A DNA stretch of 63,059 nucleotides from the NCBI GenBank assembly GCA_030550555.1, contig JAUQPD010000029.1, positions 1 to 63,059 of the forward strand. The letters run 5' to 3'. The first letter of the stretch is position 1. Each line of letters opens with the position of its first letter. The notes under the pieces are model-generated. The model saw only the letters and a program-made list of their open reading frames with translations. It was not told where the DNA came from and ran no database searches. Position numbers and translations under genes: made by a program. Of the stretch, positions 1 to 63,059 are shown piece by piece. The DNA comes from Thermodesulfobacteriota bacterium (lineage in GTDB: Bacteria; Desulfobacterota; Thermodesulfobacteria; Thermodesulfobacteriales; Thermodesulfobacteriaceae).

Positions 1-692
1 AGGAGGAGATCAAGGAATTGCTGGCAATTATTAAGGAGCAAAATAAAAAATTTGAGGAGCAAAATAAGGTACTTGCTGAGCACAGTAGGATATTAGCGGA
101 GCATAATAAAATACTTGCTGAGCATAGTAAGAGGCTTGAGGAGCATAGTAAGATACTCGAGGAGCATAGCAAGAGGCTTGAGGAGCATAGTAAGATACTC
201 GAGGAGCATAGTAAGAGGCTTGAAGAGCATAGTGTGATGTTGCAGGAGCTATTGAGGGAGGTAAAGAGTTTGAGGCGAGATTATGATCGGACACTTAGTG
301 CTCTTGGGACGAGGTGGGGGTTGTATTCGGAACTTTCTTTTAGGAATGGGATGCGAGCTATATTGGAGAGTGAACTTGGTTTGAAGGTTGAGAGATATTG
401 TGTGAAGGATGAGGAGGGAGAGGTATTTGGCTGGCCTGACCAGGTTGAGCTTGACTTAGTGATAAAGAATGGAAAAGTAATTGTTGTGGAGATTAAGTCT
501 TCAGCAAGTAAGTCTGATATTAACATATTTTGGCGTAAGATTAGGTTTTATGAGAAGAGGGAAGGGGTTAAGGTGGATAGGGCAATTTTTATTTCACCGA
601 TGGTTGATCCAAGGGGGCTTGAGGCAGCAAAGATGGTGGGTATTGAGGTTTACACCTGGCCAGAGGAAGTAAAATTGGAAGAGGAGATTTAA
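1..692 (+). CDS. Coiled-coil protein with C-terminal PD-(D/E)XK nuclease-like domain, probably 5'-partial
   Basis: The reading frame is open from base 3, so the gene probably begins before the window. A TTG at 18 behind AGGAGG at 1-6 is a possible start but leaves a wide gap. The first 75 residues are heptads of the LEEHSKR/ILAEHSK type, a strong parallel coiled coil. The last 130 residues contain a D-L-V-I-K...V-V-V-E-I-K-S segment, which fits a PD-(D/E)XK nuclease core, and a later FISP strand. The layout resembles the DUF3782 group of thermophiles. Substrate and role are unknown; catalytic activity is inferred only from the D...ExK pattern. Confidence 0.7.
   Translation, partial: EEIKELLAIIKEQNKKFEEQNKVLAEHSRILAEHNKILAEHSKRLEEHSKILEEHSKRLEEHSKILEEHSKRLEEHSVMLQELLREVKSLRRDYDRTLSALGTRWGLYSELSFRNGMRAILESELGLKVERYCVKDEEGEVFGWPDQVELDLVIKNGKVIVVEIKSSASKSDINIFWRKIRFYEKREGVKVDRAIFISPMVDPRGLEAAKMVGIEVYTWPEEVKLEEEI
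129..233 (+). repeat. 42-bp in-gene tandem repeat (2.5 copies)
   Basis: A 42-bp unit starting AAGAGGCTTGAGGAGCATAG is repeated with very few changes, then a half copy follows. Each unit encodes 14 residues, exactly two heptads, so copy-number change would lengthen or shorten the coiled coil without breaking the frame. Confidence 0.85.
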
Positions 693-756
693 AGAACTTG
701 GCAGACAAATCCTTAGAGTTAGACAACAAGAAGATCATTCGACATAGAGGTTGATT

Positions 757-1356
757 ATGCTCAAATGTCCTGTTTGTGGAACGCGGAAGGAGAGCAGGGA
801 GTATATAGAGGCTTATGTTTCCACTTTTAATAATCAGGAGTATAAACTTTACCACTGTAAGACTTGTGACCTTCAGTGGTGGGAGCCACTGAAGATTATT
901 CCGGAGTTTTATGAGCAAGAGGGAGAAGAGGGCTATGCAATGTTTCATATTGGTCTTAGGGAGGAAATTGGTGAAAATCACAAGATGTTTTTCAAATACA
1001 TGCCCGTGAAATATGGAAGGCTTCTTAATGTAGGATGTGGTGATGGGGTGTTTTTGAAGGAAGCAAAGAAGGCAGGATATGAAGTATAGGGCATAGATTT
1101 TGATAAAAAGTCCATAAAAGTCTGTCAAGAAAAGTGGAGGCTAAATAACACTTTTGCTATGAGCCCGCAGGAGTTTGCAAAGTATTGTAAGGAGCATAAC
1201 CTCAAGTTTGACATTATCACCTTCTTTGAAGTGCTTGAGCATCAGGTTGATTCGGTGGGCTTTTTAGAGACTATAAAAGGCATGCTAAATCCCGGAGTTT
1301 GGATAGCTGGGAGTGTGCCAAATAGGGATAATTTTCAGAATTTAATGGTAGGATGA
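757..1356 (+). pseudogene. SAM-dependent methyltransferase with N-terminal zinc ribbon, broken
   Basis: The N-terminus has two CxxC pairs (CPVCG and CKTCD), as in sugar or polysaccharide methyltransferases with a zinc ribbon. A class I methyltransferase core follows, with LNVGCGDG as motif I and FDIITFFEVLEH later. The frame is cut by TAG at 1087-1089 inside what should read GYEV-W-GIDFD. A TGG to TAG change explains it, because the frame simply continues. The protein also stops at 1356 after a motif resembling SVPNRD, so the C-terminal half is missing too. GAGG at 747-750 supports the ATG at 757. Read-through would still yield only a truncated protein. Confidence 0.8.
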
Positions 1357-1399
1357 TGTTGCTATATATTTTCAAATGTGTTTGAAATAAAGTATTCCT

Positions 1400-2230
1400 A
1401 TGATTTCTTGTTTAGTGCATACATATAACTCTCAGAGGTATATTGAGTGGTGTTTGAAAAGTCTAACTTTTTGTGATGAAATAGTTATTGTTGATATGTA
1501 TAGTACTGATAGAACTATAGAAATTGCTAGAAGATTTACAGATAAAATTTTTTTTCACGACTATGTTGGTTACGTCGAACCAGCGAGAGCTTTCGGAGTA
1601 AGCAAATGTACATATAATTGGATTTTAATTATAGATTCTGATGAAATTGTTCCACCTAATTTGTCTAAATCATTAAGAAAGTTAGCCATGTTAGATAAAT
1701 ATGATGTGGTATTGATAGCAAGAAGGAATTTTATATTTGGAAAAGAAATAATCGGTGGTGGATGGGGATTTTATCAAGACTTACAACCTAGATTTTTTAA
1801 GAAAAATTTTGTTACTTTTAGCGATAAAATCCATTCGGGATATATGATTTCATCATGTGCTAGAATTGGAAAGATCAATTCCCTAGAAGAAGCAATTATT
1901 CATTTTAACTATGATTCTATATCTCAGTTTTTTAGAAAATTAGACGTCTATACAGATTTTGAGATTGCTTCTAATAGAATAAATGTGAAGGAATAATCTA
2001 GTCTAGTAATGTTATATAAATTTTTAAAAGCATTCTTAGGAAGATATTTTTTACGAAAAGGATATAAAGATGGAGTTTATGGATTGTATTTAGCTCTTCT
2101 GATGGGTATATATAAGGCTACGGTCTATGCAAAATCAATAATGCCTTCTGAAAATGAATGTTTCAAAATTTACAAACAGATTTTTACTTCTATTTTAGAG
2201 GAAGACAAGAATAAGTTTACAGATCTATGA
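1400..2230 (+). pseudogene. Family 2 glycosyltransferase (WaaE/KdtX-like), interrupted by one in-frame stop
   Basis: The product would be a GT2 enzyme of about 276 residues, of the lipopolysaccharide-core glucosyltransferase type. The GT-A signature is clear: a SCLVHTYNSQRYIEWCL start, EIVIVDMYSTD, and the metal-binding DSDEIV. A TAA at 1994-1996 splits it, and the same frame then continues with the family's C-terminal part (FLKAFLGRYFLRKGYKDG), ending at 2230. A CAA to TAA change is the simplest cause. It overlaps the rfbA start by ATGA, so it was once part of this operon. An alternative is a shortened but working protein ending at 1996. Confidence 0.75.
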
Positions 2231-3120
2231 AAATGAAAGCCATAATTCTTATTGGTGGCTCAGGAACGAGGTTATATCCTGTTACACAATTTGTCAATAA
2301 ACATTTTTTACCTATATACAGTAAACCAATGGTTTATTATCCACTAAGCTTGGGAATGCTTGTAGGTATAAAAGATTATATATTTGTTATCAATATAGAA
2401 GATGAGCCTCTGGTGGTCAAACTTAAAAATCATCTTGAAAAACTAAGCCTTACTGTTAGTTGTGTAATTCAATCAAGGCCAAGAAGTTTAGCAGAAGGAT
2501 TGATCTTAGTAGAAGATTATATCGAAAAGAATGATAGAATTCTATATCTTCTCGGAGATAATATACTATATGGTCACGATGTTCCTAAGTTGCTAAATAA
2601 TGCCATCAGTCTTTCAAAAACCTATAATTATGCTGTAATCTTTGGTTATCCTGTAAAGGATCCCGAGAGATTTGGTGTTGTTGAATTTGATTCCTATGGT
2701 AAAGTTATTTCAATTGAAGAAAAACCATCAAAGCCAAAATCAACTTGTGCTGTTAGTGGAGTCTATGTGTTTGACTATGAGGCCATTGAAATTGCCAAAA
2801 AATCAAACCTTCAAAACGAGGGGGAATTAGAAATAACTTCAGTTCTTAAGTATTATCTCAATAAAAACAGACTCTATGTTCAGTTACTTGGAAGAGGCTT
2901 TGCCTGGTTTGATGCAGGAACTCACGAGAGCTTCCTTGAAGCTGGTGAATTCGTTGCAACTATTGAAAGACGAACTAGTCTTATGATTGCCTGCCTCGAA
3001 GAAATAGCTTACAGAAATGGCTGGATCTCAAGAGGTGACTTAGAAAACTCGCAAAACTATACTGCAAAACCGACTATGGCAAATATCTCAAAAAAATTAG
3101 CAGAAGAATTTCAGGAGTAA
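2227..3120 (+). CDS. rfbA: Glucose-1-phosphate thymidylyltransferase
   Basis: It joins dTTP and glucose-1-phosphate to make dTDP-glucose, the first step to dTDP-L-rhamnose for surface polysaccharide. The nucleotide-binding motif GGSGTRLYP is at residues 10-18, followed by a KP...YYPLS substrate loop, the metal motif LGDNI and a C-terminal FAWFDAGT. At 297 residues it has the usual RmlA length. The ATG overlaps the stop of the preceding glycosyltransferase remnant. Some variants differ from the standard ([10 protein letters not shown] for the usual KAVSKQLLPVY), but all core motifs are kept. The rfbA-rfbC-rfbB-rfbD order that follows completes the pathway. Confidence 0.92.
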
Positions 3121-3129
3121 CTTTTAACT

Positions 3130-3696
3130 ATGCCCTTTAAATTTGTCTCCCTTGAAATTCCAGAGGTAGTCCTCATTAAACCAAAGGTATTTTTTGATGA
3201 GCGGGGTTATTTTTTAGAATTATTTAAAGAGCCTGATTTTGAATTGAGAGGAATTAAGGCTCAAGTGAAACAGCTCAACCTCTCTTTTTCTAAGAGAGGA
3301 GTTCTCAGGGGGCTTCACTATCAGAGGCATCCTAAGGCTCAGGGAAAGCTTGTCTGCTGTCTCCAAGGTCTAATCTTAGATGTGGCAGTTGATATCAGAA
3401 AGGGAAGTCCTACCTTTGGAAAATGGGTTTCAGCCCTTCTTTCTTCTGATGAGAAAAACATGCTCTGGATTCCAGAGGGCTTTGCCCATGGATTTCTCGT
3501 GCTTTCTGAAGAGGCTCAAGTTTTCTATGCGGTAACAGGAAGTGAATATTCTCCAGAACATGATGCAGGAATAATTTGGAACGATCCAGATATCAACATT
3601 GCCTGGCCCTTAAGTGAGATCAAGGGAGTAATACTCTCAGAAAAAGACAGGGCTCTACCAATGCTAAGAGACCTCACAGAAGAGGACTTGTTATGA
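3130..3696 (+). CDS. rfbC: dTDP-4-dehydrorhamnose 3,5-epimerase
   Basis: It epimerises dTDP-4-keto-6-deoxyglucose at C3 and C5, the third step to dTDP-rhamnose. It is a cupin of 188 residues. The active-site stretch RGLHYQ is at 60-65 (His63 as the base), followed by DVAVDIRKGSPTFGKW and the typical WIPEGFAHGF. The conserved C-terminal Tyr region (YAVTGSEYSPEHDAGI) is present. It starts nine bases after rfbA and overlaps rfbB by ATGA, so the two are translationally coupled. Confidence 0.94.
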   Translation: MPFKFVSLEIPEVVLIKPKVFFDERGYFLELFKEPDFELRGIKAQVKQLNLSFSKRGVLRGLHYQRHPKAQGKLVCCLQGLILDVAVDIRKGSPTFGKWVSALLSSDEKNMLWIPEGFAHGFLVLSEEAQVFYAVTGSEYSPEHDAGIIWNDPDINIAWPLSEIKGVILSEKDRALPMLRDLTEEDLL

Positions 3697-4688
3697 TAGA
3701 GAAACTCTTGGTTACAGGTGGTGCTGGATTTATTGGGAGTTTTTTTGTTAAGGCTTCTCTGGGGAGGGGCTACAGAGTTTCGGTTGTTGATGTGCTTACC
3801 TATGCAGGAGATCTTGCGAGGCTAAAGGAGGTTGAGGGGAGATTTAATTTTTATAGGATTGACATAAGGAACTATGAAGAGCTTAGAGAGGTTTTTGAGA
3901 GGGAGAAGCCAGATGGAGTCATCCATTTTGCAGCTGAGAGCCATGTTGATAGGAGTATACTCAATCCAAGGATTTTCTTGGAGACAAACGGGCTTGGCAC
4001 ACTCAATCTCCTTGAACTTTCAAGGGAGTTTGAGGTCAAGCTTTTTATTAATGTCTCAACGGATGAAGTGTATGGGGAGATAAGGGAGGGGAAGTTTACT
4101 GAGGAGTCTCCTCTTAGGCCAAATTCTCCCTATTCAGCAAGCAAGGCCTATCAAGACATGCTTGGGAGGGCATACTTTAGGACCTATGGGTTACCAGTGA
4201 TAACAGTTAGACCTTGCAATAATTATGGACCCTGGCAGTATCCTGAGAAACTTATCCCAGTTGTGATTGTTAAGGCCCTTAGGGGTGAGCCAATTCCGGT
4301 GTATGGAGATGGTTCAAATGTGAGGGAGTGGTTATATGTTGAGGACTGTGCAGAGTCAATTCTGATGGTTCTTGAGAAGGGGAAGCCAGGAGAGGTCTAT
4401 AACATTGGAAGCGGGATTGAAAGGAAGAATCTTAATGTGGTGAGAGCTATTTTAAAGCTTCTGGGAAAGTCGGAAGAGTTGATTAAGTTTGTCAAGGATA
4501 GGCCTGGGCATGATTATCGTTATTCTCTTGATACTTCAAAGATTTCAAGGGAGATTGGGTGGAGAGCAAAGACTGACTTTGAGACAGGACTTGAGAAGAC
4601 TGTGACTTGGTATAGGGAGAACCTCTCTTGGGTGATGTCTAAGGCAAGGGAGCTTGAAGAGTATTGGAGGAGGGTTTATCAGGAGTGA
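3693..4688 (+). CDS. rfbB: dTDP-glucose 4,6-dehydratase
   Basis: It is a short-chain dehydrogenase of the RmlB type that converts dTDP-glucose to the 4-keto-6-deoxy sugar using bound NAD. GGAGFIGS is at residues 9-16; the catalytic Asp-Glu pair lies in STDEVYG at 122-128; YSASK (Tyr147, Lys151) provides the SDR tyrosine and lysine. RPCNNYGPWQYPEKLIP and REWLYVEDC are also family-typical. Length (331 residues) is normal. It overlaps rfbC upstream and rfbD downstream by four bases each. Confidence 0.95.
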   Translation: MIEKLLVTGGAGFIGSFFVKASLGRGYRVSVVDVLTYAGDLARLKEVEGRFNFYRIDIRNYEELREVFEREKPDGVIHFAAESHVDRSILNPRIFLETNGLGTLNLLELSREFEVKLFINVSTDEVYGEIREGKFTEESPLRPNSPYSASKAYQDMLGRAYFRTYGLPVITVRPCNNYGPWQYPEKLIPVVIVKALRGEPIPVYGDGSNVREWLYVEDCAESILMVLEKGKPGEVYNIGSGIERKNLNVVRAILKLLGKSEELIKFVKDRPGHDYRYSLDTSKISREIGWRAKTDFETGLEKTVTWYRENLSWVMSKARELEEYWRRVYQE

Positions 4689-5524
4689 AATATCTTATTG
4701 TTGGGGCAAGGGGTCAGCTTGGTAGAGAATTTGTGAAGGCTCTTCCTGAGGCTTATGCCCTTGGCAAAGAGGAGCTTGATGTAACGAATTTTGGTAAAGT
4801 TTTAGAAGTAATGAGAGCTCTTCGGCCAGATGTGGTGATCAATTGTTCTGCCTATAATTATGTTGATAGAGCAGAGGAGGAGTTTGAGAGGGCCTATGTG
4901 GTGAATTCCCTTGGGCCGATGTATCTTGCGATTGCCTGTAGGGAGATTGGGGCATTTCTTGTGCATTTTTCAACTGATTATGTCTTTGATGGAGAAAAGA
5001 CTGCTCCCTATACAGAGGAGGATAGGCCTAATCCACTGAGTAAGTATGCCCTGAGTAAATATTTGGGGGAGATAAATGTGGAGAGTGTGCTTGAGGGGAA
5101 ATATTTGATCTTTCGGACGAGTTGGGTTTATGGAGAGGGGAGGCAGAATTTTCTTTATAAGCTAAGGCAGTGGGCAGAGGGAAGTGAGTGTGTTCGAGTA
5201 GCCTGTGATGAATTTTCTGTGCCTACATCAACGAGGACGATTGTTGAGGTAACGCTTCTTGCGATTAAGGCTGGGCTTACAGGTTTATATCATCTTGTGA
5301 ATTCGAGTTATGCATCAAGATATGAATGGGCAAAGGAGTATTTTAGGATTGCAGGAATAAAGAAGTTTATCTACCCAGCCTATCAACATGAATTTAATTT
5401 ACCTGCGAGGAGACCAAAATGGTCTGTAATGAGCAATGAGGAAATAAGTAGGAATTTAAGTATTAATATTAGAACATGGAAAGAAGAGTTGGAGCTTGCT
5501 ATAAAAAACATGAGGACACAATAG
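4685..5524 (+). CDS. rfbD: dTDP-4-dehydrorhamnose reductase
   Basis: It reduces the 4-keto sugar with NAD(P)H to dTDP-L-rhamnose, the last step. The Rossmann motif GARGQLG is at residues 7-13; FSTDYVFDG, the catalytic YALSK and FRTSWVYG follow. I chose GTG at 4685 because the Rossmann strand starts directly after it, it overlaps the rfbB stop as GTGA, and GGAGG lies upstream. An upstream TTG would add seven residues. The 3' end is intact (RTWKEELELAI), but its last bases are shared with a glycosyltransferase remnant. Confidence 0.93.
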   Translation: MKYLIVGARGQLGREFVKALPEAYALGKEELDVTNFGKVLEVMRALRPDVVINCSAYNYVDRAEEEFERAYVVNSLGPMYLAIACREIGAFLVHFSTDYVFDGEKTAPYTEEDRPNPLSKYALSKYLGEINVESVLEGKYLIFRTSWVYGEGRQNFLYKLRQWAEGSECVRVACDEFSVPTSTRTIVEVTLLAIKAGLTGLYHLVNSSYASRYEWAKEYFRIAGIKKFIYPAYQHEFNLPARRPKWSVMSNEEISRNLSINIRTWKEELELAIKNMRTQ

Positions 5525-6349
5525 AGTGTTTAGAGAGTTTGCTAAGAATAAACTATCCATTTTATGAAATTGTTGTAGTGGATAATGTCTCACCTAATAG
5601 ATCTATAGACTATCTTCTAAGGTGGGCAGAAAAGAATAGGATTTCATATTGTTACTTAATACAGAAGGAAGTTTTAAGTAATGCCACAATTAGCTGTAAA
5701 AATTGTATTGTCACTTTTATACAGTCAGAGGTTAATGGTGGGTATGCCTATGGCAATAATTTAGGAATTAAATATGCGCTTAAGGGAGGAGATTTTGAGT
5801 ATGTATTGCTTATAAATAATGATACAATTGTGGATAAGGATTTTCTAATGGAAATGATTAGTGTAGCTGAAAAGGTAAATGCAGGTATTGTTGGTTCAAA
5901 AATCTATTTTTAGTTATTGTAGTTTTATTACTGGATGTTGTATGTTGATTAGTAGAAAAACTATGGAAACTATCGAGTTAATCGATGAATCATATTTTAT
6001 GTATATTGAAGATTTAGATTACTGCTACAGAGCTAAAAAGGCTGGAATTAAAATGGCAGTGTTGCACAAAAGCAAAATTTGGCACAAAACTTTTTCTGTT
6101 GATGATTTAGAAAATAAAAGAGAAAAAAATGTTCAGTATTTCTCATTTGCAGTTTATTGGGCTACGAAAAATCGAATAAAGTTTATTAGCAACAATTTTT
6201 CGGGTTTCCCAAAAGTCTTGCTATTATTTTTCTTTTTAGTTTCAAAATTGTTTACGATATTTAAATACTTACTAAAAAATAGAAAAGATATAAGTATTGC
6301 TCAGATAAAAGGTCTAAGAGATGGGCTAAAAGAATGTATACTGAAATAG
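5476..6349 (+). pseudogene. Family 2 glycosyltransferase (rhamnosyltransferase-like), 5' loss and internal deletion
   Basis: Two frames together encode one GT2 protein. The first reads EDTIECLESLLRINYP, then EIVVVDN, VNGGYAYGNNLGI and the metal motif LLINNDT, and ends at GSKIYF (stop at 5911-5913). The second frame resumes with SFITGCCMLIS and SYFMYIEDLDYCYRAKKAG. In intact relatives about 50 residues lie between these parts, so roughly 150 bp plus a frame register are gone. The usual hydrophobic first strand ending in NWN is also absent: the match begins abruptly in the tail of rfbD. A working enzyme is unlikely. The annotated start at 5476 is the first ATG of the frame, not a real gene start. 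Confidence 0.78.
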
Positions 6350-6368
6350 TATAGTGTTATATATAGAA

Positions 6369-6515
6369 ATGAAATTCTATATTGATGGTCTTTTTTATAG
6401 AGGTTTAGGTATCGGTAGATTTTATGAAGCTATAAAAAGATTTGAAGAATTTCACATATCAAAGGTTGGTGAAAGGATTATTGACTTGTATGAAAAATTA
6501 TTAAAAAGAAAGTGA
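6369..6515 (+). pseudogene. Remnant of a family 4 (GT-B) glycosyltransferase: first and last residues only
   Basis: This 48-residue frame starts MKFYIDGLFYRGLGIGRFYE, the typical beginning of a GT-B glycosyltransferase (first strand plus glycine-rich loop). It then jumps to a charged helical ending, VGERIIDLYEKLLKRK, which looks like such an enzyme's last helix. The middle, over 300 residues in the family, would be lost through an in-frame deletion of about 1 kb. It might still be translated, but no glycosyltransferase fold can be made. The assignment rests on the first 20 residues. Confidence 0.55.
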
Positions 6516-6532
6516 GGGTAGGGGGTGCTGGG

Positions 6533-7951
6533 ATGAAAATTCTTGTGCTATCTGGAGGGAGTGGAACAAGGCTTTTTCCATTATCAAGAGAAAATTTTCC
6601 AAAACAATTTCTAAGAATCTTTGATGGTGAAAGTTTGCTCCAAAAAACGGTTCTGCGAGCTTTAAAACTTGTAAATTCACTTAACAATATTATTTTCTTA
6701 ACGAATAAGGATTACATCTATCACATCAAAGCTGATATAAAGTCTCTAACAAATATTGAGCCAGAACATATTATTGCAGAGCCTGTAAGGAGAAATACTG
6801 CTCCAGCAATAACACTTGGATTGATATATCTTCAAGAAAAGGGACTTGTTATGCCAGATGAGCCAATTCTTGTATTGCCTTCTGACCATCTAATAAGTCC
6901 TATAACAAGCTTTATTGAAACAGTAGAGAAAGCTAAAGAGCTTGCAATCAAGAACTATATAGTCACATTTGGTGTAAAGCCTACAAAACCTGAAACTGGA
7001 TATGGTTACATTGAAGCAGAATTAGACTCTCCTACGGGTGGAGGTTTTAGAGTTGCTAAGTTTCATGAAAAACCATCTCTTGATGAGGCGGAAAAGTATA
7101 TTAAGAAGAAGAATTTCTATTGGAATAGTGGGATGTTTTGTTTTACACCAAGTGTATTTTTTGAAGAGTTGAAATTATGCAGTCCCGATATTTATGAATT
7201 AATTCAAGGAAAATCTTTTAAGGAGGTATTTGATGAGTTTGAGAACATGCCGGATATATCTATTGACTATGCAATTATGGAGAAGACAAAGAAGGCAGTA
7301 GTTGTTCCAGCTGAGTTTAAGTGGTCAGATGTGGGATCCTTTGAGGCAATTTATGAAGTTCTGGATAGAGACGAAAAGGAAAATGCAGGAAATACGGAAA
7401 AAATACTTATTGATTCCTGGAGAAATTTGATATTAGGAGAAAAAAGATTAGTCGCATGTGTTGGAGTAGAAGATCTTATTGTAGTGGAAACTGATGATGT
7501 AATACTAATTGCTAAGAAAGGGCAGGGGCAGAGAATAAAGGAGCTTGTGTCACTATTAAAACAGAAAGACAAGTGGAGAAAATTAACGATTACCCATAGA
7601 ACTGACTATAGGCCTTGGGGGAGTTTCACTGTTCTTGATGAGGGCGAGAGATTTAAGATAAAGCGAATAACAGTTAAGCCTGGAGAAGGTCTGAGTCTAC
7701 AGATGCACTATCATCGAAGCGAACATTGGGTTGTCATCCGAGGAACTGCGCTTGTCATTGTTGAAGATGAGGGAAGTAATTTAAAGGAGGTCTTTGTGAG
7801 AGAGGGAGAAAGCTTTTTCATTCCAAAAACAAAGAAACATCGGTTAATAAATCCAGGGAAAATTCCCCTTGAAATAATAGAGGTTCAGGTTGGAGAATAT
7901 GTAGAAGAAGATGACATAGTTAGATTTGAAGACAGATACAAGAGATGTTGA
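6533..7951 (+). CDS. manC: Mannose-1-phosphate guanylyltransferase / mannose-6-phosphate isomerase (type II)
   Basis: It is a two-domain enzyme for GDP-mannose synthesis. The N-terminal pyrophosphorylase domain has GGSGTRLFPLSR at residues 8-19, FPKQF and an FHEKPS motif. The C-terminal cupin has RPWGSF, the metal-ligand stretch QMHYHRSEHWVV and a FFIPKTKKHRL motif. At 472 residues the length is normal. ATG at 6533 starts exactly before the first strand and is preferred over the GTG at 6512. It is the last gene of the polysaccharide locus and is intact, unlike its glycosyltransferase neighbours. Confidence 0.93.
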   Translation: MKILVLSGGSGTRLFPLSRENFPKQFLRIFDGESLLQKTVLRALKLVNSLNNIIFLTNKDYIYHIKADIKSLTNIEPEHIIAEPVRRNTAPAITLGLIYLQEKGLVMPDEPILVLPSDHLISPITSFIETVEKAKELAIKNYIVTFGVKPTKPETGYGYIEAELDSPTGGGFRVAKFHEKPSLDEAEKYIKKKNFYWNSGMFCFTPSVFFEELKLCSPDIYELIQGKSFKEVFDEFENMPDISIDYAIMEKTKKAVVVPAEFKWSDVGSFEAIYEVLDRDEKENAGNTEKILIDSWRNLILGEKRLVACVGVEDLIVVETDDVILIAKKGQGQRIKELVSLLKQKDKWRKLTITHRTDYRPWGSFTVLDEGERFKIKRITVKPGEGLSLQMHYHRSEHWVVIRGTALVIVEDEGSNLKEVFVREGESFFIPKTKKHRLINPGKIPLEIIEVQVGEYVEEDDIVRFEDRYKRC

Positions 7952-8127
7952 AAGCGGATAGAAGGAGGTAAGTTGTTGTAAATCACAAGGGTTTTAAGCT
8001 AATTATACAACTTGATAGCTTTACCTCTTCACACAGTTATTTCTTTAGCTATAAAAAGATAATTGCTATAATAATTCTGTCACCTGTGTAAAGAAGTTTA
8101 TATGATAAATACATGCTTAAAATGATA

Positions 8128-8934
8128 TTAATCTTGAACTTTTAGCCTACCACCTTTACCTAAGCCTCCTTCTACTTTTTGCATTTTATAATTTCTTACT
8201 GCCTTTATCATTTTGTTATAGGCATCTAAAAATGCTGTCATTAAAAGTTTACTCTCAGGTGTTGTTCCGAATCCACCACCTATCGTACCGACATCACTAC
8301 CTTTTGTTAATCCTAAGGCTCCAATGGCAGTATACATATCGTAACCTTTAGAGGATCCTTCTGATGCTGCAACTTGTACTCCGGATCTGCTTTCGGTTAA
8401 AAGTAAAGTTACAGTTGCATCCTTTATGGCGACACCCCCGAATAAGCCCCCCACTTTGGGTAATTTTCCTATTAACGCACCTCCAACACCACCAGTTGTG
8501 TCTCTAAAGACAACAGTAGGTGTAAGAATATAGTCTACAGCAACCATCTGTCCCTTTTTAATGTTTGAACCCGCTCTTAACTCACCTTTTTCAGCAAGCT
8601 CCCTTTCAAAACGCATACCAGCCATACCTGGACCACGCTCAACAACAACAAAACAATTTGATTGTTGAATCATAAGCCTTAGCAATGGAGTTAGTCTATC
8701 AACTTTGTAATAATCCCTAAGTTGACTGTACCAAGGCATGGTTACATCTTCATATATCGCGATTGTGCCGAGAGGTTTTTCGCATCTTTCAAGCTTCGCA
8801 GAAGCCTGTTCTGCATGGGCTCCACCTGCTGCGCCAGTTACAGGCATGGTAGACTGAGTAACATGACTGACACACCCACTTAAGAATAGAAGCGAACAAC
8901 CAAAAATAAGTCCCGCAATAGCTTTATTCCTCAT
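8128..8934 (-). CDS. CsgG/HfaB-like outer-membrane lipoprotein
   Basis: The N-terminus is a lipoprotein signal (positively charged MRNK, hydrophobic core, lipobox LSGC with the lipidated Cys at residue 21). The body fits the CsgG/HfaB group: LERCEKPLGTIAIYED, VVVERG, GAD-like repeats of VDYILTP and a glycine-rich segment. CsgG proteins form outer-membrane export pores, but this one lacks obvious curli partners nearby, so its cargo is unknown. I placed the start at 8934, where GGAGG lies five to ten bases upstream. A longer frame would bury the signal peptide. It is transcribed away from a truncated outer-membrane gene whose 5' end abuts it. Confidence 0.72.
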   Translation of the reverse strand: MRNKAIAGLIFGCSLLFLSGCVSHVTQSTMPVTGAAGGAHAEQASAKLERCEKPLGTIAIYEDVTMPWYSQLRDYYKVDRLTPLLRLMIQQSNCFVVVERGPGMAGMRFERELAEKGELRAGSNIKKGQMVAVDYILTPTVVFRDTTGGVGGALIGKLPKVGGLFGGVAIKDATVTLLLTESRSGVQVAASEGSSKGYDMYTAIGALGLTKGSDVGTIGGGFGTTPESKLLMTAFLDAYNKMIKAVRNYKMQKVEGGLGKGGRLKVQD

Positions 8935-8935
8935 A

Positions 8936-10231
8936 GTGAGACCTCCTACAAGAGGATTTTGGAGGTTTTTTAATATTGATCTCTCCATTAAACCTACAGA
9001 AAACACAGTAGCAAGGGTGCGACTTGCCTATAACAAAGCATGGGGTATGGGAGATGACTACTTCGGACCGCATCTCTTCTTTCCTATGAAAAATAACTTT
9101 ACCTACGGAGTAAGAGCTGACGATTCAACACTTTATGTAGATAGAGCCTATTTTAATATCAGTGAGATCTTTGGAAAACCGATTTGGATCTCCTTTGGAA
9201 GAAGGCCGACAACTCATGGTGTTCCACAGGAAATAAGAGAGGGGATTGAAAGAAGAGATGCTACGCCTACTGCTATTAACATTGATGTGCCCTTTGATGG
9301 GGCAACTATAGGATATGATTATGGTTGGGGCAGAATTAGATTTTGTTATGGAAGAGGTTTTGAATCAGGTTTTAAGATGCCGATTGATAGAGCCAAAGAT
9401 GATGTCGAATTTTATGGAATCAACTGGGATGTCTATGACCAAGATAATAAATTTCTCAACTTTCAAGCTTTTAAGGCACAAGACATATTTGACTTTCCAA
9501 GTGGTGAACTTTACATGTTTAATCCTACTTTTGGTATGTATGTGCCAACTAGTATGAAACCAAGGACAAATCTAGGGGATATATATGAAATTGGTTTGAC
9601 CTGGACACATAAGAGGGTTAACTTTTTTGGTCTCAAAGATACGGACTATTTCATCTCACTTGGTATAAGTATAGTTGAACCTAAGGCAATTGGTGAACTG
9701 CCATTTGGTATGTACTTTAGTAATGGCACTAATATCATACCTTTAACTTTATATTACACCCTTCTCAATGGCATGAGTCTTGATCCTTCGCAAGTTAAAA
9801 AATCTACAAGAACAGGATATGCAATTTATGTAGGCTTAAGAACACCAATTCCTTGGGTTTATGGGGCAAAACTTGGGCTTGAATATAATTATGGCTCTAA
9901 GTGGTGGATGCCCTTCCACGTTGGTACTGATGATCCATACATGAATAAACTCTCCACACGTGGACATGTTGCGGAGATTTATTGGCAACAAGATATTCCA
10001 GTTGGTGAAAAGCTTGTCAAAAACGGCAGAGCATTACTGAGAGTGGGCTTTCAGTATTACTGGTTTAACTACTATGGTTCAGCAAACTGGCTTGAAACTC
10101 CAAGAAAGATTAGTGATATCAAGAGGTGGGCACAATCTGGTAACATGGAGGACCTCATGAGGGCTATGACTATGTATGTGCCAATTGATAAAATGTGGAA
10201 TCTTTATGGTTCCCTCGAACTATTCTTTTAG
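8936..10231 (+). pseudogene. DUF3373-like outer-membrane beta-barrel protein, 5'-truncated
   Basis: The 431-residue frame encodes amphipathic barrel strands rich in Tyr, Trp and Phe and ends in LYGSLELFF, with the terminal Phe expected for outer-membrane insertion. Features such as VDRAYFNI and WISFGRRPTTHGVP fit the DUF3373 group. It has no signal peptide: the frame opens at a GTG beside the divergent lipoprotein start, and recognisable sequence begins near FNIDLSIKP (about residue 12). Family members carry an N-terminal signal and a coiled-coil region first. The 5' part was therefore probably removed by a rearrangement. Without export the product cannot reach the outer membrane. Confidence 0.65.
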
Positions 10232-10245
10232 ATGTTAAGCATATC

Positions 10246-10267
10246 AAGGGGGCCCTAAGGTCCCCTT
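10246..10267 (+). terminator. Probable Rho-independent terminator after the outer-membrane gene
   Basis: A nine-pair stem (AAGGGGGCC/GGTCCCCTT, one G-U pair) with a CTAA loop lies 15 bases after the stop. The following bases are only moderately T-rich, so efficiency is uncertain. Confidence 0.55.
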
Positions 10268-10371
10268 CATCTTAGTGTCAGCTTCAAACGTCACCGTTAG
10301 CATATACTAAGCAAAGGGTCCGACTTTGTGAAAAAAAAATATTGTTTTGAAGAAAATTAACCATAATGTTG

Positions 10372-10377
10372 TATACT
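10372..10377 (+). promoter_or_regulatory. Possible -10 box (TATACT) for the DsrE-like gene
   Basis: TATACT sits 31 bases before the ATG, downstream of an AT-rich stretch with A9. The best -35 candidate, TTGAAG at 10347-10352, is 19 bases away, longer than ideal, so support is weak. Confidence 0.3.
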
Positions 10378-10408
10378 ATTATCAAAAATTATGAAAAAGG
10401 AGGAGCCT

Positions 10409-10751
10409 ATGGAAGCCCTGAAAGTGCTTTTTTCATGTTCCAGATCCAAGTCGATTCGCAGGTCGTTTAAGGCAGGTTAATAACCTGCTCGCAACTATAA
10501 AGGATGAGCCTTATGAAATTAGGGTTTTAATAAATTTTGAGGGCATAAAGGTAGTGGAGAATTTTGAGCCCTATGAGGAAATGTTTCTGAGTTTGACTGA
10601 AAGAGGAGTTAGATTTTACTTTTGTAAAAATCCTTTTAAAACATTTGGTCTTTCAACAGATTTAGTGCCACCACCAGTTGAGGTGATTGACTCAGGTATT
10701 AGAGCTTTGGTAGACTGGCAAAAGGAGGGTTTTATTTATATTAGACCATAA
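10409..10751 (+). pseudogene. DsrE-like sulfur-relay family protein, frameshifted in a T6 run
   Basis: AAGGAGG at 10397-10403 sets the ATG at 10409 (MEALKVLF). The frame then hits a stop, but removing one T from the run at 10428-10433 gives one open frame to 10751, about 113 residues. It continues FHVPDPSRFAGRLRQVNNLL, then EIRVLINFEGI, a Cys in GVRFYFCKNPF and ends GFIYIRP. This is the DsrE/F fold pattern, whose members handle persulfide in sulfur metabolism. A one-base sequencing error, a real mutation or slippage could all explain the shift. A shorter 65-residue protein from an internal ATG-like start lacks half the fold. Confidence 0.72.
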
Positions 10752-10802
10752 AAATACTCTCTAAAAATGTCTTTCTAAAGCACTTTTTTCTTTTTAGGCA
10801 CG

Positions 10803-10836
10803 CTTTTTCTTCCCCTCTTTCCTTCCCTCTTTCTTT
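10803..10836 (+). other. Pure pyrimidine tract in the gap before the dcw promoter
   Basis: The 216-bp gap between the DsrE-like gene and mraZ contains 34 consecutive C/T bases, then an AT-rich stretch leading into the mraZ promoter. I see no gene or hairpin in this part. Confidence 0.6.
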
Positions 10837-10907
10837 ACTTGTCTGTCCATAATCTTAAACCATCCTCTGTTCAATTTGCCAAAAAAAACAGGAAATTACA
10901 AACCCCC

Positions 10908-10935
10908 TTGACTTTTTTCTTTGGTCAAATATCAT
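10908..10935 (+). promoter_or_regulatory. Sigma-70-type promoter of the dcw operon
   Basis: TTGACT (-35) and TATCAT (-10) are separated by 16 bases. The expected start of transcription falls inside the MraZ repeats just downstream, giving a short leader before mraZ. Confidence 0.7.
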
Positions 10936-10938
10936 TGG

Positions 10939-10963
10939 GTGGTATAAAGTGGAAGAAAGTGGA
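10939..10963 (+). promoter_or_regulatory. MraZ operator: three direct repeats, 10-bp period
   Basis: GTGGT at 10939, GTGGA at 10949 and GTGGA at 10959 lie exactly 10 bp apart. MraZ is known to bind GTGG-type repeats spaced this way upstream of its own gene. Their position, just downstream of the -10 box and up to the start codon, suggests repression by the operon's own first product. Confidence 0.75.
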
Positions 10964-10967
10964 AGTG

Positions 10968-11423
10968 ATGTTTAGAGGGAAATTTCTTCACTCTCTTGAT
11001 GAGAAAGGGCGATTTAGTTTACCTTCCAAATTTAGAGAGATTCTAAGAACTAACTATGGATCTGAAACCCTGGTTATTACCAACTTTCCTGAGTGCCTTG
11101 TCGCCTATCCTCTTGCTGAGTGGAAAAAAATTGAGAAGGCCCTTCTTAGTATACCTTTTGGTCATCGTGAGGGAAGAGAATTTCTGAGATACTTCCTTGG
11201 ATCTGCTGAAGAAGTGGAACCCGACAAACAAGGAAGAGTTCTTTTGCCCCTTCCTCTAAGAAGGCAAATTAAGGCAGAGGGTGAAGTAGTGCTCCTAGGG
11301 ATGCTCAATTATTTTGAGATTTGGAACCCTACTAGTTTGGAAGAGAGGTTTACCAAGATTAGAGATAATTTCGAAAGTATTTTAGCTATGATTCAGCCCT
11401 ACTTTGCCTGTGAACGAAACTGA
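10968..11423 (+). CDS. mraZ: Transcriptional regulator MraZ
   Basis: It is a 151-residue DNA-binding protein with two AbrB-like halves. The N-terminal half starts MFRGKFLHSLDEKGRFSLPS; the second half carries EEVEPDKQGRVLLP. These two D-x-(K/Q)-GR...P motifs form the ring-shaped DNA-binding surface. I chose ATG at 10968 because the family begins at MFRG; longer frames would run through the promoter and operator. A weak GGAAG is shared with the last operator repeat, so binding could also block ribosome access. It leads the dcw operon and overlaps rsmH. Confidence 0.93.
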   Translation: MFRGKFLHSLDEKGRFSLPSKFREILRTNYGSETLVITNFPECLVAYPLAEWKKIEKALLSIPFGHREGREFLRYFLGSAEEVEPDKQGRVLLPLPLRRQIKAEGEVVLLGMLNYFEIWNPTSLEERFTKIRDNFESILAMIQPYFACERN

Positions 11424-12288
11424 GATCCATAAGCCTGTATTACTTAAAGAGGTATTGGAATGGCTTCCTGCAGAGGAAGGAAAGATAATTGTGGATGGGA
11501 CCTTAGGACCAGGTGGACATACTGAGGCATTTTTAAAAAGAGGGGCAACTGTTTATGCCTTTGAGTGGAATGAGGATACTCTAATGATTGCAAGAGAGAG
11601 GTTAAAACCCTATGGAAAGAGGGTTAAAATTTTTCCTTTAAGTTTTACTCACATTAGAGAGGTCTTAGATGCAGAAGGGCTCAGGGCTGATGGAGTGCTA
11701 TTAGACCTTGGTTTATCCTCTTTTCTTCTTGAACAGTCAGGCAGAGGATTTTCTTTTCAAAGGGATGAGCCCCTTGATATGAGGATGAGTGATGAGCTAA
11801 AGTTAACAGCTTCAGATATCTTGAATCGTTTGCCTGAAAGGGAATTGGTGCGAATTTTTAAGAGAGGAGAAGTTCCACGGGCAAGGGCCTTAGCCAGGGT
11901 AATCTGTGAAAGGCGAAAGAAATGTAGAATTGAAACAACATCCGATTTAGTTCAACTCGTAAGAGACCTCTATAGACCCACTCCACCAAAAGAAAAGGAC
12001 CTATTAGCAGTAGTCTTTCAGGCAATAAGAATTGAAGTAAATCGAGAGCTTGAGAATCTGGAAACTGCTCTAAAGGAGATCCCAGAGATTCTTAAGCCTT
12101 ACGGAAGATTTGCAGTAATTTCTTTTCACTCTCTTGAAGATAGATTGGTAAAAAATGCCTTTAAATCGGATGAAAGACTCATAGTTCTTACAAAGAAACC
12201 AATTACACCATTACCTGAGGAGATTAAGTTAAATCCTCGGGCACGTAGTGCAAAAATGAGGGTGGCAGAAAGGAGGAAAGATCAATGA
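11404..12288 (+). CDS. rsmH: 16S rRNA (cytosine-1402-N4)-methyltransferase
   Basis: It methylates C1402 of 16S rRNA in the small subunit. Family motifs are HKPVLLKEVLEWL at the start, the SAM-binding DGTLGPGGHTEAFL, LLDLGLSS and RGFSF, then FHSLEDR near the end. At 294 residues the length is normal. The start is either TTG at 11404 or GTG at 11410; both lie inside mraZ, and no good Shine-Dalgarno favours either. It ends in an ATGA overlap with ftsL. Confidence 0.94.
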   Translation: MPVNETEIHKPVLLKEVLEWLPAEEGKIIVDGTLGPGGHTEAFLKRGATVYAFEWNEDTLMIARERLKPYGKRVKIFPLSFTHIREVLDAEGLRADGVLLDLGLSSFLLEQSGRGFSFQRDEPLDMRMSDELKLTASDILNRLPERELVRIFKRGEVPRARALARVICERRKKCRIETTSDLVQLVRDLYRPTPPKEKDLLAVVFQAIRIEVNRELENLETALKEIPEILKPYGRFAVISFHSLEDRLVKNAFKSDERLIVLTKKPITPLPEEIKLNPRARSAKMRVAERRKDQ

Positions 12289-12629
12289 ATGGTAAGGTAT
12301 ATACCGTAAAACCAGGAATTAATTACAAAACCTCAATTCGTAGAGAGAGGGCGGAAGAAAAAAGCTCTCTAAAGGATAGAGCGGTAGACCTTTTAGAAAC
12401 AGCTCTTCTCTTACTGCTTCTTTGTGTATTTCTTGTATTAACAATCGCTGTATCTCATAAAAGTATAATTTACTTTAAGCTGAAGATGGAAAAAAGGGCT
12501 TTAAGTCTTGAGAGGGCACAACTTGATAAGGAATTAAATCAACTCACATCAAGAGAAGTTCTCTTAGAGAAAGCAAAGGCACTCGGACTTCGTCCGCCTC
12601 AAGATAAAGAGCAGATCAGACTGAGATGA
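12285..12629 (+). CDS. ftsL: Cell division protein FtsL
   Basis: It is a 114-residue bitopic membrane protein. A basic cytoplasmic tail (about 1-35) precedes one membrane segment (LLETALLLLLLCVFLVLTIA, about 37-56) and a periplasmic coiled coil (KMEKRALSLERAQLDKELNQ). The end, AKALGLRPP, is typical of FtsL. FtsL works with FtsQ and FtsB to activate FtsW/FtsI at the septum. It has kept a normal form although those two targets are missing or degenerate in this operon. It overlaps rsmH and the next gene by four bases each. Confidence 0.82.
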   Translation: MNGKVYTVKPGINYKTSIRRERAEEKSSLKDRAVDLLETALLLLLLCVFLVLTIAVSHKSIIYFKLKMEKRALSLERAQLDKELNQLTSREVLLEKAKALGLRPPQDKEQIRLR

Positions 12630-13627
12630 TTTGTAAAAGAAACATCTGTATCTACTTAGCATTTATCATTCTCATATTTACATTTATTTTAAATATAAAA
12701 AAAGGAGGAACATCATATAATCAACCTCTTAAACGGGGATACCTTCTTGACCGAAATGGGGAACCTCTTGTAATTAACAAAGAGAAATTTCAGGCCTACT
12801 ATGTAATTAGAGGAAGATCAATTATTGGAAAAGATATACCCGAAGAAATAAGGCGTTATTTACCTTCTTACTTTGAACTACCTAAAAGGGGTCTTGTTTT
12901 AATCGCAGAGGGATTAAACTACGAAGAGCTTCAGAGATTTCAGCAAGTAGAGAATGTGATAATAAAAGGAGAGATAAAAAGAGCACCCCTTATGGAAGAA
13001 ATAAAGCCTCTTATTGGAAGTGTTTATGAAAATGAGGGAATTTCAGGATTGGAGAAGATTTTTGATTCGAAATTAAAAGCAGGAGAGAGCCAGTATCTCT
13101 CTCTTGACTTGAAGTTCAGTAAGAGGGTTAATAGTAAATTGAATAATAGTTCACCTATTGATATTAGAAATTTGGCAATATTTAAGGCAAATACTGGTGA
13201 ACTACTCGTGTTTTTGAGTAAAGAAGAGAAGAATTTTCTATTAGAGCCTATTATAATCTCTCCCAAGGAGCTAGGGCTGGAAATTAGTGATGTAACCTGG
13301 GAGATGGGTGGTCACGGAGTAAAAAATGTAGGAGCATATTTAATGATTACTCCACTTCATATAGTGAAGGGATACTTTTCTAGATATTGTGCGCAAGATC
13401 TCAATCCTACCTTGTTACTTAAGAGAAAGCCAGCATGTGAAAATGTTCAAGACAATCAGGAACCTATTTTCTTGGTCGTTCCCGACAAAAAACAGTGGTT
13501 CTTTTTCTTGTTAAAAAATGAAAAAGTATATCTCCTCACTGGTTACCTTCCTGATAGTGGAAAAGATAGTATAGATTGGGAGAAATTTAAGAAGAGTCTC
13601 ATGAACCATCCAGTAACAGCCCTATAG
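12626..13627 (+). CDS. ftsI: Degenerate FtsI-like (PBP3) protein without transpeptidase active-site motifs
   Basis: The position between ftsL and murE is that of ftsI. A membrane anchor spans about residues 7-24. The pedestal domain is recognisable: RGYLLDRNGEPL matches the class B PBP motif RGxIxDRNGxxL, and LIGSVYENEGISGLEK with LSLDLKFSKRV matches the GIxGLE...L-T-I-D region. After LAIFKANTGELLVFLS, where a transpeptidase normally continues with its SxxK serine, the domain collapses. I find no SxxK, SxN or KTG motif, yet MITPLHIVKGYF (the usual VTPLQLA segment) remains. At 333 residues it is little more than half of a normal PBP3 (about 570-650). The frame is open and tightly coupled, so it is probably made as a non-catalytic protein. 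Confidence 0.75.
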   Translation: MICKRNICIYLAFIILIFTFILNIKKGGTSYNQPLKRGYLLDRNGEPLVINKEKFQAYYVIRGRSIIGKDIPEEIRRYLPSYFELPKRGLVLIAEGLNYEELQRFQQVENVIIKGEIKRAPLMEEIKPLIGSVYENEGISGLEKIFDSKLKAGESQYLSLDLKFSKRVNSKLNNSSPIDIRNLAIFKANTGELLVFLSKEEKNFLLEPIIISPKELGLEISDVTWEMGGHGVKNVGAYLMITPLHIVKGYFSRYCAQDLNPTLLLKRKPACENVQDNQEPIFLVVPDKKQWFFFLLKNEKVYLLTGYLPDSGKDSIDWEKFKKSLMNHPVTAL

Positions 13628-13630
13628 TGT

Positions 13631-15094
13631 ATGTGGCCTAAACTTGAAGAACTTTTGAAAGGAGAAGAAATTCTTGAGGTTGAAAATTTTAGAGGCGATT
13701 TGATAGTAAAGGGGGTTACTGAAAATTCAAAGGAGGTCAGGGAGGGATTTATTTTTGTTGCTCGAAAGGGAACATTGACGCATGGTGATAGATTCATTGG
13801 AGAGGCCATTGAAAGAGGAGCAGTAGCTATCATTAGGGAGACAGAAATAGATAGATCTCTCCCTATCACTCAAATAAGAGTTGAAAATGCGCTTAAGTTT
13901 TCTTCGATATTAGCTCTAAGGGTTTATGGAAATCCCCAAGAGCGTCTCCAATTTTTGGGGGTAACTGGCACCAATGGTAAGACCTCTGTTGCCTTTTTCC
14001 TGAAGACAACTCTTGAGACTTTGGGTTTTCCAGCAGGATATATTGGAACTCTTTATTATGACCTTTCAGAAAAGATTCCCTCTCAGGAGACAACACCTTC
14101 AACTTTCAAGCTTGCACCTCTTCTTAAAAGAGCACATGAGAAGGGGCTTCGCTACGTAGTGATGGAAGTTTCATCTCATGCCCTTTCTCAGGATAGAATC
14201 TATGGACTTAAGTTTGACTTAGGAGCCTTTACCAATCTTTCAAGGGATCACTTGGACTACCATGGGACTTTTGAAAATTATTATCAGGCTAAGAAAAAGC
14301 TCTTTACTGAATATTTAAAGACTAAAGCGAGTGTGGTAGTATCTCTTGAAAGTCCTTATGGAAAGAAGCTTTTTGATGAGCTCAAGGCTTCATTTCGAGA
14401 ACTAAATGTCATTCCAGTTAATGATGGAGGAAGAGTAAAAGTTAGTATTATTGACCGCACTCCTGGTCTCAAACTTCGTATTGAAATAGAAAATCAGCAA
14501 TTTGATATTGAGACAAAGCTTTTTGGAGACTATCAAGCAAAAAATGTGGGCACACTCCTTGGCTGTCTGTTGGCTCTCAAGCTTCCTTTAAAGGATGTCA
14601 TAGATGCTCTAAGAGAACTAACTAATCCTCCAGGAAGGCTTGAACTCTGTGGAAAAAAAGGAACTGCACTTATATTTGTTGATTATGCTCATACGCCTGA
14701 TGCTTTGGAGAACGCCTTAAAAAGTATTTTAGTGTTAAAGAAGAGGAGGCTTATTGTGCTTTTTGGATGTGGAGGTGAGAGAGATCCAGGAAAAAGGCCT
14801 ATTATGGGGAAGGTTGCTCAGGAATTTGCTGATTTTATAGTCCTAACTTCGGATAATCCTCGCTCGGAGGACCCCTTAAAGATTTTAGATGAAATAGAGA
14901 AAGGACTCGATGGGGTTAAACCCTATGTGAAGATTCCTGACAGGGAGGAGGCTATCCGATTTGCTCTCAATGAGCTAAAGGATGGAGATATTCTTCTTCT
15001 GGCGGGAAAGGGACATGAGGAATATCAAGAAATTGCAGGAAGGCGTATTCCTTTCTCTGATAGAGAATTAGTTAAAAAGCTTACAAAGGGATAA
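13631..15094 (+). CDS. murE: UDP-MurNAc-L-Ala-D-Glu:meso-diaminopimelate ligase
   Basis: It adds the third residue of the peptidoglycan stem peptide in the cytoplasm. The ATP loop GVTGTNGKTS, the carbamylated-lysine region and the C-terminal SDNPRSEDP are all present. The DNPR motif is the known marker for meso-diaminopimelate rather than lysine as substrate. At 487 residues it is of normal length. It begins four bases after the FtsI-like gene. Confidence 0.95.
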   Translation: MWPKLEELLKGEEILEVENFRGDLIVKGVTENSKEVREGFIFVARKGTLTHGDRFIGEAIERGAVAIIRETEIDRSLPITQIRVENALKFSSILALRVYGNPQERLQFLGVTGTNGKTSVAFFLKTTLETLGFPAGYIGTLYYDLSEKIPSQETTPSTFKLAPLLKRAHEKGLRYVVMEVSSHALSQDRIYGLKFDLGAFTNLSRDHLDYHGTFENYYQAKKKLFTEYLKTKASVVVSLESPYGKKLFDELKASFRELNVIPVNDGGRVKVSIIDRTPGLKLRIEIENQQFDIETKLFGDYQAKNVGTLLGCLLALKLPLKDVIDALRELTNPPGRLELCGKKGTALIFVDYAHTPDALENALKSILVLKKRRLIVLFGCGGERDPGKRPIMGKVAQEFADFIVLTSDNPRSEDPLKILDEIEKGLDGVKPYVKIPDREEAIRFALNELKDGDILLLAGKGHEEYQEIAGRRIPFSDRELVKKLTKG

Positions 15095-15100
15095 TAAGCT

Positions 15101-16501
15101 ATGTTAGTTGAAAATCCTTTTACCACAGAAGAGATCGTTAAGGCAGTTTCGGGAATTCTGATTAATGGGGACATGGGGATTCCCTTTAAGGGAATTGCAA
15201 CAGATACGAGGTTTCTTGAGCCTGGGTATATTTTTTGGGCACTCAAAGGGCAAAGATATGATGGACATGATTTTTGGAAAGAGGCTTTGGCCAAGGGAGC
15301 AAAAGGTCTCCTAGTACACAAAATCCCAGCAGATATGAAACTTGAAGAACTACCAAAAACGATCTCGGTTATTCTTGTGAATGATACACTTTATGCCCTT
15401 GGGGAGCTTGCAAGATATTACAGACTTAAGAGAGGATTTAGAGTCATTGCAATAACAGGCTCTTGCGGGAAAACTACCACTAAAGAACTCCTCTCTACAC
15501 TTCTTGAAGGTTTTTATAAGATTGCAAAGAACGAAGCAAATTACAATAATCTTATTGGCGTCCCTTTAAGTATTCTAAGGATTAGGGAAAATCCAGACTG
15601 GGTGATCCTTGAGATTGGAACCAGCAAAAAGGGTGAGATAAGAAGACTAACTGAAATTGCAGGCCCAGTTATATCGGTGATAACCTGTATTTATCCTGCC
15701 CATTTAGAGGGGCTTGGAAGTATTGAGGGAGTCTTAGAGGAGAAAGTTTCCCTTTTTGAAGGGACCCCTAAGGAAGGCACCCTTGTGTATTTTTATGACC
15801 AGGAAATATTGAGAAATCGGGTTAGAGAATTCCCTCAAAAAAAGATTTCCTTTGGAGAGGAGGAAGGAGCAGATCTGAGGCTAATATCATACTTTGAGTT
15901 AGAAGAGGGAACGAGATTTAGTATAGAGTTTAATGATGAGGTATATGAGATTAAGGTTCCTCTTTTTGGTAAACACAATGTACTCAACCTTCTTGCTGGG
16001 CTTTCAGCAGGGCTTGCAACAGGTTTAAGGTTAAAGTCACTTGTTGAGTCGATCCCAAGTGATGGACCACTCTACATGAGGGCAAAATTTATAGACATAG
16101 GACCATGGCTTATAATTGACGATTCCTATAATGCAAATCCAGGTTCAATGAGAGAGGCTTTACGGCTACTTGCGTTAAGAGCAAAAGGGCACAGAATGAG
16201 AGTAGCAATACTTGGTGATATGAAAGAGTTAGGAGAGGAAAGTGAAAAACTTCATGAGGAAATAGGGAGATTAGCCTCTGAGTGCGCAGATTGGGCTATC
16301 TTTATTGGGGAGATGGCAGAATATTATGCTTCTGGATTTAGTCCCTCTGGAAAACCTTTTGAGCTATATGGCAGTGTTGATGAGTTCCTTGAGAAAACAG
16401 TACTTCCCGAAGAGGAATTAGTTATTCTTATAAAAGGATCTAGATCCATGAGAATGGAGAGAATTACTCAAAAGCTTATTGAGATAGGGAGAAAAGAGTA
16501 G
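15101..16501 (+). CDS. murF: UDP-MurNAc-tripeptide:D-Ala-D-Ala ligase
   Basis: It adds D-Ala-D-Ala to complete the UDP-MurNAc-pentapeptide. The Mur-ligase ATP loop is ITGSCGKTTTKEL; KNEANYNNLIGVPLS and DDSYNANPGSM are MurF-specific stretches (the latter reads D-x-YNANP). Length (466 residues) is normal. It lies between murE and mraY with short gaps, as in most dcw operons. Confidence 0.95.
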   Translation: MLVENPFTTEEIVKAVSGILINGDMGIPFKGIATDTRFLEPGYIFWALKGQRYDGHDFWKEALAKGAKGLLVHKIPADMKLEELPKTISVILVNDTLYALGELARYYRLKRGFRVIAITGSCGKTTTKELLSTLLEGFYKIAKNEANYNNLIGVPLSILRIRENPDWVILEIGTSKKGEIRRLTEIAGPVISVITCIYPAHLEGLGSIEGVLEEKVSLFEGTPKEGTLVYFYDQEILRNRVREFPQKKISFGEEEGADLRLISYFELEEGTRFSIEFNDEVYEIKVPLFGKHNVLNLLAGLSAGLATGLRLKSLVESIPSDGPLYMRAKFIDIGPWLIIDDSYNANPGSMREALRLLALRAKGHRMRVAILGDMKELGEESEKLHEEIGRLASECADWAIFIGEMAEYYASGFSPSGKPFELYGSVDEFLEKTVLPEEELVILIKGSRSMRMERITQKLIEIGRKE

Positions 16502-16505
16502 CTAT

Positions 16506-17585
16506 ATGTTTTATCATCTCCTCTATCCTCTTAGTGAATGGATATCGGTTTTTAATGTATTTAAATATATAACGTTTAGGATGATTTATGGATCAATAAC
16601 AGCGTTTTTGATAGTCTATTTTCTTATGCCATATTTTATAAACTATATAAAAAGGAAACAATTTGGGCAGATAGTTAGAGAAGAGGGACCTGTTCATCAC
16701 CAGGTAAAGAAAGGTACTCCTACTATGGGAGGAGTAGTAATAATTCTTGGTGTTACAGTATCTGTATTGCTCTGGTGTAATTTGACAAATCCTTTTATAT
16801 GGCTTGCCCTTTTTATGTTGCTTGGTTTTGGTTTTATTGGTTTTCTTGATGACTATTTGAAGATAAAAAGAGGCAAAAATTTAGGACTACGTGCTAGGGA
16901 AAAATTAGCTCTTCAATTATTTTTAGTTGTTATATTTTATTATTTACTTTTTCACGTCTTAGATTTTCCTTCAACGATCAATCTTCCTTTTTTTAAGAAA
17001 CTTGTTTTTGATATAGGAATTTTATATTTAGTATTTTCTGGGCTTGTGATTATTGGGAGTTCAAATGGAGTGAATCTAACAGATGGTCTTGATGGACTTG
17101 CGATCGTGCCCTTTTGTGTTGTTGCGGGTGTATATACAGTTTTAGCCTATGTGGCAGGTCATGCAAAATTTGCCCAATATCTATTTATTCCCTATGTTCC
17201 TTGGGCAGGAGAGCTTGCTATTTTTTGTGCAATTCTTGGGGGGGCTGGGCTTGGTTTTCTTTGGTATAATTCGCATCCAGCTGAGATCTTTATGGGAGAT
17301 GTAGGGTCTCTTTCTCTTGGAGGGGTAATGGGAGCTATAGCGGTTATGATTAAACAGGAGTTCTTGCTCGTTCTTGCAGGTGGTGTTTTCGTTATTGAAG
17401 CCCTTTCAGTTATTCTCCAGGTGGGATATTTTAAAATGACAGGAGGAAAGAGACTTTTTAAGATGGCTCCCCTTCATCATCACTTTGAGCTAAAGGGGTG
17501 GAAAGAAAATAAAGTAGTTGTTAGGTTTTGGATAATTTCTGTGATTTGTGGACTTTTGGCACTGAGCACACTTAAGATTAGGTAG
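16506..17585 (+). CDS. mraY: Phospho-MurNAc-pentapeptide transferase
   Basis: It is an integral membrane enzyme that moves phospho-MurNAc-pentapeptide to undecaprenyl phosphate, giving lipid I. It has about ten membrane segments and the family motifs GTPTMGG, FLDDYLK (the catalytic Asp pair), SNGVNLTDGLDGLA and MGDVGSLSLGG, plus the C-terminal APLHHHFELKGW. At 359 residues the length is normal. It starts four bases after murF. Confidence 0.96.
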   Translation: MFYHLLYPLSEWISVFNVFKYITFRMIYGSITAFLIVYFLMPYFINYIKRKQFGQIVREEGPVHHQVKKGTPTMGGVVIILGVTVSVLLWCNLTNPFIWLALFMLLGFGFIGFLDDYLKIKRGKNLGLRAREKLALQLFLVVIFYYLLFHVLDFPSTINLPFFKKLVFDIGILYLVFSGLVIIGSSNGVNLTDGLDGLAIVPFCVVAGVYTVLAYVAGHAKFAQYLFIPYVPWAGELAIFCAILGGAGLGFLWYNSHPAEIFMGDVGSLSLGGVMGAIAVMIKQEFLLVLAGGVFVIEALSVILQVGYFKMTGGKRLFKMAPLHHHFELKGWKENKVVVRFWIISVICGLLALSTLKIR

Positions 17586-17593
17586 GAGCGGTT

Positions 17594-18988
17594 ATGGATA
17601 TCAGAGGTAAAAGGGTTGTTGTAATTGGCTTTGGACGAAGTGGTCAGGCGGTAACTCGGCTTTTGCTTGTAAAAGGGGCAGAAGTCGTAGTTTCTGATAC
17701 CAGGAGAAGGGAGGAATTACCTCCTTCATTGGTATCTTCTATGGAGATCCAGGGGGTCACCTTTGAGACAGGTGGTCATAAACCAGAGACCATGTCAAAG
17801 GCTGATCTTGTGGTAGTGAGCCCAGGGGTACCAAGAGACGTGTATTTACCTGCTCTAAGAAATGGCATTCCTGTTATTGGAGAACTTGAACTTGCCTTTA
17901 GATTCCTCACTCTTGAAGAACGGAGAAAAGTTATTGCTATTACAGGCACCAACGGAAAAACCACAACTACCGCTATGATATCAGAAGTTCTAAAGATTGC
18001 GGGATTCAAAGTCTTTACTGGCGGTAACTATGGAATTCCTCTTTCAGAATTGATTTTATCAGGTGCAAGGGTAGATAGAATCGTGCTTGAGGTCTCAAGT
18101 TTTCAGTTGGAAACTGTGGAGACCTTTAGTCCCTGGATAGGGATTTTACTAAATATTACCCCAGACCATTTAGATCGTTACTCTTCTATTGGAGAATACG
18201 CCTATTACAAGTATAGGCTATTTGAAAGACAGGGTGAGGGAGACTACTCAATCTTACCTTATGGTGAGCCCTATTACCAAAAATTTGCAGGAATGGTGAA
18301 AGGAAGAATTCACTTTTTTAGTGGAGAGAGGGTAGAGGGAGTCTCTGCTTTTGTGGAAGGCGATCAAATTGTGCTCAACTTTATAGAAGAAGAGAAATAC
18401 TCTCTTACTTCCTTCAAACTTCTTGGCTTTCATAATAGACTAAATTTAGCTTCTGCCTTGCTTGCGGGAAGGCTTGCAGGAGCAAGTAGAGAGGCCTGTG
18501 AGAGGTTGATTTCAGAATTTGTTGGGTTTCCTCATCGTCTTGAGTATGTTGGGACCTTTGGTGGGGTTACCTTTGTAAATGACTCCAAGGCAACAAATGT
18601 AGATGCGACCTATCAGGCATTGAAGGGGCAGACAGGGCCTATAATTCTTCTTCTTGGTGGTAGACACAAGGGCGGATCCTATGAAGTTTTAAGAAAACCT
18701 ATTAGGGAGAAGGTCAAGACTCTTATTCTCTTTGGGGAGGCAAGGGAGATAATCTGGAATGAATTAGGAGGGCTTGTAGAGACCTACATTGTTGAGGATC
18801 TTCCACAGGCCTTAAGTGTCGTCTTTCAAGTAGCCTCTCCTGGAGATGTTGTGCTACTCTCACCAGCTTGTTCAAGTTTTGACCAATTTCGTGACTATCA
18901 GGAAAGGGGAGAAGTCTTTAGGGAACTAGTTTTAAAGTATGCACCTAAATATCTTGTTGAGGCAAGAAAGGAGGAGATCTTTCATTGA
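17594..18988 (+). CDS. murD: UDP-MurNAc-L-alanine:D-glutamate ligase
   Basis: It adds D-Glu to UDP-MurNAc-L-Ala. The N-terminal Rossmann GFGRSGQAV (about residues 13-21), ATP loop GTNGKTTTT, FVNDSKATNVDAT and LSPACSSFDQF are all typical. Length (464 residues) is normal. In most bacteria ftsW comes next, but here the stop overlaps the murG start by four bases (ATGA), so nothing lies between them. Confidence 0.95.
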   Translation: MDIRGKRVVVIGFGRSGQAVTRLLLVKGAEVVVSDTRRREELPPSLVSSMEIQGVTFETGGHKPETMSKADLVVVSPGVPRDVYLPALRNGIPVIGELELAFRFLTLEERRKVIAITGTNGKTTTTAMISEVLKIAGFKVFTGGNYGIPLSELILSGARVDRIVLEVSSFQLETVETFSPWIGILLNITPDHLDRYSSIGEYAYYKYRLFERQGEGDYSILPYGEPYYQKFAGMVKGRIHFFSGERVEGVSAFVEGDQIVLNFIEEEKYSLTSFKLLGFHNRLNLASALLAGRLAGASREACERLISEFVGFPHRLEYVGTFGGVTFVNDSKATNVDATYQALKGQTGPIILLLGGRHKGGSYEVLRKPIREKVKTLILFGEAREIIWNELGGLVETYIVEDLPQALSVVFQVASPGDVVLLSPACSSFDQFRDYQERGEVFRELVLKYAPKYLVEARKEEIFH

Positions 18989-20085
18989 GATGGCTTATTG
19001 TGGCAGGGGGAACAGGAGGACATATAGTTCCAGGCCTTGCCATTGCAGAAAGATTACTTGCCATGAATGAAGAGGTCTTTTTTGTTGCTGGCATGAGAGA
19101 GGTAGAGAGACATCTTTTAGGAAAAAAACCTTTTTCTGTCTATCACCTTGACGTTGAAGGATTTGTTGGTCGTCCTATCAGAGACCAAGTCCGAGCGGTA
19201 TTTAAAATGCTAAAGAGCTTAAAGAGAGCAAGAGATTTGATAAGAGAGGTCAAACCTTCGGTCGTTATTTCCGAAGGGGGTTATGTGTCGGTTCCAGTAG
19301 TAGTTGCTGGAAAGATAGAGAAGATCCCTTGCTGTCTTCACGAACAAAATGTAATTCCAGGCAAGGCAAATCAGCTATTAGGAAGATTTGTTGATAGGAT
19401 TTTTGTTAGCTTTGAAGAAACAAGTGTGTATTTTCCAGAAAGTAAGACCGTGGTATCTGGAAATCCCGTAAGAGAGGCACTACTTGAGAGCAGAAAGAGA
19501 GAGCATGAGGGAAGAGGGCTTCTTGTTCTTGGTGGAAGTCTTGGTGCAAGATTTATTAATGAGTTGCTTGTAAACATTATAGAGGCCCTATTTTCAAGAG
19601 TTCCTAAACTCTTTGTAATTCATCAGACGGGATTTGAGGACTTTGACCGGGTAAGAAAAGCCTATGAAAGGCTCAATCTATCTAAGGAGCAGAGAGAGAG
19701 GCTTAGGATATACCCTTTTATTGATGATATGGCATGGGCATATGCTCAGGCTGATCTTGTCCTTTCAAGGGCAGGAGCAACAACTATTGCAGAACTCATA
19801 GCCCTTGAAAAACCAGCAATTCTCGTTCCCTTTCCTTATGCAACACATGGGCATCAGGAGAAAAATGCTGAAGTCCTTGTTGAAGCAGGCTCTGCGATGA
19901 TGTTTAAACAGGATTCTGTTGAAAAGGAAGCCTTAGCAGAGCTTATGGCAAATCTTCTTCTCGATGGTGAGCGTTTGAAGAAGATGTCTAAAAATTATGA
20001 AAAATTGAAGAAGGGAGATCCAGCAGAGATTATTATCAATGAGACGAGAAGGTTAATGATGGAAAGGAGATGCCACCATGCTTGA
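18985..20085 (+). CDS. murG: UDP-GlcNAc:lipid I GlcNAc transferase
   Basis: It is a peripheral GT-B glycosyltransferase that turns lipid I into lipid II on the inner face of the membrane. The first glycine loop, GGTGGHIVPGLAIA, the HEQNVIPGKAN motif, GGSLGARFIN and the donor-binding SRAGATTIAEL with PFPYATHGHQEKNA are all clear. Length is 366 residues. Both ends overlap their neighbours (ATGA with murD; eight bases with murC). Confidence 0.96.
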   Translation: MRWLIVAGGTGGHIVPGLAIAERLLAMNEEVFFVAGMREVERHLLGKKPFSVYHLDVEGFVGRPIRDQVRAVFKMLKSLKRARDLIREVKPSVVISEGGYVSVPVVVAGKIEKIPCCLHEQNVIPGKANQLLGRFVDRIFVSFEETSVYFPESKTVVSGNPVREALLESRKREHEGRGLLVLGGSLGARFINELLVNIIEALFSRVPKLFVIHQTGFEDFDRVRKAYERLNLSKEQRERLRIYPFIDDMAWAYAQADLVLSRAGATTIAELIALEKPAILVPFPYATHGHQEKNAEVLVEAGSAMMFKQDSVEKEALAELMANLLLDGERLKKMSKNYEKLKKGDPAEIIINETRRLMMERRCHHA

Positions 20086-21472
20086 AAAGAAGCGAAAGAT
20101 CCATTTTATTGGAATTGGTGGAGTTGGTATGAGTGGACTTGCTCTAATCCTTCATAGGCTCGGCCATGAGGTTTCTGGATGTGATCTTTCAGGAAGTAGA
20201 TATCTGGAGCCCCTTTTGAGGGAGGGGGTCAAGATAAGCCTTGGACATGATCCATCACACATCGAAGAGGCAGAAATAGTTGTCTATTCTTCTGCTATTC
20301 CTAAGGACCATCCTGAAATAAGGAGAGCAAAGGAAAAGGGCCTAATTATTCTTCCACGAGCTAAAATGCTTTCAGAAGTAATGAGATTCTATCCTAAAAG
20401 TATTGTTGTTGCAGGATCACACGGTAAAACGACAACTACTTCCATGATAGCAGAGATACTGATAAATCTGGGACTCAATCCTACGGTAGTTGTAGGAGGC
20501 ATAATTAACAATATTAAAAGTAATTCTATTCTTGGAGGAAGTGAGTATCTTGTGGCAGAAGCAGACGAAAGCGATGGATCCTTTCTCCTCTACTCACCTT
20601 TTATTGAGGTGATAACTAACATTGATCGAGAACACTTAGACTTTTATGCAGATTTTCCTGCAATTAAAAGGGCCTTTGCAAATTTCATAATGAGAGTAAA
20701 TCCGGAAGGACGGGTAATCCTTTGCATTGATGATCCTGGAGTGAGAGAGGCTATTGAGGACCTTTCAGGTCCCTTTCTCCTTTATGGGTTTTCTGATGAG
20801 GCTGAACTTAGAGGTCGCATCGTAAAAGAGGGTGCTAATCCTAAGGTTGAAGTTCATTATAGAGGTGAAAAGATTGGGAAATTCCAACTCTGTATACCAG
20901 GTAAACACAATGCCCTAAATGCCCTTGGGGCTATTGGAGTAGCCATAACTTTAGGGTTACCTACGGAAAAAGTTTTAGCAGTTCTTGAGAAATTTAGGGG
21001 TGTAAAGAGACGACTTGAATTCAAGGGGATTTATAGGGGAGCAATTCTTCTTGATGATTATGCTCATCATCCAAGAGAAATTTCTGCAACACTTCAGGCT
21101 ATCAGGGATCTCTATCCTCAAAAAAAGATAATACTTGTCTTCCAGCCTCACCGCTATACTAGAACAAAAGCCCTTTGGGAGGATTTTCTTCTCGTATTAA
21201 GAGAGCCAGATATATTAGTTCTTACTGATATTTATCCTGCAAGTGAGGTTCCAATACCAGGAGTGACTGGAGAGTCCTTTTATGAGGCTGTGAAAGAGGT
21301 AAGAGGTGTTCGGCCTACATTTTTTGAGGGGGATCTGGAGAGACTTCCAGAGTTGATTGAAAAACTTGCAGAAAAAGAGACTCTTCTCGTAACAATGGGT
21401 GCTGGCAACATTTACAAAATTCACGAAAAAATACTTTCGGAAGATCAAGTGAGTGAAGATGCAGTGGCTTAA
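20078..21472 (+). CDS. murC: UDP-MurNAc:L-alanine ligase
   Basis: It attaches L-Ala to UDP-MurNAc, the first stem-peptide residue. It shows GIGGVGMSGLA near residue 11, the ATP loop GSHGKTTTTSM, AEADESDGSFL and a DDYAHHPREI motif. Length (464 residues) is normal. It follows murG with an eight-base overlap and overlaps murB at its 3' end. Confidence 0.96.
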   Translation: MLEKKRKIHFIGIGGVGMSGLALILHRLGHEVSGCDLSGSRYLEPLLREGVKISLGHDPSHIEEAEIVVYSSAIPKDHPEIRRAKEKGLIILPRAKMLSEVMRFYPKSIVVAGSHGKTTTTSMIAEILINLGLNPTVVVGGIINNIKSNSILGGSEYLVAEADESDGSFLLYSPFIEVITNIDREHLDFYADFPAIKRAFANFIMRVNPEGRVILCIDDPGVREAIEDLSGPFLLYGFSDEAELRGRIVKEGANPKVEVHYRGEKIGKFQLCIPGKHNALNALGAIGVAITLGLPTEKVLAVLEKFRGVKRRLEFKGIYRGAILLDDYAHHPREISATLQAIRDLYPQKKIILVFQPHRYTRTKALWEDFLLVLREPDILVLTDIYPASEVPIPGVTGESFYEAVKEVRGVRPTFFEGDLERLPELIEKLAEKETLLVTMGAGNIYKIHEKILSEDQVSEDAVA

Positions 21473-22388
21473 AGAGCTCGATAGATTTTTTATTGAGGAA
21501 GGCTTTGAATTTTTAAGAGATGTTCCTCTTGCACCCTACACGACTATTAAAATTGGTGGTCCAGCCAAAAGGGCCATTTTCCCAAGAAGTAAAGAGGAAT
21601 TAATTAAAACTTTAGACTTTTTGATTGAGAGGCAGATTCCTCATTACGTGATAGGTGGAGGAAGTAATCTTTTAGTTGCTGACAGTGGATTTTTTGGAGT
21701 GGTGTTAATTCTCACTAAGATGAAGGGTTTTAAAATAATTACGGAAGATGGACAAACTTTAGTAATGAGAGTACTTTCGGGGACGAAAATAAATGAGATA
21801 ATTGCAGGTGCAAGAAAACTGGGTTATGGAGGGTTTGAATTTTTGGCTGGTGTTCCTGCAACCTTAGGAGGAGCAATTAGAATGAATGCTGGAGCCTTTG
21901 GAATAACTACCTCTGCCTTTGTGAGAAAGGTAGAGATTTATGAGGGTAATGCGGTGAAAGAGATTATACCTTCAGATCATGATTGGACCTATCGTTCCTT
22001 TAAAGTTCCAGGGATTATAATATCTGCAGAGCTTGCGCTACCCAAAACTGATGAAAGGGAGATACAAAGGAGACTTAGAGATTTCTGGGAGAGGAGAAGA
22101 AGAACTCAACCAGTTGCGGAGAGAACCTTCGGATCAACCTTTAAGAATCCTCCATGTTGTTATGCAGGAGCTCTGATAGAAGAGGTTGGACTTAAAGGTT
22201 TTAGAATTGGAAATGCCAAGATCTCTGAAAAACATGCAAATTTTATTGTTAATCTTGGAGAAGCAAGGGCACAGGATGTCTTGGAGCTAATCTATCTTGC
22301 TAAGACGAAAGTTTATGAGAGGTTTCAAATTTTTCTTGAACCAGAGGTGAAGTTTTTGGGGATAGACAATGAGAGACTTTGTAATTAG
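21459..22388 (+). CDS. murB: UDP-N-acetylenolpyruvoylglucosamine reductase
   Basis: It is a FAD enzyme that reduces UDP-GlcNAc-enolpyruvate to UDP-MurNAc with NADPH. Family stretches are APYTTIKIGGPA, VIGGGSNLLVAD, GYGGFEFLAGVPATLGGAI and the catalytic-serine region TFGSTFKNP. The start is ATG at 21459 or GTG six bases upstream; both lie inside murC. Length, about 310 residues, is normal. It overlaps ftsQ at its end. Confidence 0.94.
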   Translation: MQWLKELDRFFIEEGFEFLRDVPLAPYTTIKIGGPAKRAIFPRSKEELIKTLDFLIERQIPHYVIGGGSNLLVADSGFFGVVLILTKMKGFKIITEDGQTLVMRVLSGTKINEIIAGARKLGYGGFEFLAGVPATLGGAIRMNAGAFGITTSAFVRKVEIYEGNAVKEIIPSDHDWTYRSFKVPGIIISAELALPKTDEREIQRRLRDFWERRRRTQPVAERTFGSTFKNPPCCYAGALIEEVGLKGFRIGNAKISEKHANFIVNLGEARAQDVLELIYLAKTKVYERFQIFLEPEVKFLGIDNERLCN

Positions 22389-23094
22389 AAATAAACGTAA
22401 ATTATTCGTTTTATTTTTGTTTATAGTGATTTTTATTTTAATGGTTTACTCGTTATATTTTACTGACCTTTTTGTAGTCAAAGAAGTAAAGGTAAGTGGA
22501 GGGACTAAGATCAGTAGGGATGATGTCATTAGACTAACTGGGTTGAAAGGAGGGGAGAGGCTTTTTAGGATTGATCTAAAAGAGTTGAAGAAGAGAATTG
22601 AATCTCATCCTTATGTGGAAGAAGCCTTCTTAGCAAGAAGGCCTCCATCGGTATTAGAAATAGTCATAAAGGAGAGAGAGGGCCTTGCTATTTTAGTTCT
22701 CGACAACAAGGGATATCTTGTTGATAGAAAAGGTGTCATATTGGGTAGTATCCTTCCGCAAGATTATCTCTTTTATCCTCTAATTGAGATCAAAGATGAT
22801 ACATGGAAAGATAACTTCTTTAAGTTTTTATCTTGGTTGAAAGATAACAAAAGGTATCTTCCAGTTTATGAAAATTATTCTAAAATAACCTTAGAGAGAG
22901 ATAAAATTATCTTACAGACTAAAACTCAGTTAAAGATTTATTTTCCCTTGGGGGTAGTTGAGGATATGGCACGGCTTTATCAAAATTTGGATAAAATTAT
23001 GGTTTATCTTTACGAGACAAATATGATAGAAAAGGTAGAGTTAATTAGACTTGATTATCCCCAAGGTAAGGCCTTAATTAAATTTAGGGGTTAA
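22369..23094 (+). CDS. ftsQ: Cell division protein FtsQ
   Basis: It is a bitopic divisome protein. A short basic tail precedes one membrane segment (about 12-30). The POTRA domain follows (VVKEVKVSGGTKISRDDVIR, then GERLFRIDLKELKKRIES). ARRPPSVLEIVIKER and NKGYLVDRKGVIL are family-typical. At 241 residues it is normal. FtsQ forms a complex with FtsL and FtsB; its retention with FtsL implies the regulatory arm of the septal synthase is kept. Confidence 0.9.
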   Translation: MRDFVIRNKRKLFVLFLFIVIFILMVYSLYFTDLFVVKEVKVSGGTKISRDDVIRLTGLKGGERLFRIDLKELKKRIESHPYVEEAFLARRPPSVLEIVIKEREGLAILVLDNKGYLVDRKGVILGSILPQDYLFYPLIEIKDDTWKDNFFKFLSWLKDNKRYLPVYENYSKITLERDKIILQTKTQLKIYFPLGVVEDMARLYQNLDKIMVYLYETNMIEKVELIRLDYPQGKALIKFRG

Positions 23095-23097
23095 GAG

Positions 23098-24309
23098 ATG
23101 GCTAGAGATGGTGGTATTCTTGTTGTAGATGTTGGGACAACGAAGATATGTGCCCTAATTGGAGAGGAGAGGGATGGGAAACTTTGGGTAACAGGTATGG
23201 GTGTAAGTCCCTCTCAGGGGTTAAAAAAGGGAACAGTTATTAACATAGAGGAGGCAACTAATAGTATAAAATCCGCTATAGATAAGGCTCAAGGGCAGGC
23301 TAAAGTTCAGCCTTCCCTTGTTTTTACAAGTGTTGCTGGAAGTCACATAAAGATCCACTCAGGAATGGGAGTTGTAGCCCTTAAGGAAAAGGTCGTAACC
23401 CATGAAGACATTGAGGAAGTCTTAAGTTCTGCTCAGGCAGTTGACATCTCTCAGGATAGAGTGTTACTACATGTCATTCCTCAAGAATTTGTTTTGGATC
23501 AAACTAGAGGAATAACTCAACCTCTCGGAATGACAGGGGTTCGTCTTGAGGCCCATGTGCAACTTATCACTGCCCAGCGGTCTTGTGTTCAAAATTTGCT
23601 CAAGTGTTTTGAATACCTGGAATTAGAGGTAGATGGTATTGTATTTCAAGGCCTTGCTTCTGCAGAGGCTGTGCTATCTCCAGAGGAGAAAGATCTTGGT
23701 GTTCTTCTCATTGACTTTGGGGGAGGGACAAGTGATATAGTTGTATATAGAGAGGGAGTTCTTCGGTTTGCTTCATCAATTCCCGTAGGAGGAGATCTTT
23801 TGACAAATGACCTTGCTGTGTGTCTCAAGACAAGTAAAAACGATGCAGAACGATTGAAATTGGAAGAGGGAGTGTGTCTTAGGGAGTTGGTTGAAGAAGG
23901 CGAAATTATTGAAGTGCCAGGAATAGGTAATAGACCTCCAAGAAGTATACAGAAGAAAATTCTTGCAGAGATTCTTGAAGAAAGAGTAAAGGAGTTACTT
24001 GCCCTTATAGATTCTGAAATTAAGGATATTCCGAAGACTTATTTAACAAGCGGTGTTGTGCTTACAGGTGGTTCTGCTCTCCTTCCAGGGCTTATTTACT
24101 TGTGTGATCAGATTTTAGATCTTCCTGCTAGAATAGGTTTTCCTGAGAGACTGCCTGGGCTTACAGAGGAGATCTATCATCCTCAATATGCCACTGCTGT
24201 GGGGATGCTCATTTATGCCTATCAGAACTATTATCAAGCTACCGAAAAGCCCCAGAAAAAGAGAGGTATTCTGGATATGATTAGAGATCTTTTGAAACTC
24301 AAAAAATAA
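23098..24309 (+). CDS. ftsA: Cell division protein FtsA
   Basis: It is an actin-like ATPase that tethers FtsZ to the membrane. VDVGTTKICALIGE is the phosphate-1 motif, LLIDFGGGTSDIVVY the phosphate-2 motif and VVLTGGSALLPGL the adenosine motif. The 1C subdomain lies between. The end (ILDMIRDLLKLKK) is an amphipathic helix of the kind FtsA uses to bind membrane. Length (403 residues) is normal. It starts three bases after ftsQ. Confidence 0.95.
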   Translation: MARDGGILVVDVGTTKICALIGEERDGKLWVTGMGVSPSQGLKKGTVINIEEATNSIKSAIDKAQGQAKVQPSLVFTSVAGSHIKIHSGMGVVALKEKVVTHEDIEEVLSSAQAVDISQDRVLLHVIPQEFVLDQTRGITQPLGMTGVRLEAHVQLITAQRSCVQNLLKCFEYLELEVDGIVFQGLASAEAVLSPEEKDLGVLLIDFGGGTSDIVVYREGVLRFASSIPVGGDLLTNDLAVCLKTSKNDAERLKLEEGVCLRELVEEGEIIEVPGIGNRPPRSIQKKILAEILEERVKELLALIDSEIKDIPKTYLTSGVVLTGGSALLPGLIYLCDQILDLPARIGFPERLPGLTEEIYHPQYATAVGMLIYAYQNYYQATEKPQKKRGILDMIRDLLKLKK

Positions 24310-24330
24310 ATAATTAAAGAGGAGGAAGAG

Positions 24331-25446
24331 ATGAGGCTTGCCTTCGAACTGATGGATGAGGAAAATATTAAGCTTCAGCCAAATATAAAGGTGATTGGAG
24401 TGGGAGGTGGAGGTGGGAATGCGGTAGCTCATATGATAAGAAGAGGACTTAAGGGGGTTGAATTTATTGTAGCAAATACTGACTATAAGGTCTTATCTCT
24501 AAATCCTGCACCAGTAAAAGTTCAACTTGGGAAGAAACTTACAAGAGGATTAGGAGCAGGTGGTAAGCCAGAGGTGGGAAGGAGTGCTGCTGAGGAGTCT
24601 GAGAAAGAGATTAGAGATGCTCTTAAGGATGCAGATATGGTATTTCTTGCTGCAGGGATGGGGGGAGGAACGGGAACAGGAGCAACCCCTGTAATTGCCA
24701 GCATATGTAAAGAGATGGGGATACTTACGGTTGCGGTAGTCACAAAGCCCTTTACCTTCGAAGGAAAGATTAGAATCAGACAGGCTGAGGAAGGCATTGA
24801 AGAATTGAAGAAGTATGTAGATACACTTATTACTATTCCCAATGATAAACTCATTCTCCTTGGTGCCCCACAGGAAAGGCTCTATGAGATGTTTAAAAAA
24901 GCAGACGATGTATTATATTATGCGGTAAGAGGCATATCTGATCTTATTCTTTCACCTGGATATATAAATCTTGATTTTGCAGATGTAAAGGCGGTGATGA
25001 CTGAAAGCGGAGGAGTTGCCCTTATGGGTATGGGAGAGGCTCAGGGTGAAGATAGGGCCCAGTTAGCAACCCAAATGGCTATATCAAGCCCCCTTCTTGA
25101 CGACCTATCTATTAGTGGAGCCAAGGGAATTCTTTTAAATATGAGTGTTCATCCAGAAACTTTGACCATTCAGGAAACCCAAATCATCACTAGTACTGTT
25201 ACCAAAGAACTTCATCCTGATGCCCGTGTCTATTTTGGTGTTGTCTTCGACGAAACCTTGGGAGATACCCTTAGACTTACAATAATCGCAACAGGTATTG
25301 AGAAAGAGTCTAACAAAAAGGGAGAAAAAGTTATCTCATTTAGTGAAAGGGAGAAGAGACGAGAGGAACTTAAAAGACCGAATTGGAGAGACCTTGGGGA
25401 GGATGTAATTGATATTCCTCCAATTCTCAGAAAAAGAGCTGATTAA
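24331..25446 (+). CDS. ftsZ: Cell division GTPase FtsZ
   Basis: It is a tubulin homologue that forms the Z ring. The signature GGGTGTGA is at residues 111-118; VGGGGGNAV is near 24-32 and ANTD at 48-51. The T7-loop region reads LDFADVKAVM. The conserved C-terminal peptide is DVIDIPPILRKRAD, the site for FtsA and other partners. Length is 371 residues. A GGAGG lies just before the ATG. The next two genes follow closely, so they are likely co-transcribed. Confidence 0.97.
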   Translation: MRLAFELMDEENIKLQPNIKVIGVGGGGGNAVAHMIRRGLKGVEFIVANTDYKVLSLNPAPVKVQLGKKLTRGLGAGGKPEVGRSAAEESEKEIRDALKDADMVFLAAGMGGGTGTGATPVIASICKEMGILTVAVVTKPFTFEGKIRIRQAEEGIEELKKYVDTLITIPNDKLILLGAPQERLYEMFKKADDVLYYAVRGISDLILSPGYINLDFADVKAVMTESGGVALMGMGEAQGEDRAQLATQMAISSPLLDDLSISGAKGILLNMSVHPETLTIQETQIITSTVTKELHPDARVYFGVVFDETLGDTLRLTIIATGIEKESNKKGEKVISFSEREKRREELKRPNWRDLGEDVIDIPPILRKRAD

Positions 25447-25469
25447 GATTTCCCTACAGAGGGGGAGTT

Positions 25470-26255
25470 ATGAAGGAAATAGCGAGCTTCGAGGATCCAG
25501 TTAGAAGGCAACCTTTGAAATTAGCGCTTTTCCGACTCGAGGAAATCTCTATTCCCCCTTTTCAAAGGGATGTCTCCGAAAGTCTAAAAAAACATCTGGA
25601 GATGGCTATTGAGAAGTTGGGCTTCTTGACACCGATTGTAGTAGTTCCTAAGGGTGGAAAATATTACGTAGTTGATGGGAGACATCGTCTTGAAGCAATG
25701 AGGGAACTTGGGGCTCGTGAAATCTTAGCCATAGTAGTGGATGAAAGCCTTTATCACTATATTTTGGAATTCAACACAGAAAAGCCTCCAAATGTCAAAG
25801 AAAAGGCAAAACAAGCCTATAGGCTTTATATGGATTTTTATAGAGAAGATTCAGAGTTGATCGAGGAAGATCTCTTTACTTATCTTAAGGAGCCTATGTT
25901 GATAACTTTTGGTTTTGCCATAGAAGAATTTGATCCTCGTTTCCCTGCTAGTTTTTATGAAAGTTTTCTTTCCAAGATTGACAATTTTCTCAGGATTCCG
26001 CTTTCCTCTGCAGTGGAGGAACGTAGAAATAGAGCACAGGCTCTTGTAGATCTCAATCGGGTAGTAAATGAGAAGTACGCTGAGTTTGGTTGGGAAAATG
26101 CCTTAATGAAGGGTGAGATTGTTAGGAAGGCAGTTCAGAGGGCCTTTGGTGTGAGAGTAAGAACAATTGATGAGGAATTTTATTCAGCAATTGAGCGTGT
26201 CAAGAATGCTTGTATGGAGTTGACACCTGCAGATTTTGGAGAGATAACAGAATGA
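25470..26255 (+). CDS. ParB/sulfiredoxin-fold domain protein linked to ftsZ
   Basis: Residues about 20-95 form a ParB-N-like domain: IPPFQRD, FLTPIVVVPKGGKYYVVDGRH and DGRHRLEAMRELGAREI. This domain binds CTP or ATP in ParB and sulfiredoxin relatives. The rest, about 165 residues, is helical and I do not recognise it. It lacks an obvious ParB helix-turn-helix order, so it is not a standard chromosome-partition ParB. It starts 23 bases after ftsZ and ends in an ATGA overlap with the MEMO-family gene. A role in division or in the MEMO system is suggested only by context. Confidence 0.75.
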   Translation: MKEIASFEDPVRRQPLKLALFRLEEISIPPFQRDVSESLKKHLEMAIEKLGFLTPIVVVPKGGKYYVVDGRHRLEAMRELGAREILAIVVDESLYHYILEFNTEKPPNVKEKAKQAYRLYMDFYREDSELIEEDLFTYLKEPMLITFGFAIEEFDPRFPASFYESFLSKIDNFLRIPLSSAVEERRNRAQALVDLNRVVNEKYAEFGWENALMKGEIVRKAVQRAFGVRVRTIDEEFYSAIERVKNACMELTPADFGEITE

Positions 26256-27448
26256 GTAATACCTTAGAGCCAGAATTTAAGCCAATCCTCAGACAAGTTG
26301 ATGTCATTCCTGGTGAATACGAAGGACAACCTGTATTTTTCTTACGAGATCCCTTGGGATTTGTTGAAGAATTGATAGTGCTTCCTCAAAGTGTACTTTT
26401 TCTTTTGGCAATGATGAATGGTGATAATGATTTGAGGGATCTTCAGGCAGAAGCAACTCGAAGAATGGGGCAGATAGTTCCCCTTGAAGAAATTACTAAT
26501 TTGGTTTCTTTTTTAGATGAAAAGGGTCTTCTTTGGAGTGAGAAATTCGAGGAGCTTAAAGAAAAGGCCTATGAAAAGTGGTTTCAGCTGAAGATACGGC
26601 CAATGGCTCATGCAAACCAAGCCTATCCATTAGATGAGAATGATGCTAATTGGTTTTTAAGCGAAGTTTTTAAACTGTCTGAAGTCCAGTCAGCCAATCC
26701 CCCACGGATTCTTATTGCTCCTCACATAGATATAAGAGTAGGAGCAAGGGCCTATGCAGAGGCCTATAGAAGATTTAATCTACCTCCAGGTTCAAGAGTA
26801 ATTATTTTTGGAGTTGGGCATTACTTAGAGTTTCCTCTTTCAGTGTTAACCAAGGATCTGGCTACACCTTTTGGAATCTTGAGAAATGACCGAGGAGGTC
26901 TACTTTTTCTCACAAACTCAAAGAAGCTTGAGCTCTTTCCAGATCATATGGCGCACAAACTTGAACATTCTATTGAGTTTCAGGCTCTTTTTCTGAAATA
27001 CGGAAGAAGTGATGAACTGGTGGCTCTCCCCTTTCTTATTGGTTCTATGCAAGCAATTCTTCCCAATGAAGAATATATTGACAAATTTGTTGAGGGACTA
27101 CTTGACCTCTTTGATGAGAGAACCTATTTAGTCCTTGGTATAGACTACTGCCACTTGGGGCTGAGATATGGACACCAAGCTCCTGTGAATGAGGACCTAC
27201 TTAATGAGGCTTTGAAAGTTGATAGGTATTTTACTGAGCTTGCCTTTGCAGGAAGCTCAAAGGAATTAGCAGAACTTCTTCAGGAGAAGAGCCTCTATAA
27301 TATTTGTGGATCAAGTTCGCTTTATTTACTTGCAAAGTTAATATCTAAAGGTGGCTTTAATGGAAGGGGAGAAATCTTCTATCAAGAAGCACTTCCCTTT
27401 GGCCAGGGCTCAGCTGTCACCGTGCTTGCAGGTGGATACTTTGTATAA
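26252..27448 (+). CDS. amrB: MEMO-family protein (AmmeMemoRadiSam system protein B)
   Basis: The C-terminal 270 residues are the MEMO domain: APHIDIRVGARAYAEAYR, FGVGHYLEFPL, HKLEHSIEFQALFLKY and GIDYCHLGLRYG. The first His/Asp/Cys positions match the putative metal site of the LigB-like fold. The N-terminal 120 residues are a separate helical domain, DPLGFVEELIVLPQSVLFLL, as in delta-proteobacterial relatives. ATG at 26252 overlaps the ParB-like stop. The enzymatic role of MEMO is not settled. The AMMECR1 partner lies at 32797; the radical SAM partner is not in this window. Confidence 0.85.
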   Translation: MSNTLEPEFKPILRQVDVIPGEYEGQPVFFLRDPLGFVEELIVLPQSVLFLLAMMNGDNDLRDLQAEATRRMGQIVPLEEITNLVSFLDEKGLLWSEKFEELKEKAYEKWFQLKIRPMAHANQAYPLDENDANWFLSEVFKLSEVQSANPPRILIAPHIDIRVGARAYAEAYRRFNLPPGSRVIIFGVGHYLEFPLSVLTKDLATPFGILRNDRGGLLFLTNSKKLELFPDHMAHKLEHSIEFQALFLKYGRSDELVALPFLIGSMQAILPNEEYIDKFVEGLLDLFDERTYLVLGIDYCHLGLRYGHQAPVNEDLLNEALKVDRYFTELAFAGSSKELAELLQEKSLYNICGSSSLYLLAKLISKGGFNGRGEIFYQEALPFGQGSAVTVLAGGYFV

Positions 27449-27564
27449 GATCACAACCAAAACATAAGCAGTAAGCAATTAAAAACTATTTTGAGTAGAA
27501 GATATTTCCTCACTTAGAACAACCAGGTGCTTCGAAAGTAAAAAAGTTTAATTTAAAGATCCCC

Positions 27565-27592
27565 TTGAAAATTTTCTGTAAAACTTTATCAT
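27565..27592 (+). promoter_or_regulatory. Promoter of the FmdB-like gene
   Basis: TTGAAA and TATCAT are 16 bases apart, with the same -10 as the dcw promoter. The leader is about 30 bases and carries AGGAGG before the ATG. The upstream gap from 27449 holds nothing else I can identify. Confidence 0.6.
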
Positions 27593-27627
27593 TTTTCTAA
27601 AGAACAAAACAAAGGAGGTTGCTTCTC

Positions 27628-27840
27628 ATGCCTATTTATGAGTTTAAATGTAAGAAGTGTGGGAGAGTTTTTGAGGCTTTATGTTTCACCAAAGATGACG
27701 AGAGAGAGTTGAGATGCCCATCCTGTGGGAATAAGGAGGTAGAGAAGACCTATTCATCTTTTTCCACCACCTGGGGAAGATCATTTGGTTTTGGTAGTGG
27801 ATCCTCCTGTGGAGGAGGTAGAGGTTTTGGATTTGGCTGA
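27628..27840 (+). CDS. FmdB-type zinc-ribbon protein
   Basis: It is a 70-residue protein. It begins MPIYEFKCKKCGRVFE, with CKKCG and CPSCG providing four zinc ligands, and ends in a Gly/Ser/Phe-rich tail with one extra Cys. The family (putative regulatory protein, FmdB) is widespread in anaerobes and its function is not established. AGGAGG about nine bases before ATG 27628 supports this start over the TTG at 27619. It has its own promoter and terminator, so it is a single-gene unit. Confidence 0.85.
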   Translation: MPIYEFKCKKCGRVFEALCFTKDDERELRCPSCGNKEVEKTYSSFSTTWGRSFGFGSGSSCGGGRGFGFG

Positions 27841-27852
27841 GCCTAATTAAAT

Positions 27853-27873
27853 AAAGGGGGTGGCACCCCCTTT
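27853..27873. terminator. Bidirectional terminator between fmdB-like gene and trpF
   Basis: A perfect nine-pair stem (AAAGGGGGT/ACCCCCTTT) with a three-base loop lies between two convergent stop codons. A-rich and T-rich flanks on each side let it serve both strands. Confidence 0.82.
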
Positions 27874-27875
27874 CC

Positions 27876-28490
27876 TTAATGGCTCTTTTCCAAAATTTGA
27901 AAAATCTTCTCTATTTTTTCCGGATCCTTAATTCCAGGTGACTTTTCTACACCTGATGAGATATCAATACCATAAGGTCTTACCTTTCTAATTGCCTCTT
28001 CTAAGTTTTCGGGATTTAGGCCTCCTGCAAGAAATACTTTAAAACCTTTTTTAACAACGTCCGTTGCAAGTTCCCAATTAAAGGTTTGTCCAGTGCCCCC
28101 TGGGACTCCTTTTTTGAACGTATCAAGTAAAATGGCATGGGCTCCTTTCCAAAGTGTTAACTGCTCAAAATTTATGAAATCCTTCACTCTGAAGGCTTTT
28201 ATAATTCTATCAAGTCCCAATTTTCTTCCTAACTCAAGGTTTTCATCTCCATGTAACTGAATGAAGTCTGCACCTTGATCAAGGACCTTTTTTGCCTCCT
28301 CATAGGTTGGGTTAACCATTACGACGACTCTCATTGCCCTTTTCACGTGAGAAAGCAGGTTCTTAAGGTTTCCCCCTACGAATCTGGGAGAAGGAGGATA
28401 GAGAATAAATCCAAGATAGTCTACAGGATACTTTTCTATAAAGAAAATATCTTCAATTCTGGTGATACCACAAATCTTGATTTTAACCAA
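27876..28490 (-). CDS. trpF: Phosphoribosylanthranilate isomerase
   Basis: It performs the third step of tryptophan synthesis. It is a TIM barrel of 204 residues. KICGITR provides the catalytic Cys near residue 7, LHGDE and GGLNPENLEEA are the phosphate-site stretches, and GIDISSGVE carries the catalytic Asp. The start is TTG, one base after the stop of the upstream gene, so translation is probably coupled. No other trp gene is near. Confidence 0.92.
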   Translation of the reverse strand: MVKIKICGITRIEDIFFIEKYPVDYLGFILYPPSPRFVGGNLKNLLSHVKRAMRVVVMVNPTYEEAKKVLDQGADFIQLHGDENLELGRKLGLDRIIKAFRVKDFINFEQLTLWKGAHAILLDTFKKGVPGGTGQTFNWELATDVVKKGFKVFLAGGLNPENLEEAIRKVRPYGIDISSGVEKSPGIKDPEKIEKIFQILEKSH

Positions 28491-28491
28491 C

Positions 28492-29037
28492 TTAAAACTT
28501 TCTATCGAAGAAGATGTTTTTCCCTTTTATGCTTAATGGAATGCCCAGGATTATTTGTCCAGGCATCAACCCCAGTTTTCTAACTGCAACTCCTATGGTA
28601 TACATGACTCGATTGTCAAGACAGAGATCCTTTGCCTTTGAAACTGCTGATCCAATGGCAATACCGAGATCAATGAGTCTCATAGCACAAACAGGACCTT
28701 CGTAATCTTCTCCTCTTTTTGGTTCTTTGAGAATAGTGTCACAGGTATAACCACAGCCTCCACAGTTTACTCCAACAGGTCTCTTAAAATCAAGCGAGAT
28801 AAGCACAAGGGCATCGGAGTTACGTAAGTTTTCTGCATCTCTACGGAAAAACTTAAAGGCTTCTCCTCTTTCTGCAATTCTTTCCATTTCTTGAGCAATT
28901 TTTTCCATTTCATCTTTTTCTGTAATTAAGGCTAGCACTAGATCATCTTGGCCTCTTGCCTTAGGTGCAGTTCTTGCACAGACAAGGAGCTCAAGAGCAA
29001 GCTTTTCCACTATCTCAAGTTCTGGATTTAATCTCAT
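28492..29037 (-). CDS. DUF2148 ferredoxin-domain protein
   Basis: It has 181 residues. The N-terminus LLVCARTAPKARGQDDL and the Cys-rich centre VNCGGCGYTCDTI match DUF2148, a family annotated as containing a ferredoxin-like domain. With Cys at GPVCAM and DLCLDN it could bind an iron-sulfur cluster. Its job is unknown. It lies between ribE and trpF on the same strand, and its stop is one base before the trpF start. Confidence 0.85.
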   Translation of the reverse strand: MRLNPELEIVEKLALELLVCARTAPKARGQDDLVLALITEKDEMEKIAQEMERIAERGEAFKFFRRDAENLRNSDALVLISLDFKRPVGVNCGGCGYTCDTILKEPKRGEDYEGPVCAMRLIDLGIAIGSAVSKAKDLCLDNRVMYTIGVAVRKLGLMPGQIILGIPLSIKGKNIFFDRKF

Positions 29038-29063
29038 GGAACTCCCCTCCCTTTTAATAGAAC

Positions 29064-29723
29064 TTAAGCAAAGCCATGTTTGACGAGAAAGTCAAGGGTA
29101 ATTCCCTCTTTTTTTGAGGAAATTTCAGTTTCTATATAAGGTTTAATCCAACGATAGACCATTTTGGCAATCATATCTATCTCAAAGTTTACAAAGTCTC
29201 CAGCTTTTTTTGTATGAAGTGTAGTAACTTTGTAAGTATGAGGAATTATCATAAGAGAAATTAAATTTTCAAAAACTTCATTAATTGTTAGACTAATTCC
29301 GTCTATAGCAATGGAACCTTTAGGCACAAGATAGTGAGCAAACTCTTGAGGAATTTCAATTTCAAATCGGAAAAAGTCTCCAAGAGGTAGAATTTTTTTG
29401 ATAACTGCAACACCATCTACGTGTCCTGACACGAGATGTCCACCAAGGGGGTCGCCTAATTTTAGGGCTCTCTCAAGATTCACAAGTTGTCCTGGTTTTT
29501 TAAGTTTAAAGGTGGTTCGAGAGATGGTCTCGGGGGATAGATGAGCGAGAAATCCCTTTTTTGTTAAGTTAATAATTGTGAGGCAGACACCATCAACTGC
29601 AATACTATCACCAATTTTGGTGCCCTCAAGAGGGAATTCACTCTCTATATAGATTTCATAACCTTGGATCTTTGGTTGAAGGCTTCTTATGACACCTTTT
29701 CCTTCAATGAGTCCTGTAAACAT
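29064..29723 (-). CDS. ribE: Riboflavin synthase alpha subunit
   Basis: It dismutates two 6,7-dimethyl-8-ribityllumazines to riboflavin. It is a duplicated lumazine-binding barrel. MFTGLIEGKG opens the first half; VDGVCLTI and GHVDGVA, then IDGISLTINEV, mark the substrate sites of the two halves. Length is 219 residues. ATG at 29723 fits the family start (MFTGLIE) and is preferred over TTG three bases upstream. A promoter only eight bases before the ATG suggests an almost leaderless mRNA. Confidence 0.93.
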   Translation of the reverse strand: MFTGLIEGKGVIRSLQPKIQGYEIYIESEFPLEGTKIGDSIAVDGVCLTIINLTKKGFLAHLSPETISRTTFKLKKPGQLVNLERALKLGDPLGGHLVSGHVDGVAVIKKILPLGDFFRFEIEIPQEFAHYLVPKGSIAIDGISLTINEVFENLISLMIIPHTYKVTTLHTKKAGDFVNFEIDMIAKMVYRWIKPYIETEISSKKEGITLDFLVKHGFA

Positions 29724-29731
29724 CAAGAGTT

Positions 29732-29759
29732 ATTTTATAGAGATTTTTCTGAAACTCAA
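29732..29759 (-). promoter_or_regulatory. Promoter of ribE, nearly leaderless
   Basis: On the minus strand TTGAGT and TAAAAT are 16 bases apart. Only eight bases separate the -10 box from the ribE ATG, and no Shine-Dalgarno is present in them. Confidence 0.55.
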
Positions 29760-29792
29760 GCATCTGAAAGCGCAGGAAGGGAAATTAAAAAA

Positions 29793-29820
29793 TTGACAAA
29801 AGGGGGGAATAAGATAAAAT
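29793..29820 (+). promoter_or_regulatory. Strong sigma-70-type promoter of speE operon
   Basis: A perfect TTGACA and a TAAAAT are 16 bases apart. The leader is about 40 bases and includes AGGAG before the ATG at 29867. Confidence 0.75.
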
Positions 29821-29866
29821 TTCAATCTTGAATTCGTAGGGCCACTAAAATTCAAGGAGCCAGTCT

Positions 29867-30781
29867 ATGAAAAAGGAGGTAATGGCAAAGGCTTTACCTT
29901 CTGAGGGTAAAGGAGTTAAGGTATTTTTTGCAGAGTTTGTCAATGAGGATTACGTGTTTGGTTACATAAGTAGACTCATATACGGTGAATCAGGGCTTCA
30001 AAATATATACATTCTCGAGAATAAATTCTGGGGTAGACTGCTTTTTATAAATAACAACCTTCAATTTTCCTCAAGAGATGAGTTTATTTACCATGAGGCC
30101 CTTGTTCATATACCTATTCAGAGTGCACCAGAGGGATATATAAAAAAAGTTTTAATTTGTGGAGGAGGTGATTTTGGAGCTGCAAGAGAAGTATTAAAAT
30201 ATCCCTATGTTGAGGAAGTTGTGATAGTAGACATTGATCCGAGGATCCCCAAGCTCATAAAGGAGTATTTTCCAGAGCTCTTACCTGAAGATCCTAATGA
30301 TCCTCGATTAACTTTAATTACTGAAGATGCCTACGTGTTAGTTGATAAATTCCTTAGAGAGGGGAGAACTTTTGATTTAGTTATTGTGGACTCAACCGAT
30401 CCTGACATTGGTGATGAAGCGAATCTTCAGGAGCTGTCCCATGCCCTTTTTGGAGTGGATTTTCACCAGAAGTTACTCAAGATATGTCCGCAGGGAATCA
30501 TCGTTCAGCAATGCGGAACTCCCTTTACTATGAAAAATATCCTTCTTGGGGTATATAAGATTTACCGCGAGGTCTATCCACAAAAAGAAATTTATATCTA
30601 TAGAGCAAATGTGCCTTCCTTTGGTAGTGATAATGCTTATATTATGAGATGTCCCTTCAAGGATCCCCAGAGACCAAAGGGCAAAGAGCTTGACAATACG
30701 CTCTATTACAACTTTGAGATACACGAGGCTTCTTTTGCTCTACCAAAATTTTGGAAGGAGGCGCTTAAGGAATGCGAATAA
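29867..30781 (+). CDS. speE: Polyamine aminopropyltransferase (spermidine synthase-like)
   Basis: It moves an aminopropyl group from decarboxylated SAM to a diamine or polyamine. The SAM-binding part LICGGGDFGAAREVL and the acidic active-site DSTDPDIG are clear, as are RDEFIYHEALVHIP and VVIVDIDPRI. Length (304 residues) is normal. The usual DGVxQ loop is replaced by NNNLQ, and the N-terminus is somewhat extended. Thermophiles often use such enzymes for long or branched polyamines; the actual product cannot be read here. It overlaps the next gene by ten bases. Confidence 0.85.
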   Translation: MKKEVMAKALPSEGKGVKVFFAEFVNEDYVFGYISRLIYGESGLQNIYILENKFWGRLLFINNNLQFSSRDEFIYHEALVHIPIQSAPEGYIKKVLICGGGDFGAAREVLKYPYVEEVVIVDIDPRIPKLIKEYFPELLPEDPNDPRLTLITEDAYVLVDKFLREGRTFDLVIVDSTDPDIGDEANLQELSHALFGVDFHQKLLKICPQGIIVQQCGTPFTMKNILLGVYKIYREVYPQKEIYIYRANVPSFGSDNAYIMRCPFKDPQRPKGKELDNTLYYNFEIHEASFALPKFWKEALKECE

Positions 30782-31479
30782 TAGGGCTTCTCGGTTCTCC
30801 TCATCGGAATGGCGGAACTGCCCAATTATTGATGTCTGCCCTAAAGGCAGGCGAAAGAGAAGGGGCTAATACTTCCCTCTATTCCCTCTACGACGGTGAG
30901 ATTAAACCTTGTATTGGATGTATACGAAACGAAGAACCAACCTGCAAATATCCTTGTATCTTTGAGGACTATGGAAAAGTCCTTCTTGAAAGAATCTATG
31001 AGGCTGATGGTATTATTTTTGGAACTCCTATTTATTGGTTTGCTCCTTCTGGGGTGATGAAAAATTTAATTGACCGGATGACTTGTATGGAAAATATGGT
31101 TGCTTTTGGAGAACCAAGCTATCTTGAGGGAAAAGTAGTTGGAGTTATTGCGGTAGGTGCAGACACAGGTGCCATTATGACTGGGGGTTATCTTGTGACT
31201 ACTTTAAATTCAATGGGGGCAATTATACCACCTTGGGCAATTGCTTATTCTTACAAGAGTAAGGCCTCTCTTTGGGAAGATAAGGACCTCATGAATGCCA
31301 TAAATGTGGGCTTACTTGTTGCGAGAATGGTAGCACTTCTTAAGGGTAATAAAGTAAGACTTGGATATGTAGAAGATAAGGCACTTCTTGAGGAGATTAG
31401 GAAGGAGGTCTTAAGAGAGTTAAATATAGAGGTTGAGGCAAAGAGACATGTGCGAGGACTTGGCTGGTTGCGTTACTAA
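30772..31479 (+). CDS. NADPH-dependent FMN reductase / iron-sulfur flavoprotein-like
   Basis: It has a flavodoxin-like fold of 235 residues. LLGSPHRNGGTAQ is the FMN phosphate loop; FGTPIYWFAPSGVMKNLIDR is the second flavin site. CIGCIRNEEPTCKYPC carries four Cys in the place used for a [4Fe-4S] cluster by the iron-sulfur flavoprotein group. Electron donor and acceptor are unknown. It overlaps speE and the nitroreductase gene on either side. Confidence 0.82.
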   Translation: MRIIGLLGSPHRNGGTAQLLMSALKAGEREGANTSLYSLYDGEIKPCIGCIRNEEPTCKYPCIFEDYGKVLLERIYEADGIIFGTPIYWFAPSGVMKNLIDRMTCMENMVAFGEPSYLEGKVVGVIAVGADTGAIMTGGYLVTTLNSMGAIIPPWAIAYSYKSKASLWEDKDLMNAINVGLLVARMVALLKGNKVRLGYVEDKALLEEIRKEVLRELNIEVEAKRHVRGLGWLRY

Positions 31480-31972
31480 GGCTATTGAGGAAAGGAGAAG
31501 TATTCGGCGATTTCAGGAAAAAACACCTGATCGGGAACTAATCTATAAGATCCTTCAAGCAGGGATCTGGGCACCTTCAGGGCACAATAATCAACCTTGG
31601 CGGTTTGTAATTATTTGGTCTCAAGAAGTTAAAGATAAGTTAGCAAAGCTCACCATTTACTCCCAGTTAGTAAAGAGAGCACCTGTACTTATTGGAGTTT
31701 TTCTTGAGAAAAAGGCTATGTATCATCAAATTAAGGATCATCAGTCAGCAGGGGCCTGTATCCAGAATATTCTCCTTTCAGCCTATGCCCATGGACTTGG
31801 GACCTGTTGGTTAGGGGAGATTTTAAAAAATGAAGAAAAAGTTAAAGAGGTCCTTGGTCTCCAGAGTGAGGACTATGAACTTGCTGCCTTCATAGCGGTT
31901 GGATATCCTGATGACAAAAGTAAAAAGGCTGGACGCTCTCCTTTCGCTACTTTTATTTTAAAAGAGCTGTAA
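31448..31972 (+). CDS. Nitroreductase-family FMN oxidoreductase
   Basis: It is a 174-residue protein with the FMN motif ERRSIRRF at the N-terminus, APSGHNNQPWRFV, and the C-terminal AAFIAVGYPDD. AGACIQNILLSAYAHGLGTCW is typical of the family. I chose ATG at 31448; the TTG at 31433 would add five residues. It overlaps the flavoprotein gene by 32 bases. A redox partnership is plausible but not shown. Confidence 0.85.
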   Translation: MCEDLAGCVTKAIEERRSIRRFQEKTPDRELIYKILQAGIWAPSGHNNQPWRFVIIWSQEVKDKLAKLTIYSQLVKRAPVLIGVFLEKKAMYHQIKDHQSAGACIQNILLSAYAHGLGTCWLGEILKNEEKVKEVLGLQSEDYELAAFIAVGYPDDKSKKAGRSPFATFILKEL

Positions 31973-32012
31973 TATATTAATCTTAAATCTTACTAGAGAG
32001 GAGGAATCTTCT

Positions 32013-32774
32013 ATGAAAAAAACCCTTGTTCTTAGCCTTGGTTCCCTTGTTTTTCTGATTTCTTGCAAAGGTGGTATCAGTCAGTCCTTTGACTGTCCGA
32101 AGGTCGAGGATCTTCAAAAGACCTTGGATACGATCCAAAGAGGGCTCACCCTCGTAAAGATTGAAAAATCACCGATTGCTGGACTTTGTGAGGTAGTAGT
32201 AAAAGTCTCAGAGACTGATAAGGCCCTTTTCTATACTGATCCCAAGGGCCAGTACATCGTAACAGGTAACATAATAGAGCTATCGACAAGAAAAAATCTT
32301 ACATCTGAAAAATTGGCCCTACTGAATAAGAGGGTTCTTGATAAAGCTATTCTTGAAGAACTCGATAGATTAGTAGCCTTTACTTGGGGGAACTCAGGAC
32401 CAAGTATTTACTTCATTACGGATCCAGATTGTCCTTTTTGTAAACAAGCAGAAGCTATCTTAGAAGAATTAGTGAAAAATGGAAAGTTGTCCGTTAAGGT
32501 CATTCTCTTTCCGCTTGAAGCAATTCATCCAGAGGCGAGAGCAAAATCTGTTTCCATTATCTGTGACAATAAAGGATATGAGGGACTAAAGACAGGATAT
32601 AAGTCAAAGAATCAATGTGAAAAGGGGAATAAAAAGATAGATGAGACCATAAAACTCATGCAGAGAATAGGTGTCAGAGGGACACCTACATTCGTATTTC
32701 CTGATGGAGAAATAAAGAGTGGAGTAATGCAGGCAGAGGCAATACTTGCAAAGCTTGAACAGAAAGGTAAATAG
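32013..32774 (+). CDS. DsbC-like disulfide isomerase, probable lipoprotein
   Basis: It has a lipoprotein signal with lipobox LISC (Cys18). A DsbC-type dimerisation region follows at about 25-95 (YTDPKGQYIVTGNI). The thioredoxin domain carries CPFC at residues 140-143 and a cis-proline motif GTPTFVFPDG. The family more often has CPYC. Extra Cys at 28, 59 and in the insert (IICDN, NQCEK) may form structural disulfides. It acts in the periplasm. A GAGGAGG precedes the ATG; it looks like a separate unit. Confidence 0.85.
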   Translation: MKKTLVLSLGSLVFLISCKGGISQSFDCPKVEDLQKTLDTIQRGLTLVKIEKSPIAGLCEVVVKVSETDKALFYTDPKGQYIVTGNIIELSTRKNLTSEKLALLNKRVLDKAILEELDRLVAFTWGNSGPSIYFITDPDCPFCKQAEAILEELVKNGKLSVKVILFPLEAIHPEARAKSVSIICDNKGYEGLKTGYKSKNQCEKGNKKIDETIKLMQRIGVRGTPTFVFPDGEIKSGVMQAEAILAKLEQKGK

Positions 32775-32796
32775 ATCTTAGGACTAGCTCTCTCTA

Positions 32797-33351
32797 ATGC
32801 TTAGCAAAGAGGAGAAAAGTTATCTTCTTTTTATTTCTAGAAAAACACTTGAGGAGTACTTCAAGGGGCGACAGTTCCAACCTACGCCTCCATTGCCTCA
32901 ACGCCATCCTCATTTGTGGGAAAAATGGGGTGTCTTTGTAACACTTTATAAATTGGGAGAGTTGAGAGGCTGTATTGGTACAATTTCTCCTGAAAGGCCC
33001 CTTTTTGAAGAGGTTATGAGTATAACTCTATCATCTGCTTTTTCAGACCCTCGATTTCCACCTCTAAGTGAAGAGGAACTGAAGGATATAGAGATAGAAA
33101 TTTCTGTCCTCGGGCCTTTAAGGAGAGTCTCTCCCAGTGAAGTTATTCCAGGAATACATGGAATTTACATAAGGAGAGGCCCTCAAAGAGGTTTGCTTCT
33201 TCCACAGGTAGCAAAAGAGCATGGTTGGGATAGAGATACTTTTCTTCGGCATGTCTGCCTTAAAGCAGGCCTAACGGAGGACTGTTATCTAGATCCAGAA
33301 ACGGAAATCTATGTCTTTGAAGCAGAGGTATTCAGGGAGGGCGATTTTTAA
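32797..33351 (+). CDS. amrA: AMMECR1-domain protein (AmmeMemoRadiSam system protein A)
   Basis: It is 184 residues, almost all AMMECR1 domain. GVFVTLYKLGELRGCIGT is the conserved core (the usual LRGCIG signature), followed by SSAFSDPRFPPL and EIEISVLGPLRRV, then LLLPQVAKEHGWD. The biochemical role of AMMECR1 is not settled. In many anaerobes it is fused or linked to MEMO and a radical SAM enzyme; here MEMO is 5 kb upstream. Confidence 0.9.
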   Translation: MLSKEEKSYLLFISRKTLEEYFKGRQFQPTPPLPQRHPHLWEKWGVFVTLYKLGELRGCIGTISPERPLFEEVMSITLSSAFSDPRFPPLSEEELKDIEIEISVLGPLRRVSPSEVIPGIHGIYIRRGPQRGLLLPQVAKEHGWDRDTFLRHVCLKAGLTEDCYLDPETEIYVFEAEVFREGDF

Positions 33352-33415
33352 GAAAGTGATTTTAATAAGTAAATCTTGTAAATTTATAAAAAGCTTCTAA
33401 AATGGACTACTTGAC

Positions 33416-33721
33416 ATGAATTGGAAAGCCAAGTGGGAAGCACTTGAGCGAGCGCGAAAGGTTCTTAAACTTCCAATAACAACGACAAGAAGAGAGATAA
33501 TTGAGAATTATCACCGTCTAGCTAAGGAATATCATCCAGACAGAGGTGGCGATCCTGAAAAGATGAAGGAATTGAATGAAGCATATGAATTGTTGATGAA
33601 TTATTGTGATCATTATCGTATTGAGCTTAGGCCAAATCCTGCAAGTTTGGATCCCACAGATTTTTGGTTTGACAGATTTTCGGAGGATCCTGTCTGGGGT
33701 AGATTTGGGGATAAAAAGTAA
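33416..33721 (+). CDS. Small J-domain protein
   Basis: The 101-residue protein contains one J domain with HPD at residues 40-42 in [13 protein letters not shown]. This motif stimulates DnaK ATPase. There are no Gly/Phe or zinc-finger regions, so it is a stand-alone J protein and not DnaJ. The last 35 residues ([10 protein letters not shown]...) may select a client or a location. It sits 64 bases after amrA with a poor ribosome-binding site. Confidence 0.85.
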
Positions 33722-33735
33722 GGGGAGAGGGAGAA

Positions 33736-34965
33736 ATGTTGATTGTGCAGAAATACGGTGGAACATCTGTTGCTAATTTAGAGAGGATTAGGAATGTGGC
33801 AGAGAGAGTTATAAACTATAAGAAACAGGGACATGATCTCGTAGTAGTTGTCTCTGCTATGGCAGGTGAGACAGATCGACTTATAAATTTAGCAAAACAG
33901 ATAACTCCTGAGCCTTCTCCACGTGAGTTAGATATGCTGTTAGCAACTGGAGAACAGGTAACAAGCTCGCTTCTTGCCATATTGCTGAAGAGCGTGGGAT
34001 ATGATGCTATAGCTCTCTTGGGATTTCAAGTACCTATACTGACTACTGATCTATTTACCAAGGCAAGGATAAAGGAGATAAAGACGGAGAGACTTCGCAA
34101 AGAACTAGCGCTTGGACGTATTGTAGTTGTTGCTGGATTTCAAGGTGTTACTGAAGATGGAGATATTACTACTCTTGGAAGAGGGGGGTCTGATACCACA
34201 GCGGTTGCTCTTGCATCAGCACTAAAGGCAGATCTCTGCGAGATCTATACTGATGTTGATGGAGTTTATACTGCAGATCCAAGAATTGTTCCTAGGGCAA
34301 GAAAATTGAGAAAGATCTCTTATGAAGAGATGCTTGAGCTTGCAAGTAGTGGTGCAAAGGTGCTTGAGATGAGGTCTGTAGAATTAGCAATGATATATAA
34401 AGTCCCCCTGGTAGTGAGATCTAGCTTTAATTATAGTGAGGGGACATTAATAACTGAGGAGGATGAAGAAATGGAAAAGGTTCTTGTGTCAGGGGTTACT
34501 TATAATAGGAACGAAGCAAGGATAAGCATATATGGAGTTCCAGATCGTCCAGGAGTTGCAGCAAAGATTTTTGGTCCTATTGGAGAGGCAGGAATTATAG
34601 TTGATATGATAATTCAGACTGCAAGACCAGACGGAAAGGCAGATTTAACCTTTACAGTGCCAAGGCCTGATTTTAAGCAAGCCCTTGAGATTGTCAAAAG
34701 AGTTGGGGAGGAATTAGGCATTGAAAGACTTGAAGGGGATGATCGTATTGCCAAGGTCTCTATAGTTGGTGCTGGAATGAGAACCCACTCTGGCGTTGCA
34801 ACAAAAATGTTTGAAACCCTGGCCAAGCATGGAATAAATATCATGATGATCTCAACGAGTGAGATCAAGATTTCCTGTGTGATTGAGGAAAAATATACAG
34901 AGCTTGCGGTAAGAGCCCTTCATGAAGCCTTTAATCTTGAAGGAGAGGTGAAGGAGGAAAAATGA
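33736..34965 (+). CDS. lysC: Aspartate kinase
   Basis: It phosphorylates aspartate, the entry to lysine, diaminopimelate, threonine and methionine. KYGGTS is at residues 6-11; [16 protein letters not shown] and [14 protein letters not shown] are the catalytic and nucleotide regions. Two ACT domains form the C-terminal 150 residues ([17 protein letters not shown], then [15 protein letters not shown]), so feedback inhibition by lysine or threonine is likely. Length (409 residues) is normal. Its stop overlaps cimA by ATGA. Diaminopimelate feeds MurE upstream. Confidence 0.95.
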
Positions 34966-36551
34966 GAAGGGTCTTTATTTACGATACTACACTAAGAGAT
35001 GGAGCCCAAGCAGAGGAAGTAAATTTTTCTGTAGAAGATAAGATCAGGATTGCCCTTAAGTTAGACGAATTGAAAATAGATTATATAGAGGGTGGTTGGC
35101 CTGGATCAAATCCCAAAGACTCTCAATTCTTCAAGGATATTAGAGATTATCACTTAAAACATGCAAAGGTAGTTGCCTTTGGTAGCACTCATCATCCGAG
35201 GAAAAATCCTGAGACTGACGAAATTTTTCAAAGTCTTGTTCAAGCTAAAACAGAAGCTGTAACAATCTTTGGAAAGACCTGGACTATTCATGTCAAGGAG
35301 GCTCTTAATACTACGCTTGAACACAATCTTCAGATTATCGAGGATTCGGTGAGATATCTAAAGAGTAGGGTATCCCAAGTTTTTTATGATGCAGAACACT
35401 TTTTCGATGGTTTCAAGGAGGACCCTGAATATGCTTTAGAGACGCTGAAGAGGGCCTATCAGGCAGGAGCAGACTGTCTCTGTCTCTGTGATACAAATGG
35501 AGGAACTTTGCCCCATGAAATAAGGGAGATAATTCAGAGAGTGAAGGCAGTCCTGGGAGAAAATGTCCCTCTTGGAATTCATGCTCATAATGATTCAGAA
35601 TGTGCGGTTGCTAATTCCCTTGAAGCGGTGCTTTTGGGAGCTTCTCAAGTTCAGGGGACAATTAATGGTATTGGGGAGAGGTGTGGAAATGCTAATCTCT
35701 GTTCCATTATTCCTAATCTTGTTTTAAAAATGGGATATCAGATCTCCGCAGGAGAGGTGCTCTTTAAATTGACGGAGGTCTCAAGATTTGTCTTTGAAAT
35801 TGCAAATTTACCCCATCCTTCAAGACTTCCCTATGTAGGAAGATCAGCCTTTGCCCATAAGGGTGGTGTCCATGTTTCAGCGGTACTAAAAAGCCCTCGC
35901 ACATACGAACACATAGATCCCACCCTGGTTGGTAATGTTAGAAGAGTGCTTGTGTCCGAGCTATCAGGAAAGAGTAACATTATCTACAAGGCAAGAGAAC
36001 TAGGTATTGAGCTTGATACTGAGAGTGCACTGATAAATAAGATTGTAGAAGAGATTAAGAAGCTTGAAGCTGAGGGATATGAATTTGAAGCAGCAGAAGC
36101 TTCTTTAGAGTTGATGATATACCGTTTGATGGGAGAGCCCAAACAGTATTTTGAGCTTCTCAATTATAAAGTTTTTGATCAAAAGAAATATGGGGATACC
36201 TCTCAGGCTGAGGCAACAGTTATTGTAAGGGTTCCACCAGGTGTTGGTGAAGTAGAACATACAGCAGCCCTTGGAAATGGGCCAGTAAATGCTCTTGATA
36301 ATGCTCTCAGAAAGGCCCTTGAAAGATTCTATCCTCAGATAAAAGAGATGGAACTTGAAGACTACAAGGTCAGAGTTCTTCCTGGTCTACCAGGAACTGC
36401 ATCAAAGGTTAGAGTGTTTATCCTCTCAAAGGCAAAGGGAATAAAATGGGGAACTGTAGGGGTATCAACAGATATTCTTGAAGCAAGTTGTCAGGCCCTA
36501 ATAGACTCCTACACATATAAGCTTTTTCTTGATAAAAAGCGAAAGGGTTAG
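34962..36551 (+). CDS. cimA: Citramalate synthase
   Basis: It condenses pyruvate and acetyl-CoA to citramalate, giving 2-oxobutyrate for isoleucine without threonine. It opens [17 protein letters not shown], with catalytic metal site GIHAHND and [11 protein letters not shown]. The C-terminal LeuA dimerisation/regulatory domain follows. At 529 residues it is the long CimA type (the family of 2-isopropylmalate synthase-like TIGR00977) and not LeuA. Overlap with lysC suggests shared expression for amino-acid supply. Confidence 0.93.
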
Positions 36552-36556
36552 ATAAA

Positions 36557-37315
36557 ATGGCAATAAGAATTTCTTTTGCAGGCAAGGGTGGGACGGGGAA
36601 AAGTACTCTTTCTGCCCTTATGGTGAATTATCTTGTTGATAAGGGACTCGGTCCTGTTTTGGCAGTAGATGCCGATCCTAATGTAAATCTAAACGAGTTA
36701 TTAGGAGAAGAAGTCCATATAACGCTTGGGGAAATAAAGGAAGAACTGAGGAAGAGTGTTCCTGATCACATGGCAAGATATGACTATGTGGAGATGCGAC
36801 TTCATCAGGCGATAATTGAGGCACGAGGTTATGACCTCCTAGTTATGGGTCAGCCTGAAGGCCCAGGGTGTTATTGTGCTGCCCATTCCTTTTTATCTCA
36901 AGCTTTGGAAAAACTTATGAAGTCGTATAAGTATTTAGTCATTGATAATGAAGCTGGAATGGAACATCTCTCAAGACTCAATCTTTTGGAGATGGAACAT
37001 CTTCTTATTGTGACCGATGCATCCTTTAGAGGAATCTTAACAGTCGAAAGAATTGTAGATCTTGTAAGAACACTTCAGATAAAGGTGGAAAATTATTGGA
37101 TGATAGTAAATCGCAGTCCTCAAGATCTCCCAGAGGAGCTCAAAAGAGTTGCAAGAGAGGTTGCAGAGAAAAAAGATATCAAACTTCTTACCTTCCTACC
37201 TGAAGATTCTATGGTGCTAAAATACGAGGCTCAAAGAGTTCCTGTTTTTAACTGGAATAATTCCATTCTTAAACACTCTGCCTACGAAGCCTTTTCCAAA
37301 CTTTTCACAGGATGA
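36557..37315 (+). CDS. CooC-like ATPase for metal-cluster maturation
   Basis: It is a MinD/ParA-family ATPase of 252 residues with the deviant P-loop GKGGTGKST at 9-17. GCYC (Cys105, Cys107) matches the CxC pair that CooC uses at its dimer interface to bind a metal. CooC inserts nickel in CO dehydrogenase; no cooS or acs gene is visible here. It starts five bases after cimA and overlaps cysS by ATGA, so it sits in a housekeeping operon and not beside its target. Confidence 0.82.
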   Translation: MAIRISFAGKGGTGKSTLSALMVNYLVDKGLGPVLAVDADPNVNLNELLGEEVHITLGEIKEELRKSVPDHMARYDYVEMRLHQAIIEARGYDLLVMGQPEGPGCYCAAHSFLSQALEKLMKSYKYLVIDNEAGMEHLSRLNLLEMEHLLIVTDASFRGILTVERIVDLVRTLQIKVENYWMIVNRSPQDLPEELKRVAREVAEKKDIKLLTFLPEDSMVLKYEAQRVPVFNWNNSILKHSAYEAFSKLFTG

Positions 37316-38772
37316 TTTTTAAAATCTATAACAGTCTAAGCAAAAAGGTTGAAGTCTTTGAGCCGATTAATCCACCAAAGGTCACGATGTATGTCTGCGG
37401 AATTACAGCCTATGATTCATCTCATTTGGGTCATGCAAGAAGTGCTATAGTTTTTGATGTTCTTTACAGAGTTCTTCTTGGTCTTGGTTATGAGGTAATT
37501 TATGTGCGAAATATTACGGATATAGATGACAAAATCATAAATAGAGCTCTTAAAGAGGGAAAGACTTGGAAAGAGATAACAGAGAAATATATAGAGGAGT
37601 ATCAGGAAGAGCTTGCAGAATTAAAGGTGCTTAGGCCAACTTATGAACCAAGAGCAAGTGAACATATTCCTGAGATGATAGAGATTATTCAGAGCTTGAT
37701 AGATAAAGGTTTTGCCTATGAGAGCGGAGGGGATGTGTATTTTTCTGTGGAGAAGTTTTCTCAATATGGCAGGCTTTCTGGAAGAAAATTAGAGGAGATG
37801 CTTGTTGGGGTTAGGATTGATCCCTCAGAAAAGAAGAGGCATCCTCTTGATTTTGCCCTTTGGAAGTCAGCTAAACCGGGAGAGCCAGCCTGGGAAAGTC
37901 CATGGGGACCAGGCAGACCTGGATGGCATATTGAGTGTTCTGCCATGAGTTTAAAGTATCTTGGTGAAACTATTGATATTCACGGTGGAGGGCTTGATCT
38001 AACCTTCCCTCATCATGAGAATGAGATTGCCCAGAGCGAGGCCTTTACTGGTAAACCTTTTGTGAGATATTTTATCCATCATGGTCTTATTACCGTAAAT
38101 GGTGAGAAGATGTCAAAAAGTCTTGGAAATTTTGTAACAACACGTTTTTTGCTCGATCGTTATCACCCTGAGGTCATACGAGCTTTTCTTCTATCAAAGC
38201 ACTATCGCTCTCCTCTTGACTATTCTGAGAAATCAATGCAGGAAACCGAGAGGGCACTCTATAAACTTTATGAAACCCTTTTCTGGGTGACTAAGGCTCA
38301 GCCAGTAAGGGAAGGAGGTTTAAGGACGGATGCTCAGAAATTAAATGACTCTCTTGAAGTATTTCAGCACAAATTTTTAGAAAGTCTTTTTGAGGACCTA
38401 AATACCGCACAGGCCTTAGGACACCTCTTTGGCCTTGAAGGAGAGCTTTATAACTTCATTAACAAATATAGAGATCTTACAATAGAGGAGGTAGAACTTC
38501 TAAAGAGAGCGAATAAGATGATGACCGATCTTAGCAGGAAGTATTTAGGACTTCTGGAAGAGGAGCCTGATGCCTTTTTCCAAAAAGAGCGTATGAGAAA
38601 ATTGCGTAATCGAGGATTTTCGATTGACGAGGTCTTGGATCTCATAGAAAAGAGATTTAGAGCCCGTCAGGAAAAAAACTTTACCCTTGCAGATGAGATA
38701 AGAGCAAGGCTTCAAGAGTTAGGAGTTCGTCTAAAGGACACAAGGGAAGGAACCTTCTGGTACGTAGAATGA
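37312..38772 (+). CDS. cysS: Cysteinyl-tRNA synthetase
   Basis: It charges tRNA-Cys. The class I motifs are HLGHARSA (HIGH) and KMSKSLGN (KMSKS); the zinc and cysteine site residues lie in MYVCGITAYD, WHIECSAMS and GGLDLTFPHHENEIAQ. The DALR-type tail follows. Length (486 residues) is normal. It overlaps both neighbours by four bases. Confidence 0.96.
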   Translation: MIFKIYNSLSKKVEVFEPINPPKVTMYVCGITAYDSSHLGHARSAIVFDVLYRVLLGLGYEVIYVRNITDIDDKIINRALKEGKTWKEITEKYIEEYQEELAELKVLRPTYEPRASEHIPEMIEIIQSLIDKGFAYESGGDVYFSVEKFSQYGRLSGRKLEEMLVGVRIDPSEKKRHPLDFALWKSAKPGEPAWESPWGPGRPGWHIECSAMSLKYLGETIDIHGGGLDLTFPHHENEIAQSEAFTGKPFVRYFIHHGLITVNGEKMSKSLGNFVTTRFLLDRYHPEVIRAFLLSKHYRSPLDYSEKSMQETERALYKLYETLFWVTKAQPVREGGLRTDAQKLNDSLEVFQHKFLESLFEDLNTAQALGHLFGLEGELYNFINKYRDLTIEEVELLKRANKMMTDLSRKYLGLLEEEPDAFFQKERMRKLRNRGFSIDEVLDLIEKRFRARQEKNFTLADEIRARLQELGVRLKDTREGTFWYVE

Positions 38773-39302
38773 CATGGTTTGATTATGTTGTCGGAATTTT
38801 CTTTGTCTATTTTGTTGTAAGAGGATTATTTTCAGGTTTTATTCGGGGCTTTTTCTCACTTTTAGGGATGGTTGTAGCTTTCTTGTATTCTGGGTGGTTT
38901 TCCTTAAAGATAAAACCCTTTGTCGCCATGTTCATCCAACACCCCAAAGGCCAAATCTTCGTAAGTTTCCTTTTAGCTTTTCTCCTAATTTACTTAACTT
39001 TTGTAGCTTTTGGTTACGTGTTTTTGTTAATTTTGAAAAGCATGCATCTAAGTATTGGCGATCGAATTTTAGGAATGATCTTTGGATTCATGAAGGGTGC
39101 TCTATTTGCAACTTTTCTCTATTTCTTAATAATAGTTCCCTACCCACCTGCTAAGAAAAATCTGGAAAAGAGCTTTTGTTATCCAGTTGTAGAGTATACG
39201 ACAAAACTTTTTCTAAGATTTATACCTCAAAGTTGGATAGAATTTATCGAAAAGACACGAAAATATCATGAAATACCTCGTGTATTGCTTGAGAGAAGAT
39301 AG
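38769..39302 (+). CDS. CvpA-family membrane protein
   Basis: It has 177 residues and four predicted membrane segments. The start, TWFDYVVGIFFVYFVVRGLFSGFIRGFF, and GDRILGMIFGFMKG match the CvpA (colicin V production) family. The family's real function is unsettled, with links to envelope integrity. It overlaps the cysS stop and ends nine bases before the convergent hisB stop. Confidence 0.85.
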   Translation: MTWFDYVVGIFFVYFVVRGLFSGFIRGFFSLLGMVVAFLYSGWFSLKIKPFVAMFIQHPKGQIFVSFLLAFLLIYLTFVAFGYVFLLILKSMHLSIGDRILGMIFGFMKGALFATFLYFLIIVPYPPAKKNLEKSFCYPVVEYTTKLFLRFIPQSWIEFIEKTRKYHEIPRVLLERR

Positions 39303-39311
39303 CCCTTTTTT

Positions 39312-39896
39312 CTAAAGAACTCCTTTTGTAGAGAGATAATCTTCTTCTTGTGGTGCAAGGGCTTTCTTAATGGCGTAGGCAAAGGCTTTAAAAAGACTTT
39401 CTGCAATGTGATGGGAATTTTTCCCATAGAATGTCCTAAGATGAAGGGTGAAAGCTCCATTCATAGCTAAGGCCTTAAAGAATTCCTCAATGAGCTCTGT
39501 ATCAAAATTTCCGATTTTTTCAGAGGGGAAGGAAACGTTATAACAGAGACAGGGTCTTCTCGCAAGATCAATAACTGCCTGCGAAAGAGCTTCTTCCATG
39601 GGAATTGTGGCCTCTCCATAACGGGAGATTCCCTTTCTCTCGCCAAGGGCAGAATCAAGAGCTAAGCCCAGAGTAATACCTACATCCTCAACTGTATGAT
39701 GGTAGTCTACTTCTAAATCTCCCTCTGCAGAGATCTCAAACACAATTCCTGAATGAAAAGAGAAGAGCTCCAGCATATGATCAAGGAAACCAATACCAGT
39801 TGCAATTTTGCTCTTTTCTAAGATATCACCATAAAGATCAAAATTAACCCTAATATAAGTCTCTCTTGTTTGTCTTTCCATTTTGATAAGGCCCAT
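39312..39896 (-). CDS. hisB: Imidazoleglycerol-phosphate dehydratase
   Basis: It performs the sixth histidine-biosynthesis step with two Mn ions. DHMLELFSFHSG, DYHHTVEDVGITLG and the C-terminal HHIAESLFKAFAYAI carry the metal-binding His. At 194 residues it is the monofunctional type, without the phosphatase domain. GGAG six bases before ATG 39896 supports the start; a second ATG at 39881 would also fit. No other his gene is near. Confidence 0.94.
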   Translation of the reverse strand: MGLIKMERQTRETYIRVNFDLYGDILEKSKIATGIGFLDHMLELFSFHSGIVFEISAEGDLEVDYHHTVEDVGITLGLALDSALGERKGISRYGEATIPMEEALSQAVIDLARRPCLCYNVSFPSEKIGNFDTELIEEFFKALAMNGAFTLHLRTFYGKNSHHIAESLFKAFAYAIKKALAPQEEDYLSTKGVL

Positions 39897-39912
39897 AATC
39901 GCTCCTTAGATC

Positions 39913-41655
39913 CTATGTTTTGAATTTCTGAGATATGTTTCTTAGATTTTCAGCAAGGTCTCTTAACTTTTCAGCAGTTTCAAGGTTTGTAGTTGAAATT
40001 TCTTTTAATTTCTCAACTGAGCGTAGGAGCTCTTCCATAGAGGATCCTATTTCAGAAGTAAAGTTTGCGGTATCTTGGAGATAACTATTTACTTCACCCA
40101 TAGTGATTGTCTGTTCCTCTGTAGCGGAGGCAATAACATTAGATGCATCGTTAATTTGATTTACCATCTCTCTTATAGCATCTATTGCTGAGATAGAGCT
40201 TTCAATATTTTTCTGGATCTCGTTTATCATGTTTTCAATATTTTTTGTAGCCTGTTGAGTCTGTTTAGCAAGTTCTTTAACTTCATTGGCAACAACCGCA
40301 AAACCCTTTCCTGCCTCTCCAGCTCTTGCAGCTTCTATTGAGGCATTTAGAGCAAGAAGATTAGTTGCCTCAGCAATGTTATTGATTAAAGTGACAATTT
40401 CACCTATTCTCTTTGAGTCTTCAGCAAGTTTTTCCACTACATGATGTGCGAGATCTGTTCTCTCTTTTGCTTCCCGTGTCATTTCTGTGGTCTTAAGAAC
40501 ATTCTTCGTAATCTCCTGAATTGCAATATTCATCTGTTCAAATGAATGGGAAACCTCATTTAGTTTCATGTTTATGTCAACAATTTTTTGATTAACCATT
40601 TCCGTAATGTGATGAAGATTTAGCGCAGACTCATCGAGTAAAAGGCTTTTTTCTCTCATCAAGCCAGTGCTTTGAAGCAGTTCATTAAATGAATTAAGAA
40701 GCCCCCTCACAATTTCTATAAGTCCAAGGCGCATCTGCTCCAGGGAGGCTATTAGCCTTTTAAGCTCATCCTCTCTAGTGTAGGAGAAAGATGTTGAAAG
40801 GTCACCTTGTGCTATCCTCTCAGTGACAGTAATGACCTCCTTTAAAGGTTTCTCTAAATTCTTGATCATAAAATAGCGGATCCAAAAGACCGCAAGCAGT
40901 AAAATAGTAAAGGTTGCCAAGGCAAGTAGACCAATGACGATGTAGAGACGATGAAGATGGCTGTCTAAGAAATAGATAATTTCAAAAGCTCCATGGATCT
41001 CACCAGCTTTCCAGTTTTCCATAGGTCCACCAGTCAAATCTTTCCCTTCTCTGTTGCCCCACAGTTCATATGATCTTGCTGGATCACCATGGCAAATGAG
41101 ACAATCTTCTGTTAAATAGACTGGACGAAAGATTCTGAGAGCTCTTCTTTCTTTACCAGTCTGTGGATCCTTGTATTTTCCTTCAAGAACATAGGTACCC
41201 TTTATTTCACCTTTTTGATATTTCTGTAGAATCACCCTCTCCACATCATCTGGAGTATTTTGAGGATTTCTCGGCCTTTCCTTGGGAACCCTGAAGAGAT
41301 AGCCTCCCTCCTTTTCCCCATCTTTTAGAGTCTTCATTGCCTGTACAACGGGAACAATTGCCATGAATTCTTGAATAATAGCTTTGTAACGGGCTTCATC
41401 ACCAGCATTTTTAGCATCAAGAGCCCGTCTTTTTAAGTCTTCCATATATGTTTTAAATACCCCCATTTCATAAAGTCTTCCAAAATTTTTTCTAATGTTC
41501 TCACCCTGGATGATTATCCCTTCAGCACCAGTAATGAGTGTCTTTTTCAACTGTTGGTAAGTGTTTATACTTTGGATGGAAAATATAAAAAGAGAAATCG
41601 CAACCATCAGAAGAATGACAGTAAGAAGGATCCTTCCTTTGATGGTTTTGGGCAT
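39913..41655 (-). CDS. Methyl-accepting chemotaxis protein with heme-c sensor domain
   Basis: The N-terminal membrane segment is at about 8-28. A periplasmic domain of the DUF3365 (Tll0287-like) type follows, with CLICH at residues 185-189, a c-type heme attachment motif. A second membrane segment (about 243-263) and a HAMP region come next. The cytoplasmic signalling hairpin carries [20 protein letters not shown]. It probably detects redox potential or a gaseous ligand (O2, NO, CO). Heme binding is inferred from the motif. It is a long way from any che gene in this window; GGAGG precedes the start. Confidence 0.9.
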
Positions 41656-41775
41656 TGGGGAACCTCCTTAAGAAGGTATTTTATAGAATTGATACTTCAA
41701 TCTTCATCCCTGCCGTACATATATTTATGTTTGAAGCTTATCCAGCCCGGCTAAACTATATATGGTTCTTACTGA

Positions 41776-42324
41776 TTAAATCGGAGCAGAGAGAAGCTTT
41801 GCTTCAAGTCTTTGAACTCTGTGTAGCAAATCTTCAATTACCTCCTTTTGTGAAAGGGCCTTATTTAAATCTCCCTTGATGTGAGATACCTCAATATAAA
41901 GAAAGTCAATTCTTCTATTAGTTTCATCTATTCTTTGAGTATTTTTCATTATTTCTTGTTTAAGCTCTACTCTCAATTCATCGATTCTTTTATTAGTTTC
42001 ATCAATTCTTTTATTAGTTTCATCGATTCTATGTGTATTCTGCATTATTTCTTGTTTAAGCTCTGCTCTCAATTCGTCGATTTTTTTATTTGTTTCATCG
42101 ATTCTTTTGTTTGTTTCAATCAAACCCTGTCTTAGTTCTCTGATATCTGCTTCCACATTAGACATGCGAGCTTCAATTCCTGCCATCCTATTATTTAAAG
42201 CCTCTATTGCCAAAGTGAATCCCGAAAGTTGAGCAGTAACAGTATTCTTGAGTTCTTTTAATTCCTGCTTTACCTCTCCAAGTATCATGTCCTTAATCTT
42301 CTCCAACATCTTTTCCCAATCCAT
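41776..42324 (-). CDS. Coiled-coil protein with RIDETNK heptad repeats
   Basis: The 182-residue protein is predicted almost entirely helical. The middle has repeated heptads RIDETNK and a longer repeat RIDELRAELKQEIMQNTH. No membrane segment or signal peptide is present. I do not recognise a family beyond generic coiled coil (Bdr or t-SNARE-like). Its own promoter (42361-42388) and GGAGG before the ATG support expression. It does not resemble the MCP downstream, 120 bases on, and their link is unclear. Confidence 0.7.
   Translation of the reverse strand: MDWEKMLEKIKDMILGEVKQELKELKNTVTAQLSGFTLAIEALNNRMAGIEARMSNVEADIRELRQGLIETNKRIDETNKKIDELRAELKQEIMQNTHRIDETNKRIDETNKRIDELRVELKQEIMKNTQRIDETNRRIDFLYIEVSHIKGDLNKALSQKEVIEDLLHRVQRLEAKLLSAPI
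41920..42127 (-). repeat. In-gene tandem repeats of the coiled-coil gene
   Basis: On the minus strand, 21-bp units encoding RIDETNK recur, alone and inside a longer unit of about 25 residues ending ELKQEIM(K/Q)NT. DNA copies are very similar, suggesting recent duplication. Confidence 0.7.
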
Positions 42325-42360
42325 CGCATACCTCCAAATTCCAGGCTCTCTTTTAAGTAG

Positions 42361-42388
42361 ATTATGACAAACATTCTGCCTTTGTCAA
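42361..42388 (-). promoter_or_regulatory. Promoter of the coiled-coil gene
   Basis: On the minus strand a perfect TTGACA and CATAAT are 16 bases apart (an alternative TAATCT is 18 away). The ATG lies about 36 bases downstream of the -10. Confidence 0.6.
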
Positions 42389-42438
42389 CACCGATTTTCT
42401 AAAGCAGTGTTATTAATAATAGATCTTCTAAAAAATTC

Positions 42439-43620
42439 ATGATAGTCCGAGATCACCAAAAAACATTAACTCAAAGTGTTAACACATGCCTGAAATTTAC
42501 CTCAGATCTGAAGGAGTTCTCAGTTAATTGTAAAACATCAAGTTTGAGCTTGACAGAAACTTCTGGACAGCATAAACTTAAAGGCGTGGAAATAAGGGGA
42601 CTCTGGGTACCAACTCTAATTATTTTCGTCCTTTTTCTTGGGGCCTTTATTATCAGACTAATTTTCTCTAAATATCTTGATAGAGTTACCACTCGCACAA
42701 AAGTGCCCTGGGATAAGCTCTTTCAACCCCTAAAAAACGTTATTTTTATATGGGCAATACTCTTATCTATTTATCTTCTCCTTCCATATATTACTATTCC
42801 TATACATATTCAGCATGTAATAAATAAGGCTCTATTAATTATTTTTGTGCTATCTCTTGCCTGGTCAAGTAGTTCTCTATTTATCAAGATAATAGATTAC
42901 TATCTGGAGAAGAAAACAGGATTATTGACAAGAATAACTTTGATTGAAATATTTGTTAAAATCGTAATATATATACTTGCATTTGTTATAATTTTACACA
43001 TTCTCGACATAAATATTACTCCATTTATTACAACATTTGGTATTGCAGGTCTTGCCATAGGTCTTGCATTGAAAGATACTTTAGAAAACTTTTTTTCTGG
43101 TATATACATCCTTATGGCAAGACAAATAAAACCAGGAGACTTTATTCGATTAGAGTCTGGTGAGGAGGGTTTTGTTGAAAATATTAACTGGAGGACCACT
43201 ACTATAAGAACCCAACAGAATAATCTTATTATAATACCTAATGCTAAGCTTGCTCAGAGTAGAATTTTAAACTATCATCTCCCAATAGAAGAGCTTTCAG
43301 TACTTGTTCCTGTTGGTGTGAGTTACAGTAGTGATCTCGAAAGGGTTGAAAGAATAACACTTGAAGTTGCTAAAGAGATAATGAAAACTCATCCAGCAGG
43401 GGTTCCTGATTTCGAACCTGCAATAAGATATAATTCATTTGGTGATTTTAGTATAAATTTCAATGTAATTTTAAGATGTAAACAAGCAGGGGATAGGTTT
43501 CTTCTAATTCATGATTTTATCAAAAAACTTCATAAAAGATATAAAGAAGAAGGAATAGAAATTCCATTTCCTATTAGGACCGTATATTTGTACAACATGG
43601 ATAAAGATAAAAAAGAATGA
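42439..43620 (+). CDS. MscS-family mechanosensitive channel
   Basis: Four membrane segments lie between about residues 55 and 200. The pore helix and beta domain are GIAGLAIGLALKDTLENFFSGIYI (pore), then RQIKPGDFIRLESGEEGFVENI and NNLIIIPNAKLAQS, all characteristic of MscS. It releases ions and small solutes on osmotic downshock. The first 50 residues are polar with no family match. A GTG at 42589 could be the true start; the ATG at 42439 keeps only a weak ribosome site. Confidence 0.85.
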   Translation: MIVRDHQKTLTQSVNTCLKFTSDLKEFSVNCKTSSLSLTETSGQHKLKGVEIRGLWVPTLIIFVLFLGAFIIRLIFSKYLDRVTTRTKVPWDKLFQPLKNVIFIWAILLSIYLLLPYITIPIHIQHVINKALLIIFVLSLAWSSSSLFIKIIDYYLEKKTGLLTRITLIEIFVKIVIYILAFVIILHILDINITPFITTFGIAGLAIGLALKDTLENFFSGIYILMARQIKPGDFIRLESGEEGFVENINWRTTTIRTQQNNLIIIPNAKLAQSRILNYHLPIEELSVLVPVGVSYSSDLERVERITLEVAKEIMKTHPAGVPDFEPAIRYNSFGDFSINFNVILRCKQAGDRFLLIHDFIKKLHKRYKEEGIEIPFPIRTVYLYNMDKDKKE

Positions 43621-43629
43621 ATGAATTAA

Positions 43630-44406
43630 ATGCGTGTAATCACCTGGAATGTAAATTCTTTCAATGTAAGAGCTTCACAAGTTGAAAGATTACTCTTAGA
43701 AAAATCTCCAGATATATTACTTCTCCAAGAGACTAAAAAGGAGCGCATTGATCCTAATCTTTTCAAGTCGCAGGGATATGTGATTTATCATGCAGGTGGA
43801 AAGGGTAGAAATGGTGTCGCAATTATTACTAAAGAGCCACTAACTGAGGTTAGGGTAGGTTTTCAAGGATTCGATGAGGAGGACCCTCAGGCGAGAGAGA
43901 GAATTATAGGAGGTAGATGGAGAGACATTTTTGTTTTCTCTATATATGTTCCCAATGGAAGTCCTGTTGATTCCGATTATTTTTACTACAAAATTCAATT
44001 TATCTTTAAATTAAGGGAATATTTGGAGCGATATTTTGATCCCCAGGATAAGGTGCTCCTTGGTGGAGATTTCAATGTAGCTCCAGATCCAATAGATGTT
44101 TATGCCCCTGTCCTACTTGATGGACAAGTATGTTTTCACGAGCGAGAAAGAAAAGCCCTAAAATATCTCCTCGACTGGGGACTCTATGATGCCTTACGGG
44201 TTATACACCCAAATAGTAAGGGACTATATACATGGTGGGATTATCAGTTTTCCGCCTTTAAAAGAAACCTCGGAATGAGACTTGATCATATCTTTATTAC
44301 TGAACCACTTAGGAAGATAATAAAATCAGTCGAAATAGATCTAAAAACAAGGGCTCTCCCTAAACCCTCAGATCACGCTCCTCTTATAGTAGACTTTTGG
44401 GATTAA
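43630..44406 (+). CDS. xthA: Exodeoxyribonuclease III / AP endonuclease
   Basis: It cleaves at abasic sites in base-excision repair. ITWNVNSFNVR, LLLQETKKE, the DNA/metal motif GGDFNVAPDPIDVY and SDHAPLIVDF at the end are the XthA motifs. Length is 258 residues. It begins nine bases after the MscS gene; its last 23 bases overlap the end of the prepilin peptidase gene on the other strand. Confidence 0.94.
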   Translation: MRVITWNVNSFNVRASQVERLLLEKSPDILLLQETKKERIDPNLFKSQGYVIYHAGGKGRNGVAIITKEPLTEVRVGFQGFDEEDPQARERIIGGRWRDIFVFSIYVPNGSPVDSDYFYYKIQFIFKLREYLERYFDPQDKVLLGGDFNVAPDPIDVYAPVLLDGQVCFHERERKALKYLLDWGLYDALRVIHPNSKGLYTWWDYQFSAFKRNLGMRLDHIFITEPLRKIIKSVEIDLKTRALPKPSDHAPLIVDFWD

Positions 44407-45172
44407 AAAGGTAAATTAAGGCAGATAGACTCAGAAAGGGGCCAAATGGAATTTCAGTCTTAAGAAATCCTTCACTTATATTCTGCTTTCTTACTAATTT
44501 CATATATCCTACTACAACTAAAAAAGTAATTAGTCCTATTAGGGCACTAAAAAAGAGTATATTAAAAAAACTCTTATATCCAAGAAAGGCACCAATTCCT
44601 CCCATGAGTTTAAAGTCTCCCATCCCAATACCATCTCTCTTGGAGAATAGATAATAGAGTTCATTTATAAAAAAAAGAAGACCTATTCCTGATAAACTAG
44701 AGATAATAGCATATTCTAACCCTTCTGTATAGGGATTTTTACCAGTAAGAGCAAATATCCATCCTACAAAGATCAGAGGAATACTTAAAGTATCGGGAAT
44801 TTCCTTGTGAGATAGATCTATAAATGAAATAGCTAAGAGAGTGAGACCAAAAATAGAAAATCCAATGAAGGTAAAAATATCATATAAAAGTCTAATTTTA
44901 AAGTATAGCGCAAGAAGTAGTAAAGTAGTAGAAAGTTCAACTATAGGATAGCGAATAGAAATTTTTTCTGAACAGTAGGCACATTTTCCACGAAGTACAA
45001 TATAACTCAGAAAAGGAATATTATGATACCAACGCAGAGTTTTTCCACAGTTCGGACACTTGGAAAAAGGCCCCCAGATTGATTCTCCTCTTGGAAGGCG
45101 ATAGATAACAACATTTAGGAAACTTCCTAATACTAAACCTATAACAATCGTAAAAAATATTTCTAAATTCAT
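44384..45172 (-). CDS. pilD: Type IV prepilin peptidase / N-methyltransferase
   Basis: It is a polytopic aspartic protease that trims and methylates type IV pilins or type II secretion pseudopilins. Two CxxC pairs (Cys39/42, Cys64/67) form the zinc site of the methylating domain. FIDLSHKEIPD and GMGDFKLMGGIGAFLG carry the two catalytic Asp. Length is 262 residues. Its start overlaps the PilZ gene, but no pilin gene is near. Confidence 0.92.
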   Translation of the reverse strand: MNLEIFFTIVIGLVLGSFLNVVIYRLPRGESIWGPFSKCPNCGKTLRWYHNIPFLSYIVLRGKCAYCSEKISIRYPIVELSTTLLLLALYFKIRLLYDIFTFIGFSIFGLTLLAISFIDLSHKEIPDTLSIPLIFVGWIFALTGKNPYTEGLEYAIISSLSGIGLLFFINELYYLFSKRDGIGMGDFKLMGGIGAFLGYKSFFNILFFSALIGLITFLVVVGYMKLVRKQNISEGFLKTEIPFGPFLSLSALIYLFNPKSLL

Positions 45173-45543
45173 TTTTCTTCTTCTTGGAAAAGGCGTCTAA
45201 TCTTTTCATATTCCTCTTTTGCTTCTTTGAGATAGTTCAAAGCTTTAATAAAAAGACCCCAGACAGGAGTAAAATTCTTGTCAACTTCTACTATTTCTAT
45301 CCCTATTCCTGGATCAGAGGGAGTTCCATAATGGACAATATAACCATAAATAGGAATTCTTCCTATTTCAGGTATTTCAATTTCAAAAAAAATAAAGCGT
45401 TTGTCTTTTGGTAGTATATTAGGGTCAATTTTTATGAAAAGTCCTTTCCAAGAGACATTTTCAACAGGATATGCCTGTGAGTTTCCTGGAAAGTAGGCCC
45501 TTAAATTTGCTAGAAACCTCGGAAATCTCCTTCGATCAATCAT
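45169..45543 (-). CDS. PilZ-domain c-di-GMP receptor
   Basis: It has 124 residues. The c-di-GMP motifs are DRRRFPRF (RxxxR, residues 3-10) and NVSWKG (D/N-x-S-x-x-G, residues 28-33). A C-terminal helix (ALNYLKEAKEEYEKIRRL) follows. It overlaps both the prepilin peptidase gene downstream and the nnr gene upstream. The pairing with prepilin peptidase suggests control of pili or surface motility by c-di-GMP; this is inference. Confidence 0.82.
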   Translation of the reverse strand: MIDRRRFPRFLANLRAYFPGNSQAYPVENVSWKGLFIKIDPNILPKDKRFIFFEIEIPEIGRIPIYGYIVHYGTPSDPGIGIEIVEVDKNFTPVWGLFIKALNYLKEAKEEYEKIRRLFQEEEK

Positions 45544-47131
45544 TTAAAGTCTCCAATTCGTTGATCATAAGAGGAATATAGTTGGCAACTTCTGTTGCTG
45601 TAAAACCAAAGGGCCCTTTAAGTCTGTGAAGAGTCAACCCTGCTCTACCATGAAGATAAACCCCAAGACAACTTGCCTCAATGGATGAGTATCCCTGAGA
45701 AATAAGGGCTCCAAGGAGTCCAGTTAGAACATCTCCCATTCCTCCCTGAGCCATGCCAGGCTCATCAATAGAGGAAACAAAAATTTGACCAGAGGGTTCA
45801 CCAATGAGTGTATGAGGACCCTTAAGAATCACAGTAGCCCCTGTTAAATGGATGAGCTCTGAGAGAGCCTTCAGGGGATCTTTTAGGATTTGTTGAGCTG
45901 AGACTCCCAGAAGTCTTCCTGCCTCCCCAGGATGAGGGGTAATTATTTTTACTCCTCTGTAAGCTCTTAGTTTTTCTAAAAATTTGCTTATTAAAGTTAG
46001 GGCATCTGCATCGAGGATAAGAGGAAGATCTACTGTTTCAAGGAGGGTAGAAAGCACTACTTCAGGGCCTTTTCCTAATCCAAAGCCAGGGCCTATTGCC
46101 AAAGCCTTTTTCCCATCAAGAGCACTGAGTATCGTCTTCAGGGCGTCTTCAGAGATCTCACCATTTTCTTCAGGAAGCCCCAAAGTAAGTGCTTCTGGAA
46201 GAAGTTGACAGTAGATTGGTTGGAGACTCTTAGGGCTTGCAAGGGTTACAAGCCCTACACCTCCTCTTAAAGCCCCAAGCCCCGCTAGGAAGCCAGCTCC
46301 ACTCTTTCCATGACTTCCAGCCAAAATAAGGAGATGACCTGCTTTACCCTTGTGAAAAAAACCTCTCCTTCCACGATAAAATGTTTTAGCTACATAGTCG
46401 TCAAGATACACCCTTTTTAAACTAGCAGAATATCTGTTTTTAATAGCTTGCCATGGATATCCTATGGGAATAACTTTTACCTCTCCTGATCTCTCTTTTC
46501 CTGGATAGAAGAGATGGGCTGGTTTTAAACATTCAAAAGTAACTGTTAAATCCGCTCTCACCGCAACTCCTAAGATCTGTCCAGTATCACCAGAAACACC
46601 TGATGGCATATCGATAGCAACTATTCTGACCTTTGAATTTTCATTTTTATAGTCATTGAGATAAGAAACTACCTCTTCAAATAGACCTGATAAGGGCCTT
46701 TTGAGGCCTGTTCCAAAAAGGGCGTCAACAACAAGGTCAGGTCGATAGTTACGAAAGAACTCTCTTACTTCTTCAAGGTTAGAGACATAAGTGGTAGGGA
46801 TGCCGAGGTTTTTTAGAATATTAAGATTAACTTCTGCTTCGCCTTGATATTCGGTGTCTTTCTTAAATAGAAGAACCTCAACTTGATAGCCCCAGTCCCA
46901 GAGGTATCTAGCGCAGACGAACCCGTCGCCACCGTTGTTTCCAGGTCCACTGAGAACAATGACCCTTGGATAATTTTTCTGAGAAAATAGGGATCTAATA
47001 GCCTCAGCGACTCCAAGGCCAGCTCGTTCCATCAAAACTACTGCAGGAACACCCAATTCCTCTATCACATAAAGATCAATCTGCCTCATCTCTTCAGAGG
47101 TTACAATGTAGAGTGGTTCTCTTCTCTCCAT
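45536..47131 (-). CDS. nnr: Bifunctional NAD(P)H-hydrate epimerase / ADP-dependent dehydratase
   Basis: It repairs damaged NAD(P)H hydrates. The N-terminal YjeF_N epimerase domain (about 1-215) has GPGNNGGDGFVCARYL and ALFGTGL. The C-terminal ribokinase-like dehydratase domain carries LAGSHGKSGAGFLAGLGALR, AIGPGFG, LDADAL, TPHPGEAGRLL, LKGPHT and PGMAQGGMGDVLTG. At 531 residues it is the normal bifunctional size. It is in the acpP-fabF operon, six bases from acpS. Confidence 0.94.
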   Translation of the reverse strand: MERREPLYIVTSEEMRQIDLYVIEELGVPAVVLMERAGLGVAEAIRSLFSQKNYPRVIVLSGPGNNGGDGFVCARYLWDWGYQVEVLLFKKDTEYQGEAEVNLNILKNLGIPTTYVSNLEEVREFFRNYRPDLVVDALFGTGLKRPLSGLFEEVVSYLNDYKNENSKVRIVAIDMPSGVSGDTGQILGVAVRADLTVTFECLKPAHLFYPGKERSGEVKVIPIGYPWQAIKNRYSASLKRVYLDDYVAKTFYRGRRGFFHKGKAGHLLILAGSHGKSGAGFLAGLGALRGGVGLVTLASPKSLQPIYCQLLPEALTLGLPEENGEISEDALKTILSALDGKKALAIGPGFGLGKGPEVVLSTLLETVDLPLILDADALTLISKFLEKLRAYRGVKIITPHPGEAGRLLGVSAQQILKDPLKALSELIHLTGATVILKGPHTLIGEPSGQIFVSSIDEPGMAQGGMGDVLTGLLGALISQGYSSIEASCLGVYLHGRAGLTLHRLKGPFGFTATEVANYIPLMINELETLND

Positions 47132-47137
47132 TGTGCT

Positions 47138-47518
47138 TTACTCACCAAAGAGTTGTACTATAGCTATAGTATACTCAACTTCGTGAGATATAGAAAGAAA
47201 TACTTTTTGACATCCTCTATTGTTAAATACTTCTCTTGCGGTTCCTGTAAGTCTAAGAAAAGGATTTCCTGACTCAAGATCTCTCAGTAAAGTAATCTCT
47301 TTGAATCTAAAGGGACTATAGCCACCAATAGCCTTGTAAAAGGCTTCCTTTACCGCAAAGGCACTGGCAAGTGAAATATAAGGATATCTCTTACTAAAGG
47401 CATATTCAAGTTCTTCCTGGGTGAATACCCTCTTAAGAAACCTTTCTCCATACCTTTCATGTAGTTTTTTTATGCGGTTAACATTTACGAGATCTATTCC
47501 TAGACCTAATGGTTTCAT
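47138..47518 (-). CDS. acpS: Holo-[acyl-carrier-protein] synthase
   Basis: It attaches 4'-phosphopantetheine to AcpP. GIDLVNVNRIK has the metal-ligand Asp near residue 8; FAVKEAFYKAIG is the second conserved motif. Length (126 residues) is normal. It overlaps the rpiB stop by ATGA. Its substrate acpP is three genes upstream in the same operon. Confidence 0.94.
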   Translation of the reverse strand: MKPLGLGIDLVNVNRIKKLHERYGERFLKRVFTQEELEYAFSKRYPYISLASAFAVKEAFYKAIGGYSPFRFKEITLLRDLESGNPFLRLTGTAREVFNNRGCQKVFLSISHEVEYTIAIVQLFGE

Positions 47519-47967
47519 CTATTGAAGAATTTGTTAAAAAGGTCATCTATTAACTTGATTCTCCTTTCATGCCGTCCACCCTCAAATTCAGTTGTCAGAA
47601 AGGCTTTGACAATTTCTATCGCAAGCCCATCTCCAATCATTCTACCACCAAGCACAAGCACATTTGCATCGTTGTGCCTTCTAGCCATTTGAGCAGAAAA
47701 TGGTTCATGACAAAGGGCTGCCCTTATTCCAGGGAATCTATTAGCAAATATACTCATCCCGATGCCTGTCCCGCAAATCAGGATCCCTCGATCAGCTTCT
47801 TTATTTAGGATCCTTTCTATTGCTTTAAACCCAAACTCCGGATAGTCAACGGAAACAAGAGAATTCGTCCCGACATCTATGACCTCATAGCCCTCGCTTT
47901 GAAGAAAATCTCGGATCTTTTCTTTTAGAAAAAATCCTGCATGGTCACAACCGATTACGATTTTCAT
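47515..47967 (-). CDS. rpiB: Ribose-5-phosphate isomerase B
   Basis: It interconverts ribose-5-phosphate and ribulose-5-phosphate. GCDHAGFFLKEKI at residues 6-18, the catalytic-Cys stretch GILICGTGIGMS and HNDANVLVLGGRMIG are the RpiB motifs. Length (150 residues) is normal. It lies between fabF and acpS. Confidence 0.94.
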   Translation of the reverse strand: MKIVIGCDHAGFFLKEKIRDFLQSEGYEVIDVGTNSLVSVDYPEFGFKAIERILNKEADRGILICGTGIGMSIFANRFPGIRAALCHEPFSAQMARRHNDANVLVLGGRMIGDGLAIEIVKAFLTTEFEGGRHERRIKLIDDLFNKFFNR

Positions 47968-47976
47968 CCCTCACTC

Positions 47977-49227
47977 CTAAGAGCCACTGTTAGCTTCCCA
48001 TTTTTTGAAAACTAAACAGGCATTAGTGCCTCCAAATCCAAAGGCATTGGAGAGTGCAATTTTTATTGGTGCTATTCTTGCCTGATTGGGGACGTAGTCT
48101 AAATCACATTCCGGATCGGGTTCTTCGTAGTTGATTGTAGGAGGCACAATTCCCGTTTCCAGAGCTTTAACAGTTAGGACTGCTTCTAACCCTCCAGCTC
48201 CTCCAAGAAGATGACCAGTCATAGACTTTGTTGAGGATACCATTAATTTATAGGCATGAGCTCCGAATACTCTTTTAATTGCTTTGGTTTCAGCAACATC
48301 GTTTAGAGGAGTACTTGTCCCGTGGGCATTGATGTAGTCTACGTCTTCTGGATTGATCCCTGCATCTTGTAAAGCAAGAGCCATGCAATCTCCAGCGCCT
48401 TCTCCTTCTGGAGAGGGTGCGGTCATATGATAGGCATCCGCATTAGCTCCATATCCGAGTATCTCTGCGTAAATCTTTGCTCCTCTATTTAAAGCATGTT
48501 CTAGCTCTTCAAGAATGAGGATTCCACAGCCCTCTGCAATAACGAAGCCGTCTCTTTTAGCGTCAAAAGGTCTACTTGCTTTCTCTGGTTGGTCATTTCT
48601 TGTAGATAGAGCTTTCATCACTGCAAAACCAGCAACTGTTAGGGGAGTAATTAGAGCCTCAGTCCCCCCGGTAATCATCACTTTGGCCTTTCCACTTTGA
48701 ATTATTCTAAAAGCCTCGCCGATTGCGTGATTCCCTGCTGCACAGGCAGTGCAGACTGCCATGTTTGGTCCCTTAGCTCCGTAGAGAATGGCTATCTGTC
48801 CAGAAGCCATGTTAGGAATTATCATCGGTATAAAGAAAGGAGTTACCCTTTTGTAACCCTTTTCGTCAAATATGCGCGTGTATGTTTCAATTTGTCCCAC
48901 ACCACCCATCCCTACACCAATTAAAACTCCAACCTCTGGTCCCAGGTCTTTCTTTGGTAGCCCAGCATCACTTAAGGCCTCTTCTGTTCCAGCTATGGCA
49001 TACTGAATAAAGGTATCAATCCTTGAAATAAGTTTTGCAGACATAAATTCTTCAGGTTTAAAGTTCTTGACTTCACCTGCTATTTGACTTGGAAGATTTG
49101 AGGGATCAAACTTGGTTATTCTGGTAATTCCCGACTCACCTGCAACAATCTTCTTCCAAGTCTCTTCGACCCCTATCCCAAGGGGAGATATTGCTCCAAG
49201 ACCTGTGACAACAACTCTTCTCTTCAT
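47977..49227 (-). CDS. fabF: 3-oxoacyl-[acyl-carrier-protein] synthase II
   Basis: It elongates fatty acyl-ACP by condensation with malonyl-ACP. The Cys-His-His active site is seen in [14 protein letters not shown] (Cys about 164), [14 protein letters not shown] and [14 protein letters not shown]. At 416 residues it is the usual FabF size. The ATG shares one base with the acpP stop, showing tight coupling. Confidence 0.96.
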
Positions 49228-49466
49228 TAGCCCTGACCTAGACGGGACTTTACGTACTCAAGGACATCTTTCACAGTCCTTAACTTTTCTGCGTCTTCAT
49301 CGGGGACTTCCATACCAAAGGCTTCTTCCATAGCCATAACAAGCTCAACAAGATCTAAGGAATCTGCACCAAGGTCGTCTACAAAGGAGGCTTCTGGCTT
49401 GATCTGATCCTTAGAAAGATTGAGTTTTTGAGCGATTATTTCAATCACCTTCTCCTCAACCGACAT
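49227..49466 (-). CDS. acpP: Acyl carrier protein
   Basis: It is a 79-residue acidic four-helix protein carrying acyl chains in fatty-acid synthesis. The phosphopantetheine Ser is in [18 protein letters not shown] (DSL motif, Ser about 37). It is the first gene of the seven-gene operon down to the prepilin peptidase. GGAGG precedes the ATG. Likely promoter elements (TTGTTT and TAAAAA, 16 apart) lie upstream but are weak. Confidence 0.96.
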
Positions 49467-49634
49467 ATCACCCTCCCGACAGACTTTTCTCTCTTTTTAC
49501 CAGATTTTACTGAAAAAACAAGAAGAGATCCAAATATTTACTTTGGGAAAAACAGTAGTATTCCCTTGAAAAGAAAGTTTATCTGGTTTAAGTTATCCAA
49601 TTAGAAAGTTTAGAACTTCCTAAGGAGGGTAACC

Positions 49635-50153
49635 ATGTTGACACCAGAAATGGAAAAGGCTTTGAATGAACAGGTTAAATGGGAACTCTATTCTGCCTAT
49701 CTCTATCTTTCAATGGCGTCTTATTTTGAGGATAAGGGACTTTCAGGTTTTGCTCATTGGATGAAGGCTCAGACCGCAGAAGAAGTTATGCATGCGATGA
49801 AATTTTACAGATTCATCTTCGAAAGGGATGGAAGAGTGGTGCTTGAGGAGATTCCTGCTCCTCCATCGGATTGGGAAAGCCCTCTTCATGTCTTTGAATA
49901 TGCCTACAAGCATGAACAGGAAGTTACCGCACGGATAAACAAGCTCATGACCCTTGCTAAACAAAGGGAGGACTACGCAACAGAAAATTTCCTTCAATGG
50001 TTTGTAGAGGAACAGGTTGAAGAGGAGGCCTCATTTAAGGCAATTCTTAATAAACTTCAGCTTATTCAAGGAAATCCTCAGGCCCTTTTCTACTTGGACA
50101 ATGAACTTGCTCAGAGACCAATTGATTTAAATCTCTTGATGACCCAAATGTAA
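49635..50153 (+). CDS. ftnA: Ferritin
   Basis: It is an iron-storage protein of 172 residues without heme-ligand methionine. The ferroxidase-centre residues lie in EQVKWELYSAYLYLSMASYF and AEEVMHAMKFYRFI, then EEQVEEEASF. It should form a 24-mer that oxidises and stores Fe(II), protecting an anaerobe from iron and oxygen stress. AAGGAGGG precedes the ATG. An AT-rich gap of 168 bases separates it from the divergent acpP. Confidence 0.95.
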   Translation: MLTPEMEKALNEQVKWELYSAYLYLSMASYFEDKGLSGFAHWMKAQTAEEVMHAMKFYRFIFERDGRVVLEEIPAPPSDWESPLHVFEYAYKHEQEVTARINKLMTLAKQREDYATENFLQWFVEEQVEEEASFKAILNKLQLIQGNPQALFYLDNELAQRPIDLNLLMTQM

Positions 50154-50158
50154 TCCAG

Positions 50159-50941
50159 GTGAGAGAGTTTCCCCCTGTGATATCCTTTCCAGCAATTGGG
50201 AGATTCAAAAAGGAGGCCCTGGAATTTCAGGGCTTCCTCTTTGAGGATTCAAAAGTAGTTGCCTTTATTGATGGCAAAGAGAGAATATTTGAACTTGCAG
50301 AACTCAAAGTTCTTCCTCCCTGTACGCCCGAAAAGATCATTGGGGTAGGGCTAAACTATAGGGATCATGCAGAAGAACTTGGTATGCCAATTCCTGAAGA
50401 ACCTCTTATCTTTTTAAAGCCTCCTACTGCTGTGATAGGACATGAAGATACCATTTTGCTTCCTGAGGAGAGCAAAGAGATCCACTATGAGGGCGAACTT
50501 GCAATAGTCATAGGAAGACAAATATTTTATCCGAAAAATTTTAAAGAGGCTGAGCAAGCCATCCTTGGGTATACCTGCTTTAATGATGTCACTGCAAGAG
50601 ATCTTCAGCGAAAAGATGGTCAATGGACGAGATCAAAATCCTTTGATACCTTTGCACCTCTTGGCCCTTTTATTGTTAGACTGCCTTATCCAGAGAATCT
50701 GAGAATTGTTACTCGGCTTAACAGTAGAGTGGTTCAGAACTCTAATACAAGAGAATTAATCTTTAAGCCAGTAGAACTTGTTTATCGAATTGCTAAAATT
50801 ATGACACTAAAACCAGGGGATGTAATAGCTACGGGAACACCACCGGGTGTCGGGAAACTCTCTGTAGGTGATGTTGTGGAGATAGAGATCGAGGGAATTG
50901 GGATTCTTAGAAACTATGTTTCAAAGAGGAGTGAATCTTAA
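50159..50941 (+). CDS. Fumarylacetoacetate hydrolase-family protein
   Basis: It is a 260-residue member of the FAH fold. Metal-binding residues lie in GVGLNYRDHAEELG, HYEGELAIVIGR and the DVTARDLQRKDGQWTRSKSFD stretch, followed by MTLKPGDVIATGTPPGVG. Members include oxaloacetate decarboxylases and acylpyruvases; the substrate is not readable. The start is GTG at 50159, six bases after ferritin, with a weak ribosome site. The MOSC gene starts directly after its stop. Confidence 0.88.
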   Translation: MREFPPVISFPAIGRFKKEALEFQGFLFEDSKVVAFIDGKERIFELAELKVLPPCTPEKIIGVGLNYRDHAEELGMPIPEEPLIFLKPPTAVIGHEDTILLPEESKEIHYEGELAIVIGRQIFYPKNFKEAEQAILGYTCFNDVTARDLQRKDGQWTRSKSFDTFAPLGPFIVRLPYPENLRIVTRLNSRVVQNSNTRELIFKPVELVYRIAKIMTLKPGDVIATGTPPGVGKLSVGDVVEIEIEGIGILRNYVSKRSES

Positions 50942-51409
50942 ATGGAAGTTCTTCGCGGTAAGGTAGTTGCCATCTCCATTAGTAGAGAAAAGGGAGTTCC
51001 CAAAGAGAATATTTTAGAAGCAAAGGTAATAGAGGGTTTTGGCATTGAGGGTGATGCTCATGGGGGGCCTTGGCATCGCCAGGTTAGTTTCCTTGATACA
51101 TACACCATTTCCTGGATGACTTCAGTCCTTGGAAGGCCCCTTAGATTCGGTGAACTTGCTGAGAACATAACAGTTGATGTTGATCTTTCAAAAGTTGAGG
51201 TTGGAGATAAGATTAGAGTCGGAGAATGTCTTTTTGAAATAACGCAAATAGGAAAGAAATGCCACCATGGTTGTGCCATTTTTCAGAGAGTGGGTAAGTG
51301 CGAGATGCGAAGAAAGGGAGTTTTTACGAAAGTCCTTAAAGGAGGGGTCATAAGAGTAGGAGATCCTGTAGAGATCCTAAAAGAGGAGAAACTAAATGAT
51401 GGAAAATAA
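50942..51409 (+). CDS. MOSC-domain protein
   Basis: It has 155 residues. GIEGDAHGGPWHRQVSFL and FGELAENITVDV are MOSC family signatures, and the conserved Cys near KKCHHGCAIF aligns with the sulfur-carrier Cys of the domain. MOSC domains handle sulfur for molybdenum cofactors or related chemistry. No partner for molybdopterin synthesis is near. It abuts the FAH gene and overlaps ahbD. Confidence 0.88.
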   Translation: MEVLRGKVVAISISREKGVPKENILEAKVIEGFGIEGDAHGGPWHRQVSFLDTYTISWMTSVLGRPLRFGELAENITVDVDLSKVEVGDKIRVGECLFEITQIGKKCHHGCAIFQRVGKCEMRRKGVFTKVLKGGVIRVGDPVEILKEEKLNDGK

Positions 51410-52490
51410 ATTTGTCCCAAGACTTATTGCCTGGGAACTTACCAGAACCTGCAACTTGGACTGTATTCACTGTAGGGCCTCCGCTTCTATGGGAACCTAT
51501 GAGGGAGAATTGACAACAGATGAGGCATTTAGAATCCTAAATGAGATTGCAGAGGTTGGAAAACCCATAATTATTCTTACTGGAGGGGAACCGCTTTTAA
51601 GAAAAGATTTGCTTGAGATTGCCAAAAGAGCAACTGCCCTTGGACTAAAACCTGTTCTTGCAACAAATGGAACTCTTCTTACCAAACAACTTGTATCAGA
51701 GCTAAAATCTGTCGGTATTTCGCGGGTAAGTATTAGTCTTGATGGAGCAGATGCGAGATCTCACGACGACTTTAGGAAAATGCCTGGTGCCTTTGAAGGG
51801 GCAATTAGAGGAATTAGGCTTCTTAAAGAGGGAGGAATGCCCTTTCAAATTAATACTACCGTGACATCTCTCAATGTGGAGGAACTCCCCAAGATTCATG
51901 AGCTTGCAAGACAACTTGGAGCTGTTGCTCACCATATTTTTCTTCTTGTTCCCGTAGGTAGGGGCAAAGACCTATCTGAAAATAGTCTGACACCAGAAAC
52001 CTATGAAAGGATACTACACTGGATGTATGAACAGAGCAGACGACCTGGAATTCATCTTAAGGCAACCTGTGCTCCTCATTACTACAGGGTTTTGAGAGAA
52101 CGAGCACGACAAGAGGGCATACAGGTCACTCAAGAAACATTTGGTCTCGATGCTGTGACTAGAGGCTGTCTTGCAGGAACTGGATTCTGTTTCATATCCC
52201 ATAGAGGAATTGTGCAGACTTGTGGATATTTAGAAATACCATGTGGAGATCTCAGACAAAATACCTTTAAGGAGATCTGGGAAGGGTCCGAAGTTTTCAA
52301 TAAACTCAGGGATTTTAGAAATTATAAAGGAAAATGTGGTAGATGTGAATATATAAGAGTTTGTGGAGGCTGTAGAGCGAGAGCCTTTGAGGCAACTGGT
52401 GATTATCTCGAAGAGGAACCTCTCTGTAACTATCAACCTAAGCGGGAAGCTCTATCATCTCAAAAAGCATCTCAGCAAGCTCCTGCTTAG
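51396..52490 (+). CDS. ahbD: Radical SAM heme b synthase (AhbD-like)
   Basis: It performs the last step of siroheme-dependent heme synthesis: two propionates of Fe-coproporphyrin become vinyl groups. Cys19, 23 and 26 in CNLDCIHC hold the radical SAM cluster; ILTGGEPLL is the SAM-binding stretch. The C-terminal CGRCEYIRVCGGCRARAFE...C supplies the auxiliary cluster. The start RLIAWELTRTCN is the AhbD form; AhbC begins differently, with longer N-terminal sequence. Its last 53 bases overlap coaBC antisense. Heme is needed by the oxidase and chemoreceptor in this window. Confidence 0.82.
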   Translation: MMENKFVPRLIAWELTRTCNLDCIHCRASASMGTYEGELTTDEAFRILNEIAEVGKPIIILTGGEPLLRKDLLEIAKRATALGLKPVLATNGTLLTKQLVSELKSVGISRVSISLDGADARSHDDFRKMPGAFEGAIRGIRLLKEGGMPFQINTTVTSLNVEELPKIHELARQLGAVAHHIFLLVPVGRGKDLSENSLTPETYERILHWMYEQSRRPGIHLKATCAPHYYRVLRERARQEGIQVTQETFGLDAVTRGCLAGTGFCFISHRGIVQTCGYLEIPCGDLRQNTFKEIWEGSEVFNKLRDFRNYKGKCGRCEYIRVCGGCRARAFEATGDYLEEEPLCNYQPKREALSSQKASQQAPA

Positions 52491-53691
52491 AGAGATTCTC
52501 AAATTTTAGTGCAGAATCTCTCCCAATTAGGAAATAGGAACTTCTCTCCCTTCCTGCTGTTCCAAGAGGATTTGCAACGATAAGGTCAAAATTTTTTTCC
52601 TGTCTTTTTTGCACTGCATAGTGGTAGAGATTTTCAGGTTCCTCAAGAGCAAATCCTACAGTGACTTGTTTAGGTCCTTTTATGTGTCCTAAAGTTTTTG
52701 CAATATCTGGAGTTAGGCGTAAGGAGAGGGATAGGGAATCCTTCTTTTTGATTTTGCCTGGTATTTTTTCAACTGGTGTGAAATCGCAGGGTGCAGAAGC
52801 AAAGATGGCAAGATCTACCTTAGGAAAGAGCTCAAGGGCTTTATTGAACATCTCCTCAGTTGTGAGGGTAGTGTAGATAGAGGGATAAGGAACTGAGGAC
52901 ACATAATCTAATCTGGGAAGGACATAAGGAAAGGTCTCTAAGCCCCAGAGAAGATGCACCTCTGCCCCACGATAATAAGCCTCTCTCAAGAGATAATAGG
53001 CGGTCTTTCCTGATGAAGCATTAGTGAGGAAGCGAACATCATCTAAATACTCTCTTGTTGCCCCTCCAGTTATTAATACTCGCTTACCAAGTAGGGTCTT
53101 TGGTTTAAAATGAGCTATCAAGAGCTCATAAATTTCTTCTGGCTCAGGAAGCCTTCCTTTCCCAGAGACCCCACAGGCAAGTTCACCCTCTTTTGGTTCA
53201 TAGATGAGATAGCCATAATTTCTCAGGGTGCTGAGATTTTCTTTGACCGCAGGATGTTCTAGCATAGTTGTATTCATTGAAGGAAAGATATACGTAGGGG
53301 CCTTTGATGCTAAGAGAGTAGCTAAGAGTAATTCACTTGCCTGTCCACACCGCAGTTTGGATATAAAGGAAGCTGTTGCTGGAGCAATTACATTAACCTC
53401 AGCCCAGCTGCCAAGCTCAATATGAATTATTGAGTCATCAGGGGAGAAAAAGTCTGCATTAGTGAAAACTTGAGAACCAGAAAGAGAGGAGAAAAGGAGA
53501 GGACTTACAAACTTTTCAGCACCTGTCGAGAGGATAATTCTAAGCTCAGCTCCTGCTTTTCGAAGACTCCTTATGAGATCACAACATTTGTAAAGCGCAA
53601 TTCCACCAGTTATGCCAAGAAGGATTCGCCGTTTATCTAATACCTGTGAGGAAGACAATGAGTCTGACCTCGGTGCTAAACCAACCTTCAC
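52438..53691 (-). CDS. coaBC: Phosphopantothenoylcysteine decarboxylase / phosphopantothenate-cysteine ligase
   Basis: It performs two consecutive coenzyme A steps. The N-terminal flavin domain has LGITGGIALYKC, HIELGSWAEVNVIAPATASF, SMNTTMLEHPAV and ACGVSGKGRLPEP. The C-terminal CoaB half has LITGGATREYLDDVRFLTN and SSGKTAYYL. The PASANT-type motif reads PATAS here, so the usual Asn is Ser. At 417 residues it is of normal length. The GTG start at 53691 lies inside the upstream gene by 59 bases; a TTG further in is an alternative. Confidence 0.9.
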   Translation of the reverse strand: MKVGLAPRSDSLSSSQVLDKRRILLGITGGIALYKCCDLIRSLRKAGAELRIILSTGAEKFVSPLLFSSLSGSQVFTNADFFSPDDSIIHIELGSWAEVNVIAPATASFISKLRCGQASELLLATLLASKAPTYIFPSMNTTMLEHPAVKENLSTLRNYGYLIYEPKEGELACGVSGKGRLPEPEEIYELLIAHFKPKTLLGKRVLITGGATREYLDDVRFLTNASSGKTAYYLLREAYYRGAEVHLLWGLETFPYVLPRLDYVSSVPYPSIYTTLTTEEMFNKALELFPKVDLAIFASAPCDFTPVEKIPGKIKKKDSLSLSLRLTPDIAKTLGHIKGPKQVTVGFALEEPENLYHYAVQKRQEKNFDLIVANPLGTAGRERSSYFLIGRDSALKFENLSKQELAEMLFEMIELPA

Positions 53692-54058
53692 TGATACTTA
53701 TAAAAGCCTGACCATCTGGTCTTCTAAAAGCAAGAAAGGTTGTTTTAGAGGTGAAGCTTCCAATCTCTTCCCAACCCTGGGCTCTCATCTGGATCCGATA
53801 AAACTCAACAAGGGCCCCAGGCTTGTAATTCCCCTTAAATACAAGCATCCCTGTAAGAATATTTCCTGTCTTTAAAAGGGCACTTTGAGCAGGCTGATAG
53901 TCTAAACCCCTTAAAACAGGGATATAGGGAATAGGGTAAGTTATATCCGCTTGAGAAGTCTCAATCCGCTCTGGAGTAATGACCTCAACTCTTTCCTGTG
54001 CAAAACTAACCCCAGTAAAAAGCATTAAAGAAAAAAGAAAGAGAAAAATTTTTCTCAT
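53633..54058 (-). CDS. Uncharacterised secreted protein
   Basis: It is a 141-residue protein with a signal peptide (MRKIFLFLFSLMLFTGVSFA, cleavage near residue 21). Mature parts include a GNYKPGALVEFYRIQMRAQG segment and TTFLAFRRPDGQAFISISEG, a pattern seen in small exported domains of delta-proteobacterial type. I do not recognise its function. A start at 54058 is chosen to place the signal peptide at the end; a longer frame to 54115 exists. Its 3' end overlaps coaBC. Confidence 0.7.
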   Translation of the reverse strand: MRKIFLFLFSLMLFTGVSFAQERVEVITPERIETSQADITYPIPYIPVLRGLDYQPAQSALLKTGNILTGMLVFKGNYKPGALVEFYRIQMRAQGWEEIGSFTSKTTFLAFRRPDGQAFISISEGWFSTEVRLIVFLTGIR

Positions 54059-54151
54059 TGCCTTCCTCCCTTTCTTTCTAATAAAACACCAGTAAGTATA
54101 ATTGAAAAAATTCATTGGGTCAAGGGATGACCAGACAAATTCGTAAAAAAC

Positions 54152-54179
54152 TTGACTGTATGTGAAATAGTGATACTCT
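54152..54179 (+). promoter_or_regulatory. Promoter of the second CooC-like gene
   Basis: TTGACT and TACTCT are 16 bases apart. The leader is about 25 bases and ends with GAGG five bases before ATG 54211. Confidence 0.6.
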
Positions 54180-54210
54180 ATTAAAAGAAGTAATCAAACA
54201 CGAGGTGCCT

Positions 54211-55014
54211 ATGAGAAAGATTCTAATTGCTGGGAAGGGAGGGGTAGGTAAGAGCTTCTTCACCTACATTCTTGCAGGATACTTTTTACAGAAAAAGAAC
54301 ATGAGGGTTATTCTTCTTGATGCTGATGAGAGTAATAGGGGGCTTGTAGGTTATTTGGGTCTTGAGGAACCCGCAGTTACTTTGCTTGATTTTCTTGGGG
54401 GAAAGAAGTCTGTAAAGCAGAAATTGAGAAGTGCTCTGAAGACTGGAGCTTCCGAGCCAGAGGTTACACTTTTTGAGGCTGAAAAAATGAGCATTGATGA
54501 TATCCCAGAGGAGTTTAGGCGAGTTAGGGGAAACCTTGTTTTACTTGCGGTAGGAAAGATTAAAGAACCTCTTGAGGGCTGTGCTTGTCCCATGGGCGTC
54601 CTTGCGAGAGAATTCATTAGGAGATTAGAGCTTAGAGAGGACGAGATCCTTATTGTGGATACTGAGGCAGGGGTTGAGCATTTTGGAAGAGGTCTAGAGA
54701 AGGAGGTTGATTTGATTATCGCAATTGCAGAACCTTATGCAGAGGCCTTGGAGTTAGCAGAGAGGATCTTTGAATATGGAGAAAAGCTAAGTAAACCTGT
54801 AATTGGAGTTCTCAATAAATATGACCTAGTTCCTGAGGATGAGGTGACAAGGTTCCTTACTGAGACAAGTGTTCCCTATAAGTTAAAAATTCCTTTTATC
54901 AGGGAACTTTATGGAAGAAGCCCAAAGCGAGGCGATCAGCTATTAGAGTTCCTTTTTAATGAATTAGAGGTTCTTTTCCAGGGAGTAGAATCACATTTTT
55001 TAAGAGCGAGGTAA
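54211..55014 (+). CDS. Second CooC-like ATPase
   Basis: It is a 267-residue MinD-type ATPase with GKGGVGKS at residues 8-15. It carries GCACPMG (Cys124, Cys126), the CxC metal-binding pair of CooC dimers, and an acidic DTEAGVEHFGRG segment. It resembles the CooC-like ATPase at 36557 but is not close. It may load metal in a different CODH/ACS or related enzyme. It opens a cluster with a TRIC-family membrane protein and an iron-type ABC importer, so metal supply is a sensible context. GAGG precedes the ATG. Confidence 0.83.
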   Translation: MRKILIAGKGGVGKSFFTYILAGYFLQKKNMRVILLDADESNRGLVGYLGLEEPAVTLLDFLGGKKSVKQKLRSALKTGASEPEVTLFEAEKMSIDDIPEEFRRVRGNLVLLAVGKIKEPLEGCACPMGVLAREFIRRLELREDEILIVDTEAGVEHFGRGLEKEVDLIIAIAEPYAEALELAERIFEYGEKLSKPVIGVLNKYDLVPEDEVTRFLTETSVPYKLKIPFIRELYGRSPKRGDQLLEFLFNELEVLFQGVESHFLRAR

Positions 55015-55023
55015 CTCAATAGA

Positions 55024-55608
55024 ATGCCTTTCTCTTCCTATGGCATTGAGTGGATCTTTCAGTTTATGAACCTCATTGGTATTGTTACTTTCTCTTTTGC
55101 TGGAGCTCTAAAGGGCATAAGAGAAGGATTAGATCTGCTTGGTGTGGCTACCTTAGGTGTGGTGACCTCATTGGGTGGTGGTATGTTAAGGGATATTATA
55201 GTTGGAAGGATGCCAAATGCCCTTGTTCTCTATAAAAAACTCAGAAAGCCCCTTGAAAACCAATACACTTTCTTGATACTTGATACAATAGGAATTTCTG
55301 CTTTTACAGTAACTGGAGCTCTTCTTGCGTATAAGGCAGGAGCATCTTTCTACGGTGTTATTCTGCTTGCAACTATAACTGGTGTTGGCGGAGGTGCCAT
55401 AGCTGATGTTCTTCTCAGACGCATTCCTTGGATACTGAAGGAAGACTTCTATGCCACATGTAGTATTATTGGTGCTACAGTCTTCTACGTGAGTATGAAG
55501 TTGAGTCATAATGTTACTCTATCTTCTTTTGCCTGCTTAGGAAGCATCTTTGTGATGCGTCTTCTTGCTATTGTATACTGCTTACGATTACCTCGCTTTG
55601 TTAACTAA
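55024..55608 (+). CDS. TRIC-family (UPF0126/YicG-like) membrane protein
   Basis: It has 194 residues and about seven membrane segments built as two repeats. GGGMLRDIIVGRMPNAL and the second GGGAIADVLLRRIPWIL are the paired conserved glycine motifs of the family. Prokaryotic TRIC homologues form trimeric cation channels. It lies ten bases after the CooC-like gene, so the two are probably one unit. Confidence 0.88.
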   Translation: MPFSSYGIEWIFQFMNLIGIVTFSFAGALKGIREGLDLLGVATLGVVTSLGGGMLRDIIVGRMPNALVLYKKLRKPLENQYTFLILDTIGISAFTVTGALLAYKAGASFYGVILLATITGVGGGAIADVLLRRIPWILKEDFYATCSIIGATVFYVSMKLSHNVTLSSFACLGSIFVMRLLAIVYCLRLPRFVN

Positions 55609-55697
55609 TAAAATGTTTCGCCTTAGATTTGAATTTTTAACTTATAAAGGTTTTGAAACATATACTCAAATTGCACAAAAAAGAGTTGGGGGCTAGC

Positions 55698-56804
55698 ATG
55701 AGAGGACGACTATTTTTTATTTTCATACTTTTGCTAATGATACTTTTATTACCCCAATTTGCTTTAAGTGCGGAGAGGTTAGTTATTCATGATATGATTG
55801 GAAGAAGGGTGGAGATACCGAAAGAGCCAAAGAGGATTGTTGCCCTTGGGGGAACCTTGAGGTATGTGGTCTATCTTCAGGCTTTAGACTTAGTTGTAGG
55901 GGTTGAAGGGGTTGAGAAAGAGGAGTATATGAGGGGATTGAGGGCTACAGGACGACCTTATCATCTTGCCATAAGGGATAGAGTTCGTGCCCTACCAGTT
56001 GTAGGTGAGGGAGGTCCTGGGAAGTTGCCTGATCTCGAAAAGTTACTGATGGTAAGACCTGATTTGGTGATTGTTGCCGAGCAGGAGCAGGCAAAGGTCA
56101 TTGAGGAAAGGCTTAAGATCCCAACAGTTGTTCTTAGGCTTGCAGGTCCTGATGGTTGGACCTTTGATGAACTAAAAGAGGTTCTTAAGTTTGTCGGAAG
56201 GCTTTTAAATCGAGAAAAAAGGGCTAATGAGCTTGTAAGAGAAATAGACCAATTTCTTGCAGATGTTAGGACAAGAACCAGAGGAATTTCTACTGGACCA
56301 ACAGTTTATGTTGGGGCAGTAAGTATGAGGGGAAGTCATGGAATTGTTAGCTCCCATGCAGGGTTTCCGCCTTTTGAATTGCTAAAGGCAAAAAATGTAG
56401 TTGATGAGGTAAAAGGCAAGGGTCATGTCTTTATTGATAAGGAACGTCTTCTTGCTTGGAATCCAGAATTCATTTTTATTGATTCTGCTGGGCTTCCCCT
56501 TGTTAGAGAGGATTTCCATCGAAATATGAAATATTATCAAGCTCTAAGGGCCTTTAAAGAGGGAAAGGTCTTTACTCTATTTCCCATTAACTTTTATAGA
56601 ACCAATCCCGAGCTTGTGATGATTAATACCTACTTCATAGGGAAGGTTCTATATCCAAAGGCCTTCAAGGATATAGATCCTGAGAGCAAGGGAAGAGAAA
56701 TTTTGAAAAAATTTTTAGGGGTGGATGTATTAGATGAAATCAAAAAGGACTTTCCTGGATTTAAAAGAGTTTATCCAGAGGGCGGACATCTCCACCTTAA
56801 GTAG
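55698..56804 (+). CDS. FecB/BtuF-type substrate-binding protein
   Basis: It is a periplasmic binding protein of 368 residues with a signal peptide ending near LSA-ER and no lipobox. KEPKRIVALGGTLRYVVYLQ opens the first lobe. GSHGIVSSHAGFPPFELLKAK is a pattern seen in iron and siderophore binding proteins. It delivers iron complex, cobalamin or similar ligand to the permease that follows; the ligand cannot be read. I used ATG 55698 because it begins the signal peptide. It overlaps the permease frame by 71 bases. Confidence 0.85.
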   Translation: MRGRLFFIFILLLMILLLPQFALSAERLVIHDMIGRRVEIPKEPKRIVALGGTLRYVVYLQALDLVVGVEGVEKEEYMRGLRATGRPYHLAIRDRVRALPVVGEGGPGKLPDLEKLLMVRPDLVIVAEQEQAKVIEERLKIPTVVLRLAGPDGWTFDELKEVLKFVGRLLNREKRANELVREIDQFLADVRTRTRGISTGPTVYVGAVSMRGSHGIVSSHAGFPPFELLKAKNVVDEVKGKGHVFIDKERLLAWNPEFIFIDSAGLPLVREDFHRNMKYYQALRAFKEGKVFTLFPINFYRTNPELVMINTYFIGKVLYPKAFKDIDPESKGREILKKFLGVDVLDEIKKDFPGFKRVYPEGGHLHLK

Positions 56805-57906
56805 TGCTTCCAGTGGTGCTCCCATAACTCAGACGCAAAGTCCTCCCTCTACAGTCTCAATCCATGAAAGCTTCCTGTACAAGGAGCTCTTTCAGAAGAG
56901 ACTTATTGTTTTTCTATTTTTTACCACCTCACTTATCTTTCTTTTCTTTATCTCTTTAAAAATTGGAGCCCATTCCTTAACCCTTAGGGAGATTCTAAGT
57001 GCCCTTTTGGGGAGTGGTCAGTATGCAGAAATTGTGAGAGAATTAAGGCTTAGTAGGACCTTAGGAGCCATTTTCATTGGAGGAGCTCTTGGACTTTCGG
57101 GGGCTCTTCTTCAAAACATACTGAGGAATCCTCTTGCATCACCCTTTACTCTCGGTATTTCTCAAGGAGCGGTCTTTGGAGCCTCTTTTGCAATAATAGT
57201 GCTTGGCTACGGCCTAACCCACACCTCAGGTCCTCAAGGTTTCACTATTTTTAACTACTCAGTTGTAGCTTTTTTCGCTTTCGTTGGAGCTATGACCGTG
57301 TCCCTCTTAATTTTACTCCTCTCCCTTAATCCACAGATCACACCTAAGGCTATGATTCTTGCTGGAGTAGCCTTGGGAAGTCTTTTTCAATCTGCAACTA
57401 TGTTTCTTCAGTATCATGGAAGTGATATACAAGTATCAGCAACAGTTTATTGGACCTTTGGAGATCTAGGAAAATTAGGTCTAAGAGAAGTAAAACTTCT
57501 TACTCCCTTTCTTCTCTTGGGCATAGGATTAGTTTGTCTCTTTGGCTGGAAATATAATGCCCTCCTCTTTGGCGATGAGGTTGCCAAAACTCTCGGAGTC
57601 TCTCCGAGAATACTGAGAATTATTACCCTTATAGTTGTGAGTTTTTTGACGTCCATTCCTACATCATTTGTAGGTATTATAGGCTTCATTGGACTTCTCT
57701 CACCCCACATTGGTAGACTTGTAGTTGGGCTTGACCAAAGGTTTCTCTTGCCAATCTCTGCACTTATTGGAGCAAATATACTTCTACTTTCTGACATTTT
57801 AGCTCGAACTATTCTTGCTCCCAAAGTTCTTCCTGTAGGAATAATAACCTCCTTTATGGGAGCTCCACTTTTCTTTCTGCTTGTAATTAGAAAAGGCAGG
57901 CTATGA
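56734..57906 (+). CDS. FecCD/BtuC-family ABC permease
   Basis: It is a membrane protein with about nine to ten helices. GALLQNILRNPLASPFTLGISQGA, YWTFGDLG and the cytoplasmic FVGIIGFIGLLSPHIGRLVVG, which contacts the ATPase, are the family's known motifs. The first 48 residues are polar, with many Ser and Thr, and unlike the family; part of that stretch overlaps the binding-protein gene. A later start may be used, though I see no better ATG or GTG before the first helix. Length with the extension is 390 residues. Confidence 0.88.
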   Translation: MKSKRTFLDLKEFIQRADISTLSSASSGAPITQTQSPPSTVSIHESFLYKELFQKRLIVFLFFTTSLIFLFFISLKIGAHSLTLREILSALLGSGQYAEIVRELRLSRTLGAIFIGGALGLSGALLQNILRNPLASPFTLGISQGAVFGASFAIIVLGYGLTHTSGPQGFTIFNYSVVAFFAFVGAMTVSLLILLLSLNPQITPKAMILAGVALGSLFQSATMFLQYHGSDIQVSATVYWTFGDLGKLGLREVKLLTPFLLLGIGLVCLFGWKYNALLFGDEVAKTLGVSPRILRIITLIVVSFLTSIPTSFVGIIGFIGLLSPHIGRLVVGLDQRFLLPISALIGANILLLSDILARTILAPKVLPVGIITSFMGAPLFFLLVIRKGRL

Positions 57907-58679
57907 CAGAAAAGAGACCTCAAGAAGTCTCTGTGGAAGGTCTCAATGTATATCTTAATGGTTGTATAGTTTTGAAAAATTTGAATATAAATTTCGAAAA
58001 GGGAAAAGTCTATGGTATTCTTGGTCCGAATGGTGCTGGGAAGAGTACTTTCATAAAGTCGCTTGCAAGACTTTTAGAGACTTTTCAAGGTAAAATTATT
58101 TTTCTTGGCAATGATTTGAGGAAATATTCTTTGAAGTCCTTGAGTAAACTGAGAGGATATCTTGCTCAGCGAGAGCCCTTAGTCGATGACCTGACAGTGC
58201 TTGAGACAGTCCTTTTTGGAAGAATACCTTATACGGGTTTTCTGAAAGATGATTTAGATATGGAATTTATCACAGGCCTTATGGAAAGACTGCATATCAG
58301 ACACTTAGCTAAGAGAAAGCTCTCAGAGATCTCTGGAGGAGAACTTCAGAGAGTTCTTTTAGCTAGAGCTCTTGCTCAAAGACCTCAAGTCCTACTACTC
58401 GATGAACCAATCAATCACCTTGATCCCAAGAATCAGGTTGAGATTCTCAATTTTCTTCAAAGTGCAACGAAGGATACAGGACTTATGACTGTTCTTGTTC
58501 TTCATGATGTAAATTTAGCCTTAAGGTTCTGTGACTTTTTAGTTATTCTCAAGGATGGAGTGATCCATTTTGCAGGACCACCTGAAAAAATTAATGAGGA
58601 GATATTACACAAGGTTTATGAAATAAGCGTTAAAATTATTCACGACGGAAAAAGAAAGGTTGTTGTCTTTTATCCTTAG
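57903..58679 (+). CDS. FecE/BtuD-type ABC ATPase
   Basis: It is the 258-residue energy subunit of the importer. Walker A is GPNGAGKST, the signature is SGGELQ and Walker B is LLLDEPINHLD. The switch His is in VLHDVN. A Q-loop AQREPLV lies between. It overlaps the permease by ATGA and ends the operon, before a clear terminator. Confidence 0.94.
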   Translation: MTEKRPQEVSVEGLNVYLNGCIVLKNLNINFEKGKVYGILGPNGAGKSTFIKSLARLLETFQGKIIFLGNDLRKYSLKSLSKLRGYLAQREPLVDDLTVLETVLFGRIPYTGFLKDDLDMEFITGLMERLHIRHLAKRKLSEISGGELQRVLLARALAQRPQVLLLDEPINHLDPKNQVEILNFLQSATKDTGLMTVLVLHDVNLALRFCDFLVILKDGVIHFAGPPEKINEEILHKVYEISVKIIHDGKRKVVVFYP

Positions 58680-58719
58680 GTTAAAGCCTAAATTGTCCTG
58701 AATCGTGGGTCAATACGAG

Positions 58720-58741
58720 GAGGGCAGAAGAATCTGCCCTC
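58720..58741. terminator. Rho-independent terminator between ABC operon and oxidase operon
   Basis: A perfect nine-pair stem (GAGGGCAGA/TCTGCCCTC) has an AGAA loop and TTTT on the plus side. It ends the ABC operon and may also serve the convergent oxidase operon, as A-rich bases lie on the other side. Confidence 0.88.
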
Positions 58742-58763
58742 TTTTCTAATTATCTAATTAGTA

Positions 58764-59975
58764 TTAGAAAAAGTTTCTAATAGTAATAATGATACCTAAG
58801 CCTGCAACAATCACAAGCCAGGCAAGTAGAAGAGCAATACTTAGAGATCCCCATTTTCTTAGCTGAGGAGTTTCCTCAAGAACTCTTGTCTGTCTACCAG
58901 AGAGATAGGCAACAGCTACTTGATAGCCTACGATCACTAATCCCATGATAAATGTGGCAAAGAAAAGGACAGTGCTTCCCCAATCTATGTTAACCTTATA
59001 GGTGAAAGGAGAATAGTTGACCTCTGTGAGGTAGAGCAACCTTAAGGCTTCCCTTGCAGAAGCCATAAAAAGAATCGTTATGAAGGCAAGAACGATTGAA
59101 GGGACTGCACTACTGATGGGATTCTTTTGAGCCTTAAAGAGATAGGCAATTAATACAATGGCAGAAAGAAGGGCAAGAATAAAGAAAGGATTTGTGTGAA
59201 AACTAAATTTTGAGGGCACACTGAGTAGCCACCAAAATCCTACAACAGCTTGCACAAGAGAACCATAGAGGGCAAGTTTAGCTCCTAAGTTGGCAACCCA
59301 GTTGAGATAATCAGCACTAAAGTCCTCTCTCTTGCTGAAATACCAAGCATATAACATAAAGTAGATACCAATCATGGCAAAAGCTGGCACAAGAAAATGA
59401 AGTAAACGTGGAATTTGGGATGCATGTAGAGATGTTCCAGAGGTATCTACTTCAAGTCCTTTTATATACCAGCTAAGCCATTTTTCTGGAAGTAGAGCCT
59501 GATAGTTTAGAGAATGCATAACGTAAGCAGATAGGACAAACATTACTACTGCAATCAGCCCAGCTAATTTGCCAACTCCAGGTGAAGATTCGTATTTAAA
59601 GTAGAATACATATGCAGAGGAATAGGCAATTAAAAGAAATAGAATAAAACCAATAACCCACCAGGCAGAAAGAGTGTTAGATACATACCAGAAGGGATCA
59701 TAAACAACCTGAACAAAAAGTAAAGGAGCAATTCCAATCAAGATAGCAACTGAATTAGTAATTGGAGTAACTTTAATTAGAGATTTTGTCAATCGTGACC
59801 AGTATTGTCCACCTTTAATAGCACCATAAAAAGCAAAAAAGGCAGATCCTACAACAAAATTTACAAACATAATATGAATAGCAAAAGTGAGGACTGAAAG
59901 GATAATAAAAACTATCGGATAAAAGGGTATACCCATTGGATCAACAAGGCCTTGAACCATCTGGGAGATGTTCAT
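58764..59975 (-). CDS. Second membrane subunit of a bd-family terminal oxidase (CydA-like)
   Basis: It is a 403-residue protein with nine to ten membrane helices and no soluble domain. FAIHIMFVNFVVGSAFF places a His and Asn in an early helix like CydA-type subunits, and another His is in HASQIPRLLHFLVP. It is paired with the heme-c subunit upstream (19 bases apart), and resembles the second subunit of OR-type bd relatives (CydA' or OR-C partner). It is not CydB-like in any way I can see. Its heme content is not deducible; the role comes from the pairing. Confidence 0.62.
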   Translation of the reverse strand: MNISQMVQGLVDPMGIPFYPIVFIILSVLTFAIHIMFVNFVVGSAFFAFYGAIKGGQYWSRLTKSLIKVTPITNSVAILIGIAPLLFVQVVYDPFWYVSNTLSAWWVIGFILFLLIAYSSAYVFYFKYESSPGVGKLAGLIAVVMFVLSAYVMHSLNYQALLPEKWLSWYIKGLEVDTSGTSLHASQIPRLLHFLVPAFAMIGIYFMLYAWYFSKREDFSADYLNWVANLGAKLALYGSLVQAVVGFWWLLSVPSKFSFHTNPFFILALLSAIVLIAYLFKAQKNPISSAVPSIVLAFITILFMASAREALRLLYLTEVNYSPFTYKVNIDWGSTVLFFATFIMGLVIVGYQVAVAYLSGRQTRVLEETPQLRKWGSLSIALLLAWLVIVAGLGIIITIRNFF

Positions 59976-59994
59976 AATTCACCTCCTTCTTATC

Positions 59995-61305
59995 TTATTT
60001 AGCTAAGGAAGAAAGATAGAGAGCTAGGGCTCGTCTCTCCTCAGCAGTGCCAAGGAATGGAGGCATGTAAGGATAGCTTCCTATGGCTTCTAACCAGGCA
60101 TCAGCAACCTCAGGTTCGTTTATACCAATCCTTTTCACAAGGGGTTTAAGTGGTCTTACACCAGAATCACCCAAGGCATGACAAGAAGAACACTGTATAA
60201 GTGCAATTAATTTTCCTGCCTGAAACTGATTCTCCTCGCGAATAATTCTTAAGTCCTCAGGAACAAAAGGAACTACTTGAAGAATTCCCACTGTGTTTAT
60301 GTATTCTACTTCATTTTTCACTCCCTTTGCAGGAAGATCCTTAGCAATGAATTGATTGCTGTACATGAAATTACCAAAGATATAGGGTTTACGAAGCATC
60401 TCTCTAATACGTTCTGTTGCAAAAATTCCAGCAAAGATGATAACTATACTTATCACTGCAATGGGAAGTTTTATTATCTGTGGTCTAATATAAACCAAAA
60501 TAAGATATAAAAAGATGAATCCAAGAGAGGCAATAATTGTATTTTTAAGGCTTCCAATGTTGAGAATAGTCAAAAGTTCCCTATTGTGTGGAGGTAATGA
60601 CTTTAGGTAGAGAAAGAAAAAGAGAATACCTGCTATAATTCCTACTATTCCCCATATACTTGCTTGTTTCATAATATATTTTTTGACCTCAAGATTCTTG
60701 ATAGTAGTTGCAACCGCTATAGCATAAATTCCTGCTATGGCAAACATAAAGGAGCTTCTCATTAAAAGTTGAGGAAAATAGGTCTGATTGAAGAAGCCAT
60801 CAAAGAATCCACCTGTTTCCAACCATTTCCCAGGCGTAAGCATAAAGGCAAGAATTCCCACAATTATTACCATTGTGGTCCAAGATCCAATAGCAAAGAT
60901 CCATCCTAATTTTAGATGGATCCTTGGTTCCACTTTTCCAAGGGTGTAGTAGTAGATCATAATTCCGAGAACTTCTATAATAAAGAAGATCCATTCAGTT
61001 GCCCAACCCCAAACATAGTTATGTATAAGTCCAGAAATAGCCCTTGGAGAGGCAACAGTTGCTGAAAACCAAATCCCAATTCCAGACAAGGTCCCTGTAA
61101 CATAGGCAAAGACAAGTAAAAGAAGGGCATATTTTTTTATAAATTCAAGAAGCTCGGGTCTATTCTCTCTGTAGGCTTTCGTCTCTATAAAAACATTAAA
61201 CCACATGGCACTCGTTGAAAGGTGAGATGGTAAAATGTGAAAAGTTGCAATTATTCCTAAAATAAAACCTGCACTTAAAACTGGCACCTCCCACAAAGGA
61301 TACAT
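59995..61305 (-). CDS. CydA-like oxidase subunit with fused C-terminal cytochrome c domain
   Basis: The first 320 residues form nine membrane helices with CydA traits: FHILPSHLSTSAMWFNVFIE (early His), TGTLSGIGIWFS, WATEWIFFIIEVLGIMIYYY (Glu pair) and FMLTPGKW. From about residue 365 a periplasmic cytochrome c domain follows, with CSSCH at 372-376 and YPYMPP supplying a Met ligand. Its family resembles the OR-C class of the bd superfamily, thought to take electrons from cytochrome c and not from quinol. In a sulfur-reducing anaerobe this would remove O2. Assignment to OR-C is inference from architecture. Confidence 0.72.
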   Translation of the reverse strand: MYPLWEVPVLSAGFILGIIATFHILPSHLSTSAMWFNVFIETKAYRENRPELLEFIKKYALLLLVFAYVTGTLSGIGIWFSATVASPRAISGLIHNYVWGWATEWIFFIIEVLGIMIYYYTLGKVEPRIHLKLGWIFAIGSWTTMVIIVGILAFMLTPGKWLETGGFFDGFFNQTYFPQLLMRSSFMFAIAGIYAIAVATTIKNLEVKKYIMKQASIWGIVGIIAGILFFFLYLKSLPPHNRELLTILNIGSLKNTIIASLGFIFLYLILVYIRPQIIKLPIAVISIVIIFAGIFATERIREMLRKPYIFGNFMYSNQFIAKDLPAKGVKNEVEYINTVGILQVVPFVPEDLRIIREENQFQAGKLIALIQCSSCHALGDSGVRPLKPLVKRIGINEPEVADAWLEAIGSYPYMPPFLGTAEERRALALYLSSLAK

Positions 61306-61368
61306 CTCCTCACCTCCTAACTATTAATGCTCATTATAATTTTTATCTCAATAGAACCATTTTAGTAA

Positions 61369-61397
61369 ATCTTAGATAACTTTTTAAATCTTGTCAA
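61369..61397 (-). promoter_or_regulatory. Promoter of the oxidase operon
   Basis: On the minus strand a perfect TTGACA and TAAGAT are 17 bases apart. A leader of about 60 bases has GGAGG before the ATG at 61305. Confidence 0.65.
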
Positions 61398-61419
61398 TAT
61401 TTTGTCCTATTTATAGTCC

Positions 61420-62097
61420 TCAAAGGAAATTTAGCTTTGGTTGTAGATCTAAAAGATTTTTGAAGTTGAAGTCTCCACTGATATGGAGATACTTCATTTG
61501 AAGTTGTTTTGCAGGTTCAATGTCGTCCTTGAGACTATCCCCTATCATTAAGGTTTCTTCAGGGGTTACCTTAAAGTGGTCAAGAGCGATTTGAAAGATC
61601 CTCAAGTCAGGCTTTAAGTAACCAACTTCACAGCCAAGAAAGACCGCATCGAAATGATGTAGGAGCCCATGCCCCTCAAGGACAGAATACAATCTACAAT
61701 CCCAATTGGAAATTATTGCGCATTTTATGCCTCTTTTCTTGAGTGAGTTTATAAACTCTCTGAAACCGGGAATAACTTCAACACACTCAGGTTTACTAAA
61801 AAAATCAAAAGCTTCTTTGAAAAGTATCTCAAACTGTGGATAACTTTTTAGGTGCTTAAAGACCTGCTCAAATACTCTCTTCCAGGCCTCTTTACAGATC
61901 TCGCCATTGAGTGGGGGCTTAATGGTTTCCTGAAATACTTTTCTATATGCAGACCTAAGGGCCTCTTCAGTCTTTCCCGGATCAACAATAATTCCATACC
62001 TTCCAAATAGGTTCTTATAGATCTCTCCCAAAGATGGATAAAACCTTAAAAATGTTCCTTCAGCATCTAAAAAAACAACTTTTATGTCATTAAGCAT
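61420..62097 (-). CDS. HAD-family hydrolase (phosphatase)
   Basis: It has 225 residues with all four HAD motifs: VVFLDAEGTF (nucleophile Asp in D-A-E), IISNWDCRL, a Lys at YLKPDLRIF and IGDSLKDDIEPAK. The helical cap lies between motif I and II (about 15-90). The second acidic residue of motif I is Glu in place of Asp, as in several haloacid dehalogenase-type phosphatases. The substrate is unknown. It starts two bases after the ComEA-like gene. Confidence 0.85.
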   Translation of the reverse strand: MLNDIKVVFLDAEGTFLRFYPSLGEIYKNLFGRYGIIVDPGKTEEALRSAYRKVFQETIKPPLNGEICKEAWKRVFEQVFKHLKSYPQFEILFKEAFDFFSKPECVEVIPGFREFINSLKKRGIKCAIISNWDCRLYSVLEGHGLLHHFDAVFLGCEVGYLKPDLRIFQIALDHFKVTPEETLMIGDSLKDDIEPAKQLQMKYLHISGDFNFKNLLDLQPKLNFL

Positions 62098-62099
62098 AT

Positions 62100-62555
62100 C
62101 TAATTAACTTCTTTAAGAGTAGATCTATACTTCTCAGGTATTAGTTCTGGAAATTGAGTGTAACGGATAACACCTTGATCGTCAATATATTGATAAATTC
62201 TCGGTCTTTTTTCGTCAGTTCTTACTTTGTTTCTTACTTCTCCTTTAATATGAGGTGGATTAGTTTTCTCAGAAGAAGTATCCAATGTTACATAGGGTTT
62301 GATAGCTTCAAATTTTTTCTCCCCTATACCTTTCACATTTTTAAGCTCTTCTATACTTTTAAATCCTCCTACCTTTTCTCTATATTCAACTATCCTACTA
62401 GCAAGAACTTCACCGATACCTGGAATCTTCCTCAGTTCTTCTTTAGAGGCCTTATTGATGTTGACTTTAATATTAAAAGGATTTTGAGTTGCAGATACTA
62501 AGGATAAGTTTACTACTGATAGAAAGAGAAACAAAAAATTAACTATGAATCTCAT
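62100..62555 (-). CDS. ComEA-like helix-hairpin-helix protein fused to DUF4124-like tail
   Basis: The N-terminus is a signal peptide (about 1-22). Two helix-hairpin-helix motifs follow (IPGIGEVLASRIVEYREK and VKGIGEKKFEAI), the DNA-binding unit of ComEA. After a charged linker the tail reads YQYIDDQGVIRYTQFP, which resembles DUF4124, a periplasmic domain normally found without ComEA. ComEA-type proteins bind incoming DNA outside the inner membrane. Total length is 151 residues. It precedes the HAD gene by two bases. Confidence 0.8.
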   Translation of the reverse strand: MRFIVNFLFLFLSVVNLSLVSATQNPFNIKVNINKASKEELRKIPGIGEVLASRIVEYREKVGGFKSIEELKNVKGIGEKKFEAIKPYVTLDTSSEKTNPPHIKGEVRNKVRTDEKRPRIYQYIDDQGVIRYTQFPELIPEKYRSTLKEVN

Positions 62556-62564
62556 TATAAATTA

Positions 62565-62586
62565 GAGAGGGGGAAGAGCCCCTCTC
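62565..62586 (-). terminator. Terminator after dsrC
   Basis: An eight-pair GAGAGGGG/CCCCTCTC stem with a six-base loop lies between the dsrC stop and the ComEA-like ATG. The bases after it on the minus strand are AT-rich with a short T run. Confidence 0.62.
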
Positions 62587-62608
62587 GGGATTGGTGAAAA
62601 AGACGAAA

Positions 62609-62929
62609 TTACACGCATCCAGTGGGCTTGGGAAGCCCTGCCATTTTACAGGCACCCTTTCCAGGACCAGAGGGGAAAAGCTCATAGATCTTCTTGAGTG
62701 GGTAGCCTGTGACCTTGGAGAGAATTCTTACCATCGGAGCAACTCCGTTCTTACGATAGTAGTCCTGAAGAATGTTGATTACTTTCCAGTGCTCCTCGGT
62801 GAGCTCCTTTATACCCTCCTGCTCCTTCACGTATTCAACCCACTCTTCACACCAAGCGTCAAGCCCTCCAAGAAGGAATCCATCCTCATCAACTTCGAAA
62901 ACTTTACCCTTGTACTCAACTGTTGGCAT
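62609..62929 (-). CDS. dsrC: Dissimilatory sulfite reductase-associated protein DsrC
   Basis: It is a 106-residue TusE/DsrC protein. The flexible C-terminal arm ends GACKMAGLPKPTGCV, with Cys94 and the penultimate Cys105. Both cysteines mark true DsrC, which forms a trisulfide from sulfite in dissimilatory reduction, rather than the tRNA-thiolation TusE, which has only the last Cys. ATG at 62929 follows GGGAGG and matches the family start; a longer frame adds a few basic residues. It is monocistronic: its own promoter upstream, and a terminator after it. Confidence 0.95.
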   Translation of the reverse strand: MPTVEYKGKVFEVDEDGFLLGGLDAWCEEWVEYVKEQEGIKELTEEHWKVINILQDYYRKNGVAPMVRILSKVTGYPLKKIYELFPSGPGKGACKMAGLPKPTGCV

Positions 62930-62977
62930 AGGCCCACCTCCCCATCTTTTTGTTTTCTTCAAAGTTTGAAAATCAAA

Positions 62978-62991
62978 TTGATATTAATCAC
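62978..62991 (-). promoter_or_regulatory. FNR/HcpR-like palindrome over the dsrC -10 box
   Basis: On the minus strand GTGAT-TAAT-ATCAA matches the FNR consensus TTGAT-N4-ATCAA at nine of ten positions. It covers the -10 box, so binding there would be expected to repress. No matching regulator is encoded in the window. Confidence 0.4.
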
Positions 62992-63008
62992 AATTTAAAA
63001 AATGTCAA
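62981..63008 (-). promoter_or_regulatory. Strong promoter of dsrC
   Basis: On the minus strand TTGACA and TAATAT are 16 bases apart, near consensus, fitting the high DsrC level usual in sulfite reducers. The leader is about 45 bases. Confidence 0.75.
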
Positions 63009-63059
63009 TATATTTGTTGAGGGTGTTCTATAGAAGAAAGACCAAAAATGGCTTCCTAT

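Follow-up and report, generated by a model that had tools for sequence, protein, structure and literature searches.

Throughout the order Thermodesulfobacteriales, a group of heat-loving sulfur bacteria, the FtsI protein of the dcw cluster is conserved in a form without catalytic motifs, and its cognate SEDS partner, FtsW, is absent. In most accounts, FtsW and FtsI are the near-universal septal synthases and targets of beta-lactams. FtsW loss and FtsI inactivation have arisen together several times, with at least 3–4 changes. The best explanation, to which a probability of about 0.68 is given, is that RodA–PBP2 (perhaps with PBP1) took over septal synthesis and that FtsI was kept as a dead structural part of the divisome.

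An FtsI homologue without an active site

The window is a stretch of 63,059 nucleotides (contig JAUQPD010000029.1, assembly GCA_030550555.1), and its dcw cluster has the order mraZ-rsmH-ftsL-[pseudo-ftsI]-murE-murF-mraY-murD-murG-murC-murB-ftsQ-ftsA-ftsZ. The relevant features are:

12285..12629, + strand: ftsL-like gene, after rsmH; its stop overlaps the pseudo-ftsI start
12626..13627, + strand: pseudo-ftsI, an FtsI/PBP3 homologue of 333 residues without transpeptidase motifs (Pfam, relatives, profile, model)
12632..12697, + strand: N-terminal membrane helix, residues 3–24 (predicted model)
12731..13105, + strand: pedestal, residues 36–160, with RGYLLDR (37–43) and GISGLEK (138–144) (Pfam PBP_dimer at 36–118, invariant columns)
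13106..13624, + strand: transpeptidase remnant, residues 161–333 (alignment with intact FtsI of relatives; model)
13631..15094, + strand: murE, next in the operon
17594..20085, + strand: murD-murG junction, overlap at 18985–18988, ftsW absent
22369..23094, + strand: ftsQ, with a POTRA domain (Pfam POTRA_1, E 4.6e-14)
23098..24309, + strand: ftsA
24331..25446, + strand: ftsZ

Pseudo-ftsI shares with FtsI/PBP3 genes the position between ftsL and murE; its ATG and the stop of ftsL share bases (ATGA), and 3 bases separate its own stop from the murE start. The protein also has the single N-terminal membrane helix and the PBP dimerisation/pedestal domain of this family (Pfam PBP_dimer, E 1.2e-5), with the pedestal motifs and fold, but it differs in lacking a transpeptidase domain with SxxK, SxN and KTG, in being 333 rather than about 600 residues long, and in having no partner FtsW in the source genome or the order. 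The pedestal is its best conserved portion, and no Pfam match to a transpeptidase domain was obtained over the 333 residues. RGYLLDRNGEPL, GISGLEK and TPLHIVK (242–248, a relic of VTPLQLA) are present, the last within the transpeptidase remnant, which also holds a TGE strand (190–192). No KTG-like triplet occurs anywhere in the 333 residues, and SxxK and SxN strings occur only by chance, outside the transpeptidase region (SKLK at 148, SYN at 30). Alignment with intact FtsI from relatives in the phylum revealed two missing blocks, one of about 90 residues running from just past the SxxK region through SxN (gap at residue 223/224) and one of about 50 residues around KTG (gap at 290/292); the SxxK column is occupied by an unrelated PKEL. 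In all, roughly half of the transpeptidase domain has been lost. An earlier, sequence-only reading of the window had described this frame as a pseudo-enzyme with an anchor, GISGLEK and a VTPLQLA relic and without SxxK, SxN or KTG, and ORF analysis and motif inspection bore out each of these points. In a PDB-sequence profile search with a profile of 16 relatives, SpoVD/FtsI came top with 28 bits, and MrdA reached only 14 bits. Assignment to PBP2/MrdA was rejected, as MrdA scores far lower and a true MrdA exists separately.

The AlphaFold2 model of pseudo-FtsI, built from 6 sequences, is of medium confidence (mean pLDDT 72.8, pTM 0.65; linker 23–37 low). Its residues 31–333 align with residues 56–545 of P. 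aeruginosa PBP3 (7onx) with a Z score of 15.3, and it also aligns with the FtsI of the FtsWIQBL complexes 8bh1 and 8p1u. The match with PBP3 is end-to-end, minus the two active-site blocks, and because it extends over the whole length, the protein is predicted to be a miniaturised bPBP rather than a pedestal alone. The earlier claim that the pedestal had been kept is correct but too narrow, as the first helix and strands of the transpeptidase fold and its C-terminal half are still there too.

The cluster retains ftsL and ftsQ. Matches of the ftsL-like gene to NCBIfam FtsL_Actino (E 2.6e-9) and to ftsL_broad (E 0.0015) do not reach the cut-off, and a DivIC/FtsB-type match above the cut-off was obtained in 13/13 genomes tested, with a model that describes a short coiled coil and weakly matches archaeal control genomes too. 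The murD-murG junction, where these two genes overlap in the window, is the usual place of ftsW.

Conservation in the order and the remaining synthases

At the same place, a protein of similar length is encoded in all seven genomes of the genus, which records matched by sequence name as Caldimicrobium (family Thermodesulfobacteriaceae), as well as in two more genera, and its amino-acid motifs are conserved across three genera. Of the 33 FtsI-locus frames read across the order, none (0/33) has catalytic motifs, and no stops or frameshifts were seen. Lengths range from 320 to 522 residues: 522 in family f2, 449–474 in f3 and, within f1, 379–392 in genera g4/g5 and 320–340 in g1/g2/g6. A C-terminal PASTA domain is kept in f2, f3 and g4/g5 and absent from g1, g2 and g6; the source lineage and its sister genera have no PASTA domain at all. 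In the family-mates g4/g5, GxxGxE and much of the pedestal are gone. Pseudo-ftsI is under purifying selection: its dN/dS between close genomes (0.08–0.23) lies within the range of murE, murB and ftsQ, so neutral decay is not in progress, and the neutral pseudogene was rejected on these values. In the diverged pair G021/G015, dN/dS was 0.10 in the pedestal vs 0.24 elsewhere. Selection on this open frame overlapping its neighbour had been suspected from the sequence alone, and the ATGA overlap with ftsL and the dN/dS values agree with it; the absence of the catalytic blocks, the purifying selection and the order-wide loss together uphold the description as a pseudo-enzyme. In two draft genomes, murE lies in two frames (L084 in G006, L109 in G016), probably as a result of sequencing errors.

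The source genome, a 58-contig draft with a listed completeness of 100, encodes one SEDS protein, of the RodA type (RodA 127 bits vs FtsW 94; NCBIfam rodA 247 vs ftsW 206), with an intact aspartate motif; neither a second SEDS gene nor FtsW was found in this genome. The only high-molecular-weight transpeptidases found in it are PBP2 (MrdA type) and one class A PBP1, both with SxxK, SxN/SxD and KTG intact. A contig end truncates PBP2, and another is close to RodA; in closed relatives, the gene order is MreC/MreD-like genes (named by position and size), PBP2 and RodA. Exactly one SEDS protein, RodA, is encoded beside PBP2 in 41/41 genomes of the order, which represent 10 genera and 3 families, and FtsW in 0/41; G043 gives two SEDS matches, which fall mostly on different stretches of the protein and were taken for pieces of a single gene. 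Relatives have D-Ala-D-Ala carboxypeptidases, and weak transpeptidase matches of about 370 residues there, considered as a second PBP, were rejected because their sequences read as such carboxypeptidases. The proposal, made in the sequence-only reading, that septal crosslinking is done by another protein is imposed by this gene content, as PBP2, the motif-complete class B PBP recovered by the genome search, and the class A PBP1 are the only candidates found. That reading contained neither the FtsW loss nor the order-wide pattern nor its recurrence in other families. The mreB gene is not upstream of mreC in L124 and L127 (G013 and G001), unlike in other families (L122, L126 and others).

Recurrence in other families of the phylum

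Among 113 other genomes of the phylum, about 89 encode two or more SEDS proteins, 21 encode one and 3 none. The dcw cluster was read in 15 of these low-SEDS genomes, and ftsW is missing from it in 12 (families f57, f20, f31, f63, f17, f27 and f56). All 12 FtsI-locus proteins of these FtsW-less genomes (643 to 248 residues) are without catalytic motifs, and all nine FtsW-bearing genomes examined outside the order have intact FtsI motifs (low-SEDS G058, G132 and G105, and FtsW-bearing G038, G039, G127, G112, G055 and G062, the FtsW of G038 being deduced from a second SEDS protein near a murC match). The single SEDS gene adjoins a full PBP2 gene in 11/12 of the FtsW-less genomes. The FtsI of f20 and f17 is almost full length yet motif-less, and these sequences suggest that catalysis was lost before shrinkage, at least in those two families. 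In f27/f56, nearly all of the pedestal is lost, and a PASTA domain or likely PASTA remnant is kept; a C-terminal PASTA domain is found outside the order in f20, f63 and f27.

Several further observations concern these families. G142 (f17, L152) yielded class A PBPs but no SEDS or PBP2-type protein, with FtsZ, FtsA and FtsQ present; this genome is a draft, and its RodA-PBP2 locus may fall in an assembly gap. In its closed congener G054 (L178, G054:C1:130000-145000), RodA lies in two frames at a C run, which may be a sequencing error, with an intact PBP2 alongside. A murE ORF of about 980–1045 residues with no separate murF after it (L145, L150, L151, L152) suggests a murE-murF fusion in the FtsW-less families f57 and f17. 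Between murD and murG, f27/f56 encode a polytopic membrane protein of 261–264 residues (L148, L149, L155; a 150-residue fragment in L154) that has no Pfam family match and is possibly a degenerate FtsW.

A tree built from ten other dcw proteins requires at least 4 changes of the FtsW state, 3 of them forced by well supported branches; G036, whose contig ends before reaching the ftsW position, was scored as FtsW-bearing there and was omitted from the AU tests. A single clade of all FtsW-less genomes was rejected (p 0.00013), also when f20 (p 0.009) or both f20 and f17 (p 0.013) were left out, in analyses that used quick trees, sequences of uneven amino-acid composition and groups named after a first tree had been seen. 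One loss may be common to the order and f31, f57 and f63, and the dcw cluster may have been transferred between lineages.

Septal synthesis without FtsW and a catalytic FtsI

Septal glycan polymerisation would, on the preferred reading, have moved to the sole remaining SEDS-bPBP pair, RodA–PBP2, possibly plus the class A PBP1; the enzymatic role of FtsI would then have become dispensable, and its role as a structural divisome subunit would have been retained. We infer for pseudo-FtsI a structural role in which its membrane helix and pedestal would bind FtsL, with FtsQ and FtsB, and would thereby position or license the replacement synthase at the Z-ring. The P. aeruginosa FtsWIQBL complex shows FtsL in contact with the pedestal of FtsI and with one side of its transpeptidase domain (PMC7614612), and parts of the FtsL-facing surface (near KTG and at the extreme C-terminus) are missing in pseudo-FtsI. 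Given the pedestal losses in g4/g5 and f27/f56, FtsL binding by the pedestal is not a function retained in every lineage, and, to judge from the sequences, what FtsI was retained for may vary from one lineage to another.

There are two partial precedents. In B. subtilis, catalytically dead PBP2B (S309A) still has a separate structural role in division (PMC5656894); there, as proposed here, a structural role suffices for a division bPBP, with crosslinking from another PBP, but S309A is a laboratory mutation in a cell that has FtsW and in which PBP3 compensates, whereas the change described here is natural, fixed in an order and accompanied by FtsW loss. C. difficile divides without FtsW and FtsI, using a class A PBP instead, not RodA–PBP2 (PMC10693644). 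Its divisome, like the one described here, has no canonical SEDS-bPBP pair, and the source genome likewise has neither FtsW nor a catalytic FtsI. However, the dcw enzymes of C. difficile are catalytic SpoVE and SpoVD with roles in sporulation, and its FtsQLB is dispensable in vegetative growth (PMC10693644), whereas the dcw cluster described here carries a pseudo-enzyme FtsI and has lost its SEDS gene.

The C. difficile example is the basis of the strongest alternative, which is nevertheless rather unlikely: that class A PBP1 mainly makes the septum and RodA–PBP2 only elongates, pseudo-FtsI with FtsQLB restraining or recruiting PBP1. FtsBLQ represses PBP1b in E. coli (PMC6325244), PBP1 has intact motifs in the source genome, and only class A enzymes were found in G142, a draft in which an assembly gap may hide RodA–PBP2. 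Against this, every genome of the order, reduced ones included, has RodA beside PBP2, a pair that is the natural relative of FtsW–FtsI. It is improbable that the remnant has become a neo-functionalised sensor or inhibitor that detects peptidoglycan or lipid II and controls the elongasome or PBP1 instead of serving as a divisome scaffold; the C-terminal PASTA domain persists in f2, f3, f1 g4/g5, f20, f63 and f27, including lineages without the pedestal, but its absence from the source lineage and sister genera means that PASTA sensing is not a shared function. Still less probable is a slowly eroding remnant with no role of its own, its frame kept just for ftsL-murE translational coupling. The stepwise decrease in length among lineages (643 to about 250 residues), the different parts lost in each, the tight ftsL overlap and the near contact with murE would fit such erosion, but the dN/dS values, the motifs conserved in three genera and the 33 frames of the order without stop or frameshift do not, and coupling alone would not keep RGxxxDR, GxxGxE or a fold with Z ~15 to PBP3. 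The draft state of the source genome raised the prospect of sequence missing from the assembly or of a functional FtsI or FtsW overlooked elsewhere, which its listed completeness largely rules out, together with closed genomes from the order (G001, G010, G011, G013, G015, G025 and G027) that show the same locus structure and the same absence.

The loss of ftsW from the Thermodesulfobacteria dcw cluster was already stated in a single clause in 2022 (PMC8871954), in passages that mention the missing ftsW only; FtsI inactivation, RodA–PBP2 as the sole pair and the recurrence across families are additions. In the open-licence literature, no earlier description was found of a pseudo-FtsI under conservation, or of FtsI inactivation that goes with FtsW loss in several lineages.

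The preferred reading, with RodA–PBP2 as septal synthase, has a wider and more tentative form, for which the odds fall slightly short of even: a second kind of FtsZ-based divisome of several origins, in which FtsW has been lost, RodA–PBP2 builds the septum and pseudo-FtsI couples FtsQLB to RodA–PBP2. If this were true, FtsI pseudo-enzymes would be a recurrent evolutionary state. The gene content implies that elongation and division can share a single SEDS-bPBP pair, or a class A PBP, in bacteria where FtsZ, FtsA and FtsQ are still in use. The repeated natural removal of the enzyme with part of FtsI kept sets the structural roles of this protein apart from its catalytic ones, and a lineage-by-lineage comparison of the parts kept may define the minimal FtsI needed by a divisome. 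With this recurrent, coupled change, it can be tested directly which parts of the division machine serve as scaffold and which as enzyme.
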